Both the position numbers and the translations under genes were made by a program. A stretch of DNA of 64,000 bases from Cellulomonas fimi (GTDB lineage: Bacteria > Actinomycetota > Actinomycetes > Actinomycetales > Cellulomonadaceae), in assembly GCF_028583725.1 (NCBI RefSeq), contig NZ_CP110680.1:2480001-2544000 (forward strand), written 5' to 3'. The notes under the pieces are model-generated. The model did not search any database. It had not been told where the DNA came from and saw nothing but the letters and a program-made list of their open reading frames with translations. Below are positions 1 through 64,000 of this stretch, one piece after another (within the stretch, counting starts at the first letter, position 1; every line of letters begins with the position of its first letter).

Positions 1-246
1 TCATCCACCGACCTCCTCGTCGCGTCACGGGCGGCTCAGCGTTCCACGACGCGGGTCGGCCGCGCCAGCCCTTCCTGGACGGTTGTCCAGGCAAGGCGGC
101 CGCACGCCACGACCGACCGGCCGGCCGACGTCCCGACCACCACGCGTCTCCGGGTGCCGGGCGGCTCGTCGTGCCGCATGCTGTGCACGCCGACACCGAC
201 GTCGGCGGGGCCGGCACCGACGCCGGACGGAGCAGGACGGTCGACG

Positions 247-444
247 ATGACGAACCCGCGCACGATCGCCCTCGGGGCGGTCGTCCTCACGGCTGCGGCC
301 CTGCTCGTGACGCTCGTCGCGTCGAGCGAACCCCTCTGGACGTCCTGGCCGGGTGCCGTCGTCCGCTTCGGCGGCTTCGTCGGCGCCGCCGGGGGCCTCT
401 ACGCCCTGGCCGCCCGCTGGGACCGCCGCACGGCCCACGACTGA
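247..444 (+). CDS. Small two-helix membrane protein of unknown function
   Basis: This encodes 65 residues. After MTNPRT come two hydrophobic stretches, about residues 7-26 and 33-55, separated by a short polar turn, and a charged tail (RWDRRTAHD). It therefore looks like a small integral membrane protein. I chose the ATG at 247 because the in-frame extension upstream (to 154) is Pro/Thr-rich and does not look like protein. An AGGA about 10 nt upstream is a weak ribosome-binding site. The neighbours give no functional clue, and I do not recognise the family. Confidence 0.55.
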   Translation: MTNPRTIALGAVVLTAAALLVTLVASSEPLWTSWPGAVVRFGGFVGAAGGLYALAARWDRRTAHD

Positions 445-467
445 GGCCCGGCGACCGGTGCGACCGG

Positions 468-1031
468 TCAGCCGGGGGTCGGCGCCCAGGTGATCGGCCC
501 GGCCGAGCCCGCCGCGCTGCGCGGCTGGACGTCGAGGACGACCTGGTCACCCAGGTCGACCGTGACCGGGGCGTTCTCGTCGACGTCGTCCGGCACGCCC
601 ACGACCGACGTCGTCGGGACGAAGTCCATCGTGCACGGACCTTCCGAGGTGGCGCCGACCGTGACGGTGAGGGTGCCGCCCGCGAGCGTCGCCTCCGGCT
701 CGGCGACGATCGGGCACGTGCTGGAACCGAACGTGACGACGTAGAGCAGCCCCTCGTCGGGCGCCCAGCCGGCACCCGGCGACCCCGAGTCGTCGGGCGG
801 GGTGACCCCCTCCGGGAGACCCGACCCGGTGACGCCCGCCTCCAGGACGGCGTCCTGGATCGCCTGCGGCGACGCGTCGGCGGTGGGGCTGGCGGACGCG
901 GAGGGCGAGCTGTTCGTCGGCTCCCCCTCGGGCTCGTCACCCCCCGAGGTGGCGCAGGAGCTCACCGTCGCCATCACGACGACGGCGACGCTGCTCGCGG
1001 CTGCTGCACGACGGACCGCCCCCAGTCCCAT
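468..1031 (-). CDS. Putative secreted lipoprotein, unknown function
   Basis: This encodes 187 residues. The N-terminus is a lipoprotein signal: MGLGAVRR, a hydrophobic core, then a lipobox ending VSSC with Cys near residue 24. A Gly/Ser/Pro/Thr-rich linker follows (about 26-55), then a beta-rich globular part with two further cysteines that could form a disulfide. The start at 1031 is supported by the lipobox distance and by a TAGGGT -10 box at 1039-1044, 7 nt from the ATG, which suggests a leaderless mRNA. It is probably displayed on the outer face of the membrane. I do not recognise a family. Confidence 0.75.
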   Translation of the reverse strand: MGLGAVRRAAAASSVAVVVMATVSSCATSGGDEPEGEPTNSSPSASASPTADASPQAIQDAVLEAGVTGSGLPEGVTPPDDSGSPGAGWAPDEGLLYVVTFGSSTCPIVAEPEATLAGGTLTVTVGATSEGPCTMDFVPTTSVVGVPDDVDENAPVTVDLGDQVVLDVQPRSAAGSAGPITWAPTPG

Positions 1032-1038
1032 GCAGCCG

Positions 1039-1044
1039 ACCCTA
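1039..1044 (-). promoter_or_regulatory. Leaderless -10 box (TAGGGT) of the lipoprotein gene
   Basis: TAGGGT on the minus strand ends 7 nt before the ATG at 1031. That spacing puts the transcript start at or next to the start codon. Confidence 0.5.
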
Positions 1045-1184
1045 CCGCCGCACGCCGCCCTGTCCAGGGGAGCACCGCGGACGGCGCCCGACGGCCGACC
1101 CGGGCGCTGAGCCCACAGCCCAGCACCGCGGCACGACCCGGGAGCGCGGCGACGGCCACGCCGACGCGCGGTCACGCGCTCCGT

Positions 1185-3224
1185 CTAGCGCCGACCAGCC
1201 GGGCCCGGTGCGGCGACGACCCGCGTGACGGGTGTCGACCCGGCGAACGGCCCGGGCACGACGTGATCCCGTGGGCTGCCGAAGAAGTCGCCGGTCAGGT
1301 CCAGGTCGGAACCGTCGGGATCGGTCCACGGCATCTCGGCCTGGTAGCTCGTCCCGAGCCGTGCGGTCGTCACCGGGGCGACCGCGTCGACGTCGCCCAG
1401 GTCGTCGGTTGCGACGCGGACGGTGCCCGCCTCCGCGTCGACCACCTCGACGCGCACCGGTGACGTGCCGACCACGAGGGGCGTCGGCTCCGCGCGGAAG
1501 GGCTCGGCGCCCTCCGCGTAGAGGTTGCCCTCGCTCCACACCGGGAGCCGCGGCCCGGCCAGATCGCTCCCGGGCTCGGCCGGGTACTCCTGTGGCGTCG
1601 GGCAGGCGTCGTACTGCGACGTGCCCACGGGGGTCGGCACGAACGTCGCCCGGCCGGGCACGCCGTCCATGTCGACCGCGCCGGACCAGAAGCTCGCGAG
1701 CGCCGGACCCGCCTGCGCGTCCGACCCGGTCGGTCCGCTGGTGGCACCGTCACCGACGAAGACGTTGTTGTAGAACCGGTCGTCGCCGCCGAGGATGTTC
1801 GAGACGCCGTAGACCGCCGTCGAGTGCGGCAGGTGGTACGGGGTGTACCGCTGGTGCTCGGTGCAGCTCGCGAAGCGTCCCGCGACGTAGTTGTGCACGT
1901 ACGCGCCGCCGGTGGACATGTCCTTGACCGCCCACGGGGACAGGAACAGGTTCGAGTCCACGAGGTACGGGCCGTGGCAGACCTCGACCATGAAGTCCTC
2001 GGCGGTCGAGGCGTAGAAGACGTTCCGCCGCACCTGGGTGCCCTGCGCCTGCCAGTCGAGCCACAGCGCGCGGTGCGTGTGGTGGATCGTGTTGCCGCTG
2101 ATCACCGTGTCGATGGCGGCGTGCAGCTTGATCCCCGCCACCTCCGCGCCGTGCCACTGGCGCTTCACGTGGATGCGCGAGATGTGGTTGTCGGCGATGG
2201 TCGAGAACGCCGCCCCCAGGTGCCCGACGACGCCCGCCTGCTCGCAGTCCCGGATCGTGTTGCGGCGCACGGTGTGGGAGCCGACGTGGTCCCGGTGCCA
2301 CGGCTGCGGCTCGCCCGCTGCCGGTCCGCCGAGGACGAGTGCCCGCTGGATGACCTCGCGCTCGCGCTGCGTGCCGCCCTTGGCGCCGTCCGGTCCCGCA
2401 GCCGCCTCGTTCTGACCGGTGCTCGCCTCCTTGCCGAGCGACACGCCGACGTTCTTCGAGTCGGTGATCGTGTTGTCCTCGATCACCCAGCCCTTCGACC
2501 AGTGCGGGCCGATCAGGCCTTCCTGCAGCGCGGTCGGCGGGGCCCACTGCGTGGCCGCCTTGGTCAGGGTGAACCCGCGCACCGTGATGTGGTCGATGCC
2601 GGTCCGGGCAGGCCAGAAGACGAACGTGCGCACGTTGATCTCGACCTCGTGCGCGGCCGGGTCGGCGCCCCCGAAGCTCGCCCAGATCGTCGTGACGTCG
2701 TCGCCCACCTCGCAGTACCAGGTCAGCAGCGAGCCGTCCGGGTCGGACGAGTCCGGTGTGACCTCGGGGTGCTCGACGCCGGCGAGCGTCAGCGACTCGT
2801 ACATCGACTTCCCGTCGAGGTACACCTCGCCCGTGTGCCAGGTGTTGACCCGGTCGAAGAACCAGTCCCCGCCGATGCGCTCCGCGTACGGGTTGCGCTC
2901 CCCGAACAGGACGTTCGGCACCTCCGCGACCCAGACGCGCCCCTCGGCGCCGGGGTGCGGACGCCAGTCGGTGACCACCTCGGCACCGGAGATCGTGACG
3001 GGCTCGAACCGCCCGTCCGGGCCGACCGCGGCCTGGTAGGTGATCGGCGCGTCGGCCGTGCCGCCGCGCGGCGGGTTCACCCACTCCCGGTACACGCCCT
3101 CGTGCACGGCGACGGTGTCGCCCGGCATGGCGGCCTGAGCGGCCCGGCCGATGGTCCGGAAGGGGGACTCGGCGGACCCGTCGGCACGGTCGGAGCCGGT
3201 GGTGGCGACGTGCAGGATGGTCAC
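1185..3224 (-). CDS. GH120 beta-xylosidase (right-handed beta-helix)
   Basis: This 679-residue protein matches, by recall, the GH120 beta-xylosidase XylC of Thermoanaerobacterium along its length: the N-terminal VATTGSD...PFRTI, VHEGVYREWVNPPRGG, GLIGPHWSKGWVIEDN, LWLDW and VEVCHGPYLVDSN blocks are all present. The two catalytic acids of the family correspond to Asp390 (LWLDW) and Glu414 (VEVCHGPY). The fold is a parallel beta-helix with an inserted domain. There is no signal peptide, so it should act in the cytoplasm, releasing xylose from imported xylo-oligosaccharides. It starts with GTG preceded by GAGAGG about 7 nt upstream, and lies 43 bp downstream of the YesL gene in the same direction as the ABC transporter, so it is probably the last gene of that operon. 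GH120 is a small family. Confidence 0.88.
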   Translation of the reverse strand: MTILHVATTGSDRADGSAESPFRTIGRAAQAAMPGDTVAVHEGVYREWVNPPRGGTADAPITYQAAVGPDGRFEPVTISGAEVVTDWRPHPGAEGRVWVAEVPNVLFGERNPYAERIGGDWFFDRVNTWHTGEVYLDGKSMYESLTLAGVEHPEVTPDSSDPDGSLLTWYCEVGDDVTTIWASFGGADPAAHEVEINVRTFVFWPARTGIDHITVRGFTLTKAATQWAPPTALQEGLIGPHWSKGWVIEDNTITDSKNVGVSLGKEASTGQNEAAAGPDGAKGGTQREREVIQRALVLGGPAAGEPQPWHRDHVGSHTVRRNTIRDCEQAGVVGHLGAAFSTIADNHISRIHVKRQWHGAEVAGIKLHAAIDTVISGNTIHHTHRALWLDWQAQGTQVRRNVFYASTAEDFMVEVCHGPYLVDSNLFLSPWAVKDMSTGGAYVHNYVAGRFASCTEHQRYTPYHLPHSTAVYGVSNILGGDDRFYNNVFVGDGATSGPTGSDAQAGPALASFWSGAVDMDGVPGRATFVPTPVGTSQYDACPTPQEYPAEPGSDLAGPRLPVWSEGNLYAEGAEPFRAEPTPLVVGTSPVRVEVVDAEAGTVRVATDDLGDVDAVAPVTTARLGTSYQAEMPWTDPDGSDLDLTGDFFGSPRDHVVPGPFAGSTPVTRVVAAPGPAGRR

Positions 3225-3267
3225 GACAGCGCCTCTCGTCGTTCGCAGGAGTCGTGCGGGCAGCGCA

Positions 3268-3885
3268 TCAGACCTCCGCCTCCTCCGCCTCGGGCCGCAC
3301 GTACCCCCGGGCGACGAAGAACCGCTCGAGCAGGTGGCACCACCACACGAGGATCAGGCCGGGCACCACGAGCACCGCGATCGGCATGTTCCAGAGGGCG
3401 ACGCCCCCGAGGACCGCGGCGATCGCGAGCAGGAACGTGAGGCTGGGCGTCGTGAGCCCCAAGGTGAACCCGTTGCGCACCTGACGCCAGGTGGGGTTGG
3501 TGAAGCGGGCGACCAGCGGGAGGCACCAGAAGATCAGGAGCAGGAGGAAGAGTCCGACCACGAGGAGCGGCACGAGCACCTCGGCCAGCCCGGACGTGGG
3601 CAGGTAGGACAGCGTGACGATGCCGACGGCCGCGACCGGGACGGCCAGGAGGCCCACGACGGTCGCCTGCCGCCAGCTCTGCCGCCAGGCCTTCGTGGCC
3701 ACGGCCCAGAGGCCCGCGTCCTTGCCCAGGACGTACCGGCGGCAGACCTCGTAGGCGACGACCGTGCCCGCGCCCGCCGTCACGACGAGGCCGACGCTCA
3801 CGAGCCAGAACAGGCTGACCAGGATGACGGAGCCGAGCGAGTCGAGCGCGCGCCACAGCCAGGACGCGGGGTTGTAACGGAAGAT
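3268..3885 (-). CDS. DUF624 / YesL family membrane protein, apparent ATC start
   Basis: The protein has 205 residues with about five membrane helices and a conserved start block, FRYNPASWLWRALDSLG, typical of DUF624 (YesL). These proteins are commonly encoded with LplB/LplC-type sugar transporters and may act as accessory factors; their role is unproven. The family normally begins M-F-x-(F/Y)-N-P, which aligns residue 1 with the ATC codon at 3883-3885. GAGAGG sits 8 nt before it. No ATG, GTG or TTG occurs in frame between this point and the upstream permease; the first downstream GTG would remove much of helix 1. A terminator-like hairpin (3933-3959) separates it from the permease. Confidence 0.78.
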   Translation of the reverse strand: MFRYNPASWLWRALDSLGSVILVSLFWLVSVGLVVTAGAGTVVAYEVCRRYVLGKDAGLWAVATKAWRQSWRQATVVGLLAVPVAAVGIVTLSYLPTSGLAEVLVPLLVVGLFLLLLIFWCLPLVARFTNPTWRQVRNGFTLGLTTPSLTFLLAIAAVLGGVALWNMPIAVLVVPGLILVWWCHLLERFFVARGYVRPEAEEAEV

Positions 3886-3932
3886 GGTCGAGGCCTCTCG
3901 GTGTGCGCGGTGCGGGTCGGTGCGGACGGGTC

Positions 3933-3959
3933 CGGCCTCCCGCCGCAGGCGGGAGGCCG
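3933..3959 (-). terminator. Perfect 12-bp hairpin between permease and yesL-like gene
   Basis: Arms at 3933-3944 and 3948-3959 pair perfectly around a 3-nt loop, a few bases after the permease stop codon. There is no U tract, as is usual in high-GC actinobacteria. It probably causes partial termination or protects the upstream mRNA's 3' end, reducing yesL and GH120 expression relative to the transporter. Confidence 0.65.
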
Positions 3960-3965
3960 ACGCCG

Positions 3966-4928
3966 TCAGCCCTTCACGGAGCCGATCATGAGACCGGACA
4001 CGAAGTGCTTCTGCAGGAACGGGTAGACGAGCAGGATCGGGACCGCCGCCACCATGGTGATCGCCGACCGCAGCGCGATCGGTGTCGTGAGCTGCCCGCC
4101 GCTCCCCACGGACGCCGCGTTGCCCGCGACGTTCGCGGAGTTCGCGCCGGCGTTCATCGAGCTCGCGAGCAGCTTCTGCAGCTCGTACTGCAGCGTGGAC
4201 AGCGCCTGGTCGCCCGAGTTGTACAGCAGGGTGTCGAGCCACGCGTTCCAGCTGCCGACCGCCACGAACAGGCCCACCACGGCCAGCGCGGGCTTGCACA
4301 GCGGCATGATGATCTGCCACCACGTGCGGAACTCCCCCGCACCGTCGACCCGGGCCGACTCGGTGATCTCGTCGGGGATCGACTTCATGTACGTGCGCAG
4401 GATGATGAGGTTGAACGCGCTGATGATGACCGGCACCCAGTAGGCCTGGAAGCTGTTCAGCATGCCCAGGTCCTTGATGAGCAGGTAGTTGGGGATCAGC
4501 CCGGCGTCGAAGTACAGCGTCAGCACGAAGACCAGGGTGATCGGGCGGCGGAAGATGAACTCCTTGCGGCTGAGCGCGTAGGCGAGCATCGAGGTGAAGA
4601 AGAGGTTGGTCACCACCACGACGACCGTCTTCAGGACGCTCATGAAGAACGCCTGGTAGATCGTGTTCATGTTGAGCACGACCTCGTAGTTCTGCAGCGA
4701 GAAGACCCGGGGCCAGATGCCGATCCCGCCCCGGACGGCGTCCATGCCGTCGTTGAGGGAGATCGCGAGCGTGTTCAGCAGCGGGTAGATCATCAGCGCG
4801 GCGAGCGCCACGAGGAAGGTCGTGTTGAGCGTCGTGAAGATGACCCGCTCGGCCGTCCACCGTCGACGCGGTGACCTGGTCCGGGGTGCTCGCCGCGCCA
4901 GGGCCTTCGGGGCAAGGGTGCTTGTCAT
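3966..4928 (-). CDS. Carbohydrate ABC transporter permease (LplC/YtcP type)
   Basis: The protein has 320 residues and six predicted membrane helices after a basic cytoplasmic N-terminus (APKALARRAPRTRSPRRR). The cytoplasmic EAA-type loop is visible at ESARVDGAGEFRTWWQIIMPL (about residues 212-232), the docking site for the ATPase. It is the second permease of a CUT1 sugar importer. Its ATG lies 9 bp after the stop codon of the first permease, and its Shine-Dalgarno AGGAG overlaps that stop, so translation is likely coupled. No ATPase gene lies nearby; a shared MsiK-type ATPase encoded elsewhere is expected for actinobacterial CUT1 systems. Confidence 0.9.
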   Translation of the reverse strand: MTSTLAPKALARRAPRTRSPRRRWTAERVIFTTLNTTFLVALAALMIYPLLNTLAISLNDGMDAVRGGIGIWPRVFSLQNYEVVLNMNTIYQAFFMSVLKTVVVVVTNLFFTSMLAYALSRKEFIFRRPITLVFVLTLYFDAGLIPNYLLIKDLGMLNSFQAYWVPVIISAFNLIILRTYMKSIPDEITESARVDGAGEFRTWWQIIMPLCKPALAVVGLFVAVGSWNAWLDTLLYNSGDQALSTLQYELQKLLASSMNAGANSANVAGNAASVGSGGQLTTPIALRSAITMVAAVPILLVYPFLQKHFVSGLMIGSVKG

Positions 4929-4937
4929 GAAGTTCTC

Positions 4938-5990
4938 CTAGACCAGCGTCTCTTGGTTGAGGCGTTTCGCCGCCCAGTTCGCCGAGCCCACCAGGATGAT
5001 GGCGACGAGGGTCTTGAAGATGCCCGCGACGACGGCGAGGTCGTAGTTGCCCAGCTGGTAGCCGTAGCGGAGCACGAAGACGTCGATGGTCTCGGCCCGC
5101 TCGGAGATCAGGCCGTTGCCGAGGAAGTACGGCAGCTCGAAGTTCGTGGACAGGATCCAGCCGGCGTTGATGATCAGCAGCACGACGATCGTGGGCCGGA
5201 TCCCCGGCAGCGTGATGTTCCACATCTTGCGGTAGCGGCCTGCCCCGTCGACCTCGGCGGCCTCGTACAGGCTCGGGTCGATCGCGGTGATCGCCGCCAG
5301 GTAGAGGATCGTGTTCCAGCCGAGCTCCTTCCACAGGCTCGTCCCGGCGACGATCCCCCAGAAGTGGTTCGGCTCGGTCAGGAACAGGACCGGTTCCTGG
5401 ACCAGTCCCACAGCCATGAGCGCCTGGTTGATGAACCCGCCCGAGGAGGGCAGCGAGAGCGCCACCGACGCCAGGCTCGCGACGATCACCCAGCTGAGGA
5501 AGTGGGGCATGTACGTGATGTTCTGCATGATCCGCTTGAACGGGGCGTTCTTGACCTCGTTCAGCAGCAGCGCCAGGACGATGGCCCCCAGGGTCCCGAC
5601 GACGAGCGTCAGGACCGACTGACCCACCGTGTTGATCACGACCCGGCGGAACCGTTCACCGTTGACGCCGGTGAAGAGGTCGACGAAGTTCTCGAAGCCG
5701 ACCCACTCCTGGTTCCAGATGCTGCCGCGACCCGGCTTGTAGTCCTGGAAGGCGATCGCCCAGCCGTAGACCGGGACGTACTTGAACAGGATCTGGTACA
5801 TCAGCAGCGGGACGGCCATCGCGAGCAGGACCCGCTGGGCCCAGATCCTGTCCCAGGTGATCTTGCGCCGGGGCTCCTTCGGTGCTCGTGCCCGGGCCTT
5901 GCGGCGCGGAGCACGCGAGCCGCTCGCGGGCTCCTGGGCCGGTTCGAGCCCGGTGGCGGCCACAAGCGTGGTGACCGTGGTGTCCGTCAT
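4938..5990 (-). CDS. Carbohydrate ABC transporter permease (LplB type)
   Basis: The protein has 350 residues. A long Arg/Lys-rich cytoplasmic N-terminus (about 25-50) is followed by LplB-like helices, with MYQILFKYVPVYGWAIAFQDYK near residues 70-90. The EAA loop is at YEAAEVDGAGRYRKMWNITLPG. The start at 5990 (MTDTTV) was preferred over the open frame upstream because the latter runs through the intergenic hairpin and is low-complexity. With the binding lipoprotein and the second permease it forms an oligosaccharide importer; arabinoxylo-oligosaccharides are the likely cargo given the surrounding hydrolases. Confidence 0.9.
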   Translation of the reverse strand: MTDTTVTTLVAATGLEPAQEPASGSRAPRRKARARAPKEPRRKITWDRIWAQRVLLAMAVPLLMYQILFKYVPVYGWAIAFQDYKPGRGSIWNQEWVGFENFVDLFTGVNGERFRRVVINTVGQSVLTLVVGTLGAIVLALLLNEVKNAPFKRIMQNITYMPHFLSWVIVASLASVALSLPSSGGFINQALMAVGLVQEPVLFLTEPNHFWGIVAGTSLWKELGWNTILYLAAITAIDPSLYEAAEVDGAGRYRKMWNITLPGIRPTIVVLLIINAGWILSTNFELPYFLGNGLISERAETIDVFVLRYGYQLGNYDLAVVAGIFKTLVAIILVGSANWAAKRLNQETLV

Positions 5991-6028
5991 CTGTCCAACC
6001 TCGTCGTCGCCGAGCAGTGGGGCGTCGT

Positions 6029-6071
6029 CGAGGACGCGTGGTGAGGCCGCACGCCCCACCACGCGTCCTCG
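6029..6071 (-). terminator. 15-bp hairpin between binding-protein and permease genes
   Basis: Arms 6029-6043 and 6057-6071 pair perfectly around a 13-nt loop, between the stop of the solute-binding protein (6079) and the permease start (5990). Hairpins here are classic in binding-protein operons, where attenuation or 3'-end protection yields more binding protein than membrane subunits. Confidence 0.7.
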
Positions 6072-6078
6072 CGCACTG

Positions 6079-7791
6079 TTACCAGTTCTCCAGGCGGTCC
6101 TGGATGCCGGCGTTGATGGCGTCCTCGTACACCTCGACGTCGATCTTTCCGATGGCGTCGACGTAGGCCTTCCAGCTCGCCTCGAAGTCGGCCGGGTCAC
6201 CGGCGATGATCTTCGGCAGGTTCTGCACGTTGGCGTCGGTCAGCTGCTGGTTGACCTCGTTGGCCTCGTCGGAGAGCGTGATGTTCCACGCCGGGTAGTA
6301 CTTGGGGTTCTCCGGCTGCGGGTTCATGAACTCGAGCCAGGTCTTCTTGCCGTACTGCTCCATGACGCCTCGGTCGTACTCGGTCAGCGTCGCGAAGAAC
6401 TCCGCGGGCTGGTCGTCGGGGCTGTACGCGTTGCCGTCGGAGAACTGGCCGTTGTGCTTGGGCAGCACGTCGAGCAGCGCCTCGAGGCGGTTGGAGGCAC
6501 GCCAGGTCAGGTCACGGGCGTTGGCCCGCTGCTCCTCGGTGCGGGTGAACATCCCGTCCTCGCCGACCTGGTAGTCCTCGCCCTCGACGCCCCACGAGAG
6601 CACCTTCTGCCAGGGCTCGCTGAGCATCAGGTCGAGGAACTTCATCGCCTTCTCCGGCTGCTTGCTCGAGACGGAGATGCCGAAGCCCTGGTTGGTGTTC
6701 ATCACGGGACGGTCGGCGTACCACGGCTCCGCGCCGTCGTAGACGGGCATGAGCGGCACGTAGGTGTACTCGTCCTTGCCGGCGCTCCGCAGCGAGTCGG
6801 TGGCGGTCTGGAAGTTCCAGCCCTGGTCGTGCATGCCGAGGACGGCGCCGGTGGCCAGCTTCGCGGTGTACTGGTCGAACGTCAGGGTGAACGACTCGCG
6901 GTCGACGATGCCGGCCTTGTACTGCTCGTTGAGGACCTTGTAGAAGTCCTTGGCGATGTCCTTGTCGGCGTAGATCTCCGCGTGGTCGTCGTCGTCGACG
7001 ATGACGCCGCCGTTGTTCGGGGAGCCGGCCAGCAGCGCCGGCGGGTTGGTCATGCCCCACTCACGGCCGGTCGACGCCAGGACCTCGAAGCCGACGGTCG
7101 GGGCGCCGTCGGTCTGGGGGTTCTTCGCCTTGAAGTTCGCGATGAGCTCGAAGTAGCGCTCGAGCGTCATGTTGCTGAGGTCCGGCCAGCCGGCGTCCTC
7201 GAGCACACGCTTCTGGATCCAGAACGCGGGACCGTAGTAGGTGCCGCCCGTGACCTCGCCGTAGAAGCGGTTGTAGTTCGGGAAGATGTACAGGCCCGGG
7301 TCCACCTCCTCGCCCGAGTAGCTCATCTTCTTGATGTCGTCCTCGACGTGCGTGGCGAGGTTGGGATAGTCCCCGCTCTCCAGCATGTCGTCCAGGCGCA
7401 GGAGGGCGCCGCCCTCCAGGAGACGCATCTTCAGGTCGGTGGTCCCGATCAGGTCGGGGTACTCACCGCCCGCGAGCATGACGCCGATCTTCTGGTCGAC
7501 GGCGTCCGGCGTGACGATCTCGTACTTCAGGGTGACGCCGAGGTTCTCCTCGAGCAGCTTGGTGATCTTGTTGTCGGGGGCCGGGGCCTGCGAGGCCGTG
7601 GTGATCCAGGTCGTGAGCGTGGTCGGGTTGCTGGGGGTCAGGGTCCCCGACTTGTCCGCGAGGTCGCCCTCGGGGATGACGACGTCCTTCGGGTCCTTCT
7701 CGGCGGCGTCGCCCGAGGTACACCCGACCAGTCCCACTGACACAGCTGCCACGAGGACGAGAGCTGACAACTTCGTTCTTGCGGTACGCAC
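6079..7791 (-). CDS. Extracellular sugar-binding lipoprotein (LplA-like)
   Basis: This is a 570-residue lipoprotein with a short basic N-terminus, hydrophobic core and lipobox VGLVGC (Cys near residue 21). The mature part is a large type-I solute-binding protein like LplA/YtcQ, the usual partner of the two permease types downstream. The GTG start at 7791 has a GGGAGA ribosome-binding site and gives the correct lipobox distance. It is the first gene of the leftward operon, and a LacI-type palindrome lies about 100 bp upstream (7889-7900). The substrate is inferred from context to be (arabino)xylo-oligosaccharides. Confidence 0.9.
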   Translation of the reverse strand: MRTARTKLSALVLVAAVSVGLVGCTSGDAAEKDPKDVVIPEGDLADKSGTLTPSNPTTLTTWITTASQAPAPDNKITKLLEENLGVTLKYEIVTPDAVDQKIGVMLAGGEYPDLIGTTDLKMRLLEGGALLRLDDMLESGDYPNLATHVEDDIKKMSYSGEEVDPGLYIFPNYNRFYGEVTGGTYYGPAFWIQKRVLEDAGWPDLSNMTLERYFELIANFKAKNPQTDGAPTVGFEVLASTGREWGMTNPPALLAGSPNNGGVIVDDDDHAEIYADKDIAKDFYKVLNEQYKAGIVDRESFTLTFDQYTAKLATGAVLGMHDQGWNFQTATDSLRSAGKDEYTYVPLMPVYDGAEPWYADRPVMNTNQGFGISVSSKQPEKAMKFLDLMLSEPWQKVLSWGVEGEDYQVGEDGMFTRTEEQRANARDLTWRASNRLEALLDVLPKHNGQFSDGNAYSPDDQPAEFFATLTEYDRGVMEQYGKKTWLEFMNPQPENPKYYPAWNITLSDEANEVNQQLTDANVQNLPKIIAGDPADFEASWKAYVDAIGKIDVEVYEDAINAGIQDRLENW

Positions 7792-7888
7792 CGAGGTCTC
7801 TCCCTTGAGAACAGTTCCGGTCGTCCTTGACGGGAACCCGTGCAGATCGGACGCGAGCGGGGGCTCGGCGTCCTCATCCCGGCGGGAT

Positions 7889-7900
7889 TTTAGCGTTAAA
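7889..7900. promoter_or_regulatory. LacI-family operator TTTAGCGTTAAA
   Basis: This is a 12-bp palindrome with one mismatch and a central CG, the hallmark of LacI-family sites. It lies about 97 bp upstream of the sugar-binding protein gene in an otherwise GC-rich stretch. The adjacent LacI regulator is the likely ligand. Confidence 0.65.
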
Positions 7901-8024
7901 GTAGAGACGTGCTCACGAGCCGTCAAGCCCTTGCACGTCTCGGAATGATCACGGCCCGTCCCCACGCGGCGCCCTGCCGGACGCTCGGTCGAGGCCATGC
8001 GGAGGGGGCCTTGCCGTCCGCGGT

Positions 8025-8036
8025 TTTATCGATATA
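8025..8036. promoter_or_regulatory. LacI-family operator upstream of the lacI gene (TTTATCGATATA)
   Basis: The core TATCGATA (8027-8034) is a perfect palindrome with central CG; the 12-mer has one mismatched pair. It lies about 90 bp before the regulator start, so it probably mediates autoregulation and control of the downstream hydrolase operon. Confidence 0.55.
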
Positions 8037-8123
8037 TTGAGCGCCCTCGGCAGCGTGGCCGGGCCCTTCGGCCCCGGCGAGCGCACGCTTGACTGGCAAG
8101 ATGCCGCGGCAAGGAGGATGCGC

Positions 8124-9128
8124 ATGGTGCGGATGGCGGACGTGGCGCGCGCGGCCGGCGTCTCGGTCATGACCGTGTCCAACGTCCTCAACGAGCGTCT
8201 CCCCGTCGGCGAGCCCACGCGCGCCCGCGTCATGGCGGCCGTCGAGGCCCTCGGGTACGAGGTCAACCTGACGGCGCGGCACCTGCGGGCCGGACGGACC
8301 GACACCGTCGCGTTCGTCGTCCCGAGCTTCCACGACTACTTCGGCGAGCTCGCCGACCACCTGGCCCCGCTGGTCGAGGCGGAGGGGCGTCACCTCGTCC
8401 TCGAACGGACGAGCGCCAACGCCGAGCAGGAGATGGAGGCGCTGAGCGTCGCACGGCTCCAGATCTACGACGGCGTCGTGCTGTCCGTCGCGGGTCTGGA
8501 CCTGGAGCAGCTGGCGCGCGTGCGCACGTCCAAGCCGATCGTGCTGCTGGGCGAGCGCGACGTCCCCGACCACCTCAACCACGTGCGCCTCGCGAACGAG
8601 TCGGGCGCCCGCCTCGCCACGGCGCACATGATCGAGCGCGGATCCCGCCGCATCGTCGCGCTCGGGTGCTCGTTCGACGGCGCGCACATGATGACCACGG
8701 ACCGCCGCGCCGGGTGGGAGCACGCGTACGACGAGGCCGGCCTCGCGGCCGACCCGGCCTACGTCGTGCCCGTCAGCGACTACACGTCCACCGGGGCGCG
8801 CGACGCGATGCTCGAGTTCGTCGCCACCGGCCTCCCCTTCGACGGGGTCTTCGCCGTCACCGACATCGTCGCCCTCGGGGCGCTGTCCGCCCTGGTGGAC
8901 AGCGGGCTGCGGGTCCCCGACGACGTCCAGCTCGCCGGGTTCGACAACCTCGACATGTCCCGCTTCGTCCCGCCGGGCATCACGTCGGTCGACGCGAACC
9001 ACGAGGGCGTGGCCGAGGCCGCGATCGGGCTGCTGCACCGCCAGATGTCGGGCTGGACCGGTCCCGCCGAGCACGTCGTCGCCCCCGTCCGCCTCGTGGT
9101 CCGCGGATCCACCCGCGGCGGCGCCTAG
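8124..9128 (+). CDS. LacI-family transcriptional regulator of the xylan locus
   Basis: The protein has 334 residues. The N-terminal helix-turn-helix ([20 protein letters not shown], residues 4-23) and hinge are followed by a periplasmic-binding-protein-like ligand domain (about 60-330). The AAGGAGG at 8111-8117 sits 6 nt before the ATG at 8124, which decides the start over the open frame running back to 8037. It stands between the transporter arm and the hydrolase arm. Family knowledge suggests a repressor released by a xylo- or arabino-oligosaccharide; the actual inducer is not shown by sequence. Confidence 0.9.
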
Positions 9129-9193
9129 CCACACCCACGCGAGCACCTGTCCGCGCCACTTACGTCGCCACCCGGTCGAAGGAGACCCATCCC

Positions 9194-10738
9194 GTGAGCA
9201 CCCCTGCGCCTGCGCCTGCCCGCACGACAGCGATCATCGACCTCGACCTGCCCGGTGCGACGATCAGCCGGCACGTGTACGGGCACTTCGCGGAGCACCT
9301 CGGCCGGTGCATCTACGGCGGGTTCTGGGTGGGAGAGGACTCCCCCGTCCCGAACGTGCGCGGGATCCGGTCCGACGTCGTGGCGGCGCTGCGCGCCCTG
9401 CAGATCCCGAACCTGCGCTGGCCGGGCGGCTGCTTCGCCGACGACTACCACTGGCGCGACGGGATCGGCCCGCGCGACCAGCGGCCCCGGATGGTCAACT
9501 CGCACTGGGGCGACGTCGTGGAGGACAACGCGTTCGGCACCCACGAGTTCATGGACCTGTGCGAGCTGCTCGGGGCGGACCCGTACGTGTCGGGGAACGT
9601 CGGGTCCGGCAGCGTCGCGGAGATGTCGGACTGGGTCGAGTACCTGACGCGGGCCGACGACTCGCCGATGGCGGCGCTGCGCCGGGCGAACGGGCGCGAC
9701 GAGCCGTGGCGAGTGCCGTTCTGGGGGTTGGGGAACGAGGCGTGGGGGTGCGGCGGGAACCTGCGCGCGGAGCAGTTCGCGTCGCTGGCCCGGCAGTACG
9801 CCACGTACTCGCGCGACCACGGCGGCAACGCGCTGTACCGGATCGCGGCGGGCGCGAACGAGTCGGACCTGCACTGGACCGAGACGCTCATGCGGTCGTT
9901 CGACGACCTGGCCGCCGACCCGGCCGAGCCGGCCCGGCCCTTCCAGGCCGTGTCGCTGCACTACTACACGATGTCGGGCACGTGGGGCGACAAGGGCGAC
10001 GCCACCGGCTTCAGCACGGACGAGTGGTACACGACGATGGCCCGGGCCCGCCGCATGGAGGAGCTGCTCACCCGCCACTCGACCGTGATGGACCGGTACG
10101 ACCCGCACCGCAAGGTGGGCCTGGTCGTCGACGAGTGGGGCACCTGGTGGAACGTGGAGAAGGGCACCAACCCGGGGTTCCTGTACCAGCAGAACACCCT
10201 GCGCGACGCGCTGGTCGCCTCCGTGCACCTCGACGCGTTCCACCGGCACGCCGAGCGGGTCGTGATGGCGAACATCGCGCAGACCGTCAACGTGCTGCAG
10301 GCGATGGTCCTGACGGATCCGGACACGGGCGCGCTGGTGCTCACCCCGACGTACCACGTGTTCGCGATGAACGCCGCGCACCACGACGCGGCCGCGCTCG
10401 CCGTGCACCTGCGCGACGTGGAGACCCGGACCGTCGACGGGACCGAGCTGCCGCTGGTCTCGGCGTCCGCGTCGGTCAAGGGCGACGCCGCGCTCGTCTC
10501 GTTGTCGAACCTCGACGCCGGCACCGACCGCACGGTCGTGCTCGACCTGCGCGGCCGCGACGTCGTCGGGCACGAGGCACGGGTGCTGACCGCGCCCGCC
10601 CTGGACGCGCACAACACCCCGGAGCAGCTCGACGCCGTCGCGCCGGCCGCGCACGAGGGCGTGCGGCCCCACGCGCGCGGGCTCGAGGTCGACCTCCCCG
10701 CCCACTCCTACGTCACCGTCAGCCTCGGGCTCCGTTGA
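9194..10738 (+). CDS. GH51 alpha-L-arabinofuranosidase
   Basis: The protein has 514 residues, a normal length for GH51. The acid/base Glu is in GNEAWG (Glu182) and the nucleophile in VDEWG (Glu314). The family landmarks [17 protein letters not shown] and the C-terminal beta-sandwich are present. It should remove arabinofuranosyl side chains from arabinoxylan oligosaccharides. There is no signal peptide. GTG start with GAAGGAG about 9 nt upstream. Its stop codon overlaps the ATG of the GH43 gene by one base, so the two are translationally coupled. Confidence 0.93.
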
Positions 10739-12399
10739 TGGGACCGGGCGACCGGGCGCTCGCCGTCGCACGCCCGGTCATCTTCGCGGACGTCCCCGAC
10801 CCGGACGTCGTCCACGACGGCCGGCACTACTACATGGTCAGCACGACCATGTACTTCGCGCCGAGCGTGCCGATCATGCGCTCGAGCGACCTGGTGCACT
10901 GGACGGTCGCCGGCTACACCGGCCCGATCCTCGACGACACCGACGCGCTCGCCCTCCGACACGGGGAGAACGCCTACGGGCAGGGCACCTGGGCCGCGAG
11001 CATCCGCTACCACGAGGGCACGTACTACGTCTCGGTCGGCAGCCTGACCACGCAGCAGACGTACGTCTACGCGACGCCGAGCATCGAGGACGGGCCGTGG
11101 ACGAGGTCGGTCCTCGACGGCTACGCCCACGACCAGTCGCTCCTGTTCGACGACGGCGACGCCTACCTCGTCTACGGGGCCGGGGTGATCGACCTGCGCC
11201 GCCTCGCCCGGGACGACGCCCAGGCCTTCGTCTGGGACGGCCCGGCGACGCGGCTCGTCGACCACGCGAGCGTCGACCAGACGGGCGGGCTGGCCGCCGA
11301 GGGCGCGCACGCCTACCGGATCGGCGACCACTACTACGTCTTCATGATCCAGTGGCCGACCGGCGGGATCCGCCAGGAGGTCGTGTGGCGGTCGACGTCG
11401 CTGACGCCGCAGTCCGAGGGCGGGACCTGGGAGGGCAGGGTCGTGCTCCGCCAGGCGGTCCCGGTCGCGGGGCGCCCGGGGGGCGGCGTCGCCCAGGGCG
11501 GCGTCGTCCAGGCGGCCGACGGGCAGTGGTACGCGATGCTCTTCCAGGACGAGGGGCCGCTCGGTCGCTCACCGCAGCTGGCGCGCGTGACCTGGGACGA
11601 GGACGGGTGGCCGGTCTACGCTCTCGACGCCACGGTCTCCGCGGGCGCGCGCGCAGGCGGCCTACGAGGCGAAGGAGGAGCGTCGTCGGCGGGAGCGACG
11701 GACCTCCTCGTCTCGGACGACTTCGACAACCTGCCCACGGCCGCCGGCTACTGGAACACCGCCGATGCCGGCGGCCTGACGACGTCGGACGAGAACGCCT
11801 GGAACGGGTCGAACCTCGGGCTGACGTGGCAGTGGAACCACAACCCCGACAACCGCTTCTGGTCGCTCACCGACCGCCCCGGCCGCCTGCGGCTGACCAC
11901 GGGCAGCATCGCGACGGGCATCCTCGACGCCCGCAACACGCTCACCCAGCGCACGTGCGGGCCTGCGAGCGCCGCGGCGATCTCGCTGGACGTCGCCGCG
12001 ATGAAGGACGGCGACGTCGCCGGCCTGTCCGCGTACCAGCAGAAGTACGGGTACGTGGCGGTCGAGGTGGCCGGCGGCGCCCGCCGGCTCGTGATGCGCC
12101 GTGCCGATCGGCGGGGTGACGTCACCTTCACCAGCGCTCCTGTGCCGTTGACGGCCACGACGGTCCTGCTCCGGGTGGACGTGGACTTCTGCGACGCCGT
12201 CGACCGCGCCTCGTTCGCGTACTCGCTCGACGGTGCCGCGTGGACGCCGATCGGTGACGACCTGGCGATGGAGTACAGCCTCGACCACTTCACCGGGTAC
12301 CGGTTCGCGATCTTCTGCTACGCCACGGCCGAGACCGGCGGGCACGTGGACGTCGACTGGTTCCGGGTCGGCGACGACATCGAGGGGACGACGTCATGA
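10738..12399 (+). CDS. GH43 beta-xylosidase / arabinofuranosidase with C-terminal beta-sandwich
   Basis: The protein has 553 residues. The N-terminal five-bladed propeller has the three GH43 acids: base Asp21 (PDPDVV), pKa-modulating Asp132 (HDQS) and acid Glu188 (AAEGAHAY). A linker at about 300-320 leads to a concanavalin-like beta-sandwich (about 320-550; DDFDNL...WQWNHNPDNRFWSL), typical of the xylosidase/xylanase-like GH43 branch. No signal peptide is seen. It overlaps the preceding gene by 1 nt and the next by 4 nt (ATGA), so all three hydrolases are co-translated. It probably cleaves xylosyl or arabinosyl linkages in imported oligosaccharides. Confidence 0.9.
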   Translation: MGPGDRALAVARPVIFADVPDPDVVHDGRHYYMVSTTMYFAPSVPIMRSSDLVHWTVAGYTGPILDDTDALALRHGENAYGQGTWAASIRYHEGTYYVSVGSLTTQQTYVYATPSIEDGPWTRSVLDGYAHDQSLLFDDGDAYLVYGAGVIDLRRLARDDAQAFVWDGPATRLVDHASVDQTGGLAAEGAHAYRIGDHYYVFMIQWPTGGIRQEVVWRSTSLTPQSEGGTWEGRVVLRQAVPVAGRPGGGVAQGGVVQAADGQWYAMLFQDEGPLGRSPQLARVTWDEDGWPVYALDATVSAGARAGGLRGEGGASSAGATDLLVSDDFDNLPTAAGYWNTADAGGLTTSDENAWNGSNLGLTWQWNHNPDNRFWSLTDRPGRLRLTTGSIATGILDARNTLTQRTCGPASAAAISLDVAAMKDGDVAGLSAYQQKYGYVAVEVAGGARRLVMRRADRRGDVTFTSAPVPLTATTVLLRVDVDFCDAVDRASFAYSLDGAAWTPIGDDLAMEYSLDHFTGYRFAIFCYATAETGGHVDVDWFRVGDDIEGTTS

Positions 12400-15074
12400 C
12401 GGGACGACTGGTGCCGGAGCTCGAGGCGCGTCGGCACCTCATCGAGGGCTACGCGGAGCTGCCGCAGGTCCCCGAGGCGGTCGTCGCGCGCTGGAAGGCA
12501 CCGTTCGGGCCGCCCGAGGACTGGGACCTGACCGTGGTCGACCAGGTGCTTCCCGGCCCGCACGGCCCGGTGCCCGTGCGCGTCTACACGCCGATGGGCA
12601 CGCCGCCCGAGGGCGTCCGACCGTGCCTCGTCTGGATGCACGGCGGCGCGTTCTCGTGGGGCGACCTCGACATGGCGGAGGCGCACGAGGTCGCCCGCGG
12701 GATCGCCGGCCGCGCGGACGCCGTCGTCGTGTCGGTCGACTACCGCCTGTGCCCGGTGATGCCCGAGCTCGGTGGCAGCGTCGGCGACCGCGTCGACGAG
12801 CGCGGTGCGCCGGTCCGGTTCCCCGTCCCGCAGGACGACTGCCTCGCCGTGCTCGATGCCGTGCGCGCGGACCCGGCACGCTTCGGCGTCGACGCGGCCC
12901 GGATCGCCGTCGGCGGGGCGAGCGCGGGGGCCTTCCTCGCGGCGGCCGCGACCCTGCGCACCGTCGCGGAGGGCCGTGCGCCCTGGCAGACGCTGCTGGT
13001 GTACCCGATGCTGCACCCCCGGGTACCGGCCCTCGGGCCCGAGCTCGCCGCGGCGGTCCAGGCCGCACCGCGCGCGCTCCAGTTCCCGGCGTGGATGGTC
13101 GAGGCCACGAACCGCACGGCGCTCGGCCGCGAGCCCGAGCCGTCCGACGACGACGTCTTCCCCGGACTCGCGGCCCGTCTCGAGGGCTTCCCGCCCACCT
13201 ATGTGGAGAACGGGGAGCTCGACGCGTTCCGGGCGAGCGGCGAGCTCTTCAGCACACGCCTGCGCGCAGCGGGCGTCGACGTCGTCGAGGTGACGCGGGC
13301 GGGCGTGCCGCACGGCCACCTCGACTGGGTGGGGTTCGGGCCCGCACGGGACACCCTGGACGCTCTCGCTGAGCGGATGCGTGCACCACGTCGACCAGAG
13401 GAGATCTCCATGCCGCACGACGCGCGTGCGCTCGACGCGCTACGAGTGGACGGCGTGCCCGCGTCGGACGCGCCGCTGCACCACGTGTGGAACCGGTGCG
13501 TGGGCGCGGGCCGGGCCAACGAGGCGCTGCGCGCCGACTGGCAGGCCCACTTCCGCGAGGCCGTGGACGTGCTGGGGGTCCGCTCCGTGCGGTTCCACGG
13601 GCTGTTCCACGACGACATGTTCGTGTACCGCGCCACCTACGGCGGCGGCTTCGCCCCGCCGGAGGTGCTGCCCGAGCCGCAGATCACCTTTAGCTACGTC
13701 GACATGGTGTTCGACGCGATCCTCGACGCGGGCGCGCGCCCGTTCGTCGAGCTCGGGTTCATGCCCCGGGAGCTCGCCACGCAGACCGAGACGCTGTTCT
13801 GGTGGAAGGCGCACTGCAGCCCGCCCACCGACATGGCGGAGTGGGTCCGCCTCGTGAGCGAGACCGTGCGGCACTGGATCGAGCGGTACGGCCTCGACGA
13901 GGTCCGCGAGTGGCGGTTCGAGGTGTGGAACGAGCCCAACCTCGTCCCCCACTTCTGGACCGGCACCCGCACCGAGTACTTCGAGCTGTACGAGGCCACC
14001 GCGCGCGCCCTGAAGGCGATCGACCCGCAGCTCCGGGTCGGAGGCCCGTCGACGTCCGTGTTCGTGCCCGACACCCGCTACGCCGGCGAGACCTACGACC
14101 GCGCGGCCGAGTTCGCCACCGGCCAGGCACCGGACCCCGACGCGCTCGACTGGCAACCGGTCTGGGTCCGCGAGCTCGTCGACTGGTGCGCGGAGCGGGA
14201 CCTCCCGCTCGACTTCCTCTCGACCCACCTCTACCCGACGGACTACGCCGCCGACGGGACCGGCAGCGGCTTCACGGCCATCCACCGCCACGTGGACGCC
14301 ACCGAGCAGGACCTGCGCCTCATGCGGGAGCTCATCGCCGCGAGCCCGTACCCCGACGCCGAGCTGCACATCACCGAGTGGTCCAGCTCGCCGTCGAGCC
14401 GGGACCGCACGCACGACACCCTCTTCGCCGCCACGTACATCACGCGCGCGTTCCTCAAGGGGGCCGCGCTCGCGGACTCGATCTCCTACTGGACGTTCAC
14501 CGACATCTTCGAGGAGGGCGGCGCCGGCCTCGGCCCCTTCCACGGCGGCTTCGGGTTCGTCACCGAGCAGGGCATCCACAAGCCCACGTTCCACGCCGTC
14601 GCGATGCTGAACCGCCTCGGCGACCGCGTCGTGCACCAGGACGAGCAGGGCGTCATCACGCGCTCCTCCGCCGACGGCCGCGTGTCTGCCGTGTTCCTCA
14701 ACTACCCCGCCGCGATGGGCACCCGCGGCGTCGAGCAGCACGACTCCTACGCCGCGACGCGCGCGTACCGGGAGATCGGGACGTCCCGACGGGTCCGGCA
14801 CACCGTCACGGGCATCGCGCCGGGGACCGTCTTCCAGGTCGAGGTGATCGACTGGGAGCACGGCAACGCCGCCGAGGCGTGGCACCAGATGGGCGAGCCG
14901 CTCAACCTCACGCGCGCCCAGACCGCCGAGCTCAAGGCCGTCGCGGACGACCTGCACCGGTGGACGATCACCGTCCCGGAGTCGGGCGTCCTCGAGCTCG
15001 ACCTCGACCTGCCGGCCTGGGCCGTCGCCTCCGTCACCCCGGTCATCGCCTCGGCGGCGGCCGGAGCACCCTGA
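12396..15074 (+). CDS. Fused alpha/beta-hydrolase esterase and GH39 beta-xylosidase
   Basis: This is a single open frame of 892 residues. Residues 1-335 are an HSL-type alpha/beta hydrolase with oxyanion HGG (His82-Gly-Gly), nucleophile elbow GASAG (Ser176), Asp276 and His306, probably a deacetylase acting on acetylated xylo-oligosaccharides. Residues 339-892 are a full GH39 beta-xylosidase with acid/base Glu513 (WNEPN), nucleophile Glu661 (ITEWSS) and a C-terminal beta-domain. There is no stop codon between the halves. A strong Shine-Dalgarno AGAGGAG (13397-13403) lies 6 nt before an in-frame ATG at 13410, residue 339, exactly where a free-standing GH39 would start. So either a fusion, a separate GH39, or both may be made. 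The gene overlaps GH43 by 4 nt. Confidence 0.88.
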   Translation: MTGRLVPELEARRHLIEGYAELPQVPEAVVARWKAPFGPPEDWDLTVVDQVLPGPHGPVPVRVYTPMGTPPEGVRPCLVWMHGGAFSWGDLDMAEAHEVARGIAGRADAVVVSVDYRLCPVMPELGGSVGDRVDERGAPVRFPVPQDDCLAVLDAVRADPARFGVDAARIAVGGASAGAFLAAAATLRTVAEGRAPWQTLLVYPMLHPRVPALGPELAAAVQAAPRALQFPAWMVEATNRTALGREPEPSDDDVFPGLAARLEGFPPTYVENGELDAFRASGELFSTRLRAAGVDVVEVTRAGVPHGHLDWVGFGPARDTLDALAERMRAPRRPEEISMPHDARALDALRVDGVPASDAPLHHVWNRCVGAGRANEALRADWQAHFREAVDVLGVRSVRFHGLFHDDMFVYRATYGGGFAPPEVLPEPQITFSYVDMVFDAILDAGARPFVELGFMPRELATQTETLFWWKAHCSPPTDMAEWVRLVSETVRHWIERYGLDEVREWRFEVWNEPNLVPHFWTGTRTEYFELYEATARALKAIDPQLRVGGPSTSVFVPDTRYAGETYDRAAEFATGQAPDPDALDWQPVWVRELVDWCAERDLPLDFLSTHLYPTDYAADGTGSGFTAIHRHVDATEQDLRLMRELIAASPYPDAELHITEWSSSPSSRDRTHDTLFAATYITRAFLKGAALADSISYWTFTDIFEEGGAGLGPFHGGFGFVTEQGIHKPTFHAVAMLNRLGDRVVHQDEQGVITRSSADGRVSAVFLNYPAAMGTRGVEQHDSYAATRAYREIGTSRRVRHTVTGIAPGTVFQVEVIDWEHGNAAEAWHQMGEPLNLTRAQTAELKAVADDLHRWTITVPESGVLELDLDLPAWAVASVTPVIASAAAGAP
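13397..13412 (+). promoter_or_regulatory. Internal ribosome-binding site and ATG inside the fusion gene
   Basis: AGAGGAG at 13397-13403, six bases, then ATG at 13410-13412, in the same frame as the upstream esterase. It is positioned to initiate the GH39 half independently. Confidence 0.6.
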
Positions 15075-15159
15075 CCTCGCGAGCCATCCCGTCATCCCGT
15101 CGTGCGAGCCAGTTCTCCCCGACCGGTGGGGTCCGGTCGCCCGCTTCGACGCCCGAACC

Positions 15160-16410
15160 TCAGGGGCCCTTGAAGCCGTACAGTGCGCCCGGGTTGAGGA
15201 ACTGCCGCCGCCACAGGAAGTCGCGCTCTGCGGCGGTCAGCTCGGCAAGGTCGGCGGCGTCGTGCCAGTCCTCCTCGATGGTCGTCACGAGGTGGCCGAC
15301 GATGTCCTCGGCTCGCGGCCGGTCGAGGTGGTACTGGTGCGCCACAGACACCAGGCGCGCGACGTTCGCCTCGCGATCCCCGGCGGCGGAGTACGCGAGC
15401 GCGACGTGCGCCGTCTCGCCGGAACGCGACGAGGGGCTCAGGTCATAGGCGGGCGTCAGGCTCAGGTGCTCGCCGTCCCAGAACGCGGCGTGGTTGCGCG
15501 CGTGGTCGTCGGTGTTCGAGATCAGCATGTTGAACGCGATGCGTTCGAACAGCATGGGGCCGATGGCGTCGCCGGTGCCGCCGCGAGCCAGAGCCTCGCG
15601 GATGTCGCCGTACGTGACGTAGCGCGCCTCGGCCTCGCGCAGCCCCGTGAAGGTCAGCGCGGTGACGACCATCCGGCGCGCGCCGGTGCCGGTGCGGTCG
15701 AACCGATCGGCGGCCAGCGCGTAGCGCCCAGAGACGCGGATGACGCGGGCGGCGGGCACGTCGATGCCTGCGCGTCGGGCGAGCTCGACAGCGGCACCCT
15801 CCGCCTTGACGACGGGGAACGGGTCGTCGGAGACGGCGAGCTTGACGATCGACTCGCGACCCTCGTAGCGCAGGTACGCCTTCGGGCGCGCGCCGCCGAT
15901 GCCGGTGCCGGAGTCGAGCGCGGCACGCAGGTCCGGGCTCAGATCCCGGCCCGCTTCGAGCGCGGTCGCGGCGTCGTAGACCTTCGCGAGGTCGGCGTGC
16001 GAGTCGCCACGCGGCACGTACTGCTCGGCGGATCGCTGGAAGTCCAGCGCGCCCACACGGTTCGAGGCGGACTCCAGCAGGTAGGTCATCTCGTCGAGGT
16101 CGTCGGTGTCGACGTTGCGGCCGCGACGGTGCATGAGCCGGTCCATGAGCACGCGACGTCCCCACGCGTCTGGCGCCGCGTCACGGATGCTCGGCGCGAC
16201 GACCCACCCGTCGGGCGGCGCGGTGTATCCGTCGGTGAACGGCAGCCCGTACAGGGCGACGGCGCCCGGCGAGGCGAGGTAGCGGCGGCCGTAGGCGAAC
16301 GACAGGCGCCCGTCGGGGCCGCGCCGTAGCAAGCCGACCGCGACGGGCTCGGTCTGCCCTGGCAGCCACGCCCAGACGTAGGCGAGGTCAGAAGTCGAGC
16401 TCACGGTCAT
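15160..16410 (-). CDS. hipA: HipA-family serine/threonine kinase toxin
   Basis: The protein has 416 residues, a normal HipA length. The N-terminal HipA_N region (YVWAWLPGQTEPVAVGLL...FTDGYTAPP) is followed by the kinase-like fold. Family landmarks include GIGGARPKAYL (ATP loop, about 170-180), ADRFDRTG (about 235) and the catalytic/metal region NMLISNTDDHARNHAAFWD with AYDLSPS (about 285-320). HipA proteins phosphorylate targets such as glutamyl-tRNA synthetase and cause growth arrest. Its ATG overlaps the 3' end of the antitoxin gene by 23 nt. The module lies between two GH39 3' ends. Confidence 0.88.
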   Translation of the reverse strand: MTVSSTSDLAYVWAWLPGQTEPVAVGLLRRGPDGRLSFAYGRRYLASPGAVALYGLPFTDGYTAPPDGWVVAPSIRDAAPDAWGRRVLMDRLMHRRGRNVDTDDLDEMTYLLESASNRVGALDFQRSAEQYVPRGDSHADLAKVYDAATALEAGRDLSPDLRAALDSGTGIGGARPKAYLRYEGRESIVKLAVSDDPFPVVKAEGAAVELARRAGIDVPAARVIRVSGRYALAADRFDRTGTGARRMVVTALTFTGLREAEARYVTYGDIREALARGGTGDAIGPMLFERIAFNMLISNTDDHARNHAAFWDGEHLSLTPAYDLSPSSRSGETAHVALAYSAAGDREANVARLVSVAHQYHLDRPRAEDIVGHLVTTIEEDWHDAADLAELTAAERDFLWRRQFLNPGALYGFKGP

Positions 16411-16741
16411 TCTCCGGGGCGACGGGGCGTACGGGGTCGACGCGACGCGGCAGCAGTGAGCGGATCGCCGCGGCGTGCGCGGCGGTGCGGCGGGCCTCCT
16501 CGGTGTCGTTGATGCCGAACATCGGGATGTCGAGGATCGAGGCTGCGTGGAGCACGATGCCGACCGAGACAGCGGGTGAGCCCTTCTCGATGGCGGCGAC
16601 CGTGTTGACCGACGTTCCGATGCGCGACGCGAGGTCTACCTGGCGCCAGGAACGCTCGATCCGGGCCTCGCGGACCAGGTCGCCGAGCACGTCCAGCCAC
16701 GCCTCGGTGCGCCGATCCACGCCCACTCGTTTGCGACCCAT
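16388..16741 (-). CDS. hipB: HipB-family helix-turn-helix antitoxin
   Basis: The protein has 117 residues. A Cro/C1-type helix-turn-helix is visible (WRQVDLASRIGTSVNTVAAIEKG, about 32-54); the C-terminus is longer than classical HipB. It should bind and neutralise HipA and repress the operon. I chose the ATG at 16741, preceded by GGGGATGGA; a GTG at 16768 is possible but would start only 3 nt after the putative -10 box TAGTGT (16772-16777). Inverted CCCCAATA(C/G)T sites flank that promoter. Confidence 0.83.
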   Translation of the reverse strand: MGRKRVGVDRRTEAWLDVLGDLVREARIERSWRQVDLASRIGTSVNTVAAIEKGSPAVSVGIVLHAASILDIPMFGINDTEEARRTAAHAAAIRSLLPRRVDPVRPVAPENDRELDF

Positions 16742-16748
16742 CGTCCAT

Positions 16749-16794
16749 CCCCAATAGTCGGCGGTCACCGCACACTACACCCATAGTATTGGGG
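16749..16794. promoter_or_regulatory. hipBA promoter with inverted CCCCAATA(C/G)T operators
   Basis: CCCCAATAGT at 16749-16758 and its inverted counterpart AGTATTGGGG at 16785-16794 (9 of 10 matching) flank a minus-strand TAGTGT -10 box at 16772-16777. The layout fits HipB autorepression by looping or cooperative binding. Confidence 0.6.
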
Positions 16795-16865
16795 GCGACA
16801 CCGGCCTGGTTCTCCGCAGGGGCACTGCGCTCTTCGGCGCACAGCTCGCTGCGAACGGACCGCGC

Positions 16866-17077
16866 CACTCCGACGCCGCGACGCGCGCGAGCCGCTCAAC
16901 CTCACGCGCGCCCAGACCGCCGAGCTCAAGACCGTCGCGGACGACCTGCGCCGGTGGACGGTCACGGTGCCGGAGTCGGGCGTCCTCGAGATCGACCTCG
17001 ACCTGCCGGCCTGGGCCGTCGCCTCTGTCGCGCCGGTCACCCCCGCGACGGTCGCCCGCGCTGCTGCGGGACGGTGA
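16866..17077 (+). pseudogene. Degenerate second copy of a GH39 3' end
   Basis: Positions 16887-17039 align without gaps to 14893-15045 of the GH39 gene, with roughly nine differences in the first 145 bases by eye, then diverge and end in TGA (17075-17077). Just before it, 16866-16889 resembles bases 14745-14765 of the same gene, so about 130 bp are missing between, and the junction shifts the frame. It has no start codon and no upstream catalytic part, so it is a remnant. The substitutions change residues (Ala-Thr, His-Arg, Ile-Val), suggesting a diverged paralogue rather than a recent duplication. Confidence 0.8.
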
Positions 17078-17152
17078 CGGCCAGACGGCGGCGCTCGTCG
17101 AGACGCTCGTCGGCGCCGGGCGGAGCGCGAGCGGCCCGTGCTGCTCGCACAC

Positions 17153-17192
17153 ACACGAAGGGCCCCGATCCGTGGATCGAGGCCCTTCGTGT
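17153..17192. terminator. Strong hairpin downstream of tRNA-Leu
   Basis: ACACGAAGGGCC (17153-17164) pairs with GGCCCTTCGTGT (17181-17192); the inner bases also pair. It lies 17 bp beyond the tRNA 3' end on the minus strand and is the likely terminator. No U tract follows. Confidence 0.7.
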
Positions 17193-17208
17193 TCGCTGTC
17201 TCAACGAG

Positions 17209-17291
17209 TGTCCGGAGGGGGACTTGAACCCCCACGCCCTTTCGGGCACTAGCACCTCAAGCTAGCGCGTCTGCCATTCCGCCACCCGGAC
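17209..17291 (-). tRNA. tRNA-Leu (anticodon GAG)
   Basis: Read on the minus strand it begins GTCCGGGTGGCGGAATGG and shows a D-arm, the anticodon stem GCTAG/CTAGC with loop TTGAGGT (anticodon GAG, reading CUC/CUU), a long variable arm (GCCCGAAAGGGC region) characteristic of class II tRNA-Leu, the T-arm GGGGGTTCAAGTCCCCC and a 7-bp acceptor stem. CCA is not encoded. A minus-strand TATCTT box at 17338-17343 is a plausible -10. Confidence 0.95.
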
Positions 17292-17444
17292 AGGTGGACC
17301 GTCCGGGGGCCCGTGGGCTCCCTCAGGTGCGGCAGAAAAGATAGCACGGTGCGGCGGCCGGGCATGCATCGGCCCCGGGGTGCAGACTGACGCCACGGGC
17401 GCGGGCAGCAGCGCCGCGACCGGATCCGACGTGGCGGGGGGTTC

Positions 17445-18671
17445 ATGGCCGAGGCGACCGGCACCGGGAGCAAGGGGCTGACCGGCCCGACCAACCCGGC
17501 GGCCCGCAAGGTGGCAGGCGCGCGACGCAACCCCAGCGTGTACGGCGCGGAGCACACGGCCCCGCACTGGCTGCGCGTGATGGCGGGCGTGTCGTGGCGG
17601 CTGCTCGTCGTACTCGCGGCGGTGGCGCTCGTGTTCTACGCCACGTCCCGGGTGCAGCTGCTGTTCATCGCCGTGTTCCTCGCGTTCGTCTTCTCCGCCG
17701 TGCTGCGCCCGATCGTCGACTTCCTGTCGCGGTTCATGTGGCGCGGGCTCGCGACGGCGCTCGCGATCCTCGGCGGCATCCTGTTCTTCGTCGGGCTGCT
17801 CACGTACATCGGGTACTCGATCGCGAACCAGTGGACCGACCTCACGAAGCAGTTCAGCGACGGCATCTCGCAGATCACCGACTTCCTGCAGAGCGGGTCG
17901 CTGCCGTTCACGATCACGAACGAGCAGATCGCCGAGTGGATCAGCAACGCGCAGCAGTGGGTGCAGGACCACGCGGGCGACCTTGCGTCGCAGGCCGCCG
18001 CGGGCGCGGGCTCGGTCGTCGAGATCTTCACCGCGCTCGCGCTCGCGATCTTCTGCACGGTGTTCTTCCTGGCGCGCGGCCAGGAGATGTGGACGTGGTT
18101 CCTCAACCAGCTGCCCACGCGGTTCCGGGAGACCTGGAAGGTCGCGGGCGGCGCCGGCTGGTACACGTTCTCCGGCTACACGCGCGGCACCGTGATCATC
18201 GCCGTCACCGACGGCCTGCTCGCGTTCATCCTGCTGACGATCCTGCAGGTGCCGCTCTCGGCGCCGCTCGCGGTGCTCGTCATGATCGGTGCGTTCATCC
18301 CGCTGGTCGGCGCCCCGGCCGCGATGATCGTCGCGATGATCGTCGCGCTGGCCGCGAACGGGCTGTGGTCCGCCGCGATCGTCGGCGTCGGCATCGCGCT
18401 CATCGGGCAGTTCGAGGGCCACATCCTGCAGCCGCTCGTCATGGGCAAGCAGGTGTCGCTGCACCCCGTGGTGGTCGCGCTCGCCGTGACGGCGGGCACG
18501 CTCACGGCCGGGATCCTCGGCGCGGTCATCGCGGTACCGCTGGTGTCCGTCGTCTGGGCGATCTTCTCCCGGCTGCGCACGCTCGACCCGCCCATGGAGG
18601 AGGACGAGGCCGACGACGAGGTGCGGCCCGCCACCGACGAGGACACCGCGACCACGCCCGCGCACGGCTGA
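17445..18671 (+). CDS. AI-2E family transporter (TqsA/PerM family) membrane protein
   Basis: The protein has 408 residues and about eight membrane helices, with the family layout: an N-terminal hairpin (LLVVLAAVALVFYATSRVQLLFIAVFLAFVFSAVLRP region), a central amphipathic domain, and C-terminal helices including VMIGAFIPLVGAPAAM and ALIGQFEGHILQPLVMGKQVSLHPVVV (the last is diagnostic). The tail is acidic and cytoplasmic. Members export autoinducer-2 or small solutes; the substrate here is unknown. GGGGGG precedes the ATG. The gene is monocistronic and convergent with the DapA-family gene. Confidence 0.88.
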   Translation: MAEATGTGSKGLTGPTNPAARKVAGARRNPSVYGAEHTAPHWLRVMAGVSWRLLVVLAAVALVFYATSRVQLLFIAVFLAFVFSAVLRPIVDFLSRFMWRGLATALAILGGILFFVGLLTYIGYSIANQWTDLTKQFSDGISQITDFLQSGSLPFTITNEQIAEWISNAQQWVQDHAGDLASQAAAGAGSVVEIFTALALAIFCTVFFLARGQEMWTWFLNQLPTRFRETWKVAGGAGWYTFSGYTRGTVIIAVTDGLLAFILLTILQVPLSAPLAVLVMIGAFIPLVGAPAAMIVAMIVALAANGLWSAAIVGVGIALIGQFEGHILQPLVMGKQVSLHPVVVALAVTAGTLTAGILGAVIAVPLVSVVWAIFSRLRTLDPPMEEDEADDEVRPATDEDTATTPAHG

Positions 18672-18760
18672 CCGTCACGGCGGCCTGACCGCCGCACACG
18701 GACCGGCCGGACGGGCACGGATCCGGGTCCGACGCCCCCGGACGCCCCTGTCGCCGCGCG

Positions 18761-19645
18761 TCAGGCGAGCGCGGCCTCGACGGCTGCGTCGACCGCGGCG
18801 CGCACGTCGGCGGGCGGCTCGAGCAGCGGCGCGGGCAGCGGTCCGAGGTCGAGGCCGACGTGGTGCGCCACGGCCCCCGCGAGGCGCATCGCACCCCAGC
18901 GCGCGCCGAGCGCGGTCAGCGGGGCGAGCCGCTCGGTCCAGGCGTCGACGGCCGCGGCATCCCCACCGACCGCGGCGGCGGCCGTTGCGACCCATGGGCC
19001 GGGCAGCACGCCCGCGAGGCCGCTGTGCCACGTCCGCGCCCCCGCGAGGAGCGCCTGCGACCCCAGCGCGTCGCCGCTGAACCCGACCTCGACGTGCGCG
19101 GGGACGCCCGCGAGCAGCGCGGCGCAGCGCGCGCGGACGTCGTCGGCGTCGACGCCGCGGTCCTTGAGCCCGCCGATGCCCGGGAGCGACGCGATCGCGA
19201 GCAGCTCGTCGACCGTGAGCTCCAGTCCCGTCGTCCGGGGGTTGTGGTAGATCCAGACGGGCACCTCGGCGACCGCGGCGACGTCCCGGTACAGCGCGAG
19301 CGCCTCGTCGGCGGTGAGCGGCAGGTACGACGTCGTCGGGAGCAGCACCGCGTCGACCCCCGCCGCACGGGCGGCCGCGGCGTGCCCCAGCACGTCGGCG
19401 GTCGTGAGGGCACCGATGCCGCACACGACGGGCGCGCGGCCGTCGACTGCCTCCACCGCGGCGCGCGCGACCCGCGCCCGGTCACCGCCGCCGAGGTACG
19501 CGAACCCGCCGGTCGAGCCGAGCACGGCGACGGCGTCCACGCCCGCGGTCACCGCGCGGTCCGCGAGCGTGGCGAGCACGGCGGGGGCGACGGCGCCGTC
19601 GGCGGTGCGCGGGGTGGGCAGGTACGCGGCGAGGGGTCCGAGCAT
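18761..19645 (-). CDS. DapA / N-acetylneuraminate lyase family aldolase
   Basis: The protein has 294 residues, a (beta/alpha)8 class-I aldolase. The Schiff-base Lys is in GLKD (about residue 160), the conserved Tyr in WIYHNP (about 132), and the N-terminal substrate loop is LGSTGGFAYL (GTTGE-like). The GSTGG variation and lack of lysine genes nearby argue against the lysine-pathway DapA; a keto-acid aldolase of another pathway is likely. The ATG follows a TAGCCT -10 box by 7 nt (leaderless). Confidence 0.82.
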   Translation of the reverse strand: MLGPLAAYLPTPRTADGAVAPAVLATLADRAVTAGVDAVAVLGSTGGFAYLGGGDRARVARAAVEAVDGRAPVVCGIGALTTADVLGHAAAARAAGVDAVLLPTTSYLPLTADEALALYRDVAAVAEVPVWIYHNPRTTGLELTVDELLAIASLPGIGGLKDRGVDADDVRARCAALLAGVPAHVEVGFSGDALGSQALLAGARTWHSGLAGVLPGPWVATAAAAVGGDAAAVDAWTERLAPLTALGARWGAMRLAGAVAHHVGLDLGPLPAPLLEPPADVRAAVDAAVEAALA

Positions 19646-19652
19646 GCGCGGG

Positions 19653-19658
19653 AGGCTA
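19653..19658 (-). promoter_or_regulatory. Leaderless -10 box (TAGCCT) of the dapA-family gene
   Basis: TAGCCT on the minus strand ends 7 nt before the ATG at 19645. Confidence 0.5.
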
Positions 19659-19707
19659 GCGAACGCCCGGTCGCGCGGACGGAACGGTCTCGCGGTCAGC
19701 TCGCGGG

Positions 19708-19806
19708 CGGACCGGTCGCGGTCCGTCCACGGGACGAAGCCGCTGCGGTTCGCCGCGGGGCGGGCCGGTCGCGGTCCGCTCGCAGGACGGGCCGGTCTCG
19801 GTCACC
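19708..19806. repeat. Three degenerate copies of an 18-bp GGxCCGGTCxCGGTC element
   Basis: Related units lie at 19708-19725, 19762-19779 and 19789-19806 in the gap between dnaE2 and the dapA-family gene; the first two differ at few positions. The first is itself near-palindromic. No function is evident. Confidence 0.45.
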
Positions 19807-19831
19807 GGCGCGCTGCACGTCGCTGCACGGC

Positions 19832-19852
19832 GCTGACCACTCCCTGGTCAGC
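19832..19852 (-). terminator. Hairpin at the end of dnaE2
   Basis: GCTGACCA (19832-19839) pairs with TGGTCAGC (19845-19852) around a 5-nt loop; the 3' arm contains the dnaE2 stop codon. It is short but GC-rich and correctly placed to end the mutasome operon. Confidence 0.5.
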
Positions 19853-22800
19853 GGAAGTCGCGGGACGTCGAGCGGACCTTGAGCGACAGGACGCCCAGGT
19901 GCTCCGCGACGAGGTTCGTCGCGCCGTCGGAGCGTTCGAGCCGGCCGCGCACGACGAGCGCCCGGGAGGTCCGCGCGACCCGGCGGAACCGTTGCCACAG
20001 GCCCGCGGAGCACACGATGTTGAGCAGCCCCGTCTCGTCCTCCAACGACAGGAACGTCACGCCGCCCGCCGTGCCGGGTCGCTGCCGGTGCGTGACCACC
20101 CCGGCGACGGCGACGCGTCGCCCGACCTCGTGGCTGTACGCGTCGACGACCCGCAGCACCCCCGCCGCGTCCAGGCCCTCGCGGACGAACTGCGTCGGGT
20201 AGGAGTCCACGGACACGCCGGTCGCCCACACGTCGGCCGTCGCGACCTCGACGTCGCTGAGGCCCGGCAGCGTCGGCGCCGCGACCCCGACGCTGACCCC
20301 GGGCAGCGTGTCGGGCCCCTCCTGCGCGAGCGCGCCCGCCGCCCACAGCGCCTCCCGGCGGGTCGAGCCGAGGCTGTCAAGCGCACCGGCGGTCGCGAGC
20401 GCCTCGACCTGCACGGTGGTCAGCCGGACGCGCCGCACGAGGTCCCGCAGGTCGGCGAACGGGCCGTGCGCGGCGCGCTCGTCGACGACCTTCTGCGCGA
20501 CGTCCTCCCCCACCGACCGGACCGACGCGAGCCCGAGCCGCACGGCCAGCGAGCGCGGCACGTCCGCGTCGGCCCCCGTCCGCACGCCCGCGGCGACCGC
20601 GGGACCGGTGCCGCTCGGCGCGGGGACCAGCAACGGTTCCCCGTCCGGTGGGGTCGGGCCCGTGCGCTCGACGCACGCCTGCACGTCGGACGCCTGCACG
20701 TCGGGCCGCAGCACCTCGATCCCGTGCCGGCGCGCGTCGGCGGCGAGGCTCTGCGGCGAGTAGAAGCCCATCGGCTGCGCCGCGAGCAGTCCCGCGTAGA
20801 ACGCGGCCGGGTGGTACACCTTGAGCCACGCGCTCGCGTAGACGAGGAACGCGAACGAGTACGCGTGCGACTCGGGGAAGCCGAAGTCGGCGAACGCGCG
20901 CAGCTTCTCGTAGATCTGCTCCCCCACGTCCGGCCCGATGCCGTGCGACGCCATGCCCGACATGAGCCGCCCCTTGAGCGCCTCCATGCGTTCCGTCGAG
21001 CGCTTCGAGCCCATCGCGCGGCGCAGCTGGTCGGCCTCGGCGGGCGTGAAGTCGGCGACGTCGATCGCCATCTGCATGAGCTGCTCCTGGAACAGCGGCA
21101 CGCCCTTGGTCTTGGCGAGCGACTTCTCCAGCAGCGGGTGCAGGTAGGTGACGGCCTGGCGGCCGTGCGCGCGCTCGATGTACGGGTGCACCGAGTTGCC
21201 CTGGATCGGGCCGGGACGGATCAGCGCGACCTCGATGACGATGTCGTAGAACGTGCGCGGTCGCAGGCGCGGCAGCGTCCCCATCTGCGCGCGGGACTCC
21301 ACCTGGAACACGCCCACGGTGTCGGCGGCGCTCAGCAGGTCGTAGACCCGCGGGTCCTCGGCGGGCAGCGCGTGCAGGTCGAGCCTCTCCCCCTCGTGCT
21401 TCTCGACGTCCGTGAACGCGAGCCGCAGCGCCGTGAGCATCCCGAGCCCGAGCAGGTCGAACTTCACGAGCCCCGCGTCGGCGCAGTCCTCCTTGTCCCA
21501 CTGGAGGACCGTGCGCCCCGGCATGCGCGCCCACTCCACGGGGCACACCTCGATGACCGGCCGGTCGCACATCACCATGCCGCCCGAGTGGATGCCGAGG
21601 TGCCGCGGCAGCCGCAGGAACCGGTCCGCGAGGTCGACGACGTGCTCCGGGATCTCGTCGAGGTCGCTCGCCGCGGGCGGCAGCAACGCCGGGACGACGT
21701 CATGCCCGTCGGCCGTCGCGAACCCCGGCACCTCGGTCCCGCGCGGCGAGCGCGTGAGCACGGGCGGTGGCTCGTAGGTGTTGCCCCACATCGACGCCTT
21801 CGCCCGACGCCGCTGGTCGCGCGCGGTGCTGACCGCCGTGGCCCGGTCGTGCGGCTCACCTCCCCCGCCACGACCCGGCGGGCGCGGCGGCGACAGGGTC
21901 GACGCGGGAGGTGCGGGCGGCGCCTGCGGCGGGCGCAGACTCCCCCAGCGCTCGATGGACTTCGCCCACGCGTCCTGCTGGCCCGCGTCGTACCCGAGCG
22001 CGCGTGCGGCGTCGCGGATCGCGGAGCGCGGCCGGTAGGAGATGACGTTGGCGACCTGCGCGGCGTGCGAGCGGCCGTGCTTCTCGAAGACGTACTGGAT
22101 GACCTCCTCGCGGCGCGCGGACTCGATGTCGACGTCGATGTCCGGCGGCCCGTCCCGCTCGGGTGCGAGGAACCGCTCGAACAGCAGCCCGTGCCGGACC
22201 GCGTCGACCGCCGTGACGCGCAGCGCGTAGCAGACCGCCGAGTTCGCGGCCGAGCCGCGGCCCTGCGCGAGGATCCCGTGGTCGCGGCAGAACTTCACCA
22301 GGTCGTAGACGACGAGGAAGTACCCGGGGAACCCGAGGTCCTCGATGACGCGGAGCTCGTGCGCGAGCTGCGCGTACGCACCGGGGACGCGCTCGTCGTC
22401 GGGCGGCCCGTACAGCTCGAGCGCCCCCTGCCGCACGAGCTCGCGCAGCCACGTCGCCTCGGTGTGCCCGTCGGGGACCGGGTACGGCGGGAGCTGCGGC
22501 GCGACGAGCGACAGGTCGAACGCGCACTCGGCCGCGAGCACCGCGGCCGTCCCGACCGCCGACGGGTGCCGCCGGTGCAGCGCGAGCATCTCCTCCGCGG
22601 ACCGCAGGTGCGCCACGGGTGCGGCCGGCAGCCACCCGTCGAGGTCCTCGACCGACGAGCGCGCACGCACGGCCGCGAGCGCCGCCGCGAGGTCCGCGTC
22701 GCGGGGCGTCGCGTAGTGCACGTTGCCCGTCGCGACGAGCGGGAGGCCGGCGTCGGCGGCGAGGGTCGCGAGCGCGTCGGCGCGCTCGGAGTCGTACGGG

Positions 22801-23528
22801 TCGGCCGACGCGGTGACCTCGACGGCGACGTTGTCCCGGCCGAACAGCGCGACCAGCCGGTCGAGCTCGGTGCGGGCCGCGTCCAGTCCGCCCGGCGCGA
22901 CCCCGCCGACGCCCGACGGGTCCCCACCGGTGAGCGCCCGACGCACGGCGCCCTTGCGGCACCCCGTGAGGACGAGCCACTGCCCGGCGGCGTTCGCGGC
23001 GAGCTCCTCCAGCCGGTAGTCCGCGGCGCCCTTCTCGCCGGTCCGCAGGTGCGCCTCGGCGATCGACCGGGACAGCGCCCGGTAGCCCTCGGGCCCGCGC
23101 GCGAGGACCAGCAGGTGCGACGCACGCGGGTCGGGCACGCCCGTCGGCGGGTCGAGCACCGGCAGCCCCGGCGTGGCGCGCGTGCGCTCGCGCGCGTGCC
23201 GGCGCCCGTCGGGTGCGGGCAGGTGCAGCTCGGCGCCGAACGCCGTGGGCAGCCCGACGGCCTTCGCGGCCTGCGAGAACCGGACGACGCCGTACAGCCC
23301 GTCGTGGTCGGTCAGCGCGAGCGCGTCGAGGCCCAGCCGCGCGGCCTCGGCGGCGAGCTCCTCGGGCTGGCTCGCCCCGTCGAGGAAGCTGAACGCGGAG
23401 TGCGCGTGCAGCTCGGCGTACCGCGGCGGGAAGGGCGCGCGCTCCCTCGCGGGTCCGGCGGCGTCGGGTCCGGTCCGGCGTGGCCGGGAGGGCGCGGCGC
23501 TCGGGCGGGTGGTCGGGTCGTCAGTCAT
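19848..23528 (-). CDS. dnaE2: Error-prone DNA polymerase DnaE2
   Basis: The protein has 1226 residues. It has the N-terminal PHP domain (AELHAHSAFSFLDG), polymerase palm acids (PDIDVDIE), the GIHSGGMVMCDRP and LLGLGML blocks, a helix-hairpin-helix and C-terminal OB fold. DnaE2 is the alpha-type subunit that performs translesion synthesis after SOS induction with ImuA and ImuB. It is longer than the usual about 1050-1100 residues because of a Pro/Gly-rich insertion at about 529-620, just before EIPEHVVDL. The ATG at 23528 overlaps imuB by 8 nt. Chosen over the longer open frame, which merely continues through imuB. Confidence 0.93.
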   Translation of the reverse strand: MTDDPTTRPSAAPSRPRRTGPDAAGPARERAPFPPRYAELHAHSAFSFLDGASQPEELAAEAARLGLDALALTDHDGLYGVVRFSQAAKAVGLPTAFGAELHLPAPDGRRHARERTRATPGLPVLDPPTGVPDPRASHLLVLARGPEGYRALSRSIAEAHLRTGEKGAADYRLEELAANAAGQWLVLTGCRKGAVRRALTGGDPSGVGGVAPGGLDAARTELDRLVALFGRDNVAVEVTASADPYDSERADALATLAADAGLPLVATGNVHYATPRDADLAAALAAVRARSSVEDLDGWLPAAPVAHLRSAEEMLALHRRHPSAVGTAAVLAAECAFDLSLVAPQLPPYPVPDGHTEATWLRELVRQGALELYGPPDDERVPGAYAQLAHELRVIEDLGFPGYFLVVYDLVKFCRDHGILAQGRGSAANSAVCYALRVTAVDAVRHGLLFERFLAPERDGPPDIDVDIESARREEVIQYVFEKHGRSHAAQVANVISYRPRSAIRDAARALGYDAGQQDAWAKSIERWGSLRPPQAPPAPPASTLSPPRPPGRGGGGEPHDRATAVSTARDQRRRAKASMWGNTYEPPPVLTRSPRGTEVPGFATADGHDVVPALLPPAASDLDEIPEHVVDLADRFLRLPRHLGIHSGGMVMCDRPVIEVCPVEWARMPGRTVLQWDKEDCADAGLVKFDLLGLGMLTALRLAFTDVEKHEGERLDLHALPAEDPRVYDLLSAADTVGVFQVESRAQMGTLPRLRPRTFYDIVIEVALIRPGPIQGNSVHPYIERAHGRQAVTYLHPLLEKSLAKTKGVPLFQEQLMQMAIDVADFTPAEADQLRRAMGSKRSTERMEALKGRLMSGMASHGIGPDVGEQIYEKLRAFADFGFPESHAYSFAFLVYASAWLKVYHPAAFYAGLLAAQPMGFYSPQSLAADARRHGIEVLRPDVQASDVQACVERTGPTPPDGEPLLVPAPSGTGPAVAAGVRTGADADVPRSLAVRLGLASVRSVGEDVAQKVVDERAAHGPFADLRDLVRRVRLTTVQVEALATAGALDSLGSTRREALWAAGALAQEGPDTLPGVSVGVAAPTLPGLSDVEVATADVWATGVSVDSYPTQFVREGLDAAGVLRVVDAYSHEVGRRVAVAGVVTHRQRPGTAGGVTFLSLEDETGLLNIVCSAGLWQRFRRVARTSRALVVRGRLERSDGATNLVAEHLGVLSLKVRSTSRDFR

Positions 23529-25551
23529 ACGTCGCCTCGCACCTCCAGCCGTCGGCGTCGCCCGCGAGCAGCACCGCGTCGCCGTCGTCGAACGCGACCT
23601 GCAGGTGTCCGCGCACGCCGACCCGGCCGCCGGTCCCCCACCAGCGCTCGCTCGACAGCCACGGCCCGGCCCACCCGGCGACCGTCCGCTCGCGCACCCG
23701 ACCCGGCCTGTCGCTCTCGCCCGGCACCGGACCGCCGACCGGCCACGGCCCGTCGGACGGCCACCCGTCGGCCGCGAGGAACCCGTCGGCCTGCGGGCGC
23801 CCGGCCGACGGGGTGGACCGGTCGGCAGCCGTGGCGCGCACCGACGGGAGGCGGCCGGACGACGGGCCACCCACGGACGGCGTCCGCGGCGTCGGCGACG
23901 CCCACGACGTCCCGACGGTGCGTCCGTCGACGGTCCGCCCGCGCGGGCCGGCGCCGCGCGCCGCCCCGCGGGCCGACGACGACGCGTCGTGGTCCGCCGC
24001 GAGCGGCCAGCGGACCGTCGCAGGCTCGCCCCGCAGCCCGACGCGCACGTCGAGGACCACGGGCCGCCCGGCGGCGTCGCGCACGTCGACCGGGACGGGA
24101 CGCGCGAGGACGGTCGCGGGTGCCGGGTCGGGCAGCCGACCGGGCCACGGCAGGTCGACGTCGCGCGCGGGCGAGGTCTGCTCGCCCCACGGCTGCAGGT
24201 GGACCTGGTCGCGCACGCCACGGCCGCCCTGCAGCGTCGCGGTGAGCACGCCCTGCCCGCCGACGATCCCCTGCACGCGGTCGAGCGCACGGTGCGCGCG
24301 CAGGTCGCCGCCGGACGGCCCGCCCCACAGCCGGCCCTGCTCGGCACCGGCGGGCGCGACGTCGAGCGCGGTGACGGCGAGCCGCACGAGCGTCACGGGC
24401 TGGGTGTCGTCGTCGACCCACGGCTCGTCGGCGAGGTCGTCGAACGCCCACGGGGCCTGCGTCCCGTCCCGCGCCGCCCGTGCACGCGCGGCGCGCAGAC
24501 GGGCGGCGCGGACGCGCTCCGGGGCGTCCTGCGCGCGGCTGCGGGCGGTCGCGACGGCCGTCGACGACAGCCAGCTCTCGAGCTGCCAGCGGATGCGGTC
24601 GGTGATGCGCTGCGGCGTGAGACCGCCGAACCCGCCGAGGTCGGTGCGCCAGGTGCGGACCAGGTCGGTGCCGTCCTCGGTGCGCGCGGCGATCTGCATC
24701 CGCCCGCACGTCACGGACCGGTGCACGAGCTGCGCGTGCAGGTCCTCGGCGAGGCGGCGGCCGGCGAACGTCGCGGTGTCGACGCGGTCGACGGGCGGGT
24801 CGAGCTCGGCGACGACCTCGAGGTCGGCCTCGGGACGACGCCGCGCAGGCGGACGCTCGTCGTCGCCGCGCGCGAGGGTCTGCGCCCACACGCCGAGCCG
24901 CCCGAAGCGCGCGTGCACGTCACCCGTCGGCAGGGCGGCGAGCTGCCCGAGCGTGCGCAGGCCGAGGCGGTGCAGCAGGTCGACGAGGTCGACGACCTGC
25001 TGGGCGGTGTCCTCGGTGACGGCGGCGTGGACGAGCTCGGTGACCCCACGGTCGGCGAGGAACGCGGGCGACGAGCCGGTCGGCACGACGGCGCCCGTGC
25101 GCGCGGCGACGACCGCGGCGAGCAGCCCGTCCGCGGTGCCGACCGCGCACTCGTGCCCCGCGCGCGCGGCGACGGCGTCGACCAGCCGTTCCGCGAGGAC
25201 GTCCTCCGAGCCGTGGTACCGGGTCGCGCCGCCCGCGGGCAGCAGGAGCAGACCGGCGCGGACGACCTCGATCCCGGCGACGACGGTCTCGGCCGCGCTC
25301 GCGACGGGCTCGAACAGGCGCACGTCGCGCGCGTCGTCGGCGGGCAGCAGCACGAGCTCGGGGCAGCAGCCCTGCGCCTGCCGCCGTCGCATGCCGCGGC
25401 GCACGCCCTCGATGCGGGCCAGCGCGGAGACGGCCGTGACGCGCCGACCGTCGTGCACGGCGGCCGGCAGGTGCGCGGGGACCTCGTCGGCCGTGGTCGC
25501 GGCGACGACGGGCCAGTCGGGGACCCAGAGGACGGTGGTACGGGTGCTCAC
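23521..25551 (-). CDS. imuB: ImuB, catalytically inactive Y-family polymerase homologue
   Basis: The protein has 676 residues. The fold is Y-family (LWVPDWPVVA at the site where active enzymes have DxDxFFA, then RRGMRRRQAQ, LARGDDERPP and the little-finger region), but the catalytic acids are absent, as in ImuB. A beta-clamp binding motif QGRLWG lies at about 403-408. ImuB bridges DnaE2, ImuA and the clamp. The 250-residue C-terminus is Arg/Pro/Gly-rich. It starts with GTG 9 bp after imuA and overlaps dnaE2. Confidence 0.92.
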   Translation of the reverse strand: MSTRTTVLWVPDWPVVAATTADEVPAHLPAAVHDGRRVTAVSALARIEGVRRGMRRRQAQGCCPELVLLPADDARDVRLFEPVASAAETVVAGIEVVRAGLLLLPAGGATRYHGSEDVLAERLVDAVAARAGHECAVGTADGLLAAVVAARTGAVVPTGSSPAFLADRGVTELVHAAVTEDTAQQVVDLVDLLHRLGLRTLGQLAALPTGDVHARFGRLGVWAQTLARGDDERPPARRRPEADLEVVAELDPPVDRVDTATFAGRRLAEDLHAQLVHRSVTCGRMQIAARTEDGTDLVRTWRTDLGGFGGLTPQRITDRIRWQLESWLSSTAVATARSRAQDAPERVRAARLRAARARAARDGTQAPWAFDDLADEPWVDDDTQPVTLVRLAVTALDVAPAGAEQGRLWGGPSGGDLRAHRALDRVQGIVGGQGVLTATLQGGRGVRDQVHLQPWGEQTSPARDVDLPWPGRLPDPAPATVLARPVPVDVRDAAGRPVVLDVRVGLRGEPATVRWPLAADHDASSSARGAARGAGPRGRTVDGRTVGTSWASPTPRTPSVGGPSSGRLPSVRATAADRSTPSAGRPQADGFLAADGWPSDGPWPVGGPVPGESDRPGRVRERTVAGWAGPWLSSERWWGTGGRVGVRGHLQVAFDDGDAVLLAGDADGWRCEATYD

Positions 25552-25560
25552 GGCGCGCCC

Positions 25561-26700
25561 TCAGCCCACGAGCCGCAGACCGGCGGCGGGCTGCTCCTCG
25601 ACGACCTCGACCGGCACCGCAGGCACCGCGACGGGGGCGACGGCGGCACCCGGCGGGGCGTCGGCCGACAGCGGCAGCGTGACGTCGACCGACAGCGGCA
25701 CGGCCGACCCGCCACGCCCCGACCGCGTGACGCGCAGCTCGTGCGTGCGCAGCCGCCCGTCCCCCGCGCCGACACCCCACCAGCGGCCCGCCTCGACGGT
25801 CAGCACCGTCGACGCGCCCGGCCACGCGACGCTCGACAGCAGGACCGCGCCACGGTCCCGGGCGCGGGCCGACAGGCGGCGGCGGTCGGTGTCGGTGAGC
25901 ACGGTGTCCGGCCCGACGAGCACCACGTCGATGCCGTCGACGAGCGCGGCGACGACGGTCGCGGCGTCCTGTCCCGGCCGCGGCACGAGCGCGAGCCGCT
26001 CGAGCGCGATCCCCGCCTGCGCCGCGGCGAGCAGCCCCACGGTCGGCTGCCCGACGACGGCGGCCCACGCCCCGCCCGCGCAGGCGTGCGCGACCATCGC
26101 GAGCAGGAGCGAGGTCGACCCGACGACGGCCGTCGTCGCGCCACGGCGCAGCCCGTCGGGCAGGAGCGGTGCGAGCCGGTCGGGGACGGGCAGCGGGGGC
26201 CGCTCCGCGGCGAGCACGCCGGTGGGCCGCGACGCGGTCGCCCCCGGGTGCGACCGCGTCCGCGTCTCGTCCGGTGCGCGCGAGGGCCCGGTGCGCTCGG
26301 TGGACGCGACGCCGGGTGCGGCCGACAACGGCGTGGTCGACGCGCCGCCGGGTGCGGCCGACAGCGGCGCGGTCGACGCACCACCGTGCCCGGTCGACGC
26401 ACCCCCGTGCCCGGTCGCCCCGGCCTCCGCACCGCGCACGGAGGCAGGTGGACGCGCCGACGTGGTGGGGTCCGACGGCCGCGCCGCGCCCCGCACGGGG
26501 TCCGCCGCGAACGGCACCGGCGTGCCGGTCGTCGACCGGGTCTCCGACCCGTGCGGCGCGCCGTCGACGAGCGTCGCGGAGGACTCCGCCGGACGTGGCC
26601 CGACCCGGACGCTGCGCGCCCCGGTCCGCAGCTCGGCGTGCGCCAGCACGGCCCGGGCCAGCTCGACCCGCGCCTGCTCGGACAGCGCGCTCGCCGCCAT
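25561..26700 (-). CDS. imuA: ImuA, RecA-like accessory protein of the SOS mutasome
   Basis: The protein has 379 residues. The C-terminal two thirds (about 180-379) is RecA-like (LLPDGLRRGATTAVVGSTSLLLAMVAHACAGGAWAAVVG), with a degraded P-loop; ImuA partners ImuB and DnaE2. The N-terminal third is low complexity and contains tandem repeats (26302-26415), so length polymorphism is likely. I chose the ATG at 26700, preceded by GGAGG about 9 nt upstream, rather than the open frame starting inside the LexA box. It is the first gene of the operon, 68 bp downstream of a perfect SOS box. Confidence 0.88.
   Translation of the reverse strand: MAASALSEQARVELARAVLAHAELRTGARSVRVGPRPAESSATLVDGAPHGSETRSTTGTPVPFAADPVRGAARPSDPTTSARPPASVRGAEAGATGHGGASTGHGGASTAPLSAAPGGASTTPLSAAPGVASTERTGPSRAPDETRTRSHPGATASRPTGVLAAERPPLPVPDRLAPLLPDGLRRGATTAVVGSTSLLLAMVAHACAGGAWAAVVGQPTVGLLAAAQAGIALERLALVPRPGQDAATVVAALVDGIDVVLVGPDTVLTDTDRRRLSARARDRGAVLLSSVAWPGASTVLTVEAGRWWGVGAGDGRLRTHELRVTRSGRGGSAVPLSVDVTLPLSADAPPGAAVAPVAVPAVPVEVVEEQPAAGLRLVG
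26302..26415 (-). repeat. Tandem repeats within imuA (2 x 36 bp, 2 x 21 bp)
   Basis: Two 36-bp units (26302-26337, 26338-26373) are followed by two 21-bp units (26374-26394, 26395-26415). All are multiples of three, so copy-number change keeps frame. They encode an Ala/Pro/Gly/Ser-rich linker. Confidence 0.8.
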
Positions 26701-26767
26701 CCGCACCCACCTCCACCACGGAGCGCACCGCTGTGACCTGCGGTAACACCCGATATCGCTGATCTGA

Positions 26768-26783
26768 TCGAACATCTGTTCGA
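26768..26783. promoter_or_regulatory. LexA (SOS) box upstream of imuA
   Basis: TCGAACATCTGTTCGA matches the actinobacterial SOS consensus TCGAAC-N4-GTTCGA exactly. It lies 68 bp upstream of the imuA start, so DNA damage should induce imuA-imuB-dnaE2. Confidence 0.93.
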
Positions 26784-26972
26784 AGTATCTCAGTAGACGC
26801 TGACACCCGGAGGCGTGTCAATCGGAGCCACCCTCACGGGTGCACCGCCCACGCGAGCCGCACCACCGGAGGCGATGCCCCCGGCCGGACGACGGATGAG
26901 GCGACCTGCGAGGACACCGCCCACGCCCCGGATCCACGCGCACCGCGACGCGTGCCGGGCGATGATGGCGCG

Positions 26973-27512
26973 ATGACCTCGCTGACCCGCCCCGTCGCCC
27001 CCGACCCGTACTCGCTGCTGCCCGCGGTGCCGTCGTTCGACCTGCGCAGCGACGACCTCGCGCACGGGGACCGCCTCCCCGACGCGCACACCAACACCCC
27101 GGCGGGCGGCAACGTGTCGCCGCACCTCGCGTGGTCGGGCTTCCCGCCGCAGACGCGCTCGTTCGCGGTGAGCTGCTTCGACCCGGACGCGCCCGGACCG
27201 GCCGGCTGGTGGCACTGGACCCTGCTGGACGTGCCCGCGACGACGACCGAGCTCGCGACCGGGGCGGGGACCGCCGGGAGCACGACGCTGCCGCGCGGGG
27301 CCTTCGCGCTGCGCGGCGACGACGGCGAGGCCGCCTACGTCGGCGCCGCTCCCCCGCCGGGCGACCAGGTGCACCGGTACTTCTTCGTCGTGCACGCGCT
27401 CGACACGGACTCGCTCGGCGTCGGCCCGGACGCGATGCCCGGCGCGGCGAACACCGCGCTGGTGTTCCACACGCTCGCGCGTGCGGTGCTCGTCGGGACG
27501 TACCAGCGGTGA
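26973..27512 (+). CDS. YbhB/YbcL-type PEBP (Raf kinase inhibitor-like) protein
   Basis: The protein has 179 residues. Phosphatidylethanolamine-binding fold landmarks are clear: GGNVSPHLAWSGFP, FAVSCFDPDAP...WWHWTLLDVP (the ligand-pocket DPDAP and HW), and DQVHRYFFVVHAL. Bacterial members are cytosolic and of uncertain role. I chose the ATG at 26973 (MTSLTRP) over 26952. Its stop overlaps the GTG of the next gene, so the pair is coupled. Confidence 0.88.
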   Translation: MTSLTRPVAPDPYSLLPAVPSFDLRSDDLAHGDRLPDAHTNTPAGGNVSPHLAWSGFPPQTRSFAVSCFDPDAPGPAGWWHWTLLDVPATTTELATGAGTAGSTTLPRGAFALRGDDGEAAYVGAAPPPGDQVHRYFFVVHALDTDSLGVGPDAMPGAANTALVFHTLARAVLVGTYQR

Positions 27513-28090
27513 CGGCGGACCCGACGACGCTCGGCACGCTGACCTGGGTGCGCGCGCTCGACCGCCCCGACCTGCTGGCCGACCCGGTGCGCGCGGCGGT
27601 CGAGGCGTGGGCCGCCGACGACGACCGCGTCGCGGACGCCGTGGTGGTCACCGAGATCGACCCGGACCTGGCCGACACCGCGGCGCTCACGGCCGCATAC
27701 GACCTGCCGCCCGCCGCGTCGGCCAACTGCGTGCTCGTGGCGGGCCGCCGCGAGGGCGAGGAACGCGTCGCCGCCGCCGTGGTGCGCGCGACGACCCGCG
27801 CCGACGTGAACAACGCCGTCAAGCGGCTGCTCGACGTGCGCAAGGCGTCGTTCCTGCCGACGGACCGCGCGGTCGCGGACTCGGGCATGGAGTACGGCGG
27901 CATCACGCCGCTGGGCCTCCCGGCGGGCTACCGCGTGCTGGTCGACGCGCGCGTCGCCGTCGACGACCCGGACGCCGGCGCGGTCGTGGTCATCGGCAGC
28001 GGCCTGCGCCGGTCGAAGATCGCGCTCCCCGGTGCCCTGCTGGCCACGGCACCGAGGGTCGAGGTGGTCGACGGGCTCGCGCTCGCCTGA
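27509..28090 (+). CDS. YbaK/ProX-type aminoacyl-tRNA deacylase domain protein
   Basis: The protein has 193 residues. The YbaK/EbsC fold is shown by ANNCVLVAG-like SANCVLVAG, the DVNNAVKRLLDVRKASFLP segment with its conserved Lys, and the diagnostic MEYGGITPLGLP. Members hydrolyse mischarged aminoacyl-tRNAs in trans. The substrate is not predictable here. It overlaps the PEBP gene by 4 nt (GTGA). Confidence 0.85.
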   Translation: MTADPTTLGTLTWVRALDRPDLLADPVRAAVEAWAADDDRVADAVVVTEIDPDLADTAALTAAYDLPPAASANCVLVAGRREGEERVAAAVVRATTRADVNNAVKRLLDVRKASFLPTDRAVADSGMEYGGITPLGLPAGYRVLVDARVAVDDPDAGAVVVIGSGLRRSKIALPGALLATAPRVEVVDGLALA

Positions 28091-28164
28091 CCGTCCGCAC
28101 GCGGGCCCGGGCGGTCCCGCCGTGCCGTCGCCCGCGCGGCGCCCCACGACGCCGGCACGGCCCC

Positions 28165-28170
28165 TAGCAT
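28165..28170 (+). promoter_or_regulatory. Leaderless -10 box (TAGCAT) of the SARP gene
   Basis: TAGCAT ends 7 nt before the GTG at 28178. Confidence 0.5.
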
Positions 28171-28177
28171 CGGCGCT

Positions 28178-31045
28178 GTGACGGACCGTCCCCGGTACCG
28201 CCTCCTCGGCCCGCTCGAGGTGCGCCGCGGCGGGTCGGTCGTGCCGGTGGCCGGTCCGCAGCAGCGGGCGCTGCTCGCCGTCCTGCTCGCGCACCGCGGG
28301 CACCCCGTGCCCGACGACACCCTGGCCGACGCGTTGTGGCCCGACGGTCCGCCGCCGTCGGCCCGGCACAGCCTGCGCAGCCACGTGTCCCGGCTGCGCG
28401 GGCTCGTCGGCGACGACGTCCGCAGCGTCGACGGCGGCTACCTGCTCGACGTGCCCGCGGACGCGACGGACGCGGGCACGTTCGAGACGGCGCTGCGCGC
28501 GTCGCTCGACGAGGAGCCACCCGACGCCGCCGCGACGCTGGAGGCGGCGCTCACACTGTGGCACGGCCCCGCCTTCGGTCGCGCCGCCGACCTGCCGTCG
28601 GTGCAGCCCGAGGCGCGCCGTCTGGACACGCTCCGCCTCGACGCCCACCAGCGGCTCGCCGAGACCCTCGTGGCGGCACGTCGCGCGCAGGACGCGGTCG
28701 CCGTCGCGGACGCGCTGACCGCGGCCGACCCGTACCGCGAGCCGGCCTGGACCGTCGCCGTCGCGGCCCGCACCGCGGCCGGCCGGCCCGCCGAGGCCCT
28801 CGCGACGTACACCTGCGCCGCGGCGACGCTCGACGAGCTCGGTCTGCTCCCCGGAGCGACGCTCCGGGACGCGCAGGCGCGCGCGCTCGCCGCCGACGCG
28901 ACGCCCGACCCGGCGCACCCGGCACCGTCCACCCCCGAGCCCGCGCCACCGTCGGCCGGGCGGCGACCGCCCGTCCCACGCACGTCCTACCTGCCGCCCG
29001 CCGGCGCCCTCGACGCGGTGCGGGAGCTGCTCGCCGGCGGGCGGCTCGTGACCCTGGTCGGGCCGGGCGGCGTCGGCAAGACCCGTCTGGCGCTGGAGGT
29101 CGCGCGGACGCTGCCGCCGGACCGCACCCGCTTCGTCGAGCTCGGTGCCGTGCGTGAGCCCGACGCGGTCCCGGGCGCGGTCGTCGCGGCCGCCGGACTG
29201 AGCCCCGCGGCCGGCCCTCCGGCGCAGGCGCTCGCCGCCCTCGCCGCCCGGGACCTCGTGCTCGTGCTCGACAACTGCGAGCACGTCGTCGACGCGGTCG
29301 CCGAGGTCGTCGAGACCCTGCTGGAGCGTCCCGGTCCCCTGCGGCTGCTCGCCACGAGCCGCGAGCCGCTGCGGACCCCCGGCGAGCACGTCCACCGGGT
29401 GCCACCGCTGGGTCGCGCCGACGCGGGCGCGCTGTTCGTCGAGCGGGCGCGCGCCGCCGGGGCGGGTGCGGCCGTCGGCGACCCGGCCGTCGGGCGCGTC
29501 GTGGACCTGCTCGACGGCCTGCCGCTGGCGCTCGAGATGGCGGGGGCGCGAGCGGCCGCGCTGTCGACCTCCGACCTCGCGGACGAGCTCGCGCACCGGC
29601 TCGGCGACCTCGCGCACGCGGGCCGGGGCGTCGACGCGCGGCACGCCTCGCTCACGGCCCTCGTGGACTGGTCCCGTGACCTGCTCGACCCCGCGCAGCG
29701 CCGCGCGCTCGACGGCTGGCCCGTGTTCGCGTCCGCCGTGCCGCCCGGCGACGCGGCCACGGTCCTCGCGGTCCCGCGGGACGCGGTCGAGTCGCTCGCC
29801 GCCCGCTCGCTGCTCGTCCGCGACGACGCGGCCGGCCGGACCCGGCTGCGGATGCTGCGCACCGTCCGCGCCGTCGTGGGCGAGCCGGCGGACGACGACC
29901 CCGTGCGTGCCCGGCACGCGTCGACCGTCGCGGAGCTGCTCACGACCTCCGACGCACGGCTGCGCGGCCCCGGGGAGGCCGCCGCACGGTCCCGCCTGGA
30001 CGGGCTCCTCGCCGAGGCGCGCGCCGCGCACGCGTGGGCCAGGCGGAGCGACCTGCCGTCCGCGGTCCGCATCACGCGCGCCCTGCACGACCACGCGGTC
30101 GACGGGCTCCACGACGAGGTGCTCGGCTGGGCGGCGCAGCTCGTCGCCGACGCCCACGGGTCCGCCCACCCGGCCGCGCACGCGTCGCTCGCGTCGCGCC
30201 TCGTCCTCGGCGGACGGCACGTCGAGGGCGCGGGCCACGCGCGGCGCGCCCTCGCGACGGCCGACGACCCGGTCGACCGGATGCACGCGCTCGAGGCGCT
30301 CGCGGACGCGGCGCTGTTCGAGGGCGAGCTCGACGACGCCGCGGCGATCGGCGACACGCTCGCCGCGCTCGCGACGCAGACGGGTGCCCCGCACCTCGTG
30401 GGCGTCGGGCACAGCTACCAGGTGCTGCGGCTCGCGTACACCGGCCGCACCGCGGCGGCCCGTGAGGCGCTGGGACGTTGCCGCGACGCGGTCGAGGCCG
30501 CCGCGTCGGCGACCTCCCCGCCGGGACCGACGACGGCCGGCTGGCTCGCGTTCCTCGCGGGCGAGGTCGAGGCGGACGCGGACCCGGACGTGGCGCTCGC
30601 GGCGCTCCGTTCCGCGCGGGACCTGGCCGCGGCAGGAGGCAACCGGTACCTCGGGGGCGTCGCCCGGTCGGCGGCGACCGCGCTGCTCGCGCGGCACGGG
30701 GATCCCGCGGCGGTGCGCGACGACGTCGCGGAGGTCCTGACGTGGTGGCGCGAGGCCGGCGACCGCACGCACCTCGTCACGACGCTGCGCAACCTGCTGG
30801 TGCTGCTCGCCCGGGCCGGCGACGACGCCACGGCGGCCACGCTGTGGGGCACGGTCGTCGCGGCGGACGGCGTGCCGGTGGCCTACGGGACGGAGCGCGA
30901 CCGGCTCGAGGACGTGCGCACCACGCTCGCCGACCGGCTCGGGACGGAGCGGTTCGCGGCTCTCGTCGTCCGGGGTGCGTCGCGGACGCCCGAGCAGGCC
31001 GCCGACGACGTCGCCGGCGGCCCGTCGGGCCCGAAGGGCGCCTAG
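28178..31045 (+). CDS. SARP/AfsR-like transcriptional regulator with BTAD and NTPase domains
   Basis: The protein has 955 residues. A winged-helix OmpR-type DNA-binding domain (YRLLGPLEVRRGG...ARHSLRSHVSRLRGLVG, residues 7-92) is followed by a bacterial transcriptional activation domain (about 95-240), an AP/NB-ARC-type ATPase with Walker A GPGGVGKT (Lys301) and LVLDNCEH Walker B, and a TPR-like C-terminus. Such regulators activate secondary metabolism or development. No biosynthetic cluster is adjacent; only a methyltransferase gene converges on it. The stop TAG lies inside the IS481 target CCTAGA and is restored by the target duplication, so the gene is intact. Confidence 0.88.
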   Translation: MTDRPRYRLLGPLEVRRGGSVVPVAGPQQRALLAVLLAHRGHPVPDDTLADALWPDGPPPSARHSLRSHVSRLRGLVGDDVRSVDGGYLLDVPADATDAGTFETALRASLDEEPPDAAATLEAALTLWHGPAFGRAADLPSVQPEARRLDTLRLDAHQRLAETLVAARRAQDAVAVADALTAADPYREPAWTVAVAARTAAGRPAEALATYTCAAATLDELGLLPGATLRDAQARALAADATPDPAHPAPSTPEPAPPSAGRRPPVPRTSYLPPAGALDAVRELLAGGRLVTLVGPGGVGKTRLALEVARTLPPDRTRFVELGAVREPDAVPGAVVAAAGLSPAAGPPAQALAALAARDLVLVLDNCEHVVDAVAEVVETLLERPGPLRLLATSREPLRTPGEHVHRVPPLGRADAGALFVERARAAGAGAAVGDPAVGRVVDLLDGLPLALEMAGARAAALSTSDLADELAHRLGDLAHAGRGVDARHASLTALVDWSRDLLDPAQRRALDGWPVFASAVPPGDAATVLAVPRDAVESLAARSLLVRDDAAGRTRLRMLRTVRAVVGEPADDDPVRARHASTVAELLTTSDARLRGPGEAAARSRLDGLLAEARAAHAWARRSDLPSAVRITRALHDHAVDGLHDEVLGWAAQLVADAHGSAHPAAHASLASRLVLGGRHVEGAGHARRALATADDPVDRMHALEALADAALFEGELDDAAAIGDTLAALATQTGAPHLVGVGHSYQVLRLAYTGRTAAAREALGRCRDAVEAAASATSPPGPTTAGWLAFLAGEVEADADPDVALAALRSARDLAAAGGNRYLGGVARSAATALLARHGDPAAVRDDVAEVLTWWREAGDRTHLVTTLRNLLVLLARAGDDATAATLWGTVVAADGVPVAYGTERDRLEDVRTTLADRLGTERFAALVVRGASRTPEQAADDVAGGPSGPKGA

Positions 31046-31046
31046 A
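31041..31046. repeat. Left 6-bp target-site duplication CCTAGA
   Basis: CCTAGA immediately left of the IS481 element, repeated at 32111-32116. It contains the TAG stop of the SARP gene and fits the NCTAGN target known for IS481. Confidence 0.9.
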
Positions 31047-32110
31047 TGTACTGACCAAGACCGTTGTTGACGTAGCGAGAGACCTCCGGGTCGAGTTGGA
31101 GCTGTCTAGGAACCGACTCGGACCACGGAGGTCTCTCGTGTCTCACGCTAATGCCCGGCTGACACCTGCCGGCAGGTTCGTGATGGTCCAGCGCATCGCG
31201 GCTGGCCGCCCGGTCGCCCACGTCGCCGCCGAGATGGGCGTCTCGCGCACGACCGCGTGGCGGTGGTGGCGCCGATTTCGGATCGAGGGCCGCGCAGGCC
31301 TGGTGGACCGGCCGAGCTGCGCACGCACCCATCCGCGTCGCACGCCCGCATGCGTGGAGACCCGGGTGCGGATCGCTCGGATGCTCTCGCGGCGAGGGCC
31401 GGTCTGGATCGGCTATCACCTGGGTCTTCCCGCCTCCACGGTCGGGCGCGTCCTGGCCCGTCACGGCGCACCCCTGCTGCGCGAGTGCGACCCCCTGACC
31501 GGCCTGCCGATTCGTGCCTCGCGGCGCTCACCGCACCGCTACGAGCACGCCTATCCCGGCTCGCTGGTCCACATCGACGTCAAGAAGCTCGGGCGCATCC
31601 CGGACGGCGGCGGGCATCGGGCACTGGGCCGAGCCGACGGTCGACGAGACCGCCGCCGCGGGGTCGGCTACGACTACATCCACACCGCGATCGACGACCA
31701 CTCCCGGCTGGCCTACGCCGAGATCCACAACGACGAGAAAGGCACGACCTGCGCAGGGTTCCTGACCCGTGCAGCGGCGTTCTACGCCTCTCACGGCATC
31801 ACGGTCGAGCGCGTGATCAGCGACAACGCCAGGAACTACCGAATCTCCCGGGACTTCCTCGAGACGGCCGAGCAACTCGGCATCCGCCTGAAGCTGATCC
31901 GGCCCTACTGCCCGTGGACCAACGGCAAGGTCGAGCGACTCAACCGCACCCTCGCCGCCGAGTGGGCATACTCACGCGTCTTCACCACCAATGCCGAACG
32001 CGCCGCCGTCTTGCCCGACTGGCTCGACCGCTACAACCTGGACCGACCCCACCTCGGCATCGGCGGCCTACGACCCATCGACCGCGTCAACAACGCTGCG
32101 GGTCAGTACA
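31047..32110 (+). mobile_element. IS481-family insertion sequence, complete, 1064 bp
   Basis: The ends are TGTACTGACC on both sides in inverted orientation; over 26 bp (31047-31072 versus 32085-32110) 22 positions match. The element is flanked by a 6-bp direct repeat CCTAGA. It carries one transposase gene with an intact DDE triad and is probably recently mobile. It sits precisely between two convergent genes and disrupts neither. Confidence 0.95.
31076..31138 (+). promoter_or_regulatory. Hairpin masking the transposase ribosome-binding site
   Basis: CGAGAGACCTCC (31076-31087) is perfectly complementary to GGAGGTCTCTCG (31127-31138), which contains the transposase Shine-Dalgarno GGAGG and the first base of its GTG. 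Further pairing inside (CGAGT with ACTCG) extends the stem. Transcripts entering from outside would fold and block translation. Confidence 0.7.
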
Positions 32111-32115
32111 CCTAG
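31138..32115 (+). CDS. IS481-family DDE transposase
   Basis: The protein has 325 residues. An N-terminal helix-turn-helix (VAHVAAEMGVSRTTAWRWWRRF) precedes the integrase core; the DDE residues are in VHIDVKKLG, VISDNARNYR and NGKVERLN. GTG start with GGAGG 6 nt upstream. The last in-element codon is ACC; the TAG stop (32113-32115) lies wholly in the target-site duplication, so termination depends on insertion at CTAG. Read-through from the SARP gene upstream is in the same direction and would be silenced by the hairpin. Confidence 0.93.
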   Translation: MSHANARLTPAGRFVMVQRIAAGRPVAHVAAEMGVSRTTAWRWWRRFRIEGRAGLVDRPSCARTHPRRTPACVETRVRIARMLSRRGPVWIGYHLGLPASTVGRVLARHGAPLLRECDPLTGLPIRASRRSPHRYEHAYPGSLVHIDVKKLGRIPDGGGHRALGRADGRRDRRRGVGYDYIHTAIDDHSRLAYAEIHNDEKGTTCAGFLTRAAAFYASHGITVERVISDNARNYRISRDFLETAEQLGIRLKLIRPYCPWTNGKVERLNRTLAAEWAYSRVFTTNAERAAVLPDWLDRYNLDRPHLGIGGLRPIDRVNNAAGQYT

Positions 32116-32116
32116 A
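32111..32116. repeat. Right 6-bp target-site duplication CCTAGA
   Basis: Second copy of CCTAGA. It supplies the TAG stop of the transposase (32113-32115, plus strand) and of the convergent methyltransferase (32112-32114, minus strand). Confidence 0.9.
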
Positions 32117-33233
32117 GGACGAGCCGGTAGAACCGGAAGAACTCGTTCTCGACGTCCAGCACCTCGACGCCCGCGAACCCCGCGGCCCGCGCGTAGCCGT
32201 CCAGGACGTCCGGCCGCATCACCGTGCCGGTGCCGACGCTGCCCGGCTGCGACATGCCGTCGGGCAGGCACACACCGAGCGAGTAGCCGTAGAACAGCCG
32301 CTCGACCGGCCCCGCCGGCGCGGTGAAGCGCTCCTGCGTGCGCTCGTCCATGACGAGCACGAAGCCGTCGTCGCGGACCATGCGCCGCGCCGCCGCGAGC
32401 ACGCCGACCGGGTCCGGCATGTCGTGCACGCACTCGAACGCGGTCACGACGTCGAACGCACCGGCGTCCGCCGCGTCGGCCGCGTCGCCGGCCCGGAACG
32501 TGACGCGGTGCTCCAGCCCGTGCGCGGCGGCGTGCCGTCGGCCCGCGGCGACGGACGGCTCGTCGACGTCGAGCCCGACGACCGCGACGTCCGGGAACGC
32601 GCGCGCCATCGCGATGCTCGACCAGCCCTCGCCGCAGCCGACGTCCGCGACCCGTGCGCCGGACCCGAGCAGGGCGTGCAGCCGCGGGACGGCGGGCACG
32701 ACGTCGTCGACGAACGGCCCGAGGAAGAACGGCCGGTTGACGGCCGCCTGCGACTCGCGCGCGTCGGCGCCGAGCCGTGACCACGGGACGCCGCCGCCTG
32801 TGCGGTACGCGTCGAGCAGCTCGTCGACGGCGCGGCCGCTGGCGACCTGCAGGCGCGCGAGCGGGCCGAGGTACGACGCCGAGTCGTGGTCGGTGAGGAC
32901 CTCGACGGCCCCGGGCGTGAGCGCGTACCGCCGCTCCCCGGCGTCGGCGGCGTCGTCGTCCGTCGTCACGAACCCGGCGACCGCCTGGTGCTCGAGCCAC
33001 TCGCGGGCGTACCGCTCGTGCGTGCCGGTCGCCCGCGCGAGCCCGGCGGACGTGACCGGCCCGTCGTGCGCGAGCGCGCGGTACCACCCGAGGCGGTCAC
33101 CGGCGTAGACGGCGAGCAGCTCCTGCGCACCGAGCAGCGCGGCGAGCAGCCGAGTCGCGACGTCGTCGGTGGCGGTGCCCACGGGCTGGAAGAGGTCGGA
33201 CGACGAGACGCGCTCGTCGAGGAGGTCGGTCAT
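32112..33233 (-). CDS. SAM-dependent methyltransferase with N-terminal winged-helix region
   Basis: The protein has 373 residues. An N-terminal winged-helix-like region (about 25-110; TSAGLARATGTHERYAREWLEHQAVAGF) precedes a Rossmann methyltransferase with motif I VADVGCGEGWSS (about 180-191), motif II acidic VVGLDVDEPS and motif III. The substrate is unknown. The ATG at 33233 has AGGAG upstream; I rejected the longer frame, which runs into tandem repeats. Its TAG stop lies in the IS481 target duplication. Confidence 0.85.
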   Translation of the reverse strand: MTDLLDERVSSSDLFQPVGTATDDVATRLLAALLGAQELLAVYAGDRLGWYRALAHDGPVTSAGLARATGTHERYAREWLEHQAVAGFVTTDDDAADAGERRYALTPGAVEVLTDHDSASYLGPLARLQVASGRAVDELLDAYRTGGGVPWSRLGADARESQAAVNRPFFLGPFVDDVVPAVPRLHALLGSGARVADVGCGEGWSSIAMARAFPDVAVVGLDVDEPSVAAGRRHAAAHGLEHRVTFRAGDAADAADAGAFDVVTAFECVHDMPDPVGVLAAARRMVRDDGFVLVMDERTQERFTAPAGPVERLFYGYSLGVCLPDGMSQPGSVGTGTVMRPDVLDGYARAAGFAGVEVLDVENEFFRFYRLVL

Positions 33234-33327
33234 GGTGCGCTCCTGGTGCTGCCCGGCGGACCGGGACGGGCGGGGACAGGAGCACGTCACCACGGGACGG
33301 TCGCAGCCGGGTCGCAGGACGGTCGCA

Positions 33328-33371
33328 CGGGGTCGCAACCGGGTCGCAACCGGGTCGCAACCGGGTCGCGA
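33328..33371. repeat. Four tandem copies of an 11-bp unit CCGGGTCGCAA
   Basis: Units start at 33328, 33339, 33350 and 33361; the first and last each have one mismatch. Degenerate copies precede them (from about 33290). The array lies in the 153-bp gap upstream of the methyltransferase and just after the DUF4259 gene's stop. Confidence 0.8.
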
Positions 33372-33386
33372 CCGGTGCCTGCGGCC

Positions 33387-33944
33387 TCAGCGCCGGTGCG
33401 GGAGGGTGCGTCCCCAGACGGCCTGCCCCGGCACGCGCAGCGGCGCGGGCGACGGCGCGTACGTCCGACCCAGCAGCGACTCGAGCTGACGGGTGGCGGC
33501 GAGCAGGTGCACGGTCGCGTCGGGCTCGTCGGCCCAGGCCTCGGGCGACGCGAGGACCCGGGCGGCGGCGCGCGCGTCGGGCTGCAGGTCGAGCGCGTGC
33601 TGCTCGGTGAGCAGGACGGTGTGCCCGGCGTGCGCCCCGAGGCCGAGCCGGTCGCGTCCGCCGCGGCGCCGTCGCGGCGCAGGCTTGCGGTGTGCGCCCG
33701 TGAGCACGGCGGCGACCAGGCCGGCGGTGGCGTACGTGGACTGCGGGAAGGCGTAGCAGGCGAACCGGAAGCCGTCGGCGGCGGAGCGCAGCTCGTGGCG
33801 GAGTCGCTCGGCGACCGCGTCGACGTCGACCGAGCCCGGCACGACGTCGAGCGTCGCGTCGATCTCGGCGTGCTGGAAGGTGAGGCGTTCGAGGAAGTCG
33901 AGCGCGGGGTGGGCGTCGAACGCCCCGGGGCCCCATGCGGCCAC
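33387..33944 (-). CDS. DUF4259 domain protein
   Basis: The protein has 185 residues. It opens with AAWGPGAFDAHPALDFLERL, matching the characteristic start of DUF4259 (normally GAWGxGxFDNDxALDW). The function is unknown. The Arg-rich linker RKPAPRRRRGGR is at about 96-108. I chose the GTG at 33944 because GGAGG lies 6 nt upstream and the domain begins at the first residue; the frame is open much further upstream without support. Confidence 0.72.
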   Translation of the reverse strand: MAAWGPGAFDAHPALDFLERLTFQHAEIDATLDVVPGSVDVDAVAERLRHELRSAADGFRFACYAFPQSTYATAGLVAAVLTGAHRKPAPRRRRGGRDRLGLGAHAGHTVLLTEQHALDLQPDARAAARVLASPEAWADEPDATVHLLAATRQLESLLGRTYAPSPAPLRVPGQAVWGRTLPHRR

Positions 33945-34085
33945 GTCCCACCTCCGTCCTCGTCGCACCCGTGCTCCTGCGGCGCACGCGAGCACGGCGA
34001 GGACCGCAGACGCCGGCGTCAGCCTCCGAGCCTGCCGCACACCACCGACATCGCGCACCCGCATTCGCCCGAGCGGGCGCGTGTG

Positions 34086-34109
34086 CGTCTCGTCACACGT
34101 CTCGTCACA
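34086..34109. repeat. Two tandem copies of CGTCTCGTCACA
   Basis: Perfect 12-bp tandem duplication in the 200-bp gap upstream of the DUF4259 gene. Otherwise the gap shows nothing recognisable. Confidence 0.6.
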
Positions 34110-34144
34110 CGGGACCGCCGGCCGGTCCGCCCCGCGCGGACCGC

Positions 34145-34987
34145 TCAGGCGCGCGTCGCCCAGAACGCGACGGCCGCGGCGGCCGCGACGTTGAGCGAGT
34201 CGACGCCGCCGGCCATGGGGATGCGCACGACGAGGTCGGACGCGGCGACCGTCGCGGGCTTGAGGCCGTGCCCCTCGGCACCGAGCACGAGCGCGAGCCG
34301 CTCGGGCGGGTCGGCGACCAGCTCGTCGAGCGTGAGGGCGTCGTCGGCGAGCGCGAGCGACGCGGTGACGAACCCCTGCGCACGCAGGTCCTCGATGCCC
34401 GCGGGCCACGGGTCGATGCGCGTCCACGGCACCTGGAACACCGTGCCCATCGAGACGCGCACGGAGCGCCGGTAGAGCGGGTCGGCGCAGCGCGGCGTGA
34501 CGAGCACGGCGTCGACGCCGAGCGCGGCGGCGGACCGGAACGCGGCGCCGACGTTGGTGTGGTCGACGACGTCCTCGAGCACCGCGACCCGGCGCGCACC
34601 GGCCCCGCCGCGGGCGGCGGCGAGCACGTCGGCGACGGGTGCCAGCGGCGGCCGGTGCATCGCGGCGAGCGCCCCGCGGTGCACGTGGAAGCCCGTGATG
34701 GCCTCGAGCACGGGCTCGTCCGCGACGTGGACCGGCACGGTCGTGCCGTCGTCGGGCAGCTCGGCGAGCATGCGCTCGAGGTCGGGCACCCAGCGCGGTG
34801 CGAGCAGCACGGAGCGCGGACGGTGCCCCGCGCGCAGCGCGCGCCCGAGCACGGTCGACGACTCCGCGATGTAGAGGCCCTTCTCGGGCTCGTGCCGGGA
34901 GCGCAGCGCGACGTCCGTCAGGGAGACGTAGTCCGCGAGCCGCGGGTCGGACGGGTCGGTCACGGGCTGCAGGTCCGGGCGTGGCAC
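34145..34987 (-). CDS. TrmH/SpoU-family RNA 2'-O-methyltransferase
   Basis: The protein has 280 residues. The N-terminal substrate-binding domain (about 1-110) is followed by the SPOUT knot with motif 1 DHTNVGAAFRSAAALGVDAVL, motif 2 LVLGAEGHGL and motif 3 IPMAGGVDSLNVAAAAAV. It methylates tRNA or rRNA ribose; the target site is not predictable. The GTG at 34987 has GGAGG 6 nt upstream. It is separated by 46 bp from the GH10 gene upstream on the same strand. Confidence 0.9.
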   Translation of the reverse strand: MPRPDLQPVTDPSDPRLADYVSLTDVALRSRHEPEKGLYIAESSTVLGRALRAGHRPRSVLLAPRWVPDLERMLAELPDDGTTVPVHVADEPVLEAITGFHVHRGALAAMHRPPLAPVADVLAAARGGAGARRVAVLEDVVDHTNVGAAFRSAAALGVDAVLVTPRCADPLYRRSVRVSMGTVFQVPWTRIDPWPAGIEDLRAQGFVTASLALADDALTLDELVADPPERLALVLGAEGHGLKPATVAASDLVVRIPMAGGVDSLNVAAAAAVAFWATRA

Positions 34988-35033
34988 ACGCCCATCCTCC
35001 CAGCCGCGGGCCGCACCCCCGGCACGACGCGGG

Positions 35034-36347
35034 TCAGGCCGGCAGCAGGACCTCGACCGTGCGGGCACCGGACGCGTCGAGCGCGAACGGGACGGCGGTG
35101 CCACCGACCGTGACGGTGTACTCGCCGAGGAAGCCGCGCACGGGCACGGTCCCGTCGTCGCCGGTCCGCAGCGTGGTCGGCGCGACCCACCACTCCTCGC
35201 GCACGAGCCGCCGCAGCGCGTCGTAGGCGGGCTTGGGCGTCCCGTCGCGGCGCACGAGGCCCGCGGGCGCGCCGAGCCAGGCACCCTCGTCGGCGATCCC
35301 CCAGTAGGTCGTGGACGCGACCGCGGGGTGCGACAGGAGCGTGCGGTAGTGCCGCTCGAGCTCGTCGGCCTGGCGCGCCTCGCCCTCGGGCGTCGACGGC
35401 CACGAGTCGACCTGGTGGTCGTTGAGGTCGTCGATGTGCGCGGGCATGAGGTCGCCCGACACGAGCGTCGTCTCGGTGAGGTGCAGCGGCAGCCCGAACC
35501 GCGCGAAGCGGTCGAGGATGCGCAGCGTCTTCTCCTCGCCCCAGTAGCCCTGGTGCATGTGGCTCTGCAGGCCGAGCGCGTCGACCTGGATCCCCGCCTC
35601 GAGCACGCCCTCGATCAGGCACTCGTAGGCGGTCGACATGTCGAAGTCGTTGAGCAGCAGCGTCGCGCCCGGGTCCGCGGCGCGCGCGGTCTCGAACGCG
35701 AGGCGGATCGTCGGGATCCGGCCGCGGTCCCACGCGAGCCGCGTGAGTCCGTTCGGATCCTTGTCGAACACCGGCATGATCACGACCTCGTTGATCGCGT
35801 CCCACGTGTCGACGACGCCGGCGAACGCGGTGACGTCGCGCGTGATGCGGTCCCGCACGGCGCTCTCGACCTCGTCGACGGGGAGGTCGCGCAGCCAGGC
35901 CGGCGCGACGGTGTGCCAGGCGAGCGGGTGCCCCTTGACGCGCACGCCGCGCTCGGCGAACCAGCGTGCGGCCCGCAGCAGCCGCTCGGTGTCGGGGCGG
36001 CCGCGCTCGCGCTCGAACTGGCCCCAGTAGAACGGCAGCGTCACGGTGTTGAAGACGTCGAACCAGAGGTCGGCGAGCGCGGGCGCGGAGCCGTTGCTCG
36101 CGCCGCCGAACGCCGAGGGCGCGTCCGCGGTCTCGCGGTTCGCGAGACCGATGAGGTCGAAGCCGATGCAGCCGAAGCCGAAGGCGTGCCGGGTCTGCTC
36201 GACGACCACGTCGGCGCCGCGCAGCGGTGAGCCGTCGGGCCCGCGCAGCAGGAGGCGGACGTCGGCGGTGCGGTGGGCGAGCGTCGGGTCGGCTCCCCCG
36301 CCCGCGGTCGTGGTCGTGGTGGCGGGGGCGTACGAGAGGTCGGTCAT
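35034..36347 (-). CDS. GH10 endo-xylanase without signal peptide
   Basis: The protein has 437 residues. The GH10 barrel contains GHPLAWH, acid/base Glu187 (AINEVV) and nucleophile Glu292 (HLTETTL), with TYWGIADEGAWL toward its end. Before it (about 25-60) lies a small beta-domain (DVRLLLRGPDGSPLRGADVVVEQ), and after it another short beta segment. No signal peptide is visible, so it probably acts on imported xylo-oligosaccharides, unlike secreted xylanases. A 26-bp perfect palindrome with LacI-like core lies 48 bp upstream of the ATG. Confidence 0.9.
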   Translation of the reverse strand: MTDLSYAPATTTTTAGGGADPTLAHRTADVRLLLRGPDGSPLRGADVVVEQTRHAFGFGCIGFDLIGLANRETADAPSAFGGASNGSAPALADLWFDVFNTVTLPFYWGQFERERGRPDTERLLRAARWFAERGVRVKGHPLAWHTVAPAWLRDLPVDEVESAVRDRITRDVTAFAGVVDTWDAINEVVIMPVFDKDPNGLTRLAWDRGRIPTIRLAFETARAADPGATLLLNDFDMSTAYECLIEGVLEAGIQVDALGLQSHMHQGYWGEEKTLRILDRFARFGLPLHLTETTLVSGDLMPAHIDDLNDHQVDSWPSTPEGEARQADELERHYRTLLSHPAVASTTYWGIADEGAWLGAPAGLVRRDGTPKPAYDALRRLVREEWWVAPTTLRTGDDGTVPVRGFLGEYTVTVGGTAVPFALDASGARTVEVLLPA

Positions 36348-36394
36348 GGGGTTGCGCGTGTCCTCGTGGTCGTCGTCGACCGGGGCGGGCCCGC

Positions 36395-36420
36395 CCGGTT
36401 CGATAACGTTATCGAACCGG
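36395..36420. promoter_or_regulatory. 26-bp perfect palindrome, LacI-type operator of the GH10 gene
   Basis: The whole interval equals its own reverse complement; the core GATAACGTTATC has the central CG of LacI-family operators. It lies 48 bp upstream of the GH10 start and overlaps the stop codon (36409-36411) of the MFS gene upstream. Confidence 0.85.
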
Positions 36421-37671
36421 AGCGGTCGCGGTGTCCACCTCGACGGGTCGGGATGCCTCGCGCCGCAGCGCGGACCCGCCGACCCAGCTCGCGACCGCCC
36501 CCACGACGGCGATCACCGGCACGACGACGAACGCCGTGTGCGCGCCGACGACGTCCGCGAGCGCACCGAGCGCGAACGGCGCGACGCCGATCGCGATGCC
36601 GCCCGCGAGGGTCGCCCGGGCCTGCGCCCGGTCCCCCTGACCGGGCGCCGCGGCGAGCAGCAGGGCGATCGACAGGGGGTACTGCGCGCCGTACCCGAAC
36701 CCGGCGACCACCAGACCCGCGAGCGCGACGCCGGGCACGGTCGCGGTCCACAGGATCGCCCACCCGACGATCGCCACGCCGAAGGCGACGACGAGCAGCA
36801 GTGCGGGGCGCACGCGCAGCGACAGCGGCGCGACGACGAACCGCACGGCCGTCATGCCGGCGACGAGCCCGGCGGTGGTCGCGGCGGCGATGCCCGCGCC
36901 GGCTCCCGTCTGCTCGCGCACGAGGTCGGTCGCCCAGTACGTCGTCGCGTTCTCCAGCGCGATCGCCGCGACGATCGCCGCGAGGAACCACCACGTCGGC
37001 GCGCCCGGGCGCCGGCTCGGTGCGACGGCCACCTCGACCGCCGGCACGTCGGGCACGGGCGTCGCGTCGGCGAGCGCGGCACGCTCCGCGGGCGTCATCG
37101 CTCCCCCGACGGGCTGCCGCGCGACGAGCAGCGCGGTGACGACCGCGAGCAGCGCGGTGACGGCGACGGCGGGCCGCCAGCCGAACCCGGCGGCGACGCA
37201 CGCCCCCACCGCGAGCGGCCCGACGAGCCCCACGCCCGACCCGACGCCGTTCGCCTCGGTGACCGCCGCCGACGCCGCGGGTCCGTGGTGCTGCGCGAGC
37301 CCGGGCTGCGCGGAGCTGATCGCGAGGTTGCCGCCGATCGCGAGCACGAACATGCCGAGCAGGCTCACCGCGAGCGTCCCCGCCGTGAGCAGGACGGTCG
37401 TGCCGGCGACCACGACGACGCACGACGCGAGCAGCGTCCAGCGGCGCCCGCGTGCGCGCACCGAGCGCGGGGTGAGGAACGCGGTGAGGATCGCGCCCGC
37501 CGCCATCGCGGTGCCGTGCAGACCCGCCTGCGCACCCGTGAGGTCGAGGTCGTCGGCGAGCAGCGGCACGCTCGGGTTGAACGAGTAGAGCAGCCACCCC
37601 CACACGACGAAGCAGCCGTACAGCGCGACGGTGAAGCGGTCGCGCCGGAGCCGCGGGTGGGAGGGGGTCAT
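36409..37671 (-). CDS. MFS transporter
   Basis: The protein has 420 residues and twelve predicted membrane helices with a central cytoplasmic loop (about 187-220; GGAMTPAERAALADATPVPDVP). Cyanate/nitrite-type (CynX/NimT-like) organisation is possible, but substrate cannot be assigned. The ATG at 37671 follows a TAGTGT -10 box by 6 nt. Its 3' end carries the GH10 operator, so the xylanase has its own promoter inside or just after this gene. Confidence 0.85.
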   Translation of the reverse strand: MTPSHPRLRRDRFTVALYGCFVVWGWLLYSFNPSVPLLADDLDLTGAQAGLHGTAMAAGAILTAFLTPRSVRARGRRWTLLASCVVVVAGTTVLLTAGTLAVSLLGMFVLAIGGNLAISSAQPGLAQHHGPAASAAVTEANGVGSGVGLVGPLAVGACVAAGFGWRPAVAVTALLAVVTALLVARQPVGGAMTPAERAALADATPVPDVPAVEVAVAPSRRPGAPTWWFLAAIVAAIALENATTYWATDLVREQTGAGAGIAAATTAGLVAGMTAVRFVVAPLSLRVRPALLLVVAFGVAIVGWAILWTATVPGVALAGLVVAGFGYGAQYPLSIALLLAAAPGQGDRAQARATLAGGIAIGVAPFALGALADVVGAHTAFVVVPVIAVVGAVASWVGGSALRREASRPVEVDTATAPVR

Positions 37672-37677
37672 GCGGGC

Positions 37678-37683
37678 ACACTA
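37678..37683 (-). promoter_or_regulatory. Leaderless -10 box (TAGTGT) of the MFS gene
   Basis: TAGTGT on the minus strand ends 6 nt before the ATG at 37671. Confidence 0.5.
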
Positions 37684-37774
37684 CGTGCCCGCGACAACAG
37701 CGCCGGCGGGCCGGAGGTCCCGCTGCGACCGGTGCACCCGATCGGCCGCAGCGGGGCCTGTGCCCGGGTGCCGG

Positions 37775-38668
37775 TCAGAGCGGCTTGCCGCCGGTCACCG
37801 CGATGTAGTCGCCGCTCACGTAGCTCGACTCCTGCGACGCGAGGAACACGTACGCGGGCGCGAGCTCCGCGGGCTGCCCCGCGCGGCCGAGCGGCGTGTC
37901 GGAGCCGAACGAGTCGACCTTCTCGGGGTCCATCGTCGCGGGGATGAGCGGCGTCCAGATCGGCCCCGGGCACACGGCGTTGACGCGGATGCCCTTCTCC
38001 CCGAGCTGCTGCGCGAGGCCGCGCGTGAAGTTGAGGATGCCGGCCTTCGTGGTCGCGTAGTCGAGGAGCTGCGGGCTCGGCTGCTCGGCCTGGATCGAGC
38101 TCGTGTTGATGATCGACGAGCCGGGCTCCATGTGCGGCACGGCGGCCTTGGTGATCCAGAACAGCGCGTACAGGTTGGTCTTGAAGACGCGGTCGAGCTG
38201 CTCGGTCGTGATGCCGAGCAGGCCGTCCTCCTGCGCCATCTGGTACGCCGCGTTGTTCACGAGGACGTCGATGCCGCCGAGCTCGCGCACCGCGGTCTCG
38301 ACGAGCTCGGTGCACGTCGCCTCGTCGCGGATGTCGCCGGGTGCGTGCACGGCACGTCGCCCGGCCTCCTCGACGAGCCGCGCGGTCTCCTTCGCGTCCG
38401 CCTCCTCCTCGGGGAGGTAGGACAGCACGACGTCGGCGCCCTCCCGGGCGAACGCGAGCGCGACGGCCCGCCCGATCCCGGAGTCGGCGCCCGTGATGAG
38501 CGCGCGCTTGCCCGCGAGCCGGTCGGCGCCCTGGTACGACTCCTCGCCGTGGTCGGGCTTGTGGTCCATCTGGCGCGTGAGGCCGGGGTGCGGGATCTGC
38601 TCCGGCGACTGCGCGTCCTCACCGGGCTGCTGCGAGCGGGGGTCCTGGGGGGTCGTCTGGTCCGTCAT
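37775..38668 (-). CDS. SDR family oxidoreductase (general-stress type)
   Basis: The protein has 297 residues. A polar N-terminal extension (PQDPRSQQPGEDAQSPEQIPHPGLTRQM, about 7-34) marks the YhxC/YdaD-like branch. The Rossmann motif is TGADSGIGRAV (about 59-69), NNAAY follows, the catalytic triad is Ser (NTSSIQ), Tyr and Lys (YATTKAG), and the C-terminus has TPLIPATM. Substrate unknown; relatives are stress-inducible alcohol or sugar dehydrogenases. Confidence 0.88.
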   Translation of the reverse strand: MTDQTTPQDPRSQQPGEDAQSPEQIPHPGLTRQMDHKPDHGEESYQGADRLAGKRALITGADSGIGRAVALAFAREGADVVLSYLPEEEADAKETARLVEEAGRRAVHAPGDIRDEATCTELVETAVRELGGIDVLVNNAAYQMAQEDGLLGITTEQLDRVFKTNLYALFWITKAAVPHMEPGSSIINTSSIQAEQPSPQLLDYATTKAGILNFTRGLAQQLGEKGIRVNAVCPGPIWTPLIPATMDPEKVDSFGSDTPLGRAGQPAELAPAYVFLASQESSYVSGDYIAVTGGKPL

Positions 38669-38756
38669 CGGTCCATCGTCGGCACGCGGTTCCCCGGAGC
38701 GCCACCGGAACGCGCGTCCAGGTGCGGCTCCCCGACCCCGGGGCGCTGCATCTGCG

Positions 38757-40775
38757 TCACTCGTCGGCGGTCACCGCGGCGGCGAACTGGCTCGCGTACA
38801 GCCGCGCGTACGCGCCGTCGGCGGCGAGCAGCTCGTCGTGCGAGCCCTGCTCGACGATCGACCCGTGCTCCATCACGAGGATGGTGTCGGCGTCGCGGAT
38901 GGTCGAGAGACGGTGCGCGATGACGAACGACGTCCGTCCGGCGCGCAGCGCGTTCATCGCCTGCTGCACGAGCACCTCGGTGCGGGTGTCCACGGACGAC
39001 GTCGCCTCGTCGAGGATGAGGATCGCCGGGTCGGCGAGGAACGCGCGCGCGATGGTGAGCAGCTGCTTCTCCCCCGCCGACACGTTGGCGCCCTCGTCGT
39101 CGACCTTCGTGTCGTACCCGTCGGGCAGCGTCCGCACGAACCGGTCGACGTGCGTGGCCTGCGCGGCGGCGACGATCTCCTCGTGCGTCGCGGAGTCGAC
39201 GCCGTAGGCGATGTTCTCGGCCAGCGTCCCGCCGAACAGCCACGTGTCCTGCAGGACCATGCCCATCTGCGAACGCAGCTCGTCGCGCGTCAGGTCGCGC
39301 GTGTCGACGCCGTCGAGCGTGATGCGCCCTGCGTCGACCTCGTAGAACCGCATGAGCAGGTTGACGAGCGTCGTCTTGCCCGCGCCGGTCGGGCCGACGA
39401 TCGCGATGGTCGCGCCGGGCTCGGCGACGATCGACAGGTCGTCGATGAGCGGCTTCCCGGGCTCGTACCGGAACGCGACGTGCTCGAACGTGACGCGCCC
39501 GCGCACGGGTCGGTCGAGTGCGGTCGCGGGCGACGGGTCGGGCGTCTGCTCGGGCGCGTCGAGCAGCTGGAAGACCCGCTCGGCCGACGCGACCCCGGAC
39601 TGCAGGAGGTTCGCCATCGACGCGATCTGCGTGATCGGCTGCGTGAACTGACGGCTGTACTGGATGAACGCCTGCACGTCGCCGATGCTCATGGCGCCCG
39701 ACGCGACCCGCAGCCCGCCGACGACGGCGACCACGAGGTAGTTGAGGTTCGCGAGGAAGCCGAGCGCGGGCTGGATGATCCCCGAGATGTACTGCGCCTT
39801 GAACGACGCCTGGTACAGCGCCTCGTTGCGCTCGTCGAACGTCTGCGCGGCCTCGTGCTGCCGGCCGAACACGGTGACGAGCGCGTGCCCGGTGAACATC
39901 TCCTCGATGTGCGCGTTGAGCTTGCCGGTCCACGCCCACTGGTCGATGAACTGCGGCCGCGAGCGCTTCGCGATCGCACCGGCGACCATCACGGACAGCG
40001 GCACGGTGACGAGCGCGACGACCGCGAGCAGCGGCGAGATCCAGAACATCATGACGAGCACGCCGACGACGGTCAGGACCGACGTGATGAGCTGCGACAA
40101 CGTCTGCTGCAGCGACTGCGCGACGTTGTCGATGTCGTTGGTGACGCGGCTGAGCAGCTCGCCGCGCGGCTGCCCGTCGACGTAGGAGAGCGGCAGCCTG
40201 GAGAGCTTCTGCTCGACACGCTCGCGCAACCGGTAGACGGTGCGCTGCACGACGCCCGCGGTGATGCGCCCCTGGAGCCAGCCGAACAGGAACGAGCCGA
40301 CGTAGACGGCCACGACGACCAGCAGGAGGTTGCGCAGCTGCGTGAAGTCGACGCCCTGACCGGGGACCACGGCGGTGCCCTGGAGCATGTCGGCGAACTG
40401 GTCCTGCCCCTGCGCGCGCAGCCCGTCGATCGCCTGCTGCTTGGTGAGGCCCGCGGGCAGCTGCCCGCCGATCCAGCCGTCGAAGATGAGGTTCGTCGCG
40501 TTGCCGAGCAGCTTGGGGCCGATGACGGCGAGCACGACGGACGCGACGCCGAGCACGAGCACGGCGACGAGCGGGACGCGCTCGGGCCGGAGCTCGGTGA
40601 GGAACCGCTTGCCGGAGCCACGGAAGTCCATGGACTTCTCGCCGGGCATGCCCATGCCGCCCATGGGGCCCGGGCCGCCGCGCGGGGGCCGGCGCGGCAC
40701 GGCCACGGCCTGCCCGGGACGCGCCGTGGGGACCGCCGGGTCGGCGGCCGGGGCAGGGCGTTCCTGGCCGCTCAC
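38757..40775 (-). CDS. ABC exporter subunit, half-transporter B
   Basis: The protein has 672 residues. An N-terminal Pro/Gly/Met-rich segment (about 1-50) is followed by a six-helix type-IV ABC transmembrane domain and a C-terminal ATPase: Walker A GPTGAGKTT, signature VSAGEKQ, Walker B ILILDEATSSVD. The signature SAGEKQ and intact Glu are those of the catalytically competent partner in heterodimeric exporters. The GTG overlaps the stop of the upstream half-transporter (GTGA), so the two form a co-translated heterodimer. The substrate, drug or lipid, is unknown. Confidence 0.9.
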   Translation of the reverse strand: MSGQERPAPAADPAVPTARPGQAVAVPRRPPRGGPGPMGGMGMPGEKSMDFRGSGKRFLTELRPERVPLVAVLVLGVASVVLAVIGPKLLGNATNLIFDGWIGGQLPAGLTKQQAIDGLRAQGQDQFADMLQGTAVVPGQGVDFTQLRNLLLVVVAVYVGSFLFGWLQGRITAGVVQRTVYRLRERVEQKLSRLPLSYVDGQPRGELLSRVTNDIDNVAQSLQQTLSQLITSVLTVVGVLVMMFWISPLLAVVALVTVPLSVMVAGAIAKRSRPQFIDQWAWTGKLNAHIEEMFTGHALVTVFGRQHEAAQTFDERNEALYQASFKAQYISGIIQPALGFLANLNYLVVAVVGGLRVASGAMSIGDVQAFIQYSRQFTQPITQIASMANLLQSGVASAERVFQLLDAPEQTPDPSPATALDRPVRGRVTFEHVAFRYEPGKPLIDDLSIVAEPGATIAIVGPTGAGKTTLVNLLMRFYEVDAGRITLDGVDTRDLTRDELRSQMGMVLQDTWLFGGTLAENIAYGVDSATHEEIVAAAQATHVDRFVRTLPDGYDTKVDDEGANVSAGEKQLLTIARAFLADPAILILDEATSSVDTRTEVLVQQAMNALRAGRTSFVIAHRLSTIRDADTILVMEHGSIVEQGSHDELLAADGAYARLYASQFAAAVTADE

Positions 40776-42523
40776 GCCGCCTCCTCCGCGCTCACCTGCG
40801 AGTAGACGATCTCGCGGTAGGTCTCCGACGTCTCCAGCAGCTCGTGGTGGGTGCCGACGCCGACGACGGCGCCCTCCTCGAGCACGACGATGCGGTCCGC
40901 GTGCCGGATGGTCGCGACCCGCTGCGCGACGACGAGGACGGTCGCGTCGCGGGTCTCCGGGACGAGCGCGGCCCGCAGCGCGGCGTCGGTCGCGTAGTCG
41001 AGCGCCGAGAACGAGTCGTCGAACAGGTACACGTGCGGGCGTCTGACGAGGGCGCGCGCGATGGCGAGCCGCTGCCGCTGCCCGCCGGACACGTTCGTGC
41101 CGCCCTGCGCGATCGGCGCGTCGAGGCCCTCGGGCAGCTCCTCGACGAACCCGCGCGCCTGCGCGACCTCCAGCGCGTGCCAGAGCTCGTCGTCGGTCGC
41201 GCCGGGACGCCCGAACTCGAGGTTGCTGCGCACCGTGCCCGAGAACAGGTACGGCTTCTGCGGGACGAGCCCGACCTGCGTCCACAGCACGTCGGGGTCG
41301 AGGTCGCGGACGTCGACGCCGTCGAGCAGGACGGCGCCGCCGGTCGCGTCGAAGAGGCGCGGGACGAGGTTCAGCAGCGTCGTCTTGCCGGAGCCGGTCG
41401 AGCCGATGATCGCGGTGGTCCGGCCCGGCTCGGCGACCAGGTCGACGCCGTGCAGCACGGCCTCCTCGGCCCCGGGGTACCGGAACTCGACCCCGCGCAG
41501 CTCGACGAGCCCCGGTCGCGAGGTCGGACCCTGCGGGAGGGCGACGGGCGAGGTCGGCGGCTTCACGCTGGTCGTCGTCGAGAGCACCTCGCCGATGCGC
41601 TCCGCGGAGACGACCGCCCGCGGGAACATCACGAACATCATCGTCGACATCATGACCGCCATGAGGATGTAGGCGATGTACGACAGGAACGCGGTGAGCG
41701 CCCCGATCTGCATCTCCCCCGCGTCGACGCGCTGGCCGCCGAACCACAGCACCCCGACGCTCGTCACGTTCAGCACGAGCATGACCGCGGGGAACATCAG
41801 CGCCATGAGGCGCCCGACGCGCAGCGAGGTGTCGAAGAGGTCGGTGTTCGCGGCCGCGAACCGTCGTGACTCGCGCTCCTCGCGGACGAACGCCCGCACG
41901 ACGCGAATGCCGCTGATCTGCTCGCGCAGCACGCGGTTGATCGCGTCGATCCGCTTCTGCATCGACCGGAAGTAGGGCACCATCCGCACGACGATCGCCG
42001 CGATCACGGCCGCGAGCACGGGCACGGCGAACAGCAGGATCCCCGACAGCCCGACGTCCTCCTGGAGCGCCATGACGACGCCGCCGACGAGCATGATCGG
42101 CGCGACGATCATCAGGGTGAACGTGAACAGCACGACCATCTGGACCTGCTGCACGTCGTTGGTCGTGCGCGTGATGAGCGTCGGCGCGCCGAAGTGGCCG
42201 ATCTCCTGCGCGGAGAACGTCTGGACGTGGTCGAACAGCCGGCCGCGCACGTCGCGGCCGAACGCCATCGCGGCCTTCGCGCCGAAGTAGACGGCGGCGA
42301 CCGCACACACCACCTGGACGAGGCTCACGGCGAGCATGACGCCGCCGAGCCGCAGGATCTCCCCCGTGTCGCCGGTGGCGACGCCGTCGTCGATGATGCG
42401 CGCGTTGAGGCTGGGCAGGTAGAGCGTGGCGAGCGTCTGGACCAGCTGCAGGACGACGACCGCGACGACGGCGGAGCGGTACGGCCTCAGGTGGTGGCGC
42501 AGGAGCGTGACGAGCACGAGCAC
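40772..42523 (-). CDS. ABC exporter subunit, half-transporter A
   Basis: The protein has 583 residues: six-helix exporter domain (about 10-310) and ATPase with Walker A GSTGSGKTT, signature VSGGQRQ, and Walker B region VYLFDDSFSALD. The residue after Walker B is Asp rather than the catalytic Glu, which marks the degenerate site typical of heterodimeric exporters. A minus-strand TAGCGT -10 (42579-42584) lies upstream. Confidence 0.9.
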   Translation of the reverse strand: MLVLVTLLRHHLRPYRSAVVAVVVLQLVQTLATLYLPSLNARIIDDGVATGDTGEILRLGGVMLAVSLVQVVCAVAAVYFGAKAAMAFGRDVRGRLFDHVQTFSAQEIGHFGAPTLITRTTNDVQQVQMVVLFTFTLMIVAPIMLVGGVVMALQEDVGLSGILLFAVPVLAAVIAAIVVRMVPYFRSMQKRIDAINRVLREQISGIRVVRAFVREERESRRFAAANTDLFDTSLRVGRLMALMFPAVMLVLNVTSVGVLWFGGQRVDAGEMQIGALTAFLSYIAYILMAVMMSTMMFVMFPRAVVSAERIGEVLSTTTSVKPPTSPVALPQGPTSRPGLVELRGVEFRYPGAEEAVLHGVDLVAEPGRTTAIIGSTGSGKTTLLNLVPRLFDATGGAVLLDGVDVRDLDPDVLWTQVGLVPQKPYLFSGTVRSNLEFGRPGATDDELWHALEVAQARGFVEELPEGLDAPIAQGGTNVSGGQRQRLAIARALVRRPHVYLFDDSFSALDYATDAALRAALVPETRDATVLVVAQRVATIRHADRIVVLEEGAVVGVGTHHELLETSETYREIVYSQVSAEEAA

Positions 42524-42578
42524 CTTCTCCCTGGTAGGGCGGAGGTCGGGCTCTCGTGCACCGTCGTCCGCTCTGGCG

Positions 42579-42584
42579 ACGCTA
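42579..42584 (-). promoter_or_regulatory. Putative -10 box (TAGCGT) of the ABC exporter pair
   Basis: TAGCGT on the minus strand, about 55 nt before the GTG at 42523, giving a normal leader. Confidence 0.4.
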
Positions 42585-42646
42585 GGACTCCCGGCTTGCC
42601 CCGGACAACGGGAAAGGGGTCGTGTCGTGCGCGGTTTCGCCGCAGG

Positions 42647-42682
42647 CGAAGAGCCCCGCGGCGGAGGCCACGGGGCTCTTCG
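42647..42682 (-). terminator. Strong terminator hairpin after the SPFH gene
   Basis: CGAAGAGCCCCG (42647-42658) pairs perfectly with CGGGGCTCTTCG (42671-42682) around a 12-nt loop. It lies about 50 bp beyond the SPFH gene's end and before the exporter promoter. Confidence 0.75.
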
Positions 42683-42733
42683 GTGGGTCCGGTGCCGGCC
42701 GTCCCGCGCCGGGGTACGGGCGGCGGCCGTGCG

Positions 42734-43894
42734 TCAGGCCGTCGGCTCCTCGGGGGTCGGCGGCGTCGCGGGCTTCTGCAGCGGCGGCGGGACCGCGCCG
42801 CCGCCCGGCCGCTGGCCGAGCTCGACCGACGGGTCGAACGGGCGCCCGCTGAGCGTGCCCGCGCTCGTGGCGTCCGCCGTCGCGGCCGCGGACTCGCGCC
42901 GCGCCTCGGCCAGGGCCTCGGCCGGGTCGGTCAGCGCGACGGGCGGCAGGTCCTCGCCGAGCGGCGACTCACCCGCGGGCCGCGACGGGCCGCCGGTGTC
43001 GCCGACACCGCTGAACCCGCGCGCCAGCTGGCCGAGGGCACCGGTCAGCTCCGACGGCAGGAACCACATCTTGCTCGACGGGCTCTGCGCGATCTTCGGC
43101 AGGATCTGCAGGTACTGGTACGCCAGGAGCTTCGGGTCGGCGTCGCCGCGGTGCACCGCGTCGAACACCTGGAGGATCGCGCGCGCCTCGCCCTCGGCGG
43201 TGAGGATCGCGGCCTGCGCGGCACCCTCGGCCCGCAGGATCGCGGCCTGCTTCTCGCCCTCGGCCGTGAGGATCTGCGACTGCTTGACGCCCTCGGCGGT
43301 GAGGATCGCGGCACGACGGTCACGCTCGGCGCGCATCTGCTGCTCCATCGAGCCCTGCACCGAGGCGGGCGGGTCGATGGCCTTGAGCTCGACGCGGTTG
43401 ACGCGGATCCCCCAGCGGCCGGTCGCCTCGTCGAGCACGCCGCGCAGCTGGCCGTTGATCTGGTCACGGCTGGTGAGCGTCTGCTCGAGGTCCATCGACC
43501 CGATGACGTTGCGGAGCGTCGTGACGGTGAGCTGCTCGATGCCGGTGATGTAGTTCGCGATCTCGTAGACCGCCGACTTCGGGTCGGTGACCTGGAAGTA
43601 GATGACCGTGTCGATGCTCACCACGAGGTTGTCCGACGTGATCACGGGCTGCGGCGGGAACGACACGACCTGCTCGCGCAGGTCGACGCCCGCACGCACG
43701 CGGTCGACGAACGGGATCAGCAGGTGCAGGCCGGCGTCGAGCGTCCGCGAGTACCGGCCGAGGCGCTCGACGATGATCGCGACGGTCTGCGGCACGATCC
43801 GCACCGAGCGCACCAGCGCGACGACGACGAACAGCAGGACGAGGCCGAGCACCAGGTAGAGGGCGATCGTGCCCACGTTCGTCGTGTCGTCCAA
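42734..43894 (-). CDS. SPFH/Band 7 (stomatin, QmcA-like) membrane protein
   Basis: The protein has 386 residues. One N-terminal membrane helix (about 9-28) leads into the SPFH domain (VRIVPQTVAIIVERLGRYSRTLDAGLHLL...YFQV) and a coiled coil with four AILTAEG-like repeats (about 195-240), which drives ring-like assembly. The tail is Pro/Gly-rich and disordered. Paired with an NfeD protein upstream on the same strand (49-bp gap), as is typical; together they organise membrane microdomains or regulate membrane proteases. Confidence 0.92.
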   Translation of the reverse strand: MDDTTNVGTIALYLVLGLVLLFVVVALVRSVRIVPQTVAIIVERLGRYSRTLDAGLHLLIPFVDRVRAGVDLREQVVSFPPQPVITSDNLVVSIDTVIYFQVTDPKSAVYEIANYITGIEQLTVTTLRNVIGSMDLEQTLTSRDQINGQLRGVLDEATGRWGIRVNRVELKAIDPPASVQGSMEQQMRAERDRRAAILTAEGVKQSQILTAEGEKQAAILRAEGAAQAAILTAEGEARAILQVFDAVHRGDADPKLLAYQYLQILPKIAQSPSSKMWFLPSELTGALGQLARGFSGVGDTGGPSRPAGESPLGEDLPPVALTDPAEALAEARRESAAATADATSAGTLSGRPFDPSVELGQRPGGGAVPPPLQKPATPPTPEEPTA

Positions 43895-43943
43895 GAGGAC
43901 CTCCTCGGGTGGTGCCCGGCACCGCCGGGCGGTCGGGCGGTGG

Positions 43944-44414
43944 TCAGTGCGCGGGTGCCGCGCCGGGGACGGGGGGCTGGCCGGAGCCGGCCGGGGCGAC
44001 GACGGCGGTCGCGCCGTCGATGCGCGCGACGCGGACGGGCGTGCCGGGTGCGATCGCGGTGCCCGCGTCGGCGCGGGCGCTCCACACCTCGCCGGCGAGC
44101 TTCACGCGGCCGCCCTCGACCGTGACGGTCGACATGACGACGGCCTCACGACCGACGAGGGCCGCCGCGTTGGTCTCGACGAGCGGCTTGCGGCCGCGCA
44201 GGTGGCGCAGCAGCCAGGGCCGGAGCGCGAGCAGCAGCAGGGCGGACGTCGCGCACGCGACCACGAACTGCACCGGGACCGACGCGCCGAGACTCGCCGA
44301 GAGCGCACCGGCGAGGGCGCCGCCCGCGAGCATGATGAAGACGAGGTCGAGCGTGAGCATCTCGAGGATGCCGAGCGCGAGCGCCGCGCTGAGCCACCAC
44401 AGCCAGTCCGGCAT
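43944..44414 (-). CDS. NfeD-like membrane protein with C-terminal OB domain
   Basis: The protein has 156 residues. Two or three membrane helices (WLWWLSAALALGILEML; LDLVFIMLAGGALAGAL; VQFVVACATSALLLLAL) precede an OB-fold (about 85-140; GREAVVMSTVTVEGGRVKLAGEVWSARAD). This is the short NfeD class, which lacks the protease domain and partners SPFH proteins. SD GGGAGG 7 nt before the ATG; TAGGAT -10 at 44467-44472. Confidence 0.9.
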   Translation of the reverse strand: MPDWLWWLSAALALGILEMLTLDLVFIMLAGGALAGALSASLGASVPVQFVVACATSALLLLALRPWLLRHLRGRKPLVETNAAALVGREAVVMSTVTVEGGRVKLAGEVWSARADAGTAIAPGTPVRVARIDGATAVVAPAGSGQPPVPGAAPAH

Positions 44415-44466
44415 GGCCGAACCTCCCGGTCCCGGCGCGGTCGTCCGATGACCGCGCTGTACACCG

Positions 44467-44472
44467 ATCCTA
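44467..44472 (-). promoter_or_regulatory. Putative -10 box (TAGGAT) of the nfeD-SPFH operon
   Basis: TAGGAT on the minus strand, about 52 nt upstream of the ATG at 44414, a normal leadered spacing. Confidence 0.45.
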
Positions 44473-44534
44473 GACGATCGCTTTGCCCGCGCGTGGGACG
44501 GTCGGGTCGGGCGTCACCCGGACGAGCGGCGAGG

Positions 44535-45320
44535 TCAGCGTGCCGCGCGCGCCGCCCAGCGTCCCCCGACGTGGTCCACGGCGAGCTCGAGGCCGAACGC
44601 GCCGGACAGGTTCTCCGCGGTGAGCACCTCGTCGAGCGGGCCGGCGGCGTGCACGCGGCCGTCGCGCAGCAGCAGCAGGTGCGTGAACCCCGGCGGGATC
44701 TCCTCGACGTGGTGCGTCACCAGCACCAGGACGGGCGAGCGCGGGTCCGCCGCGAGCTCCGACAGCGCCGCCACGAGCTCCTCGCGACCGCCGAGGTCCA
44801 GGCCGGCCGCGGGCTCGTCGAGCAGCAGCAGCTCGGGGTCGGTCATGAGCGAGCGCGCGATCTGGACGCGCTTGCGCTCGCCCTCGCTCAGCGTGCCGAA
44901 GAACCGGTCCGCGAGCCGCTCGACGCCGAACGCGCGCAGCAGGTCCGCGGCGCGCTGCTCGTCGAGCTCCTCGTACGACTCGCGCCAGCGGCCCGTCACG
45001 CCGTACGCGGCGGTCAGCACGACGTCGCGCACGGTCTCGCCCGACGGGATCCGGTCCGCGAGCGCCGCGCTCGACAGCCCGACGCGGGGCCGCAGCTCGA
45101 ACACGTCGACCCGGCCCAGCCGCGAGCCGAGGACGTCGGCGGTGCCCTCCGAGGGGTGCATGCGACCCGACGCGACCTGCAGCATCGTCGTCTTCCCGGC
45201 GCCGTTGCGGCCGAGCACCACCCAGCGCTCGCCCTCGCGGACCGTCCAGGACACCTCGTCGAGGATCGTCGTCGTCCCCCGGCGGATCGTCACGGCCTGC
45301 AGGTCGAGCACGTCGGTCAT
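44535..45320 (-). CDS. ABC-type ATPase, stand-alone
   Basis: The protein has 261 residues with all ABC motifs: Walker A GRNGAGKTT, Q-loop, signature LSEGERKR, Walker B LLLLDEPAAGLD and switch His in VTHH. The signature LSEGERKRV and the ModF/YlmA-like sequence DRFFGTLSEGE fit the small-ATPase family often annotated for iron or molybdate import, but no permease is adjacent. The ATG at 45320 follows TAGGGT by 7 nt. Confidence 0.87.
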   Translation of the reverse strand: MTDVLDLQAVTIRRGTTTILDEVSWTVREGERWVVLGRNGAGKTTMLQVASGRMHPSEGTADVLGSRLGRVDVFELRPRVGLSSAALADRIPSGETVRDVVLTAAYGVTGRWRESYEELDEQRAADLLRAFGVERLADRFFGTLSEGERKRVQIARSLMTDPELLLLDEPAAGLDLGGREELVAALSELAADPRSPVLVLVTHHVEEIPPGFTHLLLLRDGRVHAAGPLDEVLTAENLSGAFGLELAVDHVGGRWAARAAR

Positions 45321-45327
45321 GGTGACG

Positions 45328-45333
45328 ACCCTA
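45328..45333 (-). promoter_or_regulatory. Leaderless -10 box (TAGGGT) of the ABC ATPase gene
   Basis: TAGGGT on the minus strand ends 7 nt before the ATG at 45320. Confidence 0.5.
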
Positions 45334-45420
45334 ACCAACGGGACGAACGTCCTCCGCACGCTCCGGCGGGTCGCCCGGCGTGGCCTCGGTCACGTGCGCG
45401 GGACGGACGGGACCGGGCTC

Positions 45421-45426
45421 TACGGT
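45421..45426 (+). promoter_or_regulatory. Leaderless -10 box (TACGGT) of the gene at 45433
   Basis: TACGGT ends 6 nt before the GTG at 45433. Confidence 0.45.
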
Positions 45427-45432
45427 GGAGCG

Positions 45433-46203
45433 GTGACGACGCTCGACCTGCCCCGCTCCGTGGTCCTCGCGCTGTGGCTCGCGCAGGACGGGGTGGACCG
45501 CGCCGCGATGGCCCGCGCCGTGCAGGTCGACGACGAACCGCACACGGTGCGCGCGACCGTCGACGACGCCGAGCAGGTCGACGGGCCGCTGTCGCTGCTG
45601 CTCGACGTGTGCGGCCCGGGCCCGCGGGACGTCGCGGCGCTCGTGCCCGCTCCCGGTGACGCCTCCGGCGCCCCGCCCGCGGTGAGCGCGGCCGCGACCA
45701 CCGCCGGCGAGGCGCTCCTCGTCCGCAGCGACCTCGCGTGCGTCGCTGCCGTGCCCGGCGTGCAGCGGTTCGGGTCCGACCTGGAGCCCGGCCACCTCGT
45801 CACGTGGGACGTGCACGGCGTCGCGGACTGGCGCACGGCGGTGCTCGGCTCCGCGGGGTCGCTCGCCGACGCGGAGCGTGCGCTGCGACAGGGGCTGATC
45901 GACGCGACCGAGGCCCTCGTGCGCCTCGACGTCGCGCGCTGGCGGCCGGACGCGGCCGAGCAGATCGCGGGCCTGCGCGACCTCGAGCTGCCGGCGTGGC
46001 GGCTCCCGCCCGGCATCGACGGCCGGCGCGTGCGCGTGCTCGCGTCGGCGGCCCGCCTGCGCGGGATCGTCGCGCTCGCGACGCAGGACGACGGCGGCGC
46101 CGTCAACCTCTGGCAGGCCGACCAGCGCTCGACGGCCCTGCGCGAGGTCGACCGCGTCGCCCGCCGCGCGCTGGCCGCCGCCGCGACGTCGATCGGGCCC
46201 TGA
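45433..46203 (+). CDS. Conserved-looking actinobacterial protein of unknown function
   Basis: The protein has 256 residues, soluble, no signal peptide or membrane segment. It contains AWRLPPGIDGRRVRVLASAARLRGIVALATQDDGGAVNLWQ near residues 195-235, a compact alpha/beta-looking region. I do not recognise the family. Codon use matches neighbouring genes. GTG start chosen because a TACGGT box ends 6 nt before it. It is convergent with glgA (6-bp gap). Confidence 0.7.
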   Translation: MTTLDLPRSVVLALWLAQDGVDRAAMARAVQVDDEPHTVRATVDDAEQVDGPLSLLLDVCGPGPRDVAALVPAPGDASGAPPAVSAAATTAGEALLVRSDLACVAAVPGVQRFGSDLEPGHLVTWDVHGVADWRTAVLGSAGSLADAERALRQGLIDATEALVRLDVARWRPDAAEQIAGLRDLELPAWRLPPGIDGRRVRVLASAARLRGIVALATQDDGGAVNLWQADQRSTALREVDRVARRALAAAATSIGP

Positions 46204-46209
46204 CGCGCC

Positions 46210-47436
46210 TCAGCCGAGGACGTCGCGGTAGACGGTGAGCGTGCGCTCGCCGATCGCCTCCCAGGAGAAGTGGTCCTCGACGCGCCGGCGTGCCGCGCGC
46301 CCCCACGCGGCGGCGCGGTCGGGGTCCGCGACGAGCGCGTTCAGGGCGTCGGCGAGGTCGCCCACGAACCGGTCGGGGTCGACGGGCGTGCCGGTGCCGT
46401 CCTGCACCTGGTCGATCGGCACGAGCGTGCCGGTCACGCCGTCGACGATGACCTCCGGGATGCCGCCCGTGGCCGTGCCGACCACGGGCAGCCCGACGGC
46501 CATGGCCTCGAGGTTGACGATGCCGAGCGGCTCGTAGACGGACGGGCAGACGAACACCGTGCCGTGCGCGAGGATCGCGACGACGTCCGCCCGCGGCAGC
46601 ATCCGGTCGATCCACACGACGCCGGACCGCTTCTCGCGCAGCTGCGCGACGAGCCCCTCGACCTCGGCGGCGATCTGCGGCGTGTCGGGCGCACCCGCGC
46701 ACAGCACGAGCTGCACGTCGGCGGGCAGGCGCTCCGCGGCCCGGAGGAAGTACGGCAGGCCCTTCTGGCGCGTGATGCGACCGACGAACACGACGGCCGG
46801 ACGCGTCGGGTCGATGCCGAGGGCGCGCACGGTCGCCTCGGCCTGCGCGACGTCCTCGTCGCCCGTCGGGCGTCGCCAGCCGTCGAGGTCGATGCCGTTG
46901 TGCACGACGTGGACGCGCGACGGGTCGACGGCCGGGTACGCGCGCAGGATGTCCGCGCGCATGCCGCCCGACACCGCGATGACCGCCGCGGCCGCCTCGT
47001 ACGCGGTCCGCTCGGCCCACGACGAGATCGCGTAGCCGCCGCCGAGCTGCTCGGCCTTCCACGGCCGCAACGGCTCCAGGCTGTGCGCGGTGACCACGTG
47101 CGGCAGGCCGTGCAGGAGCGACGCGAGGTGGCCGGCGAGGTTCGCGTACCAGGTGTGCGAGTGCACGATCGAGCTCGCGACGCCGTCGTCACCGACCCGG
47201 CCGACCGCGTCGACCATCTCGAGGTCGACGCCGAGCGTCTGCAGGGCGGCGTTCGCCTGCTCCAGACCGCCGGGGACGGTGTACCCCTGGACCCCCGGCT
47301 CGTCGCGCGGCCCGTCGAAGGCGTGGACCCGGACGTCGACCTTCTGGCGCAGCACGCGGGTCAGCCCCGCGACGTGGACCCCGGCACCGCCGTAGACGTG
47401 CGGCGGGTACTCGCGGGTCAGCAGGTCGACACGCAC
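46210..47436 (-). CDS. glgA: Glycogen synthase, actinobacterial GT4 type
   Basis: The protein has 408 residues with a GT-B fold. N-terminal REYPPHVYGGAGVHV and C-terminal VYEPLGIVNLEAMAVGLPVVGT are diagnostic. It uses nucleotide-glucose (ADP- or GDP-glucose; actinobacterial homologues called GlgM make maltose-1-phosphate), so the exact product is uncertain. The GTG at 47436 follows GGAGG by 5 nt; an earlier GTG (47448) lies before that site. It is divergent from glgC, 111 bp apart. Confidence 0.9.
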   Translation of the reverse strand: MRVDLLTREYPPHVYGGAGVHVAGLTRVLRQKVDVRVHAFDGPRDEPGVQGYTVPGGLEQANAALQTLGVDLEMVDAVGRVGDDGVASSIVHSHTWYANLAGHLASLLHGLPHVVTAHSLEPLRPWKAEQLGGGYAISSWAERTAYEAAAAVIAVSGGMRADILRAYPAVDPSRVHVVHNGIDLDGWRRPTGDEDVAQAEATVRALGIDPTRPAVVFVGRITRQKGLPYFLRAAERLPADVQLVLCAGAPDTPQIAAEVEGLVAQLREKRSGVVWIDRMLPRADVVAILAHGTVFVCPSVYEPLGIVNLEAMAVGLPVVGTATGGIPEVIVDGVTGTLVPIDQVQDGTGTPVDPDRFVGDLADALNALVADPDRAAAWGRAARRRVEDHFSWEAIGERTLTVYRDVLG

Positions 47437-47535
47437 CGGGACCTCCACTGTCGGGTCCGGTCGGCGACCGGCTCTCTTCGCGACACGCTAGCGCGTGGCG
47501 GGCCGCTCGCCTCGCCGGAGACCTCCCCGTGGGCC

Positions 47536-47541
47536 TAGGGT
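47536..47541 (+). promoter_or_regulatory. Leaderless -10 box (TAGGGT) of glgC
   Basis: TAGGGT ends 6 nt before the ATG at 47548. Confidence 0.5.
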
Positions 47542-47547
47542 CGTCGC

Positions 47548-50642
<3,095 letters not shown>

Positions 50643-50646
<4 letters not shown>

Positions 50647-50680
50647 CGCGGCGCCGCCCCGGCCGGCGCGGGTGCGTCAG
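50643..50680. terminator. Bidirectional terminator-like hairpin
   Basis: CTGACGC (50643-50649) pairs with GCGTCAG (50674-50680), enclosing further GC pairing. It contains the stop codons of both convergent genes (DUF4037 and the SixA-type phosphatase). Confidence 0.55.
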
Positions 50681-51195
50681 CCCGGCAGGCCGAGGCGCTC
50701 GAGCGTCGCGCTCGCCGGCGCGAGCCCCGACCACGGGCCGGTGAACCCGAGCACCGACCAGCTCGCCGTCGGCACGCCGACCTGGACGCGCGACAGCGCC
50801 GCGACGTCCGAGTCCGGCCCGGCGAGCGCGGCGGCGGCCCGGCTCATCGTGGGCTCGTGCCCGACGACGAGCACGGTCGCCACGTCGTCGCGCACGGCAC
50901 GCACCACGTCGAGCAGCGACGAGAGGCCCGCGTCGTAGACCTCGTCACGCAGCTCGAGGGCCGGGTCGGCGCCGAGCGTGCCGCGCACGAGGTCCCACGT
51001 CTGCCGGGTGCGCAGGCTCGTGGAGCACAGCACGAGGTCCGGGACCAGACCCGCCGCAGCGAGCTGCGCGCCGACCTGGCCGGACTGCTTGCGACCGACC
51101 AGCGACAACGGCCGCTGGTGGTCGGGAAGGCCCTCGGGGTGCTCGGCCTTGGCGTGCCGGAGCAGGAGCAGTCGGTGGGCGGAGTCGGACGTCAC
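50677..51195 (-). CDS. Histidine phosphatase, SixA type
   Basis: The protein has 172 residues. The N-terminal RHG-like motif is LLLRHAKAE (His14), with conserved Arg in STSLRTRQT and second His in VVGHEPTMS, the histidine phosphatase fold. Members remove phosphate from proteins or small molecules; the target is unknown. It starts with GTG, 15 bp after fabI on the same strand, so fabG-fabI-sixA probably form an operon. Confidence 0.88.
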   Translation of the reverse strand: MTSDSAHRLLLLRHAKAEHPEGLPDHQRPLSLVGRKQSGQVGAQLAAAGLVPDLVLCSTSLRTRQTWDLVRGTLGADPALELRDEVYDAGLSSLLDVVRAVRDDVATVLVVGHEPTMSRAAAALAGPDSDVAALSRVQVGVPTASWSVLGFTGPWSGLAPASATLERLGLPG

Positions 51196-51210
51196 CGGCT
51201 CAGCGTCCCA

Positions 51211-51981
51211 TCACAGGCCCATCGCGTGCACGCCGCCGTCGACGTGCACGATCTCGCCGGTCGTCGCCGGGAACCAGTCGGACAGCAGCGCGGCGACGGC
51301 GCGCGCCGTGGGCTCGGGGTCGGACACGTCCCAGCCGAGCGGCGCACGGTCGGGCCAGCCGCCCTCCATCGCCTCGAAGCCGGGGATCGACTTCGCGGCG
51401 GTCGTGCGGATCGGGCCCGCGGACACGAGGTTGACCCGCACGCCGTGCGGGCCGAGGTCGCGCGCGAGGTAGCGGGCGGTCGACTCGAACGCCGCCTTGG
51501 CGACACCCATCCAGTCGTAGACGGGCCACGCGTAGCGCGCGTCGAACGTGAGGCCGACGACGGCCGAGCCGCGGGCCAGCAGCGGCTGCGCGGCGACCGC
51601 GAGCGACTTCAGCGAGTACGCGCTGACGTGCAGCGCGGTCGCGACGTCGTCCCACTCGCCCGCGAGGAAGTTGCCGCCCATGACGGACTGCGGCGCGAAG
51701 CCGATCGAGTGCACGACGCCGTCGAGGCTGTCGAAGCCCGCCTCGCGCACGCGGTCCGCGAGCGCGTCGAGGTCCTCCTGCGACGTCGCGTCGAGCTGCA
51801 GGACCTGCGCCTCGACGGGCAGGCGCCGGGCGATCGCCTGGGTGAGCCGGAACTGCCGGCCGAAGGAGGTGAGCACGACCTGCGCGCCCTGCTCCTGCGC
51901 GAGGCGCGCGACGTGGAACGCGATCGAGCCGTCGGTGAGGACGCCGGTGACGAGGAGCTTCTTGCCGTCGAGCAGACCCAT
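51211..51981 (-). CDS. fabI: NADH-dependent enoyl-ACP reductase
   Basis: The protein has 256 residues. It resembles mycobacterial InhA: MGLLDGKKLLVTG, DGSIAFHVARLAQEQGAQ, HSIGF, and catalytic Tyr/Lys in YDWMGVAKAA; AGPIRT and TGEIVHVDGG follow. It reduces trans-2-enoyl-ACP in fatty-acid elongation and lies 46 bp downstream of fabG, the fabG-inhA arrangement common in actinobacteria. Confidence 0.95.
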   Translation of the reverse strand: MGLLDGKKLLVTGVLTDGSIAFHVARLAQEQGAQVVLTSFGRQFRLTQAIARRLPVEAQVLQLDATSQEDLDALADRVREAGFDSLDGVVHSIGFAPQSVMGGNFLAGEWDDVATALHVSAYSLKSLAVAAQPLLARGSAVVGLTFDARYAWPVYDWMGVAKAAFESTARYLARDLGPHGVRVNLVSAGPIRTTAAKSIPGFEAMEGGWPDRAPLGWDVSDPEPTARAVAALLSDWFPATTGEIVHVDGGVHAMGL

Positions 51982-52027
51982 GGGAGTTCCGTCCTGTTGC
52001 GGTGCGTGGGGGAAGGTCGAGGGAGGG

Positions 52028-52768
52028 TCAGTGACCCATGCCGAGGCCGCCGTCGACGGGGATCACGGCCCCGGAGATGTAGCCGGCGGCGTCCGAGGCG
52101 ACGAACTCGACGGCCGCGGCGACCTCCTCGGGCTGCGCGAACCGGCCGGCGGGGATCGACGCGAGGTAGGCCTTCTGGCGGTCCTCGGGCAGCGCGCGCG
52201 TCATGTCGGTGTCGATGAAGCCGGGCGCGACGACGTTGGCGGTGATCCCGCGGCCGCCCAGCTCGCGCGTGATGGACCGCGCCATGCCGACGAGCGCGGA
52301 CTTCGACGCGGAGTAGTTCACCTGGCCGGGGCCGCCGTACAGGCCGACGACGGACGAGATGAGCACGATGCGCCCCCGGCGCAGCCGGATCATGCCCTTC
52401 GACGCGCGCCGCACGACCCGGAAGGCACCCGTGAGGTTGACGTCGAGGACGTCGGTGAACTCCTCGTCGGTCATGCGCAGGAGCAGCTGGTCGCGCGTGA
52501 CGCCGGCGTTCGCGACGACGACCTCGACGGGACCGTGCGCGGCCTCGATCTCCGTGAACGCCGCGTCGACGGCGGCGGTGTCGCGCACGTCGGCCACGGC
52601 GCCCAGGACGCCGTCGGGCAGGTCGCCCGAGCGGTAGATCGTCGCGACCTGGTCACCGGCGGCGACGAAGCGCTCCGCGATGGACCGGCCGATGCCGCGG
52701 TTCGCGCCGGTCACGAGGACGCTGCGCGGGCGGTGAGCGGGCGTGGCGTTGTCGGAAGTCTCAGGCAC
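52028..52768 (-). CDS. fabG: 3-oxoacyl-ACP reductase
   Basis: The protein has 246 residues. SDR motifs: TGANRGIGRSIA, NAGVTRD, Ser in SSVVG, catalytic YSASK, and PGFIDTDMT. It provides NADPH-dependent reduction in fatty-acid elongation with fabI. The GTG at 52768 (VPETSD) was chosen because a TAGCGT -10 ends 8 nt upstream; an in-frame open region further up is not protein-like. Confidence 0.94.
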   Translation of the reverse strand: MPETSDNATPAHRPRSVLVTGANRGIGRSIAERFVAAGDQVATIYRSGDLPDGVLGAVADVRDTAAVDAAFTEIEAAHGPVEVVVANAGVTRDQLLLRMTDEEFTDVLDVNLTGAFRVVRRASKGMIRLRRGRIVLISSVVGLYGGPGQVNYSASKSALVGMARSITRELGGRGITANVVAPGFIDTDMTRALPEDRQKAYLASIPAGRFAQPEEVAAAVEFVASDAAGYISGAVIPVDGGLGMGH

Positions 52769-52776
52769 GGAACCCG

Positions 52777-52782
52777 ACGCTA
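52777..52782 (-). promoter_or_regulatory. Leaderless -10 box (TAGCGT) of fabG
   Basis: TAGCGT on the minus strand ends 8 nt before the GTG at 52768. Confidence 0.45.
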
Positions 52783-52890
52783 TCCGACGTCCCCGGCACG
52801 TCGGGGTCCCGGCCCGGCACAGGAACACCCCGGCATGTTGTGGGAACCGGACAACGGCCGCCCCCGACGGTCGGTGCCCGCCGACCGGAC

Positions 52891-52896
52891 TACGAT
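52891..52896 (+). promoter_or_regulatory. Leaderless -10 box (TACGAT) of the DUF3099 gene
   Basis: TACGAT ends 6 nt before the GTG at 52903, which favours that GTG over the one at 52900. Confidence 0.45.
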
Positions 52897-52902
52897 CAGG
52901 TG

Positions 52903-53253
52903 GTGAGCAGCCGCAGGACTCCCAGAGCGCACGAGGCGCCGGGCGACGACGTCCAGCGCATCACGTCCGCGCCCGAGTCGCTCGCGGACGACATGGCCCG
53001 CCGGCAGCGCCGCTACCTCGCCCAGATGGGCGTCCGCATGGTGTGCTTCGCGGCCGCCTTCTTCGCGTGGGGCCACCTGCCCGTCGTCGTGCCGATCCTC
53101 CTGCTGATCGCCGCCGTGGTGCTGCCGTACGTCGCGGTCCTGTTCGCCAACGCGGGCCGCGAGCGTCGCGACACCGACGACGCGTCGTTCATGCAGTACC
53201 GCGAGATCGGGCCCGGCTCGGGTCCGCACCACCAGGTCGGGGGCGGCTCGTGA
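52903..53253 (+). CDS. DUF3099 membrane protein
   Basis: The protein has 116 residues. The conserved ITSAPESLADDMARRQRRYL (about 19-38) precedes two membrane helices (MVCFAAAFFAWGHLPVV; VPILLLIAAVVLPYVAVLF), with a charged tail. Typical of DUF3099, an actinobacterial family without known function. It overlaps the next gene by 4 nt (GTGA), starting a three-gene run to SURF1. Confidence 0.88.
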   Translation: MSSRRTPRAHEAPGDDVQRITSAPESLADDMARRQRRYLAQMGVRMVCFAAAFFAWGHLPVVVPILLLIAAVVLPYVAVLFANAGRERRDTDDASFMQYREIGPGSGPHHQVGGGS

Positions 53254-53492
53254 ACCTCCTGGGAGGCGTGCCGGACGCCGTCGACGAGCTCGTCTGCTCC
53301 GCCCGCGGCTGCCGCACGGAGGCCGCGTGGGGCGTGCTGTGGAACAACCCGAAGCTGCACACCCCCGAGCGTCGCAAGGTGTGGCTCGCGTGCGACGAGC
53401 ACCGGGAGCACCTGTCGCAGTACCTCGACGTGCGCGGCTTCCTGCGTGACGTCGTCCCCGCCGGCGACCTGGACCGGGTGGCGCCGTCGTGA
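53250..53492 (+). CDS. Small cysteine/histidine-rich protein
   Basis: The protein has 80 residues. Residues CSARGC, then CDEHREH, form a likely zinc-binding cluster (Cys16, Cys21, Cys47, His50). Similar actinobacterial proteins are sometimes labelled acetone carboxylase-like, which is probably unsupported. It is coupled to both neighbours by GTGA overlaps; role unknown. Confidence 0.75.
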   Translation: MNLLGGVPDAVDELVCSARGCRTEAAWGVLWNNPKLHTPERRKVWLACDEHREHLSQYLDVRGFLRDVVPAGDLDRVAPS

Positions 53493-54484
53493 GTGCGGCC
53501 GCTCGCCGGGCCGTCGGGATCGTCTGCGTCGGGGTCGTGCTCGCGACGGCGTGCGTGTTCCTGGGCCGCTGGCAGTGGAACCGGCACGTCTGGCGCGACG
53601 CGGCGATCGCGGTCGTCGAGACGAACTACGCGGCCGACCCGGTGCCCCTCGACGACGTGCTCACGTCCACGGACGAGGTGCTCGGCAAGGCCGACGAGTG
53701 GCGCACGGTCGAGGTGGTCGGGCGCTACGACGCCGACGCGACGGTCCTGCTGCGCAACCGCCCGGTCGACGGGCACCCCGCGTACCACGTGCTCGTGCCG
53801 TTCGTCGTGACGGACGCCTCCGCGGGCACCGCAGAGGCCCCCACGGGAGCGGGCGACGTGCTCGTCGTCGACCGCGGCTGGGTGCCGACGGGCGAGGACG
53901 CGAGCGCCGCGGTCGACGTACCCGCTCCCCCGACCGGGACCGTGACGCTCACCGCGCGCCTGCGGCTCGACGAGCGCGAGACGACCCGGACGGCGCCGCC
54001 GGGGCAGGTCCAGGCCGTCGCGTCGTCGCAGGTCCTCGCGGCGGGCGGGCTCGACGTGGTGCCGTACGCCGCCTACGCGCAGCGCCTGGCCGAGGACCCC
54101 GCGCCCGCCGACGTGCCCGGGACGCTGCCCCCGCCCAGCACCGACCCCGGCTCGCACCTGTCGTACGCGTTCCAGTGGTGGGCGTTCGCGCTGCTGATCC
54201 TCGGCGGGTCGGTGTTCGTCGCCCGGCGCGAGGCGGCGCTGCTGACCGAGGCCGCGGAGACCGGCACACCGCGCGCGGACGAGGACGAGCGGCCCGCGAC
54301 GTCGCCGTCGACCGGGTCGCACCCGGGTCGGCCGACGCCCGGCACCCCGCCCGCGAACCGCCGCGGCGCACCGTCCGCCCCGCGCCGGCGCGGCGGGCGC
54401 GCCGAGGACGAGGAGGACGCCCTGATCGACGCGCAGCTCGCGGCGCGCGACGAGCAGGACGGGCCCGTCAGGCCAGCGCGATGA
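53489..54484 (+). CDS. SURF1 family protein
   Basis: The protein has 331 residues. An N-terminal helix (VGIVCVGVVLATACVFLGRWQWNRH), a periplasmic beta-domain with VLLRNRPVDGHPAYHVLVPF and VLVVDRGWVP, and a second helix (YAFQWWAFALLILGGSVFV, about 227-245) are the SURF1 signature. SURF1 assists cytochrome oxidase assembly. The long C-terminal tail (about 250-331) is polar. It overlaps the convergent ABC-F gene by 17 bp. Confidence 0.9.
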   Translation: MSAAARRAVGIVCVGVVLATACVFLGRWQWNRHVWRDAAIAVVETNYAADPVPLDDVLTSTDEVLGKADEWRTVEVVGRYDADATVLLRNRPVDGHPAYHVLVPFVVTDASAGTAEAPTGAGDVLVVDRGWVPTGEDASAAVDVPAPPTGTVTLTARLRLDERETTRTAPPGQVQAVASSQVLAAGGLDVVPYAAYAQRLAEDPAPADVPGTLPPPSTDPGSHLSYAFQWWAFALLILGGSVFVARREAALLTEAAETGTPRADEDERPATSPSTGSHPGRPTPGTPPANRRGAPSAPRRRGGRAEDEEDALIDAQLAARDEQDGPVRPAR

Positions 54485-56066
54485 GGTCCAGGTAGTCGGG
54501 ACCCCACAGGTCCTCGGCGCCGTCGGGCAGCAGCAGCACGCGCTCGGGGTCGAGCGCCGCGACGGCACCCTCGTCGTGCGAGACCAGCACGACCGCACCC
54601 TTGTAGGTACGCAGCGCCGCGAGGATCTCCTCGCGCGACGCCGGGTCGAGGTTGTTCGTCGGCTCGTCGAGCAGCAGCACGTTGGCCGAGGAGACGACGA
54701 GCGTCGCGAGCGCGAGTCGCGTCTTCTCGCCGCCCGACAGCACGCGCGCGGGCTTGTCGGCGTCGTCGCCCGAGAACAGGAACGAGCCGAGCACCGAGCG
54801 CACCTGCGTATCGGTGAGGTCGGGCGCCGCGGTCCGGAGGTTCTCGACGACCGTGCGGTCGAGGTCGAGCGTCTCGTGCTCCTGCGCGTAGTACCCGAGC
54901 TTGAGCCCGTGGCCGGGCTTCACCTCGCCCGTGTCGGACTCCTCGATGCCGCCGAGGATCCGCAGCAGCGTCGTCTTGCCCGCACCGTTGAGCCCGAGCA
55001 CCACGACCTTCGAGCCGCGGTCGATCGCGAGGTCCACGTCGGTGAACACCTCGAGCGACCCGTACGACTTCGACAGCCCCTCGGCCGTGATGGGCGTGCG
55101 GCCGCACGGCGCCGGGTCGGGGAACCGCAGGCGCGCGACCTTGTCCTGGGCGCGCACCTCCTCGAGCCCCGACAGCATCCGCTCGGCACGGCGCGCCATG
55201 TTCTGCGCGGCGACGGCCTTCGTGGCCTTCGCACGCATCTTGTCCGCCTGCGCGAGCAGCACCGACGCCTTCTTCTCGGCGTTCGCGCGCTCGCGACGGC
55301 GGCGCTTCTCGTCCGTCTCGCGCTGCTGCAGGTACGCGTCCCAGCCGAGGTTGTACTGGTCGAGCTGCGACCGGGTGGCGTCCAGGTGGAACACCTTGTT
55401 GACCGTCGCGCGCAGCAGCTCGACGTCGTGCGAGATCACGACGAAGCCGCCCGAGTACTGCTTGAGGTAGTCGCGCAGCCACGTGATCGAGTCGGCGTCG
55501 AGGTGGTTCGTCGGCTCGTCGAGCAGCAGCGTGTCGACGCCCGAGAACAGGATCCGCGCGAGCTCGACGCGTCGCCGCTGACCGCCGGACAGCGTGCCCA
55601 TCGGCTGCGCGAGCACGCGGTCGTCGAGACCCAGGTTCGACGTGATGCGGTGCGCCTCGCTCTCGGCGGCATAGCCACCCGCGGCGGTGAACCGGGCCTC
55701 GAGGCGCGCGTACCGGGCCATCGCCGTCTCGCGCACGTCGTCGTCCGCGGCGGCCATCGCACCCTCGGTGACGCGCATCGCGCTGACGATCTCGTCGAGA
55801 CCGCGCGCCGACAGCACGCGGTCCATCGCGAGCTGCGCGAGGTCGCCGTGGCTCGGGTCCTGCGGGAGGTAGCCGATGTCGCCCGAGCGGGAGATCGTGC
55901 CGCCCGTCGGCTGGGTCTCCCCCGACAGCGTGCGGGTGAGGGTCGTCTTGCCGGCGCCGTTGCGTCCGACGAGACCGATGCGGTCGCCCGAGGCGATCCG
56001 GAACGTCGTCGGTTCGAGCAGCACACGGGCGCCGACGCGCAGCTCGACGGCCTGAGCGGTGATCAC
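54468..56066 (-). CDS. ABC-F family ATPase (translation factor or resistance type)
   Basis: The protein has 532 residues with two ABC domains: Walker A GRNGAGKTT and GLNGAGKTT, signatures LSGGQRRR and LSGGEKTR, Walker B TLLLDEPTNHLD and VLLLDEPTNNLD. The arginine/lysine-rich P-site linker (TDEKRRRRERANAEKKA) lies between them, about 265-310. No membrane segment is present. ABC-F proteins act on ribosomes. The GTG at 56066 has GGAGG upstream; a TAGAAT -10 lies at 56125-56130. Confidence 0.93.
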   Translation of the reverse strand: MITAQAVELRVGARVLLEPTTFRIASGDRIGLVGRNGAGKTTLTRTLSGETQPTGGTISRSGDIGYLPQDPSHGDLAQLAMDRVLSARGLDEIVSAMRVTEGAMAAADDDVRETAMARYARLEARFTAAGGYAAESEAHRITSNLGLDDRVLAQPMGTLSGGQRRRVELARILFSGVDTLLLDEPTNHLDADSITWLRDYLKQYSGGFVVISHDVELLRATVNKVFHLDATRSQLDQYNLGWDAYLQQRETDEKRRRRERANAEKKASVLLAQADKMRAKATKAVAAQNMARRAERMLSGLEEVRAQDKVARLRFPDPAPCGRTPITAEGLSKSYGSLEVFTDVDLAIDRGSKVVVLGLNGAGKTTLLRILGGIEESDTGEVKPGHGLKLGYYAQEHETLDLDRTVVENLRTAAPDLTDTQVRSVLGSFLFSGDDADKPARVLSGGEKTRLALATLVVSSANVLLLDEPTNNLDPASREEILAALRTYKGAVVLVSHDEGAVAALDPERVLLLPDGAEDLWGPDYLDLIALA

Positions 56067-56124
56067 GTGGTGGTTTCCTCCGAGAAAAGCGTCCCGGCGT
56101 TGGCCACGGACGCGAAGGACCACG

Positions 56125-56130
56125 ATTCTA
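56125..56130 (-). promoter_or_regulatory. Putative -10 box (TAGAAT) of the ABC-F gene
   Basis: TAGAAT on the minus strand, about 58 nt upstream of the GTG at 56066. Confidence 0.45.
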
Positions 56131-56139
56131 CCTAGCCGC

Positions 56140-56145
56140 TAGCGT
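56140..56145 (+). promoter_or_regulatory. Putative -10 box (TAGCGT) of bioY
   Basis: TAGCGT about 54 nt upstream of the bioY ATG, divergent from the ABC-F promoter. Confidence 0.4.
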
Positions 56146-56199
56146 GACGATCCGCGCTGATTTCCGACGCCACGCCGCCACGAGGCCCCTGGGGGACCC

Positions 56200-56931
56200 A
56201 TGACCGACGCGCCCGAGAAGCACCTGTCGACCGACTCCGCCGCCGCGGCGGCCGTCCATCCCGCACCCGTCGTCCGCTCGAGCGTCGCGACCGATGTCGC
56301 GCTCGTCTCGACGTTCGCGGCGTTCGTCGCCGTCTGCGCGATCCTGCCCCCGATCCCGACGCCGTCCGGCGTGCCGATCACCCTGCAGACCTTCGCGGTC
56401 GCGCTGGCCGGCCTCGTCCTCGGCTGGCGACGCGGCTTCCTCGCCGTCGCGCTGTACGTGGCGGTCGGGCTCGCCGGCGTGCCGGTCTTCTCGGGCGGCA
56501 CCGGTGGTGTGGCGGTCCTCGCCGGCCCCACGGTCGGGTACCTCGTCGCGTTCCCCTTCGCGGCGGCTGTCGCCGGCTTCCTCGGCGGCTACGCGGTCCG
56601 GGTCGGCCCCGCGCGGCTGGAGCGGCTCGGGTCGTTCGCCGCAGCGCGTGAGCCGGGTGGGCTTCGACGCGCCGCCGAGTGGCTCCGGGCTGCGCTCCGG
56701 CACGCGCCGCGCTACGGCGCTCTCGTCGGCGCCGGTCTCGCGGCGAGCTTCCTGACGATCCACCCGGCCGGCATCGCGGGCCTCATGGTCCGCCTCGACC
56801 TCGACCTCGCCACGGCGATCACGACCGACATCGTGTTCTGGCCCGGCGACGTCGTGAAGAACCTGCTCGCGGCCGCCGTCGCGCTCGCCGTGTTCCGCGC
56901 GTTCCCCGACCTGCTGCGCACGCGCCGCTGA
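56200..56931 (+). CDS. bioY: BioY, biotin-specific S component
   Basis: The protein has 243 residues with about six membrane helices. The substrate-binding signature is PSGVPITLQTFAVALAGLVLGWRRG (about 51-75), typical of BioY. A non-conserved loop (about 140-165) is longer than usual. With the downstream ATPase and EcfT protein it forms a complete BioMNY biotin importer. SD GGGGGA 3 nt before the ATG. Confidence 0.92.
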   Translation: MTDAPEKHLSTDSAAAAAVHPAPVVRSSVATDVALVSTFAAFVAVCAILPPIPTPSGVPITLQTFAVALAGLVLGWRRGFLAVALYVAVGLAGVPVFSGGTGGVAVLAGPTVGYLVAFPFAAAVAGFLGGYAVRVGPARLERLGSFAAAREPGGLRRAAEWLRAALRHAPRYGALVGAGLAASFLTIHPAGIAGLMVRLDLDLATAITTDIVFWPGDVVKNLLAAAVALAVFRAFPDLLRTRR

Positions 56932-56942
56932 CGGGGGGTCAC

Positions 56943-57662
56943 GTGATCGAGCTCGACGACGTCGTCGTCACCGCCTGGAGCCCCGACCCGGACGGCGGCG
57001 CCGACCGGGTCGTGCGGCTGCTCGGGCCGGTGACGCTGCGGCTCGCCGAGCGGCGGATCGCGGTCGTCGGGGCCAACGGGTCGGGCAAGTCGACGCTCGC
57101 GCGGCTCCTCAACGGGCTCGTCCTGCCGTCGAGCGGGACCGTGCGCGTCGACGGCCTCGACACCGCGTCGGACGGCGCCGCGGTCCGGCAGCGCGTCGGG
57201 TTCGTGTTCACGGACCCGAGCGCGCAGATCGTGCTGCCGACGCCGCTGGAGGACGTCGCGCTCTCGCTGCGCCGGCGCTTCCCCGACAAGGCCGAGCGGA
57301 CCGCGGCCGCACGGGCGGCGCTGCGCCGGTTCGGGCTCGACGGGCGCGCCGACGTGTCCGTGCACGCGTTGTCGGGTGGTCAGCGCCAGCTCCTCGCGAT
57401 CGCGGCCGTGCTGGCGGTCGAGCCCGCGGTGCTCGTGTGCGACGAGCCGACGACGCTGCTGGACCTGCGCTGGCGGCGCGTCGTCGACGACCTGCTCGCG
57501 GACCTCGACCAGCAGGTCGTCGTCGTCACGCACGACCTCGACGCCGCCCGCCGCGCGGACCGCGTGCTCGTGGTCGACGACGGGCTCGTCGTGCACGACG
57601 GCGACCCGCACGACGCGGTCGCGCACTACGAGGCGCTCATGGGCCAGGCGGGCGTCCCGTGA
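56943..57662 (+). CDS. bioM: ECF transporter ATPase (BioM/EcfA)
   Basis: The protein has 239 residues. Walker A GANGSGKST, signature LSGGQRQLLA, Walker B LVCDEPTTLLD and THDLD. It powers the ECF module. It lies 11 bp downstream of bioY, and overlaps the EcfT gene by 4 nt (GTGA). Confidence 0.9.
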   Translation: MIELDDVVVTAWSPDPDGGADRVVRLLGPVTLRLAERRIAVVGANGSGKSTLARLLNGLVLPSSGTVRVDGLDTASDGAAVRQRVGFVFTDPSAQIVLPTPLEDVALSLRRRFPDKAERTAAARAALRRFGLDGRADVSVHALSGGQRQLLAIAAVLAVEPAVLVCDEPTTLLDLRWRRVVDDLLADLDQQVVVVTHDLDAARRADRVLVVDDGLVVHDGDPHDAVAHYEALMGQAGVP

Positions 57663-58303
57663 CGCGTCGCGACCGCGGCCCGATGCGTCCGCCGTGGGCC
57701 GGTCCGCTCGGCCTGTACCACCCCGGCACGACGGTCGTGCACCGGCTGCCGGCGGGGGCCAAGCTCGCCACGCTCCTGGTCGCCGGGATCGCGGTTCTGC
57801 TGCTCGACGGCCCGTCGGCGGCCCTCGCCGCCCTCGGGGTCGCGATCGGCGTCCTGCTCGTGGCGCGCGTGCCGCTGCACCGCACGACGCGCGGACTGCT
57901 CCCGGTCGTCGTCCTCGCGCTCGTCGTCGGCGGGTACCAGACGTGGACGCGCGGGTGGGAGGTGGGCGTGGAGGTCGCGGCCGAGCTGCTCGCCCTCGTC
58001 GTCCTCGGGACCGTCGTCACCGCGACCACCCGGTCCGACGCGCTGCTCGACGTGCTCGCCCGCGTGGCCCGACCGCTCCGGCACGTCGGCCTGCACCCCG
58101 AGACCGTGGCGCTGGCCGTCGGGCTGTTCCTCCGGACGATCCCGGTGCTCGCGCACTCGTCGCTCGAGGTGCGCGCCGCCGCGCGTGCCCGCGGCCTCGA
58201 CCGCGACCCACGCGCGCTCGTCCTGCCCGCGGCCGTCCGCATGGTCGCCCACGCCCGTGCGACGGGCGACGCGCTGGCCGCCCGCGGCCTCGCCGACGAC
58301 TGA
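57659..58303 (+). CDS. bioN: ECF transporter transmembrane subunit (BioN/EcfT)
   Basis: The protein has 214 residues with about five helices. The conserved basic motifs for coupling to the ATPase are visible in the C-terminal part (SSLEVRAAARARGLDRD, the ARG signature, about 165-181). The GTG overlaps the ATPase stop. It is the last gene of the biotin operon; a GC-rich hairpin follows (58334-58368). Confidence 0.9.
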   Translation: MTRRDRGPMRPPWAGPLGLYHPGTTVVHRLPAGAKLATLLVAGIAVLLLDGPSAALAALGVAIGVLLVARVPLHRTTRGLLPVVVLALVVGGYQTWTRGWEVGVEVAAELLALVVLGTVVTATTRSDALLDVLARVARPLRHVGLHPETVALAVGLFLRTIPVLAHSSLEVRAAARARGLDRDPRALVLPAAVRMVAHARATGDALAARGLADD

Positions 58304-58333
58304 CGGACGCCGCCCACGCGTCACGTGCACGAA

Positions 58334-58368
58334 CGGGTGGATCCGCCGTCCCGACGGGCGGACACCCG
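58334..58368 (+). terminator. GC-rich hairpin after bioN
   Basis: CGGGTG (58334-58339) pairs with CACCCG (58363-58368), with interior CCGCC/GGCGG and GTC/GAC pairing. It is imperfect but correctly placed between the biotin operon and the next gene. Confidence 0.4.
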
Positions 58369-58378
58369 GGCGCGGGGT

Positions 58379-58384
58379 TACGGT
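58379..58384 (+). promoter_or_regulatory. Leaderless -10 box (TACGGT) of the metallopeptidase gene
   Basis: TACGGT ends 7 nt before the GTG at 58392. Confidence 0.45.
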
Positions 58385-58391
58385 CCCCTCC

Positions 58392-59279
58392 GTGACGTTC
58401 GGTGAGGGTGGTCAGTTCGAGGGCGGCCGCGTCCGCACGAGCCGCGGCGGCAAGGTCGCCGTGGGCGGCGGGATCGGCGCGCTCGTCGTCGCGGTGCTCG
58501 CGATCTTCCTCAACCAGTCCGGCAACGGCGACCTCGCCAACGTGCTGCAGGGCGTCGCCGGCGGCGGCGGCCAGCAGGCCGAGCAGGGCGTCGTGGGCGA
58601 CTGCACCGCCGAGCAGGCCAACGAGCAGCGCGACTGCCGCCTCTCGGCGACGCTGCAGGCCCTCGACGCGTACTGGGGCGCCGAGCTCCCCGCGCAGGGG
58701 GCGCAGTTCGCGGTGCCCGCCGCCGAGGCGTTCGAGGGCCAGACGACCACGGGGTGCGGCGCCGCGTCCGCGTCGACCGGGCCGTTCTACTGCCCGCCGG
58801 ACCAGACGATCTACCTGGACCTCGGCTTCTACGACGTCCTGCAGAGCCAGTTCGGCGCGCAGGACGGCCCGCTCGCCGAGATGTACGTCACGGCGCACGA
58901 GTACGGCCACCACGTGCAGAACCTCACCGGCGTCATGGACCAGGCGCAGCGGCAGGGCACCGGCGCCGAGTCCGACTCGGTGCGCGTCGAGCTCCAGGCC
59001 GACTGCTACGCCGGCATGTGGGTCGGCAATGCCGCCACGCAGGTCGACCCCGACACGGGCGTGACGTTCCTGGAGCCCATCACCACCGAGCAGCTCCAGC
59101 AGGCGCTGTCCGCCGCGGAGGCCGTCGGCGACGACCACATCCAGCAGCAGTCCAGCGGCGGCGTGAACCCCGACACCTGGACCCACGGCTCGTCCGAGCA
59201 GCGCCAGCGCTGGTTCACGACCGGCTACGAGCAGGGCACCCTCGCCGCCTGCGACACGTTCGCGACCGACGACCTCTGA
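58392..59279 (+). CDS. Neutral zinc metallopeptidase (YpfJ family)
   Basis: The protein has 295 residues. A single N-terminal membrane helix (about 20-40; VAVGGGIGALVVAVLAIFLN) anchors it facing outward; the zinc motif is HEYGHH (HExxH, in TAHEYGHHVQN, about 170-175), and RVELQADCYAGMW supplies the third ligand region. GNAATQVDPDTG and HGSSEQRQRWFTTGYEQG are typical. Substrate unknown. Confidence 0.92.
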   Translation: MTFGEGGQFEGGRVRTSRGGKVAVGGGIGALVVAVLAIFLNQSGNGDLANVLQGVAGGGGQQAEQGVVGDCTAEQANEQRDCRLSATLQALDAYWGAELPAQGAQFAVPAAEAFEGQTTTGCGAASASTGPFYCPPDQTIYLDLGFYDVLQSQFGAQDGPLAEMYVTAHEYGHHVQNLTGVMDQAQRQGTGAESDSVRVELQADCYAGMWVGNAATQVDPDTGVTFLEPITTEQLQQALSAAEAVGDDHIQQQSSGGVNPDTWTHGSSEQRQRWFTTGYEQGTLAACDTFATDDL

Positions 59280-59317
59280 CGTCGCTCGCGCGACGCCGGA
59301 CGTGCGCGATCGGGAGC

Positions 59318-59329
59318 GTCGATATCGAC
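59318..59329. promoter_or_regulatory. Perfect 12-bp palindrome GTCGATATCGAC
   Basis: Perfect inverted repeat about 24 bp upstream of the GNAT gene's -10 box, where a regulator could bind. No cognate regulator is apparent. Confidence 0.35.
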
Positions 59330-59352
59330 CTGCGACGCGGCGGGCCGCTCGC

Positions 59353-59358
59353 TAGCCT
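59353..59358 (+). promoter_or_regulatory. Leaderless -10 box (TAGCCT) of the GNAT gene
   Basis: TAGCCT ends 7 nt before the GTG at 59366. Confidence 0.5.
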
Positions 59359-59365
59359 CGCGCGC

Positions 59366-59899
59366 GTGCTGATCCGCCCCGAGACCCCCGCCGACGTCGA
59401 CGCCGTGCGGGAGGTCGTCGCCCGCGCGTTCGGCGACCACGCCGACCACGTCCTCACGATGCTCGACGCCCTGCGCCGCGACCCCGCCTGGGTCGACGGC
59501 CTCTCGCTCGTCGCCGTCGACGACGCCGTCGTCGGCCACGTCCTCCTGACCCGTGTCACCGTCGCCTCGGCGCGCGGCCCGGTGCCCGCCCTCACGTTGT
59601 CGCCGCTCGCGGTCGACCCCGTCGCGCAGGGGCGCGGGATCGGCACCGCGCTCGTCGCGGCCGCGCTCGACGCCGCGTCGGCGGCAGGCTGGCCGCTGGT
59701 CGTCCTGGAGGGCGACCCCCGGTACTACGGCCGCCGTGGCTTCGTCGCCGCCGAGCCGCTCGGCCTCCCCTCGCCGTCTCCCCTGATCCCGGCCGGCGCG
59801 TGGCAGGTGGCGCTCCTGCCCGCGCACGAGCCGTGGATGACCGGACCCGTGCGGCTGTCGGCTCCCCTGCTGGCCGTCAACGACCTCGCCCGAGGCTGA
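59366..59899 (+). CDS. GNAT family N-acetyltransferase
   Basis: The protein has 177 residues. The acetyl-CoA site is VDPVAQGRGIGTALVAAAL (motif A, about 88-106), with LTLSPLAV before it and YYGRRGFVAAEPLGL after it (YhbS-like branch). The acceptor substrate is unknown. The gene is monocistronic, with a strong hairpin after it. Confidence 0.9.
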   Translation: MLIRPETPADVDAVREVVARAFGDHADHVLTMLDALRRDPAWVDGLSLVAVDDAVVGHVLLTRVTVASARGPVPALTLSPLAVDPVAQGRGIGTALVAAALDAASAAGWPLVVLEGDPRYYGRRGFVAAEPLGLPSPSPLIPAGAWQVALLPAHEPWMTGPVRLSAPLLAVNDLARG

Positions 59900-59910
59900 C
59901 CGGACGGCGG

Positions 59911-59951
59911 ACGCCGTACCCGTGACCACGAGGCGGTCACGGGTACGGCGT
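59911..59951. terminator. Bidirectional 17-bp terminator hairpin
   Basis: The arms 59911-59927 and 59935-59951 are perfectly complementary around a 7-nt loop. It sits between the convergent GNAT and GH9 genes and should end both transcripts. Confidence 0.85.
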
Positions 59952-59970
59952 CCTGCCGCAGACCCTGGCG

Positions 59971-62900
59971 TCAGCCGCGCGCTTGTGCCCGCCGGGTCAC
60001 CGTCACGGCCCCGACGCCGAAGGCGACGAGCACGAGCCCGAGACCGACGAGCGCCCAGGGGTCCGCGCCGGTCGTCGCGAGGAAGCGCGCACCGGCGGAC
60101 GTCGCGGTGGTCCCGCCGCCTGCCCCTCCGCCCGCACCGGCCGTCGGCGCGTCCCGCGTCACCGTGAGCGTGGCTGGCGCCGAGTACGCCCCGCCGAACG
60201 TGTTCGCGGCGTACGCCCGGAACTGGGCCCCGGAGTCCGCGGTGCGCGCGGTGAACGCGAGGACCGCGTCGGTCGCACCCGGCACGTCGGTCCACGTCCC
60301 GTCCACGAGGCGCTGCCACTGCACCGTCGGCGCGGGCGACCCCGTCGCGGCGACACTGAGGCGCACCGGTGCCCCGTCGGCGGCCGTGACGTCGGACGGG
60401 TCGTCACGGACCCACGCGACCGTGCCCGCGGCCGACGCGTCACCGCCGCGCTGGTCCGCGACGAACGACGCCACCCACGACAGCGCCGAGTTCCAGTTCA
60501 CGGTGATCTCGTTGGTCGACCACGACTGGATGTCGTCGACGTAGCAGAGCTGCGGGGCGCACATGTGGTCGGGACCGTAGAGCCCGCTGATGACCGGGTC
60601 CCAGGTGCCGACGTCGGAGTTGGGGCCACCGGACACCGACCCGACGGGCGGGTTGGGCAGCGCGTCGGTGAGCGAGTGGGCGAACCAGCGGCTGTGCTGG
60701 TCGTCGGAGAACACGTCGCCGTAGCCCGTGATGTACGAGTTGTTCAGCGCGTTGCGGCCCAGCAGGTAGTCCATCGACTCGAGGACCGCGTCCGCGAACC
60801 GCTGGTCGCCCGTGAGGTCGAACGCGGTGCCGAGGACCACCTGGTTGTTGAGGACGGCCGAGTTCGACCCCCACTCGTAGACGCCGTCGTCGTCGCCGAC
60901 GTACGCGGTCCCGAAGGGCTGCGCCGCCTGCCGCGCGAGGTACGTCTCCGCGCCGTCGACGACGGACTGGCGGATCGCGGTGCGTCCGGGGATGTCCGAC
61001 TCCACCACGGCGAGGTCCATGCGCCCGAGGGCCGCGGTCTCGCCCCAGTACATGCCGCCCGACGTGAAGATGTCCGCGGTGTGGTGCTCGTTCGCGAGCA
61101 CCGCGTCCCGGAACTCCGGCTCGCCGGTCGTGAGGAAGAGCTCCGCCGCCGCCCAGTAGAACTCGTCGCTGACGTCGTCGTCGTCGTACGGTCCGCCGCC
61201 CGGGCTCGGGTCGGCGTTCGGCGCCGGGGCGTACAGGTCCGGCGTCGCGACCGCAGCCGCGTACGCGGTGCGTGCGGCGGCGAGGAGCTCGGCCGCGAAG
61301 TCGGCGTCGTACGGCTCCCAGAGGCGGGCGCCCTGCGCCGCGACGGCTGCGAGGTTGAGGGTCGCCGCGGTCGACGGGCGGTGCAGCCGGCGCTGCTGCG
61401 GGTCGTCCGACGGCAGGAGAGGCAGACCGGTCCAGTCGACGTCGTGGACCTTGTGGTGGACCATGCCGGCGAGCGGCCGGCCGGCCGGGACCTGCATGCG
61501 CAGCATCCACTCGAGCTCCCAGCGCGCCTCGTCGAGCGCGTCGGGCACGCCGTTCGTCTGCTCGTCGAGCGGGATGTCGAGCGTCCCGTCCCCGAGCGCG
61601 TCGACGTCGCCCGTGGGCGCGGAGAGCGCGCGCTCGTAGGTGCTCATCACCTGCGCGACCGCGATGCCGCCGTTGACGACGTACTTGCCGTGGTCCCCGG
61701 CGTCGTACCAGCCGCCGGTGACGTCGAGCGTGTAGTCGCACGTCCAGTCGCCGTAGAGGTTCTGCGCCTCGGCCGGCGTGATGCACGGGACCGCGACGTC
61801 ACCCTGGTTCGCGCCCGCGTCGCCCGGCTGACCGACGTGACCCGCGGCCCGCGTGTACCGCGCGTCCCCGATGATCGACCCGTCGATCGCGATGCCGCTG
61901 CGGACCGGGTAGAAGTAGTCGAGCGCGTCGTAGCGCAGCTGCTCGTAGAGGTCGTCGCCGATGACGAACGCGTGGCTCGTCTCACCGTCCGCCCGCAGGG
62001 TGTAGGTGCCCGGTGCCGTCACGTCGCCGAAGTCGATGACCTGCACGTTGACGCCTGCCGTCGGGTCGACGCCCTGCGGTTCCGTGCTGCCGGATGCCAC
62101 GACCGTGCCGCCGGACACGAGCTCCCAGTCGACCGGGTCGGTCTCCTCGGTCACGAGGGTCGCGCGCTTCGGTCCCTCGGTCAGGTAGCCGACCTGGTTG
62201 ACGCGCACGCGCGGCCCGGTCTCGGGCTCGTACGGCGCCGGGGGCTCGCTCGTCTCGGCGAACGACAGCTCGGTGATGCAGAAGGTGTACGGCGACGTGC
62301 GGCGTCCGAGCTCGAGCTGGATCCGCCCGAAGGCCGTGGCCGGGTCGGCGCTGAACGTGGCGTCGGCCGTGAAGGCGTAGGTGAACGTCTGCGGGTCGGT
62401 CGTGAGCGCGGCGTCGTCGTCGAGCACCCGGTGCCACGGCTCGCCGAACTGACCGACGATCACGTTGACCGGTGCCGGGTCGCTCGCGTAGGCGGTGAAC
62501 TCGAGGACGTAGTTGCGGCCCTCGACGACGTCGACGTACTTGAGCTCGAGGCCCGCCTCGTACGGGTTGGCGTAGCCCCCGCGCAGGTCGATGCACGCGC
62601 TGAGACCGTCGGCCCCGGCACGGGCGGTGCCGCCACCCGTCGCGTCGTACAGCGAGAACTCACCGAGGTTGCCGCCCGTGAACGCGTGGTCGATACCCCC
62701 GCCGGACGTCAGGGAGAAGTTGTCGACGCAGAACGTGTAGGGCTCCGACTGCCCACCGAGCTGGAAGGAGACCTGCCCGGTCCCGGTGGTCCAGTCGTCG
62801 GCGACCGGCGAGTCGGGCGTGCCCGGGCGCGTCGGCCAGTCCGCCGCGGTGAAGGTGACCTCCACGTGCTGCGGCGTCGCCGAGCCGTCGAGCACCACCT

Positions 62901-63282
62901 GGTGGCCGAAGGCCGCGGGGTAGCCGAGCCCGCCCTGGACGGGGACGGTCACCGGGGCGGTCGCGTGCGCGTCGAACGCGACCACGTAGGTGGCGTCGCG
63001 GTCGAAGGCCACGCCGTCGTGCTGCAGAGCGATGTCCCACGGGTTCACGCCGCCGTCGACGACGGCGCAGAGCTCACCGCTCGTGACGGAGGACGAGACG
63101 GAGCCCGCGTTCGCGTACGAGAACCACCCGTCGGCGTCGCCGGCGGCGAAGTCGTGCTCGTCCGTCAGGGGGGCGGCTGTCGCCGTCGACGCGACGGCCG
63201 CGACGACGAGCAGCGCTGCCGACACCGCGCCGGCCAGCCACCGGCTGGGGCGAGGGCGGCGCTGGACAGGTGAGGGGACCAC
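59971..63282 (-). CDS. Secreted multidomain GH9 cellulase with LATTG cell-wall anchor
   Basis: The protein has 1103 residues. Order: signal peptide (1-36, TATAAP), two CBM4/9-type cellulose-binding modules (about 40-193 and 195-350, each ending in YTFCxDNFSL or YTFCITELSF), N-terminal cellulase Ig-like domain (about 360-450, VRVNQVGYLT), GH9 catalytic domain with GGWYDAGDHGKY (Asp527, Asp530) and acid Glu925 (WSTNEITVNWNSAL), an Ig-like domain (about 965-1050), then LATTG (1068-1072), a hydrophobic helix and a basic tail. It resembles Cellulomonas fimi CenC in size and layout, but ends in a sortase signal. A GTG start with GGAGA. Three LacI-type sites lie upstream. Confidence 0.93.
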   Translation of the reverse strand: MVPSPVQRRPRPSRWLAGAVSAALLVVAAVASTATAAPLTDEHDFAAGDADGWFSYANAGSVSSSVTSGELCAVVDGGVNPWDIALQHDGVAFDRDATYVVAFDAHATAPVTVPVQGGLGYPAAFGHQVVLDGSATPQHVEVTFTAADWPTRPGTPDSPVADDWTTGTGQVSFQLGGQSEPYTFCVDNFSLTSGGGIDHAFTGGNLGEFSLYDATGGGTARAGADGLSACIDLRGGYANPYEAGLELKYVDVVEGRNYVLEFTAYASDPAPVNVIVGQFGEPWHRVLDDDAALTTDPQTFTYAFTADATFSADPATAFGRIQLELGRRTSPYTFCITELSFAETSEPPAPYEPETGPRVRVNQVGYLTEGPKRATLVTEETDPVDWELVSGGTVVASGSTEPQGVDPTAGVNVQVIDFGDVTAPGTYTLRADGETSHAFVIGDDLYEQLRYDALDYFYPVRSGIAIDGSIIGDARYTRAAGHVGQPGDAGANQGDVAVPCITPAEAQNLYGDWTCDYTLDVTGGWYDAGDHGKYVVNGGIAVAQVMSTYERALSAPTGDVDALGDGTLDIPLDEQTNGVPDALDEARWELEWMLRMQVPAGRPLAGMVHHKVHDVDWTGLPLLPSDDPQQRRLHRPSTAATLNLAAVAAQGARLWEPYDADFAAELLAAARTAYAAAVATPDLYAPAPNADPSPGGGPYDDDDVSDEFYWAAAELFLTTGEPEFRDAVLANEHHTADIFTSGGMYWGETAALGRMDLAVVESDIPGRTAIRQSVVDGAETYLARQAAQPFGTAYVGDDDGVYEWGSNSAVLNNQVVLGTAFDLTGDQRFADAVLESMDYLLGRNALNNSYITGYGDVFSDDQHSRWFAHSLTDALPNPPVGSVSGGPNSDVGTWDPVISGLYGPDHMCAPQLCYVDDIQSWSTNEITVNWNSALSWVASFVADQRGGDASAAGTVAWVRDDPSDVTAADGAPVRLSVAATGSPAPTVQWQRLVDGTWTDVPGATDAVLAFTARTADSGAQFRAYAANTFGGAYSAPATLTVTRDAPTAGAGGGAGGGTTATSAGARFLATTGADPWALVGLGLVLVAFGVGAVTVTRRAQARG

Positions 63283-63334
63283 GGTGTCTCCGTTGGTGAG
63301 GGCGCTCCGAGCGCGATGGGCGGGTCAGTGCATC

Positions 63335-63348
63335 TGGAAGCGCTTCCA
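63335..63348. promoter_or_regulatory. CelR/CebR-like operator TGGAAGCGCTTCCA
   Basis: A perfect 14-bp palindrome, related to the TGGGAGCGCTCCCA sites of CebR/CelR in Streptomyces and Thermobifida. It is 53 bp upstream of the GH9 start. Confidence 0.9.
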
Positions 63349-63436
63349 TAGGTGGTCGGCAGCGAGCCTGCCCTGACCGGCCCGGCCCCTGTCCCCGGCT
63401 CGGCCCGCACCCTCGCAGGCCGCCCCATCAACAGAC

Positions 63437-63450
63437 TGGACGCGCTTCCA
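63437..63450. promoter_or_regulatory. Second CelR/CebR-like operator TGGACGCGCTTCCA
   Basis: Differs from the site at 63335 at one base. It is about 150 bp upstream of the GH9 gene. Confidence 0.8.
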
Positions 63451-63545
63451 GTTGTGCGCCGATAGTGTGGCCTCACGATCCGGGTGTCAAGGTGAACGTG
63501 CTGGTCATCCCTCGACGGAGTGACCACGTACGGAGCGCGTTGGGC

Positions 63546-63559
63546 CGGAAGCGCTTCAT
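63546..63559. promoter_or_regulatory. Third CelR/CebR-like operator CGGAAGCGCTTCAT
   Basis: It keeps the core GGAAGCGCTTC, with degenerate edges. It lies 19 bp upstream of the regulator's -10 box, over the -35 region, fitting autorepression. Confidence 0.75.
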
Positions 63560-63578
63560 CGGATCACGCTCGCCGTGC

Positions 63579-63584
63579 TAGCCT
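63579..63584 (+). promoter_or_regulatory. Putative -10 box (TAGCCT) of the rightward lacI gene
   Basis: TAGCCT lies 32 nt upstream of the ATG at 63617, so this transcript has a leader and a GAGGGAG ribosome-binding site. Confidence 0.5.
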
Positions 63585-63616
63585 CGGCACGTTTCGACAC
63601 GCGGGCGAGGGAGTCC

Positions 63617-64000
63617 ATGGCAGGCCGGACCGGGCGTCCCCCCACTCTCGACGAGGTGGCACGCCGAGCGGGCGTCTCGCGCGCGGCGGCGTCCCGCGCC
63701 ATCAACAACACGGTCCACGTCAGCCCCGCGACCCGCAGCGCCGTGGAGCGCGCCGTCCGCGAGCTGGGGTACGTCCCGAACGTCACGGCCCAGGCGCTCG
63801 CACGGCAGAAGGTCGGCGCCGTCGTCCTCGCCGCCTCGCACGACAACCCGGACCTGCTCGGGGACCCGTTCATCGGCCAGGTGATCGTGGGCGTCACCAC
63901 CGCCCTCGAGAGCACCGAGCTCGACCTCAAGCTCCTCCTCTGCCACCCCGAGAAGGGTCACGACCGGGTGCAGCGCATGCTCCGACGGCCACGCGCCGAC
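63617..64000 (+). CDS. LacI-family regulator (partial, runs off the right edge)
   Basis: 128 codons are visible, with no stop before the edge. The N-terminal helix-turn-helix is TLDEVARRAGVSRAAASRAIN (about 10-30), followed by the hinge (ALARQKVG) and the start of the ligand-binding domain (AVVLAASHDNPDLLGDPF). It is divergent from the GH9 cellulase, with three operators between, so it is probably a cellobiose-responsive cellulase regulator of the CelR/CebR type. GAGGGAG precedes the ATG. Confidence 0.88.
   Translation, partial: MAGRTGRPPTLDEVARRAGVSRAAASRAINNTVHVSPATRSAVERAVRELGYVPNVTAQALARQKVGAVVLAASHDNPDLLGDPFIGQVIVGVTTALESTELDLKLLLCHPEKGHDRVQRMLRRPRAD

Follow-up and report, generated by a model that had tools for sequence, protein, structure and literature searches.

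Stand-alone GH39 beta-xylosidases such as the enzyme of PDB 2bs9, which we take to be XynB1 of Geobacillus, lack an esterase domain, and Est8 (PDB 4ypv), an esterase of the Abhydrolase-3 type, lacks a glycosidase domain. Both kinds of domain, in the order esterase then GH39, occur together in Celf_1744 (BxyF) of Cellulomonas fimi ATCC 484, which lies beside the GH43 gene Celf_1745. In the available part of their article, Kane and French (2018) listed Celf_1744 as 'GH39, alpha-beta hydrolase fold 3' and predicted it to be cytoplasmic (PMC5892457). According to the same part, Celf_1744 expressed in E. coli was a beta-xylosidase with a Vmax of 326 U/mg and a KM of 1.7 mM on ONPX, and no esterase assay of the enzyme appears in it (PMC5892457). 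A secretome study is cited there for induction on xylan, and the Celf_1744 locus tag is absent from the available main text of the secretome study PMC4780727. Geobacillus Axe2 offers a further parallel: the accessible part of PMC4194401 describes it as an intracellular acetylxylan esterase whose gene shares a xylo-oligosaccharide cluster with those of xylosidases, but Axe2 is the product of a separate gene and, judging from a title in the reference list of that paper, a GDSL hydrolase.

A fused esterase-GH39 gene and its operon

The window, that is, the whole stretch of 64,000 nucleotides analyzed here, carries a gene with the domain order of Celf_1744 (89% identical in the esterase and 93% in the GH39 part). 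The features discussed below are as follows.

1185..3224, minus strand: GH120-type gene, downstream in the divergent direction (profile match)
3966..7998, minus strand: divergent ABC sugar importer with two permeases and a solute-binding protein (profile matches)
8037..9128, plus strand: LacI-family regulator (profile match)
9134..10738, plus strand: GH51-type arabinofuranosidase, labeled from its Alpha-L-AF_C domain; the searched piece begins at 9134 and the real start may differ
10738..12399, plus strand: GH43 with a GH43_C2 domain (Pfam); its TGA (12397-12399) overlaps the esterase ATG (12396-12398)
12396..15074, plus strand: fused esterase-GH39 gene, 892 aa (open frame and Pfam matches)
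12396..13394, plus strand: HSL-type (Abhydrolase_3) esterase domain, residues 1-333, with Ser176, Asp276 and His306 (Pfam; AlphaFold2)
13395..13409, plus strand: junction, a remnant of the esterase tail and the intergenic spacer read as a short linker (junction comparison)
13399..13403, plus strand: AGGAG, most simply the inherited ribosome-binding site of a once separate GH39 gene (motif count and relatives' junctions)
13410..15071, plus strand: GH39 beta-xylosidase domain, residues 339-892, with Glu513 and Glu661; its ATG at 13410 is the probable ancestral start

The single frame runs from the start codon at 12396 to the stop codon at 15072-15074 with no internal stop. Abhydrolase_3 (PF07859) matched residues 1-338 of the fused protein with 120-124 bits (Pfam cut-off 25), and GH39 (PF01229) matched residues 339-892 with 326-329 bits (cut-off 26). 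The esterase half has HGG at residues 82-84, GASAG at 174-178 with Ser176, Asp276 and His306, and its GxSAG, Asp and His align with those of Est8, although the oxyanion motif reads HGGA in the window esterase and HGGG in 4ypv. The catalytic Ser, Asp and His were intact in all ten full-length clade esterases compared. Among the named NCBIfam HSL subfamilies, the window esterase fell below every cut-off, the best being LipP1 at 142.7 bits against 350. The GH39 half contains WNEPN at 511-515 (Glu513) and ITEWSS at 659-664 (Glu661); both glutamates align with the catalytic pair of 2bs9, and the Glu of WNEPN and that of ITE(W/Y) are presumably the acid/base and the nucleophile of GH39 enzymes. In an AlphaFold2 model, esterase residues 1-330 reached a pLDDT of 89-98 per 10-residue block. 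For the whole fusion the mean pLDDT was 67 and the pTM 0.50 (49 sequences), with a poor GH39 half, so the model was left unused for that half and for domain packing.

With an uninterrupted frame and both catalytic sites present, the gene has the make-up of a bifunctional fusion. A preliminary description of the sequence had proposed an in-frame fusion of a complete esterase and a complete GH39 xylosidase, and the frame, the Pfam matches and the motifs confirmed it. A protein with the same two-domain order, P0002, was also found among the best 120 of 587 database matches. The accompanying remark that this pairing was not known as a standard architecture did not hold, since it is already listed for C. 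fimi Celf_1744 in PMC5892457, the one article in the open-access literature searched that was found to name the fused gene.

On the plus strand the LacI-family regulator, the GH51-type gene, the GH43 gene and the fused gene follow one another, the GH43 stop and the esterase start overlapping in an ATGA (12396-12399), and the ABC importer and the GH120-type gene are divergent. No signal peptide was evident by eye at the N-terminus of the fused protein. Together with the cytoplasmic prediction for the C. fimi orthologue, this is most simply read as an intracellular xylo-oligosaccharide pathway. From the operon context, the esterase half is a putative acetyl xylan esterase. The fusion product would remain in the cytoplasm, where the esterase half would strip acetyl groups from imported xylo-oligosaccharides, its presumed substrate, and the GH39 half would release xylose, with the two halves possibly cooperating. 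The product is thus most likely a cytoplasmic deacetylase-xylosidase acting on imported acetylated xylo-oligosaccharides. For the bifunctionality that the preliminary description had proposed, the xylosidase part has published support from the C. fimi orthologue in the available part of PMC5892457, and the esterase part is suggested by the intact motifs.

Downstream of the fused gene, a hipBA-type pair (15160-17051, minus strand) separates the 3' end of the GH39 from a partial repeat of that end, 165 bp long and 92% identical, that runs on into an AI-2E transporter region (gene at 17445). The HipA has a scattered distribution: relatives occur in 14 of the genus's 81 genomes, the window's included, and the best other is 57% identical. 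At the same place, C. septica (L121) carries different cargo and a repeat of 285 bp (91%). There, the distal tail and flank match C. algicola at about 95% identity, whereas the final 117 bp of the proximal copy match C. algicola and HM71 at only 82-85%, which suggests that the cargo arrived with a foreign GH39 end.

The junction among relatives

Among 81 Cellulomonas genomes including the window's, 11 had the GH39 at 89% identity or more, and with a locus from a Promicromonosporaceae MAG (L037) they gave 12 loci for comparison. Esterase and GH39 were fused in frame in four of these, namely the window, BIN39 (G087), C. chitinilytica (G020) and C. fimi ATCC 484 (G008), and the junction differed in each. 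In six loci (C. algicola, C. septica, HM71, C. alba, G025 and L037) the two genes were split, with a stop codon and a distance of 52-121 bp from one matched end to the other. The remaining split locus, G065 (L124), encodes a 202-aa esterase in which an in-frame internal deletion has removed the Ser nucleophile. In C. gelida (L123) the esterase is absent, and GH43 and GH39 form one frame through the former esterase-GH39 spacer. Within the best 120 of 587 database matches, P0002 (10 member sequences) represents a fifth fused esterase-GH39 junction, known as a protein only, and P0004 (27 member sequences) is a GH43-GH39 protein. Elsewhere in these operons, the GH43 match is absent from C. alba (L125) and G025 (L126), in which a GH51-type gene directly precedes the esterase; in L037, GH43 matches in two frames (4338-5995) point to a frameshifted or misassembled gene.

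The spacer DNA is homologous among the split species, and each fused species has its own deletion in it. Measured from a landmark in the esterase to one in the GH39, the four fused loci span 96, 87, 114 and 75 bp (96 in the window) and the seven split loci 124-196 bp. Bases shared at the joins, read by eye from the alignment, are GCACC in the window, CGGA in C. chitinilytica and ACC in BIN39. In C. fimi ATCC 484 a different deletion extends into the GH39, which has lost its ribosome-binding site, start and initial codons. This region of the spacer is also shortened by deletions in HM71 and C. septica, but there a stop codon is kept; fusion is therefore only one outcome of such deletions.

The split state looks ancestral in this comparison, and fusion arose by in-frame deletion of intergenic DNA. 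The window gene is a derived fusion of two adjacent genes in a xylo-oligosaccharide utilization locus. As the comparison shows, a small deletion, whose ends by eye share a few bases, took the last codons of the esterase, its stop and most of the spacer, leaving the esterase in frame with the GH39. The spacer is deletion-prone, given congeners with different deletions, several of them producing in-frame fusions, and an esterase-less locus with a GH43-GH39 frame. A point mutation of the stop codon as the cause was ruled out by the spacer comparison.

The merger of two genes that the preliminary description had proposed is borne out by the closest relatives, in which orthologues are split and have both a stop and homologous spacer DNA. 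Its wording, loss of a stop codon, captured part of the event: the stop was lost along with the spacer, not alone (96 against 124-196 bp). It had also held that close relatives with a stop at the junction would speak against the fusion. The nearest relatives do have such a stop, but others are fused, at other junctions, and from these and the spacer comparison we regard the fusion as real and derived despite the split nearest relatives. A sequencing or assembly error is very improbable, as four separate assemblies show fusions, one of them the finished C. fimi ATCC 484 genome, and the spacers are tens of bases shorter, unlike a slip of 1-2 bases.

Number of fusion events

A housekeeping tree of gyrB, parE (the second, lower-scoring gyrB-model match per genome) and rpoB was built without the outgroup row out_G018, which was misplaced with a branch length of 10, and with BIN39 filled in 27% of the columns. 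In this tree the window was sister to three split species (100/100), C. fimi ATCC 484 fell outside the window and these three (100/100), and BIN39 and C. chitinilytica formed a further clade (100/100). A single clade of the four fused taxa was rejected by this tree (p-AU 8.7e-5), by the GH39+GH51 tree (p 6.6e-5) and by the GH39 tree (p 0.002), and was not rejected by the esterase-only tree (p 0.15). The operon trees were poorly resolved, and their outgroup row out_G064 is actually from locus L008 of genome G022.

Deletion nesting alone would allow the junctions of the window and BIN39, but not the C. fimi one, to derive from a junction like that of C. chitinilytica; the tree additionally sets the window apart. 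Unordered parsimony allowed a history of two changes, one fusion and one re-splitting. If lost spacer DNA cannot be regained, the tree calls for at least three fusions, and we consider at least three events likely from these comparisons, although the count could be lower if operon alleles have passed between species. We rejected a single ancient fusion followed by re-splitting on account of the homology among the split spacers and the failure of the fused taxa to form a clade, although one clade is compatible with the esterase-only tree. Collectively, the fusion is real, derived and probably recurrent; its architecture was already annotated in C. fimi, and what is new is the series of differing junctions.

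The seam and the internal GH39 start

The ATG at 13410 encodes residue 339, and the AGGAG at 13399-13403 sits 6 nt upstream of it, in agreement with the preliminary description. The two strands of the window together contain AGGAG-N6-ATG five times, where shuffled sequence would give 0.39, and split relatives have a similar motif upstream of their GH39. This excess and the relatives' motif indicate that the AGGAG at the seam is most simply the GH39 ribosome-binding site inherited from the separate gene.

The window could yield both the fusion and a free GH39 through internal initiation at ATG 13410, a possibility to which we give somewhat less than an even chance. The intact AGGAG-N6-ATG at 13399-13412, which resembles that of the split relatives, speaks for it; retention of the motif would be expected after any deletion ending upstream, and the motif is missing from C. 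fimi ATCC 484 and P0002. Across the distinct fused junctions, a free GH39, as proposed earlier, is compatible with three of five (window, BIN39 and C. chitinilytica), whereas the original GH39 start is gone in the other two (C. fimi ATCC 484, and P0002, known as a protein only), so the GH39 need not be made in free form. Some free enzyme may nevertheless come from the internal start, which is dispensable, given the two fused relatives that lack it.

Tolerated or selected fusions

Pairwise dN/dS values (seven pairs each) were 0.30-0.43 for the esterase, 0.29-0.47 for GH43, 0.11-0.22 for GH39 and 0.06-0.17 for GH51. These ratios indicate that all four genes are constrained, the esterase and GH43 less so; these two are also the genes that some relatives lack (C. 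alba and G025 have no GH43, C. gelida no esterase).

The fusions may be a neutral by-product of frequent small spacer deletions, tolerated without any benefit because both domains fold independently. We rate this reading just short of an even chance. It is consistent with the non-fusing deletions in HM71 and C. septica and with the loss or gutting of the esterase in two of the 12 loci. In simulated deletions with at least 3 bp of microhomology that lost the stop and kept the GH39 ATG, 221 of 556 were in frame, which makes three in-frame outcomes a chance of about 0.06. Against it, the stop-losing deletions found in genomes, at the four esterase-GH39 loci and in C. gelida, are all in frame. P0002 and P0004 are in frame too, but they came to light only because they are fused, and a junction that has lost the GH39 start has to stay in frame. 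With 221 of 556 simulated deletions in frame, the frame bias is weak, too weak for selection to be deduced from it.

Positive selection, by which tethering would speed the removal of acetylated ends or fix a 1:1 ratio, appears unlikely to us. It is favored by the likely occurrence of three or more fusions within a single small clade and by two junctions that lack an independent GH39 start, but the events are few, the frame bias is weak and six of 12 loci are still split. That the operon acts as a repeat generator of bifunctional enzymes, with selection for physically linking deacetylation to xylose release favoring in-frame outcomes, is similarly doubtful.

Distribution beyond the clade

In a sample of 396 genomes of the order (esterase E up to 1e-60, at most five candidates scored per genome; GH39 E up to 1e-100, at most three scored), esterase homologues were found in 21 genomes and GH39 in 15. 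Both genes occurred together in three of the 396, all Cellulomonas and with the genes adjacent. Wide conservation of the pair was not found among these genomes, indicating that the pair is clade-limited. When GH39 loci were examined with up to 6 kb of flanking sequence, nine of 80 showed an esterase match: seven upstream, in this clade, and two downstream on the same strand. In Xylanimicrobium pachnodae, a full-length intact esterase follows the GH39 in reverse order (69% identity, residues 1-329). In Micromonospora solifontis (L047, 7700-7891), the first 64 esterase residues (67% identical) lie 52 bp behind the GH39, followed by unrelated sequence; the remainder of the esterase is absent from this locus, so an intact reverse-order esterase was ruled out there. 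G058, G032 and G090 each have a related esterase (about 70% identical) behind a different GH51-like gene (27-29% identical).

Among the 120 listed database matches, eight of 15 JGI-named entries (P0127, P0138, P0139, P0142, P0144, P0145, P0153 and P0173) are stand-alone esterases named 'xylan 1,4-beta-xylosidase', a name perhaps carried over from the fused proteins.

Implications

The overall explanation, a fusion derived by deletion whose product is likely a cytoplasmic deacetylase-xylosidase, is in our judgment quite probable. If the operon did prove to be a repeat generator, esterase and GH39 would have fused at least three times and GH43 and GH39 at least once, independently and by small deletions, with the stages coexisting as split genes, shortened spacers, fusions with the old start and fusions without it. 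The loci offer a graded natural series in which small deletions turn adjacent operon genes into one bifunctional enzyme, a change that probably happened repeatedly within a single clade, and they point to a candidate esterase half within an already characterized xylosidase.
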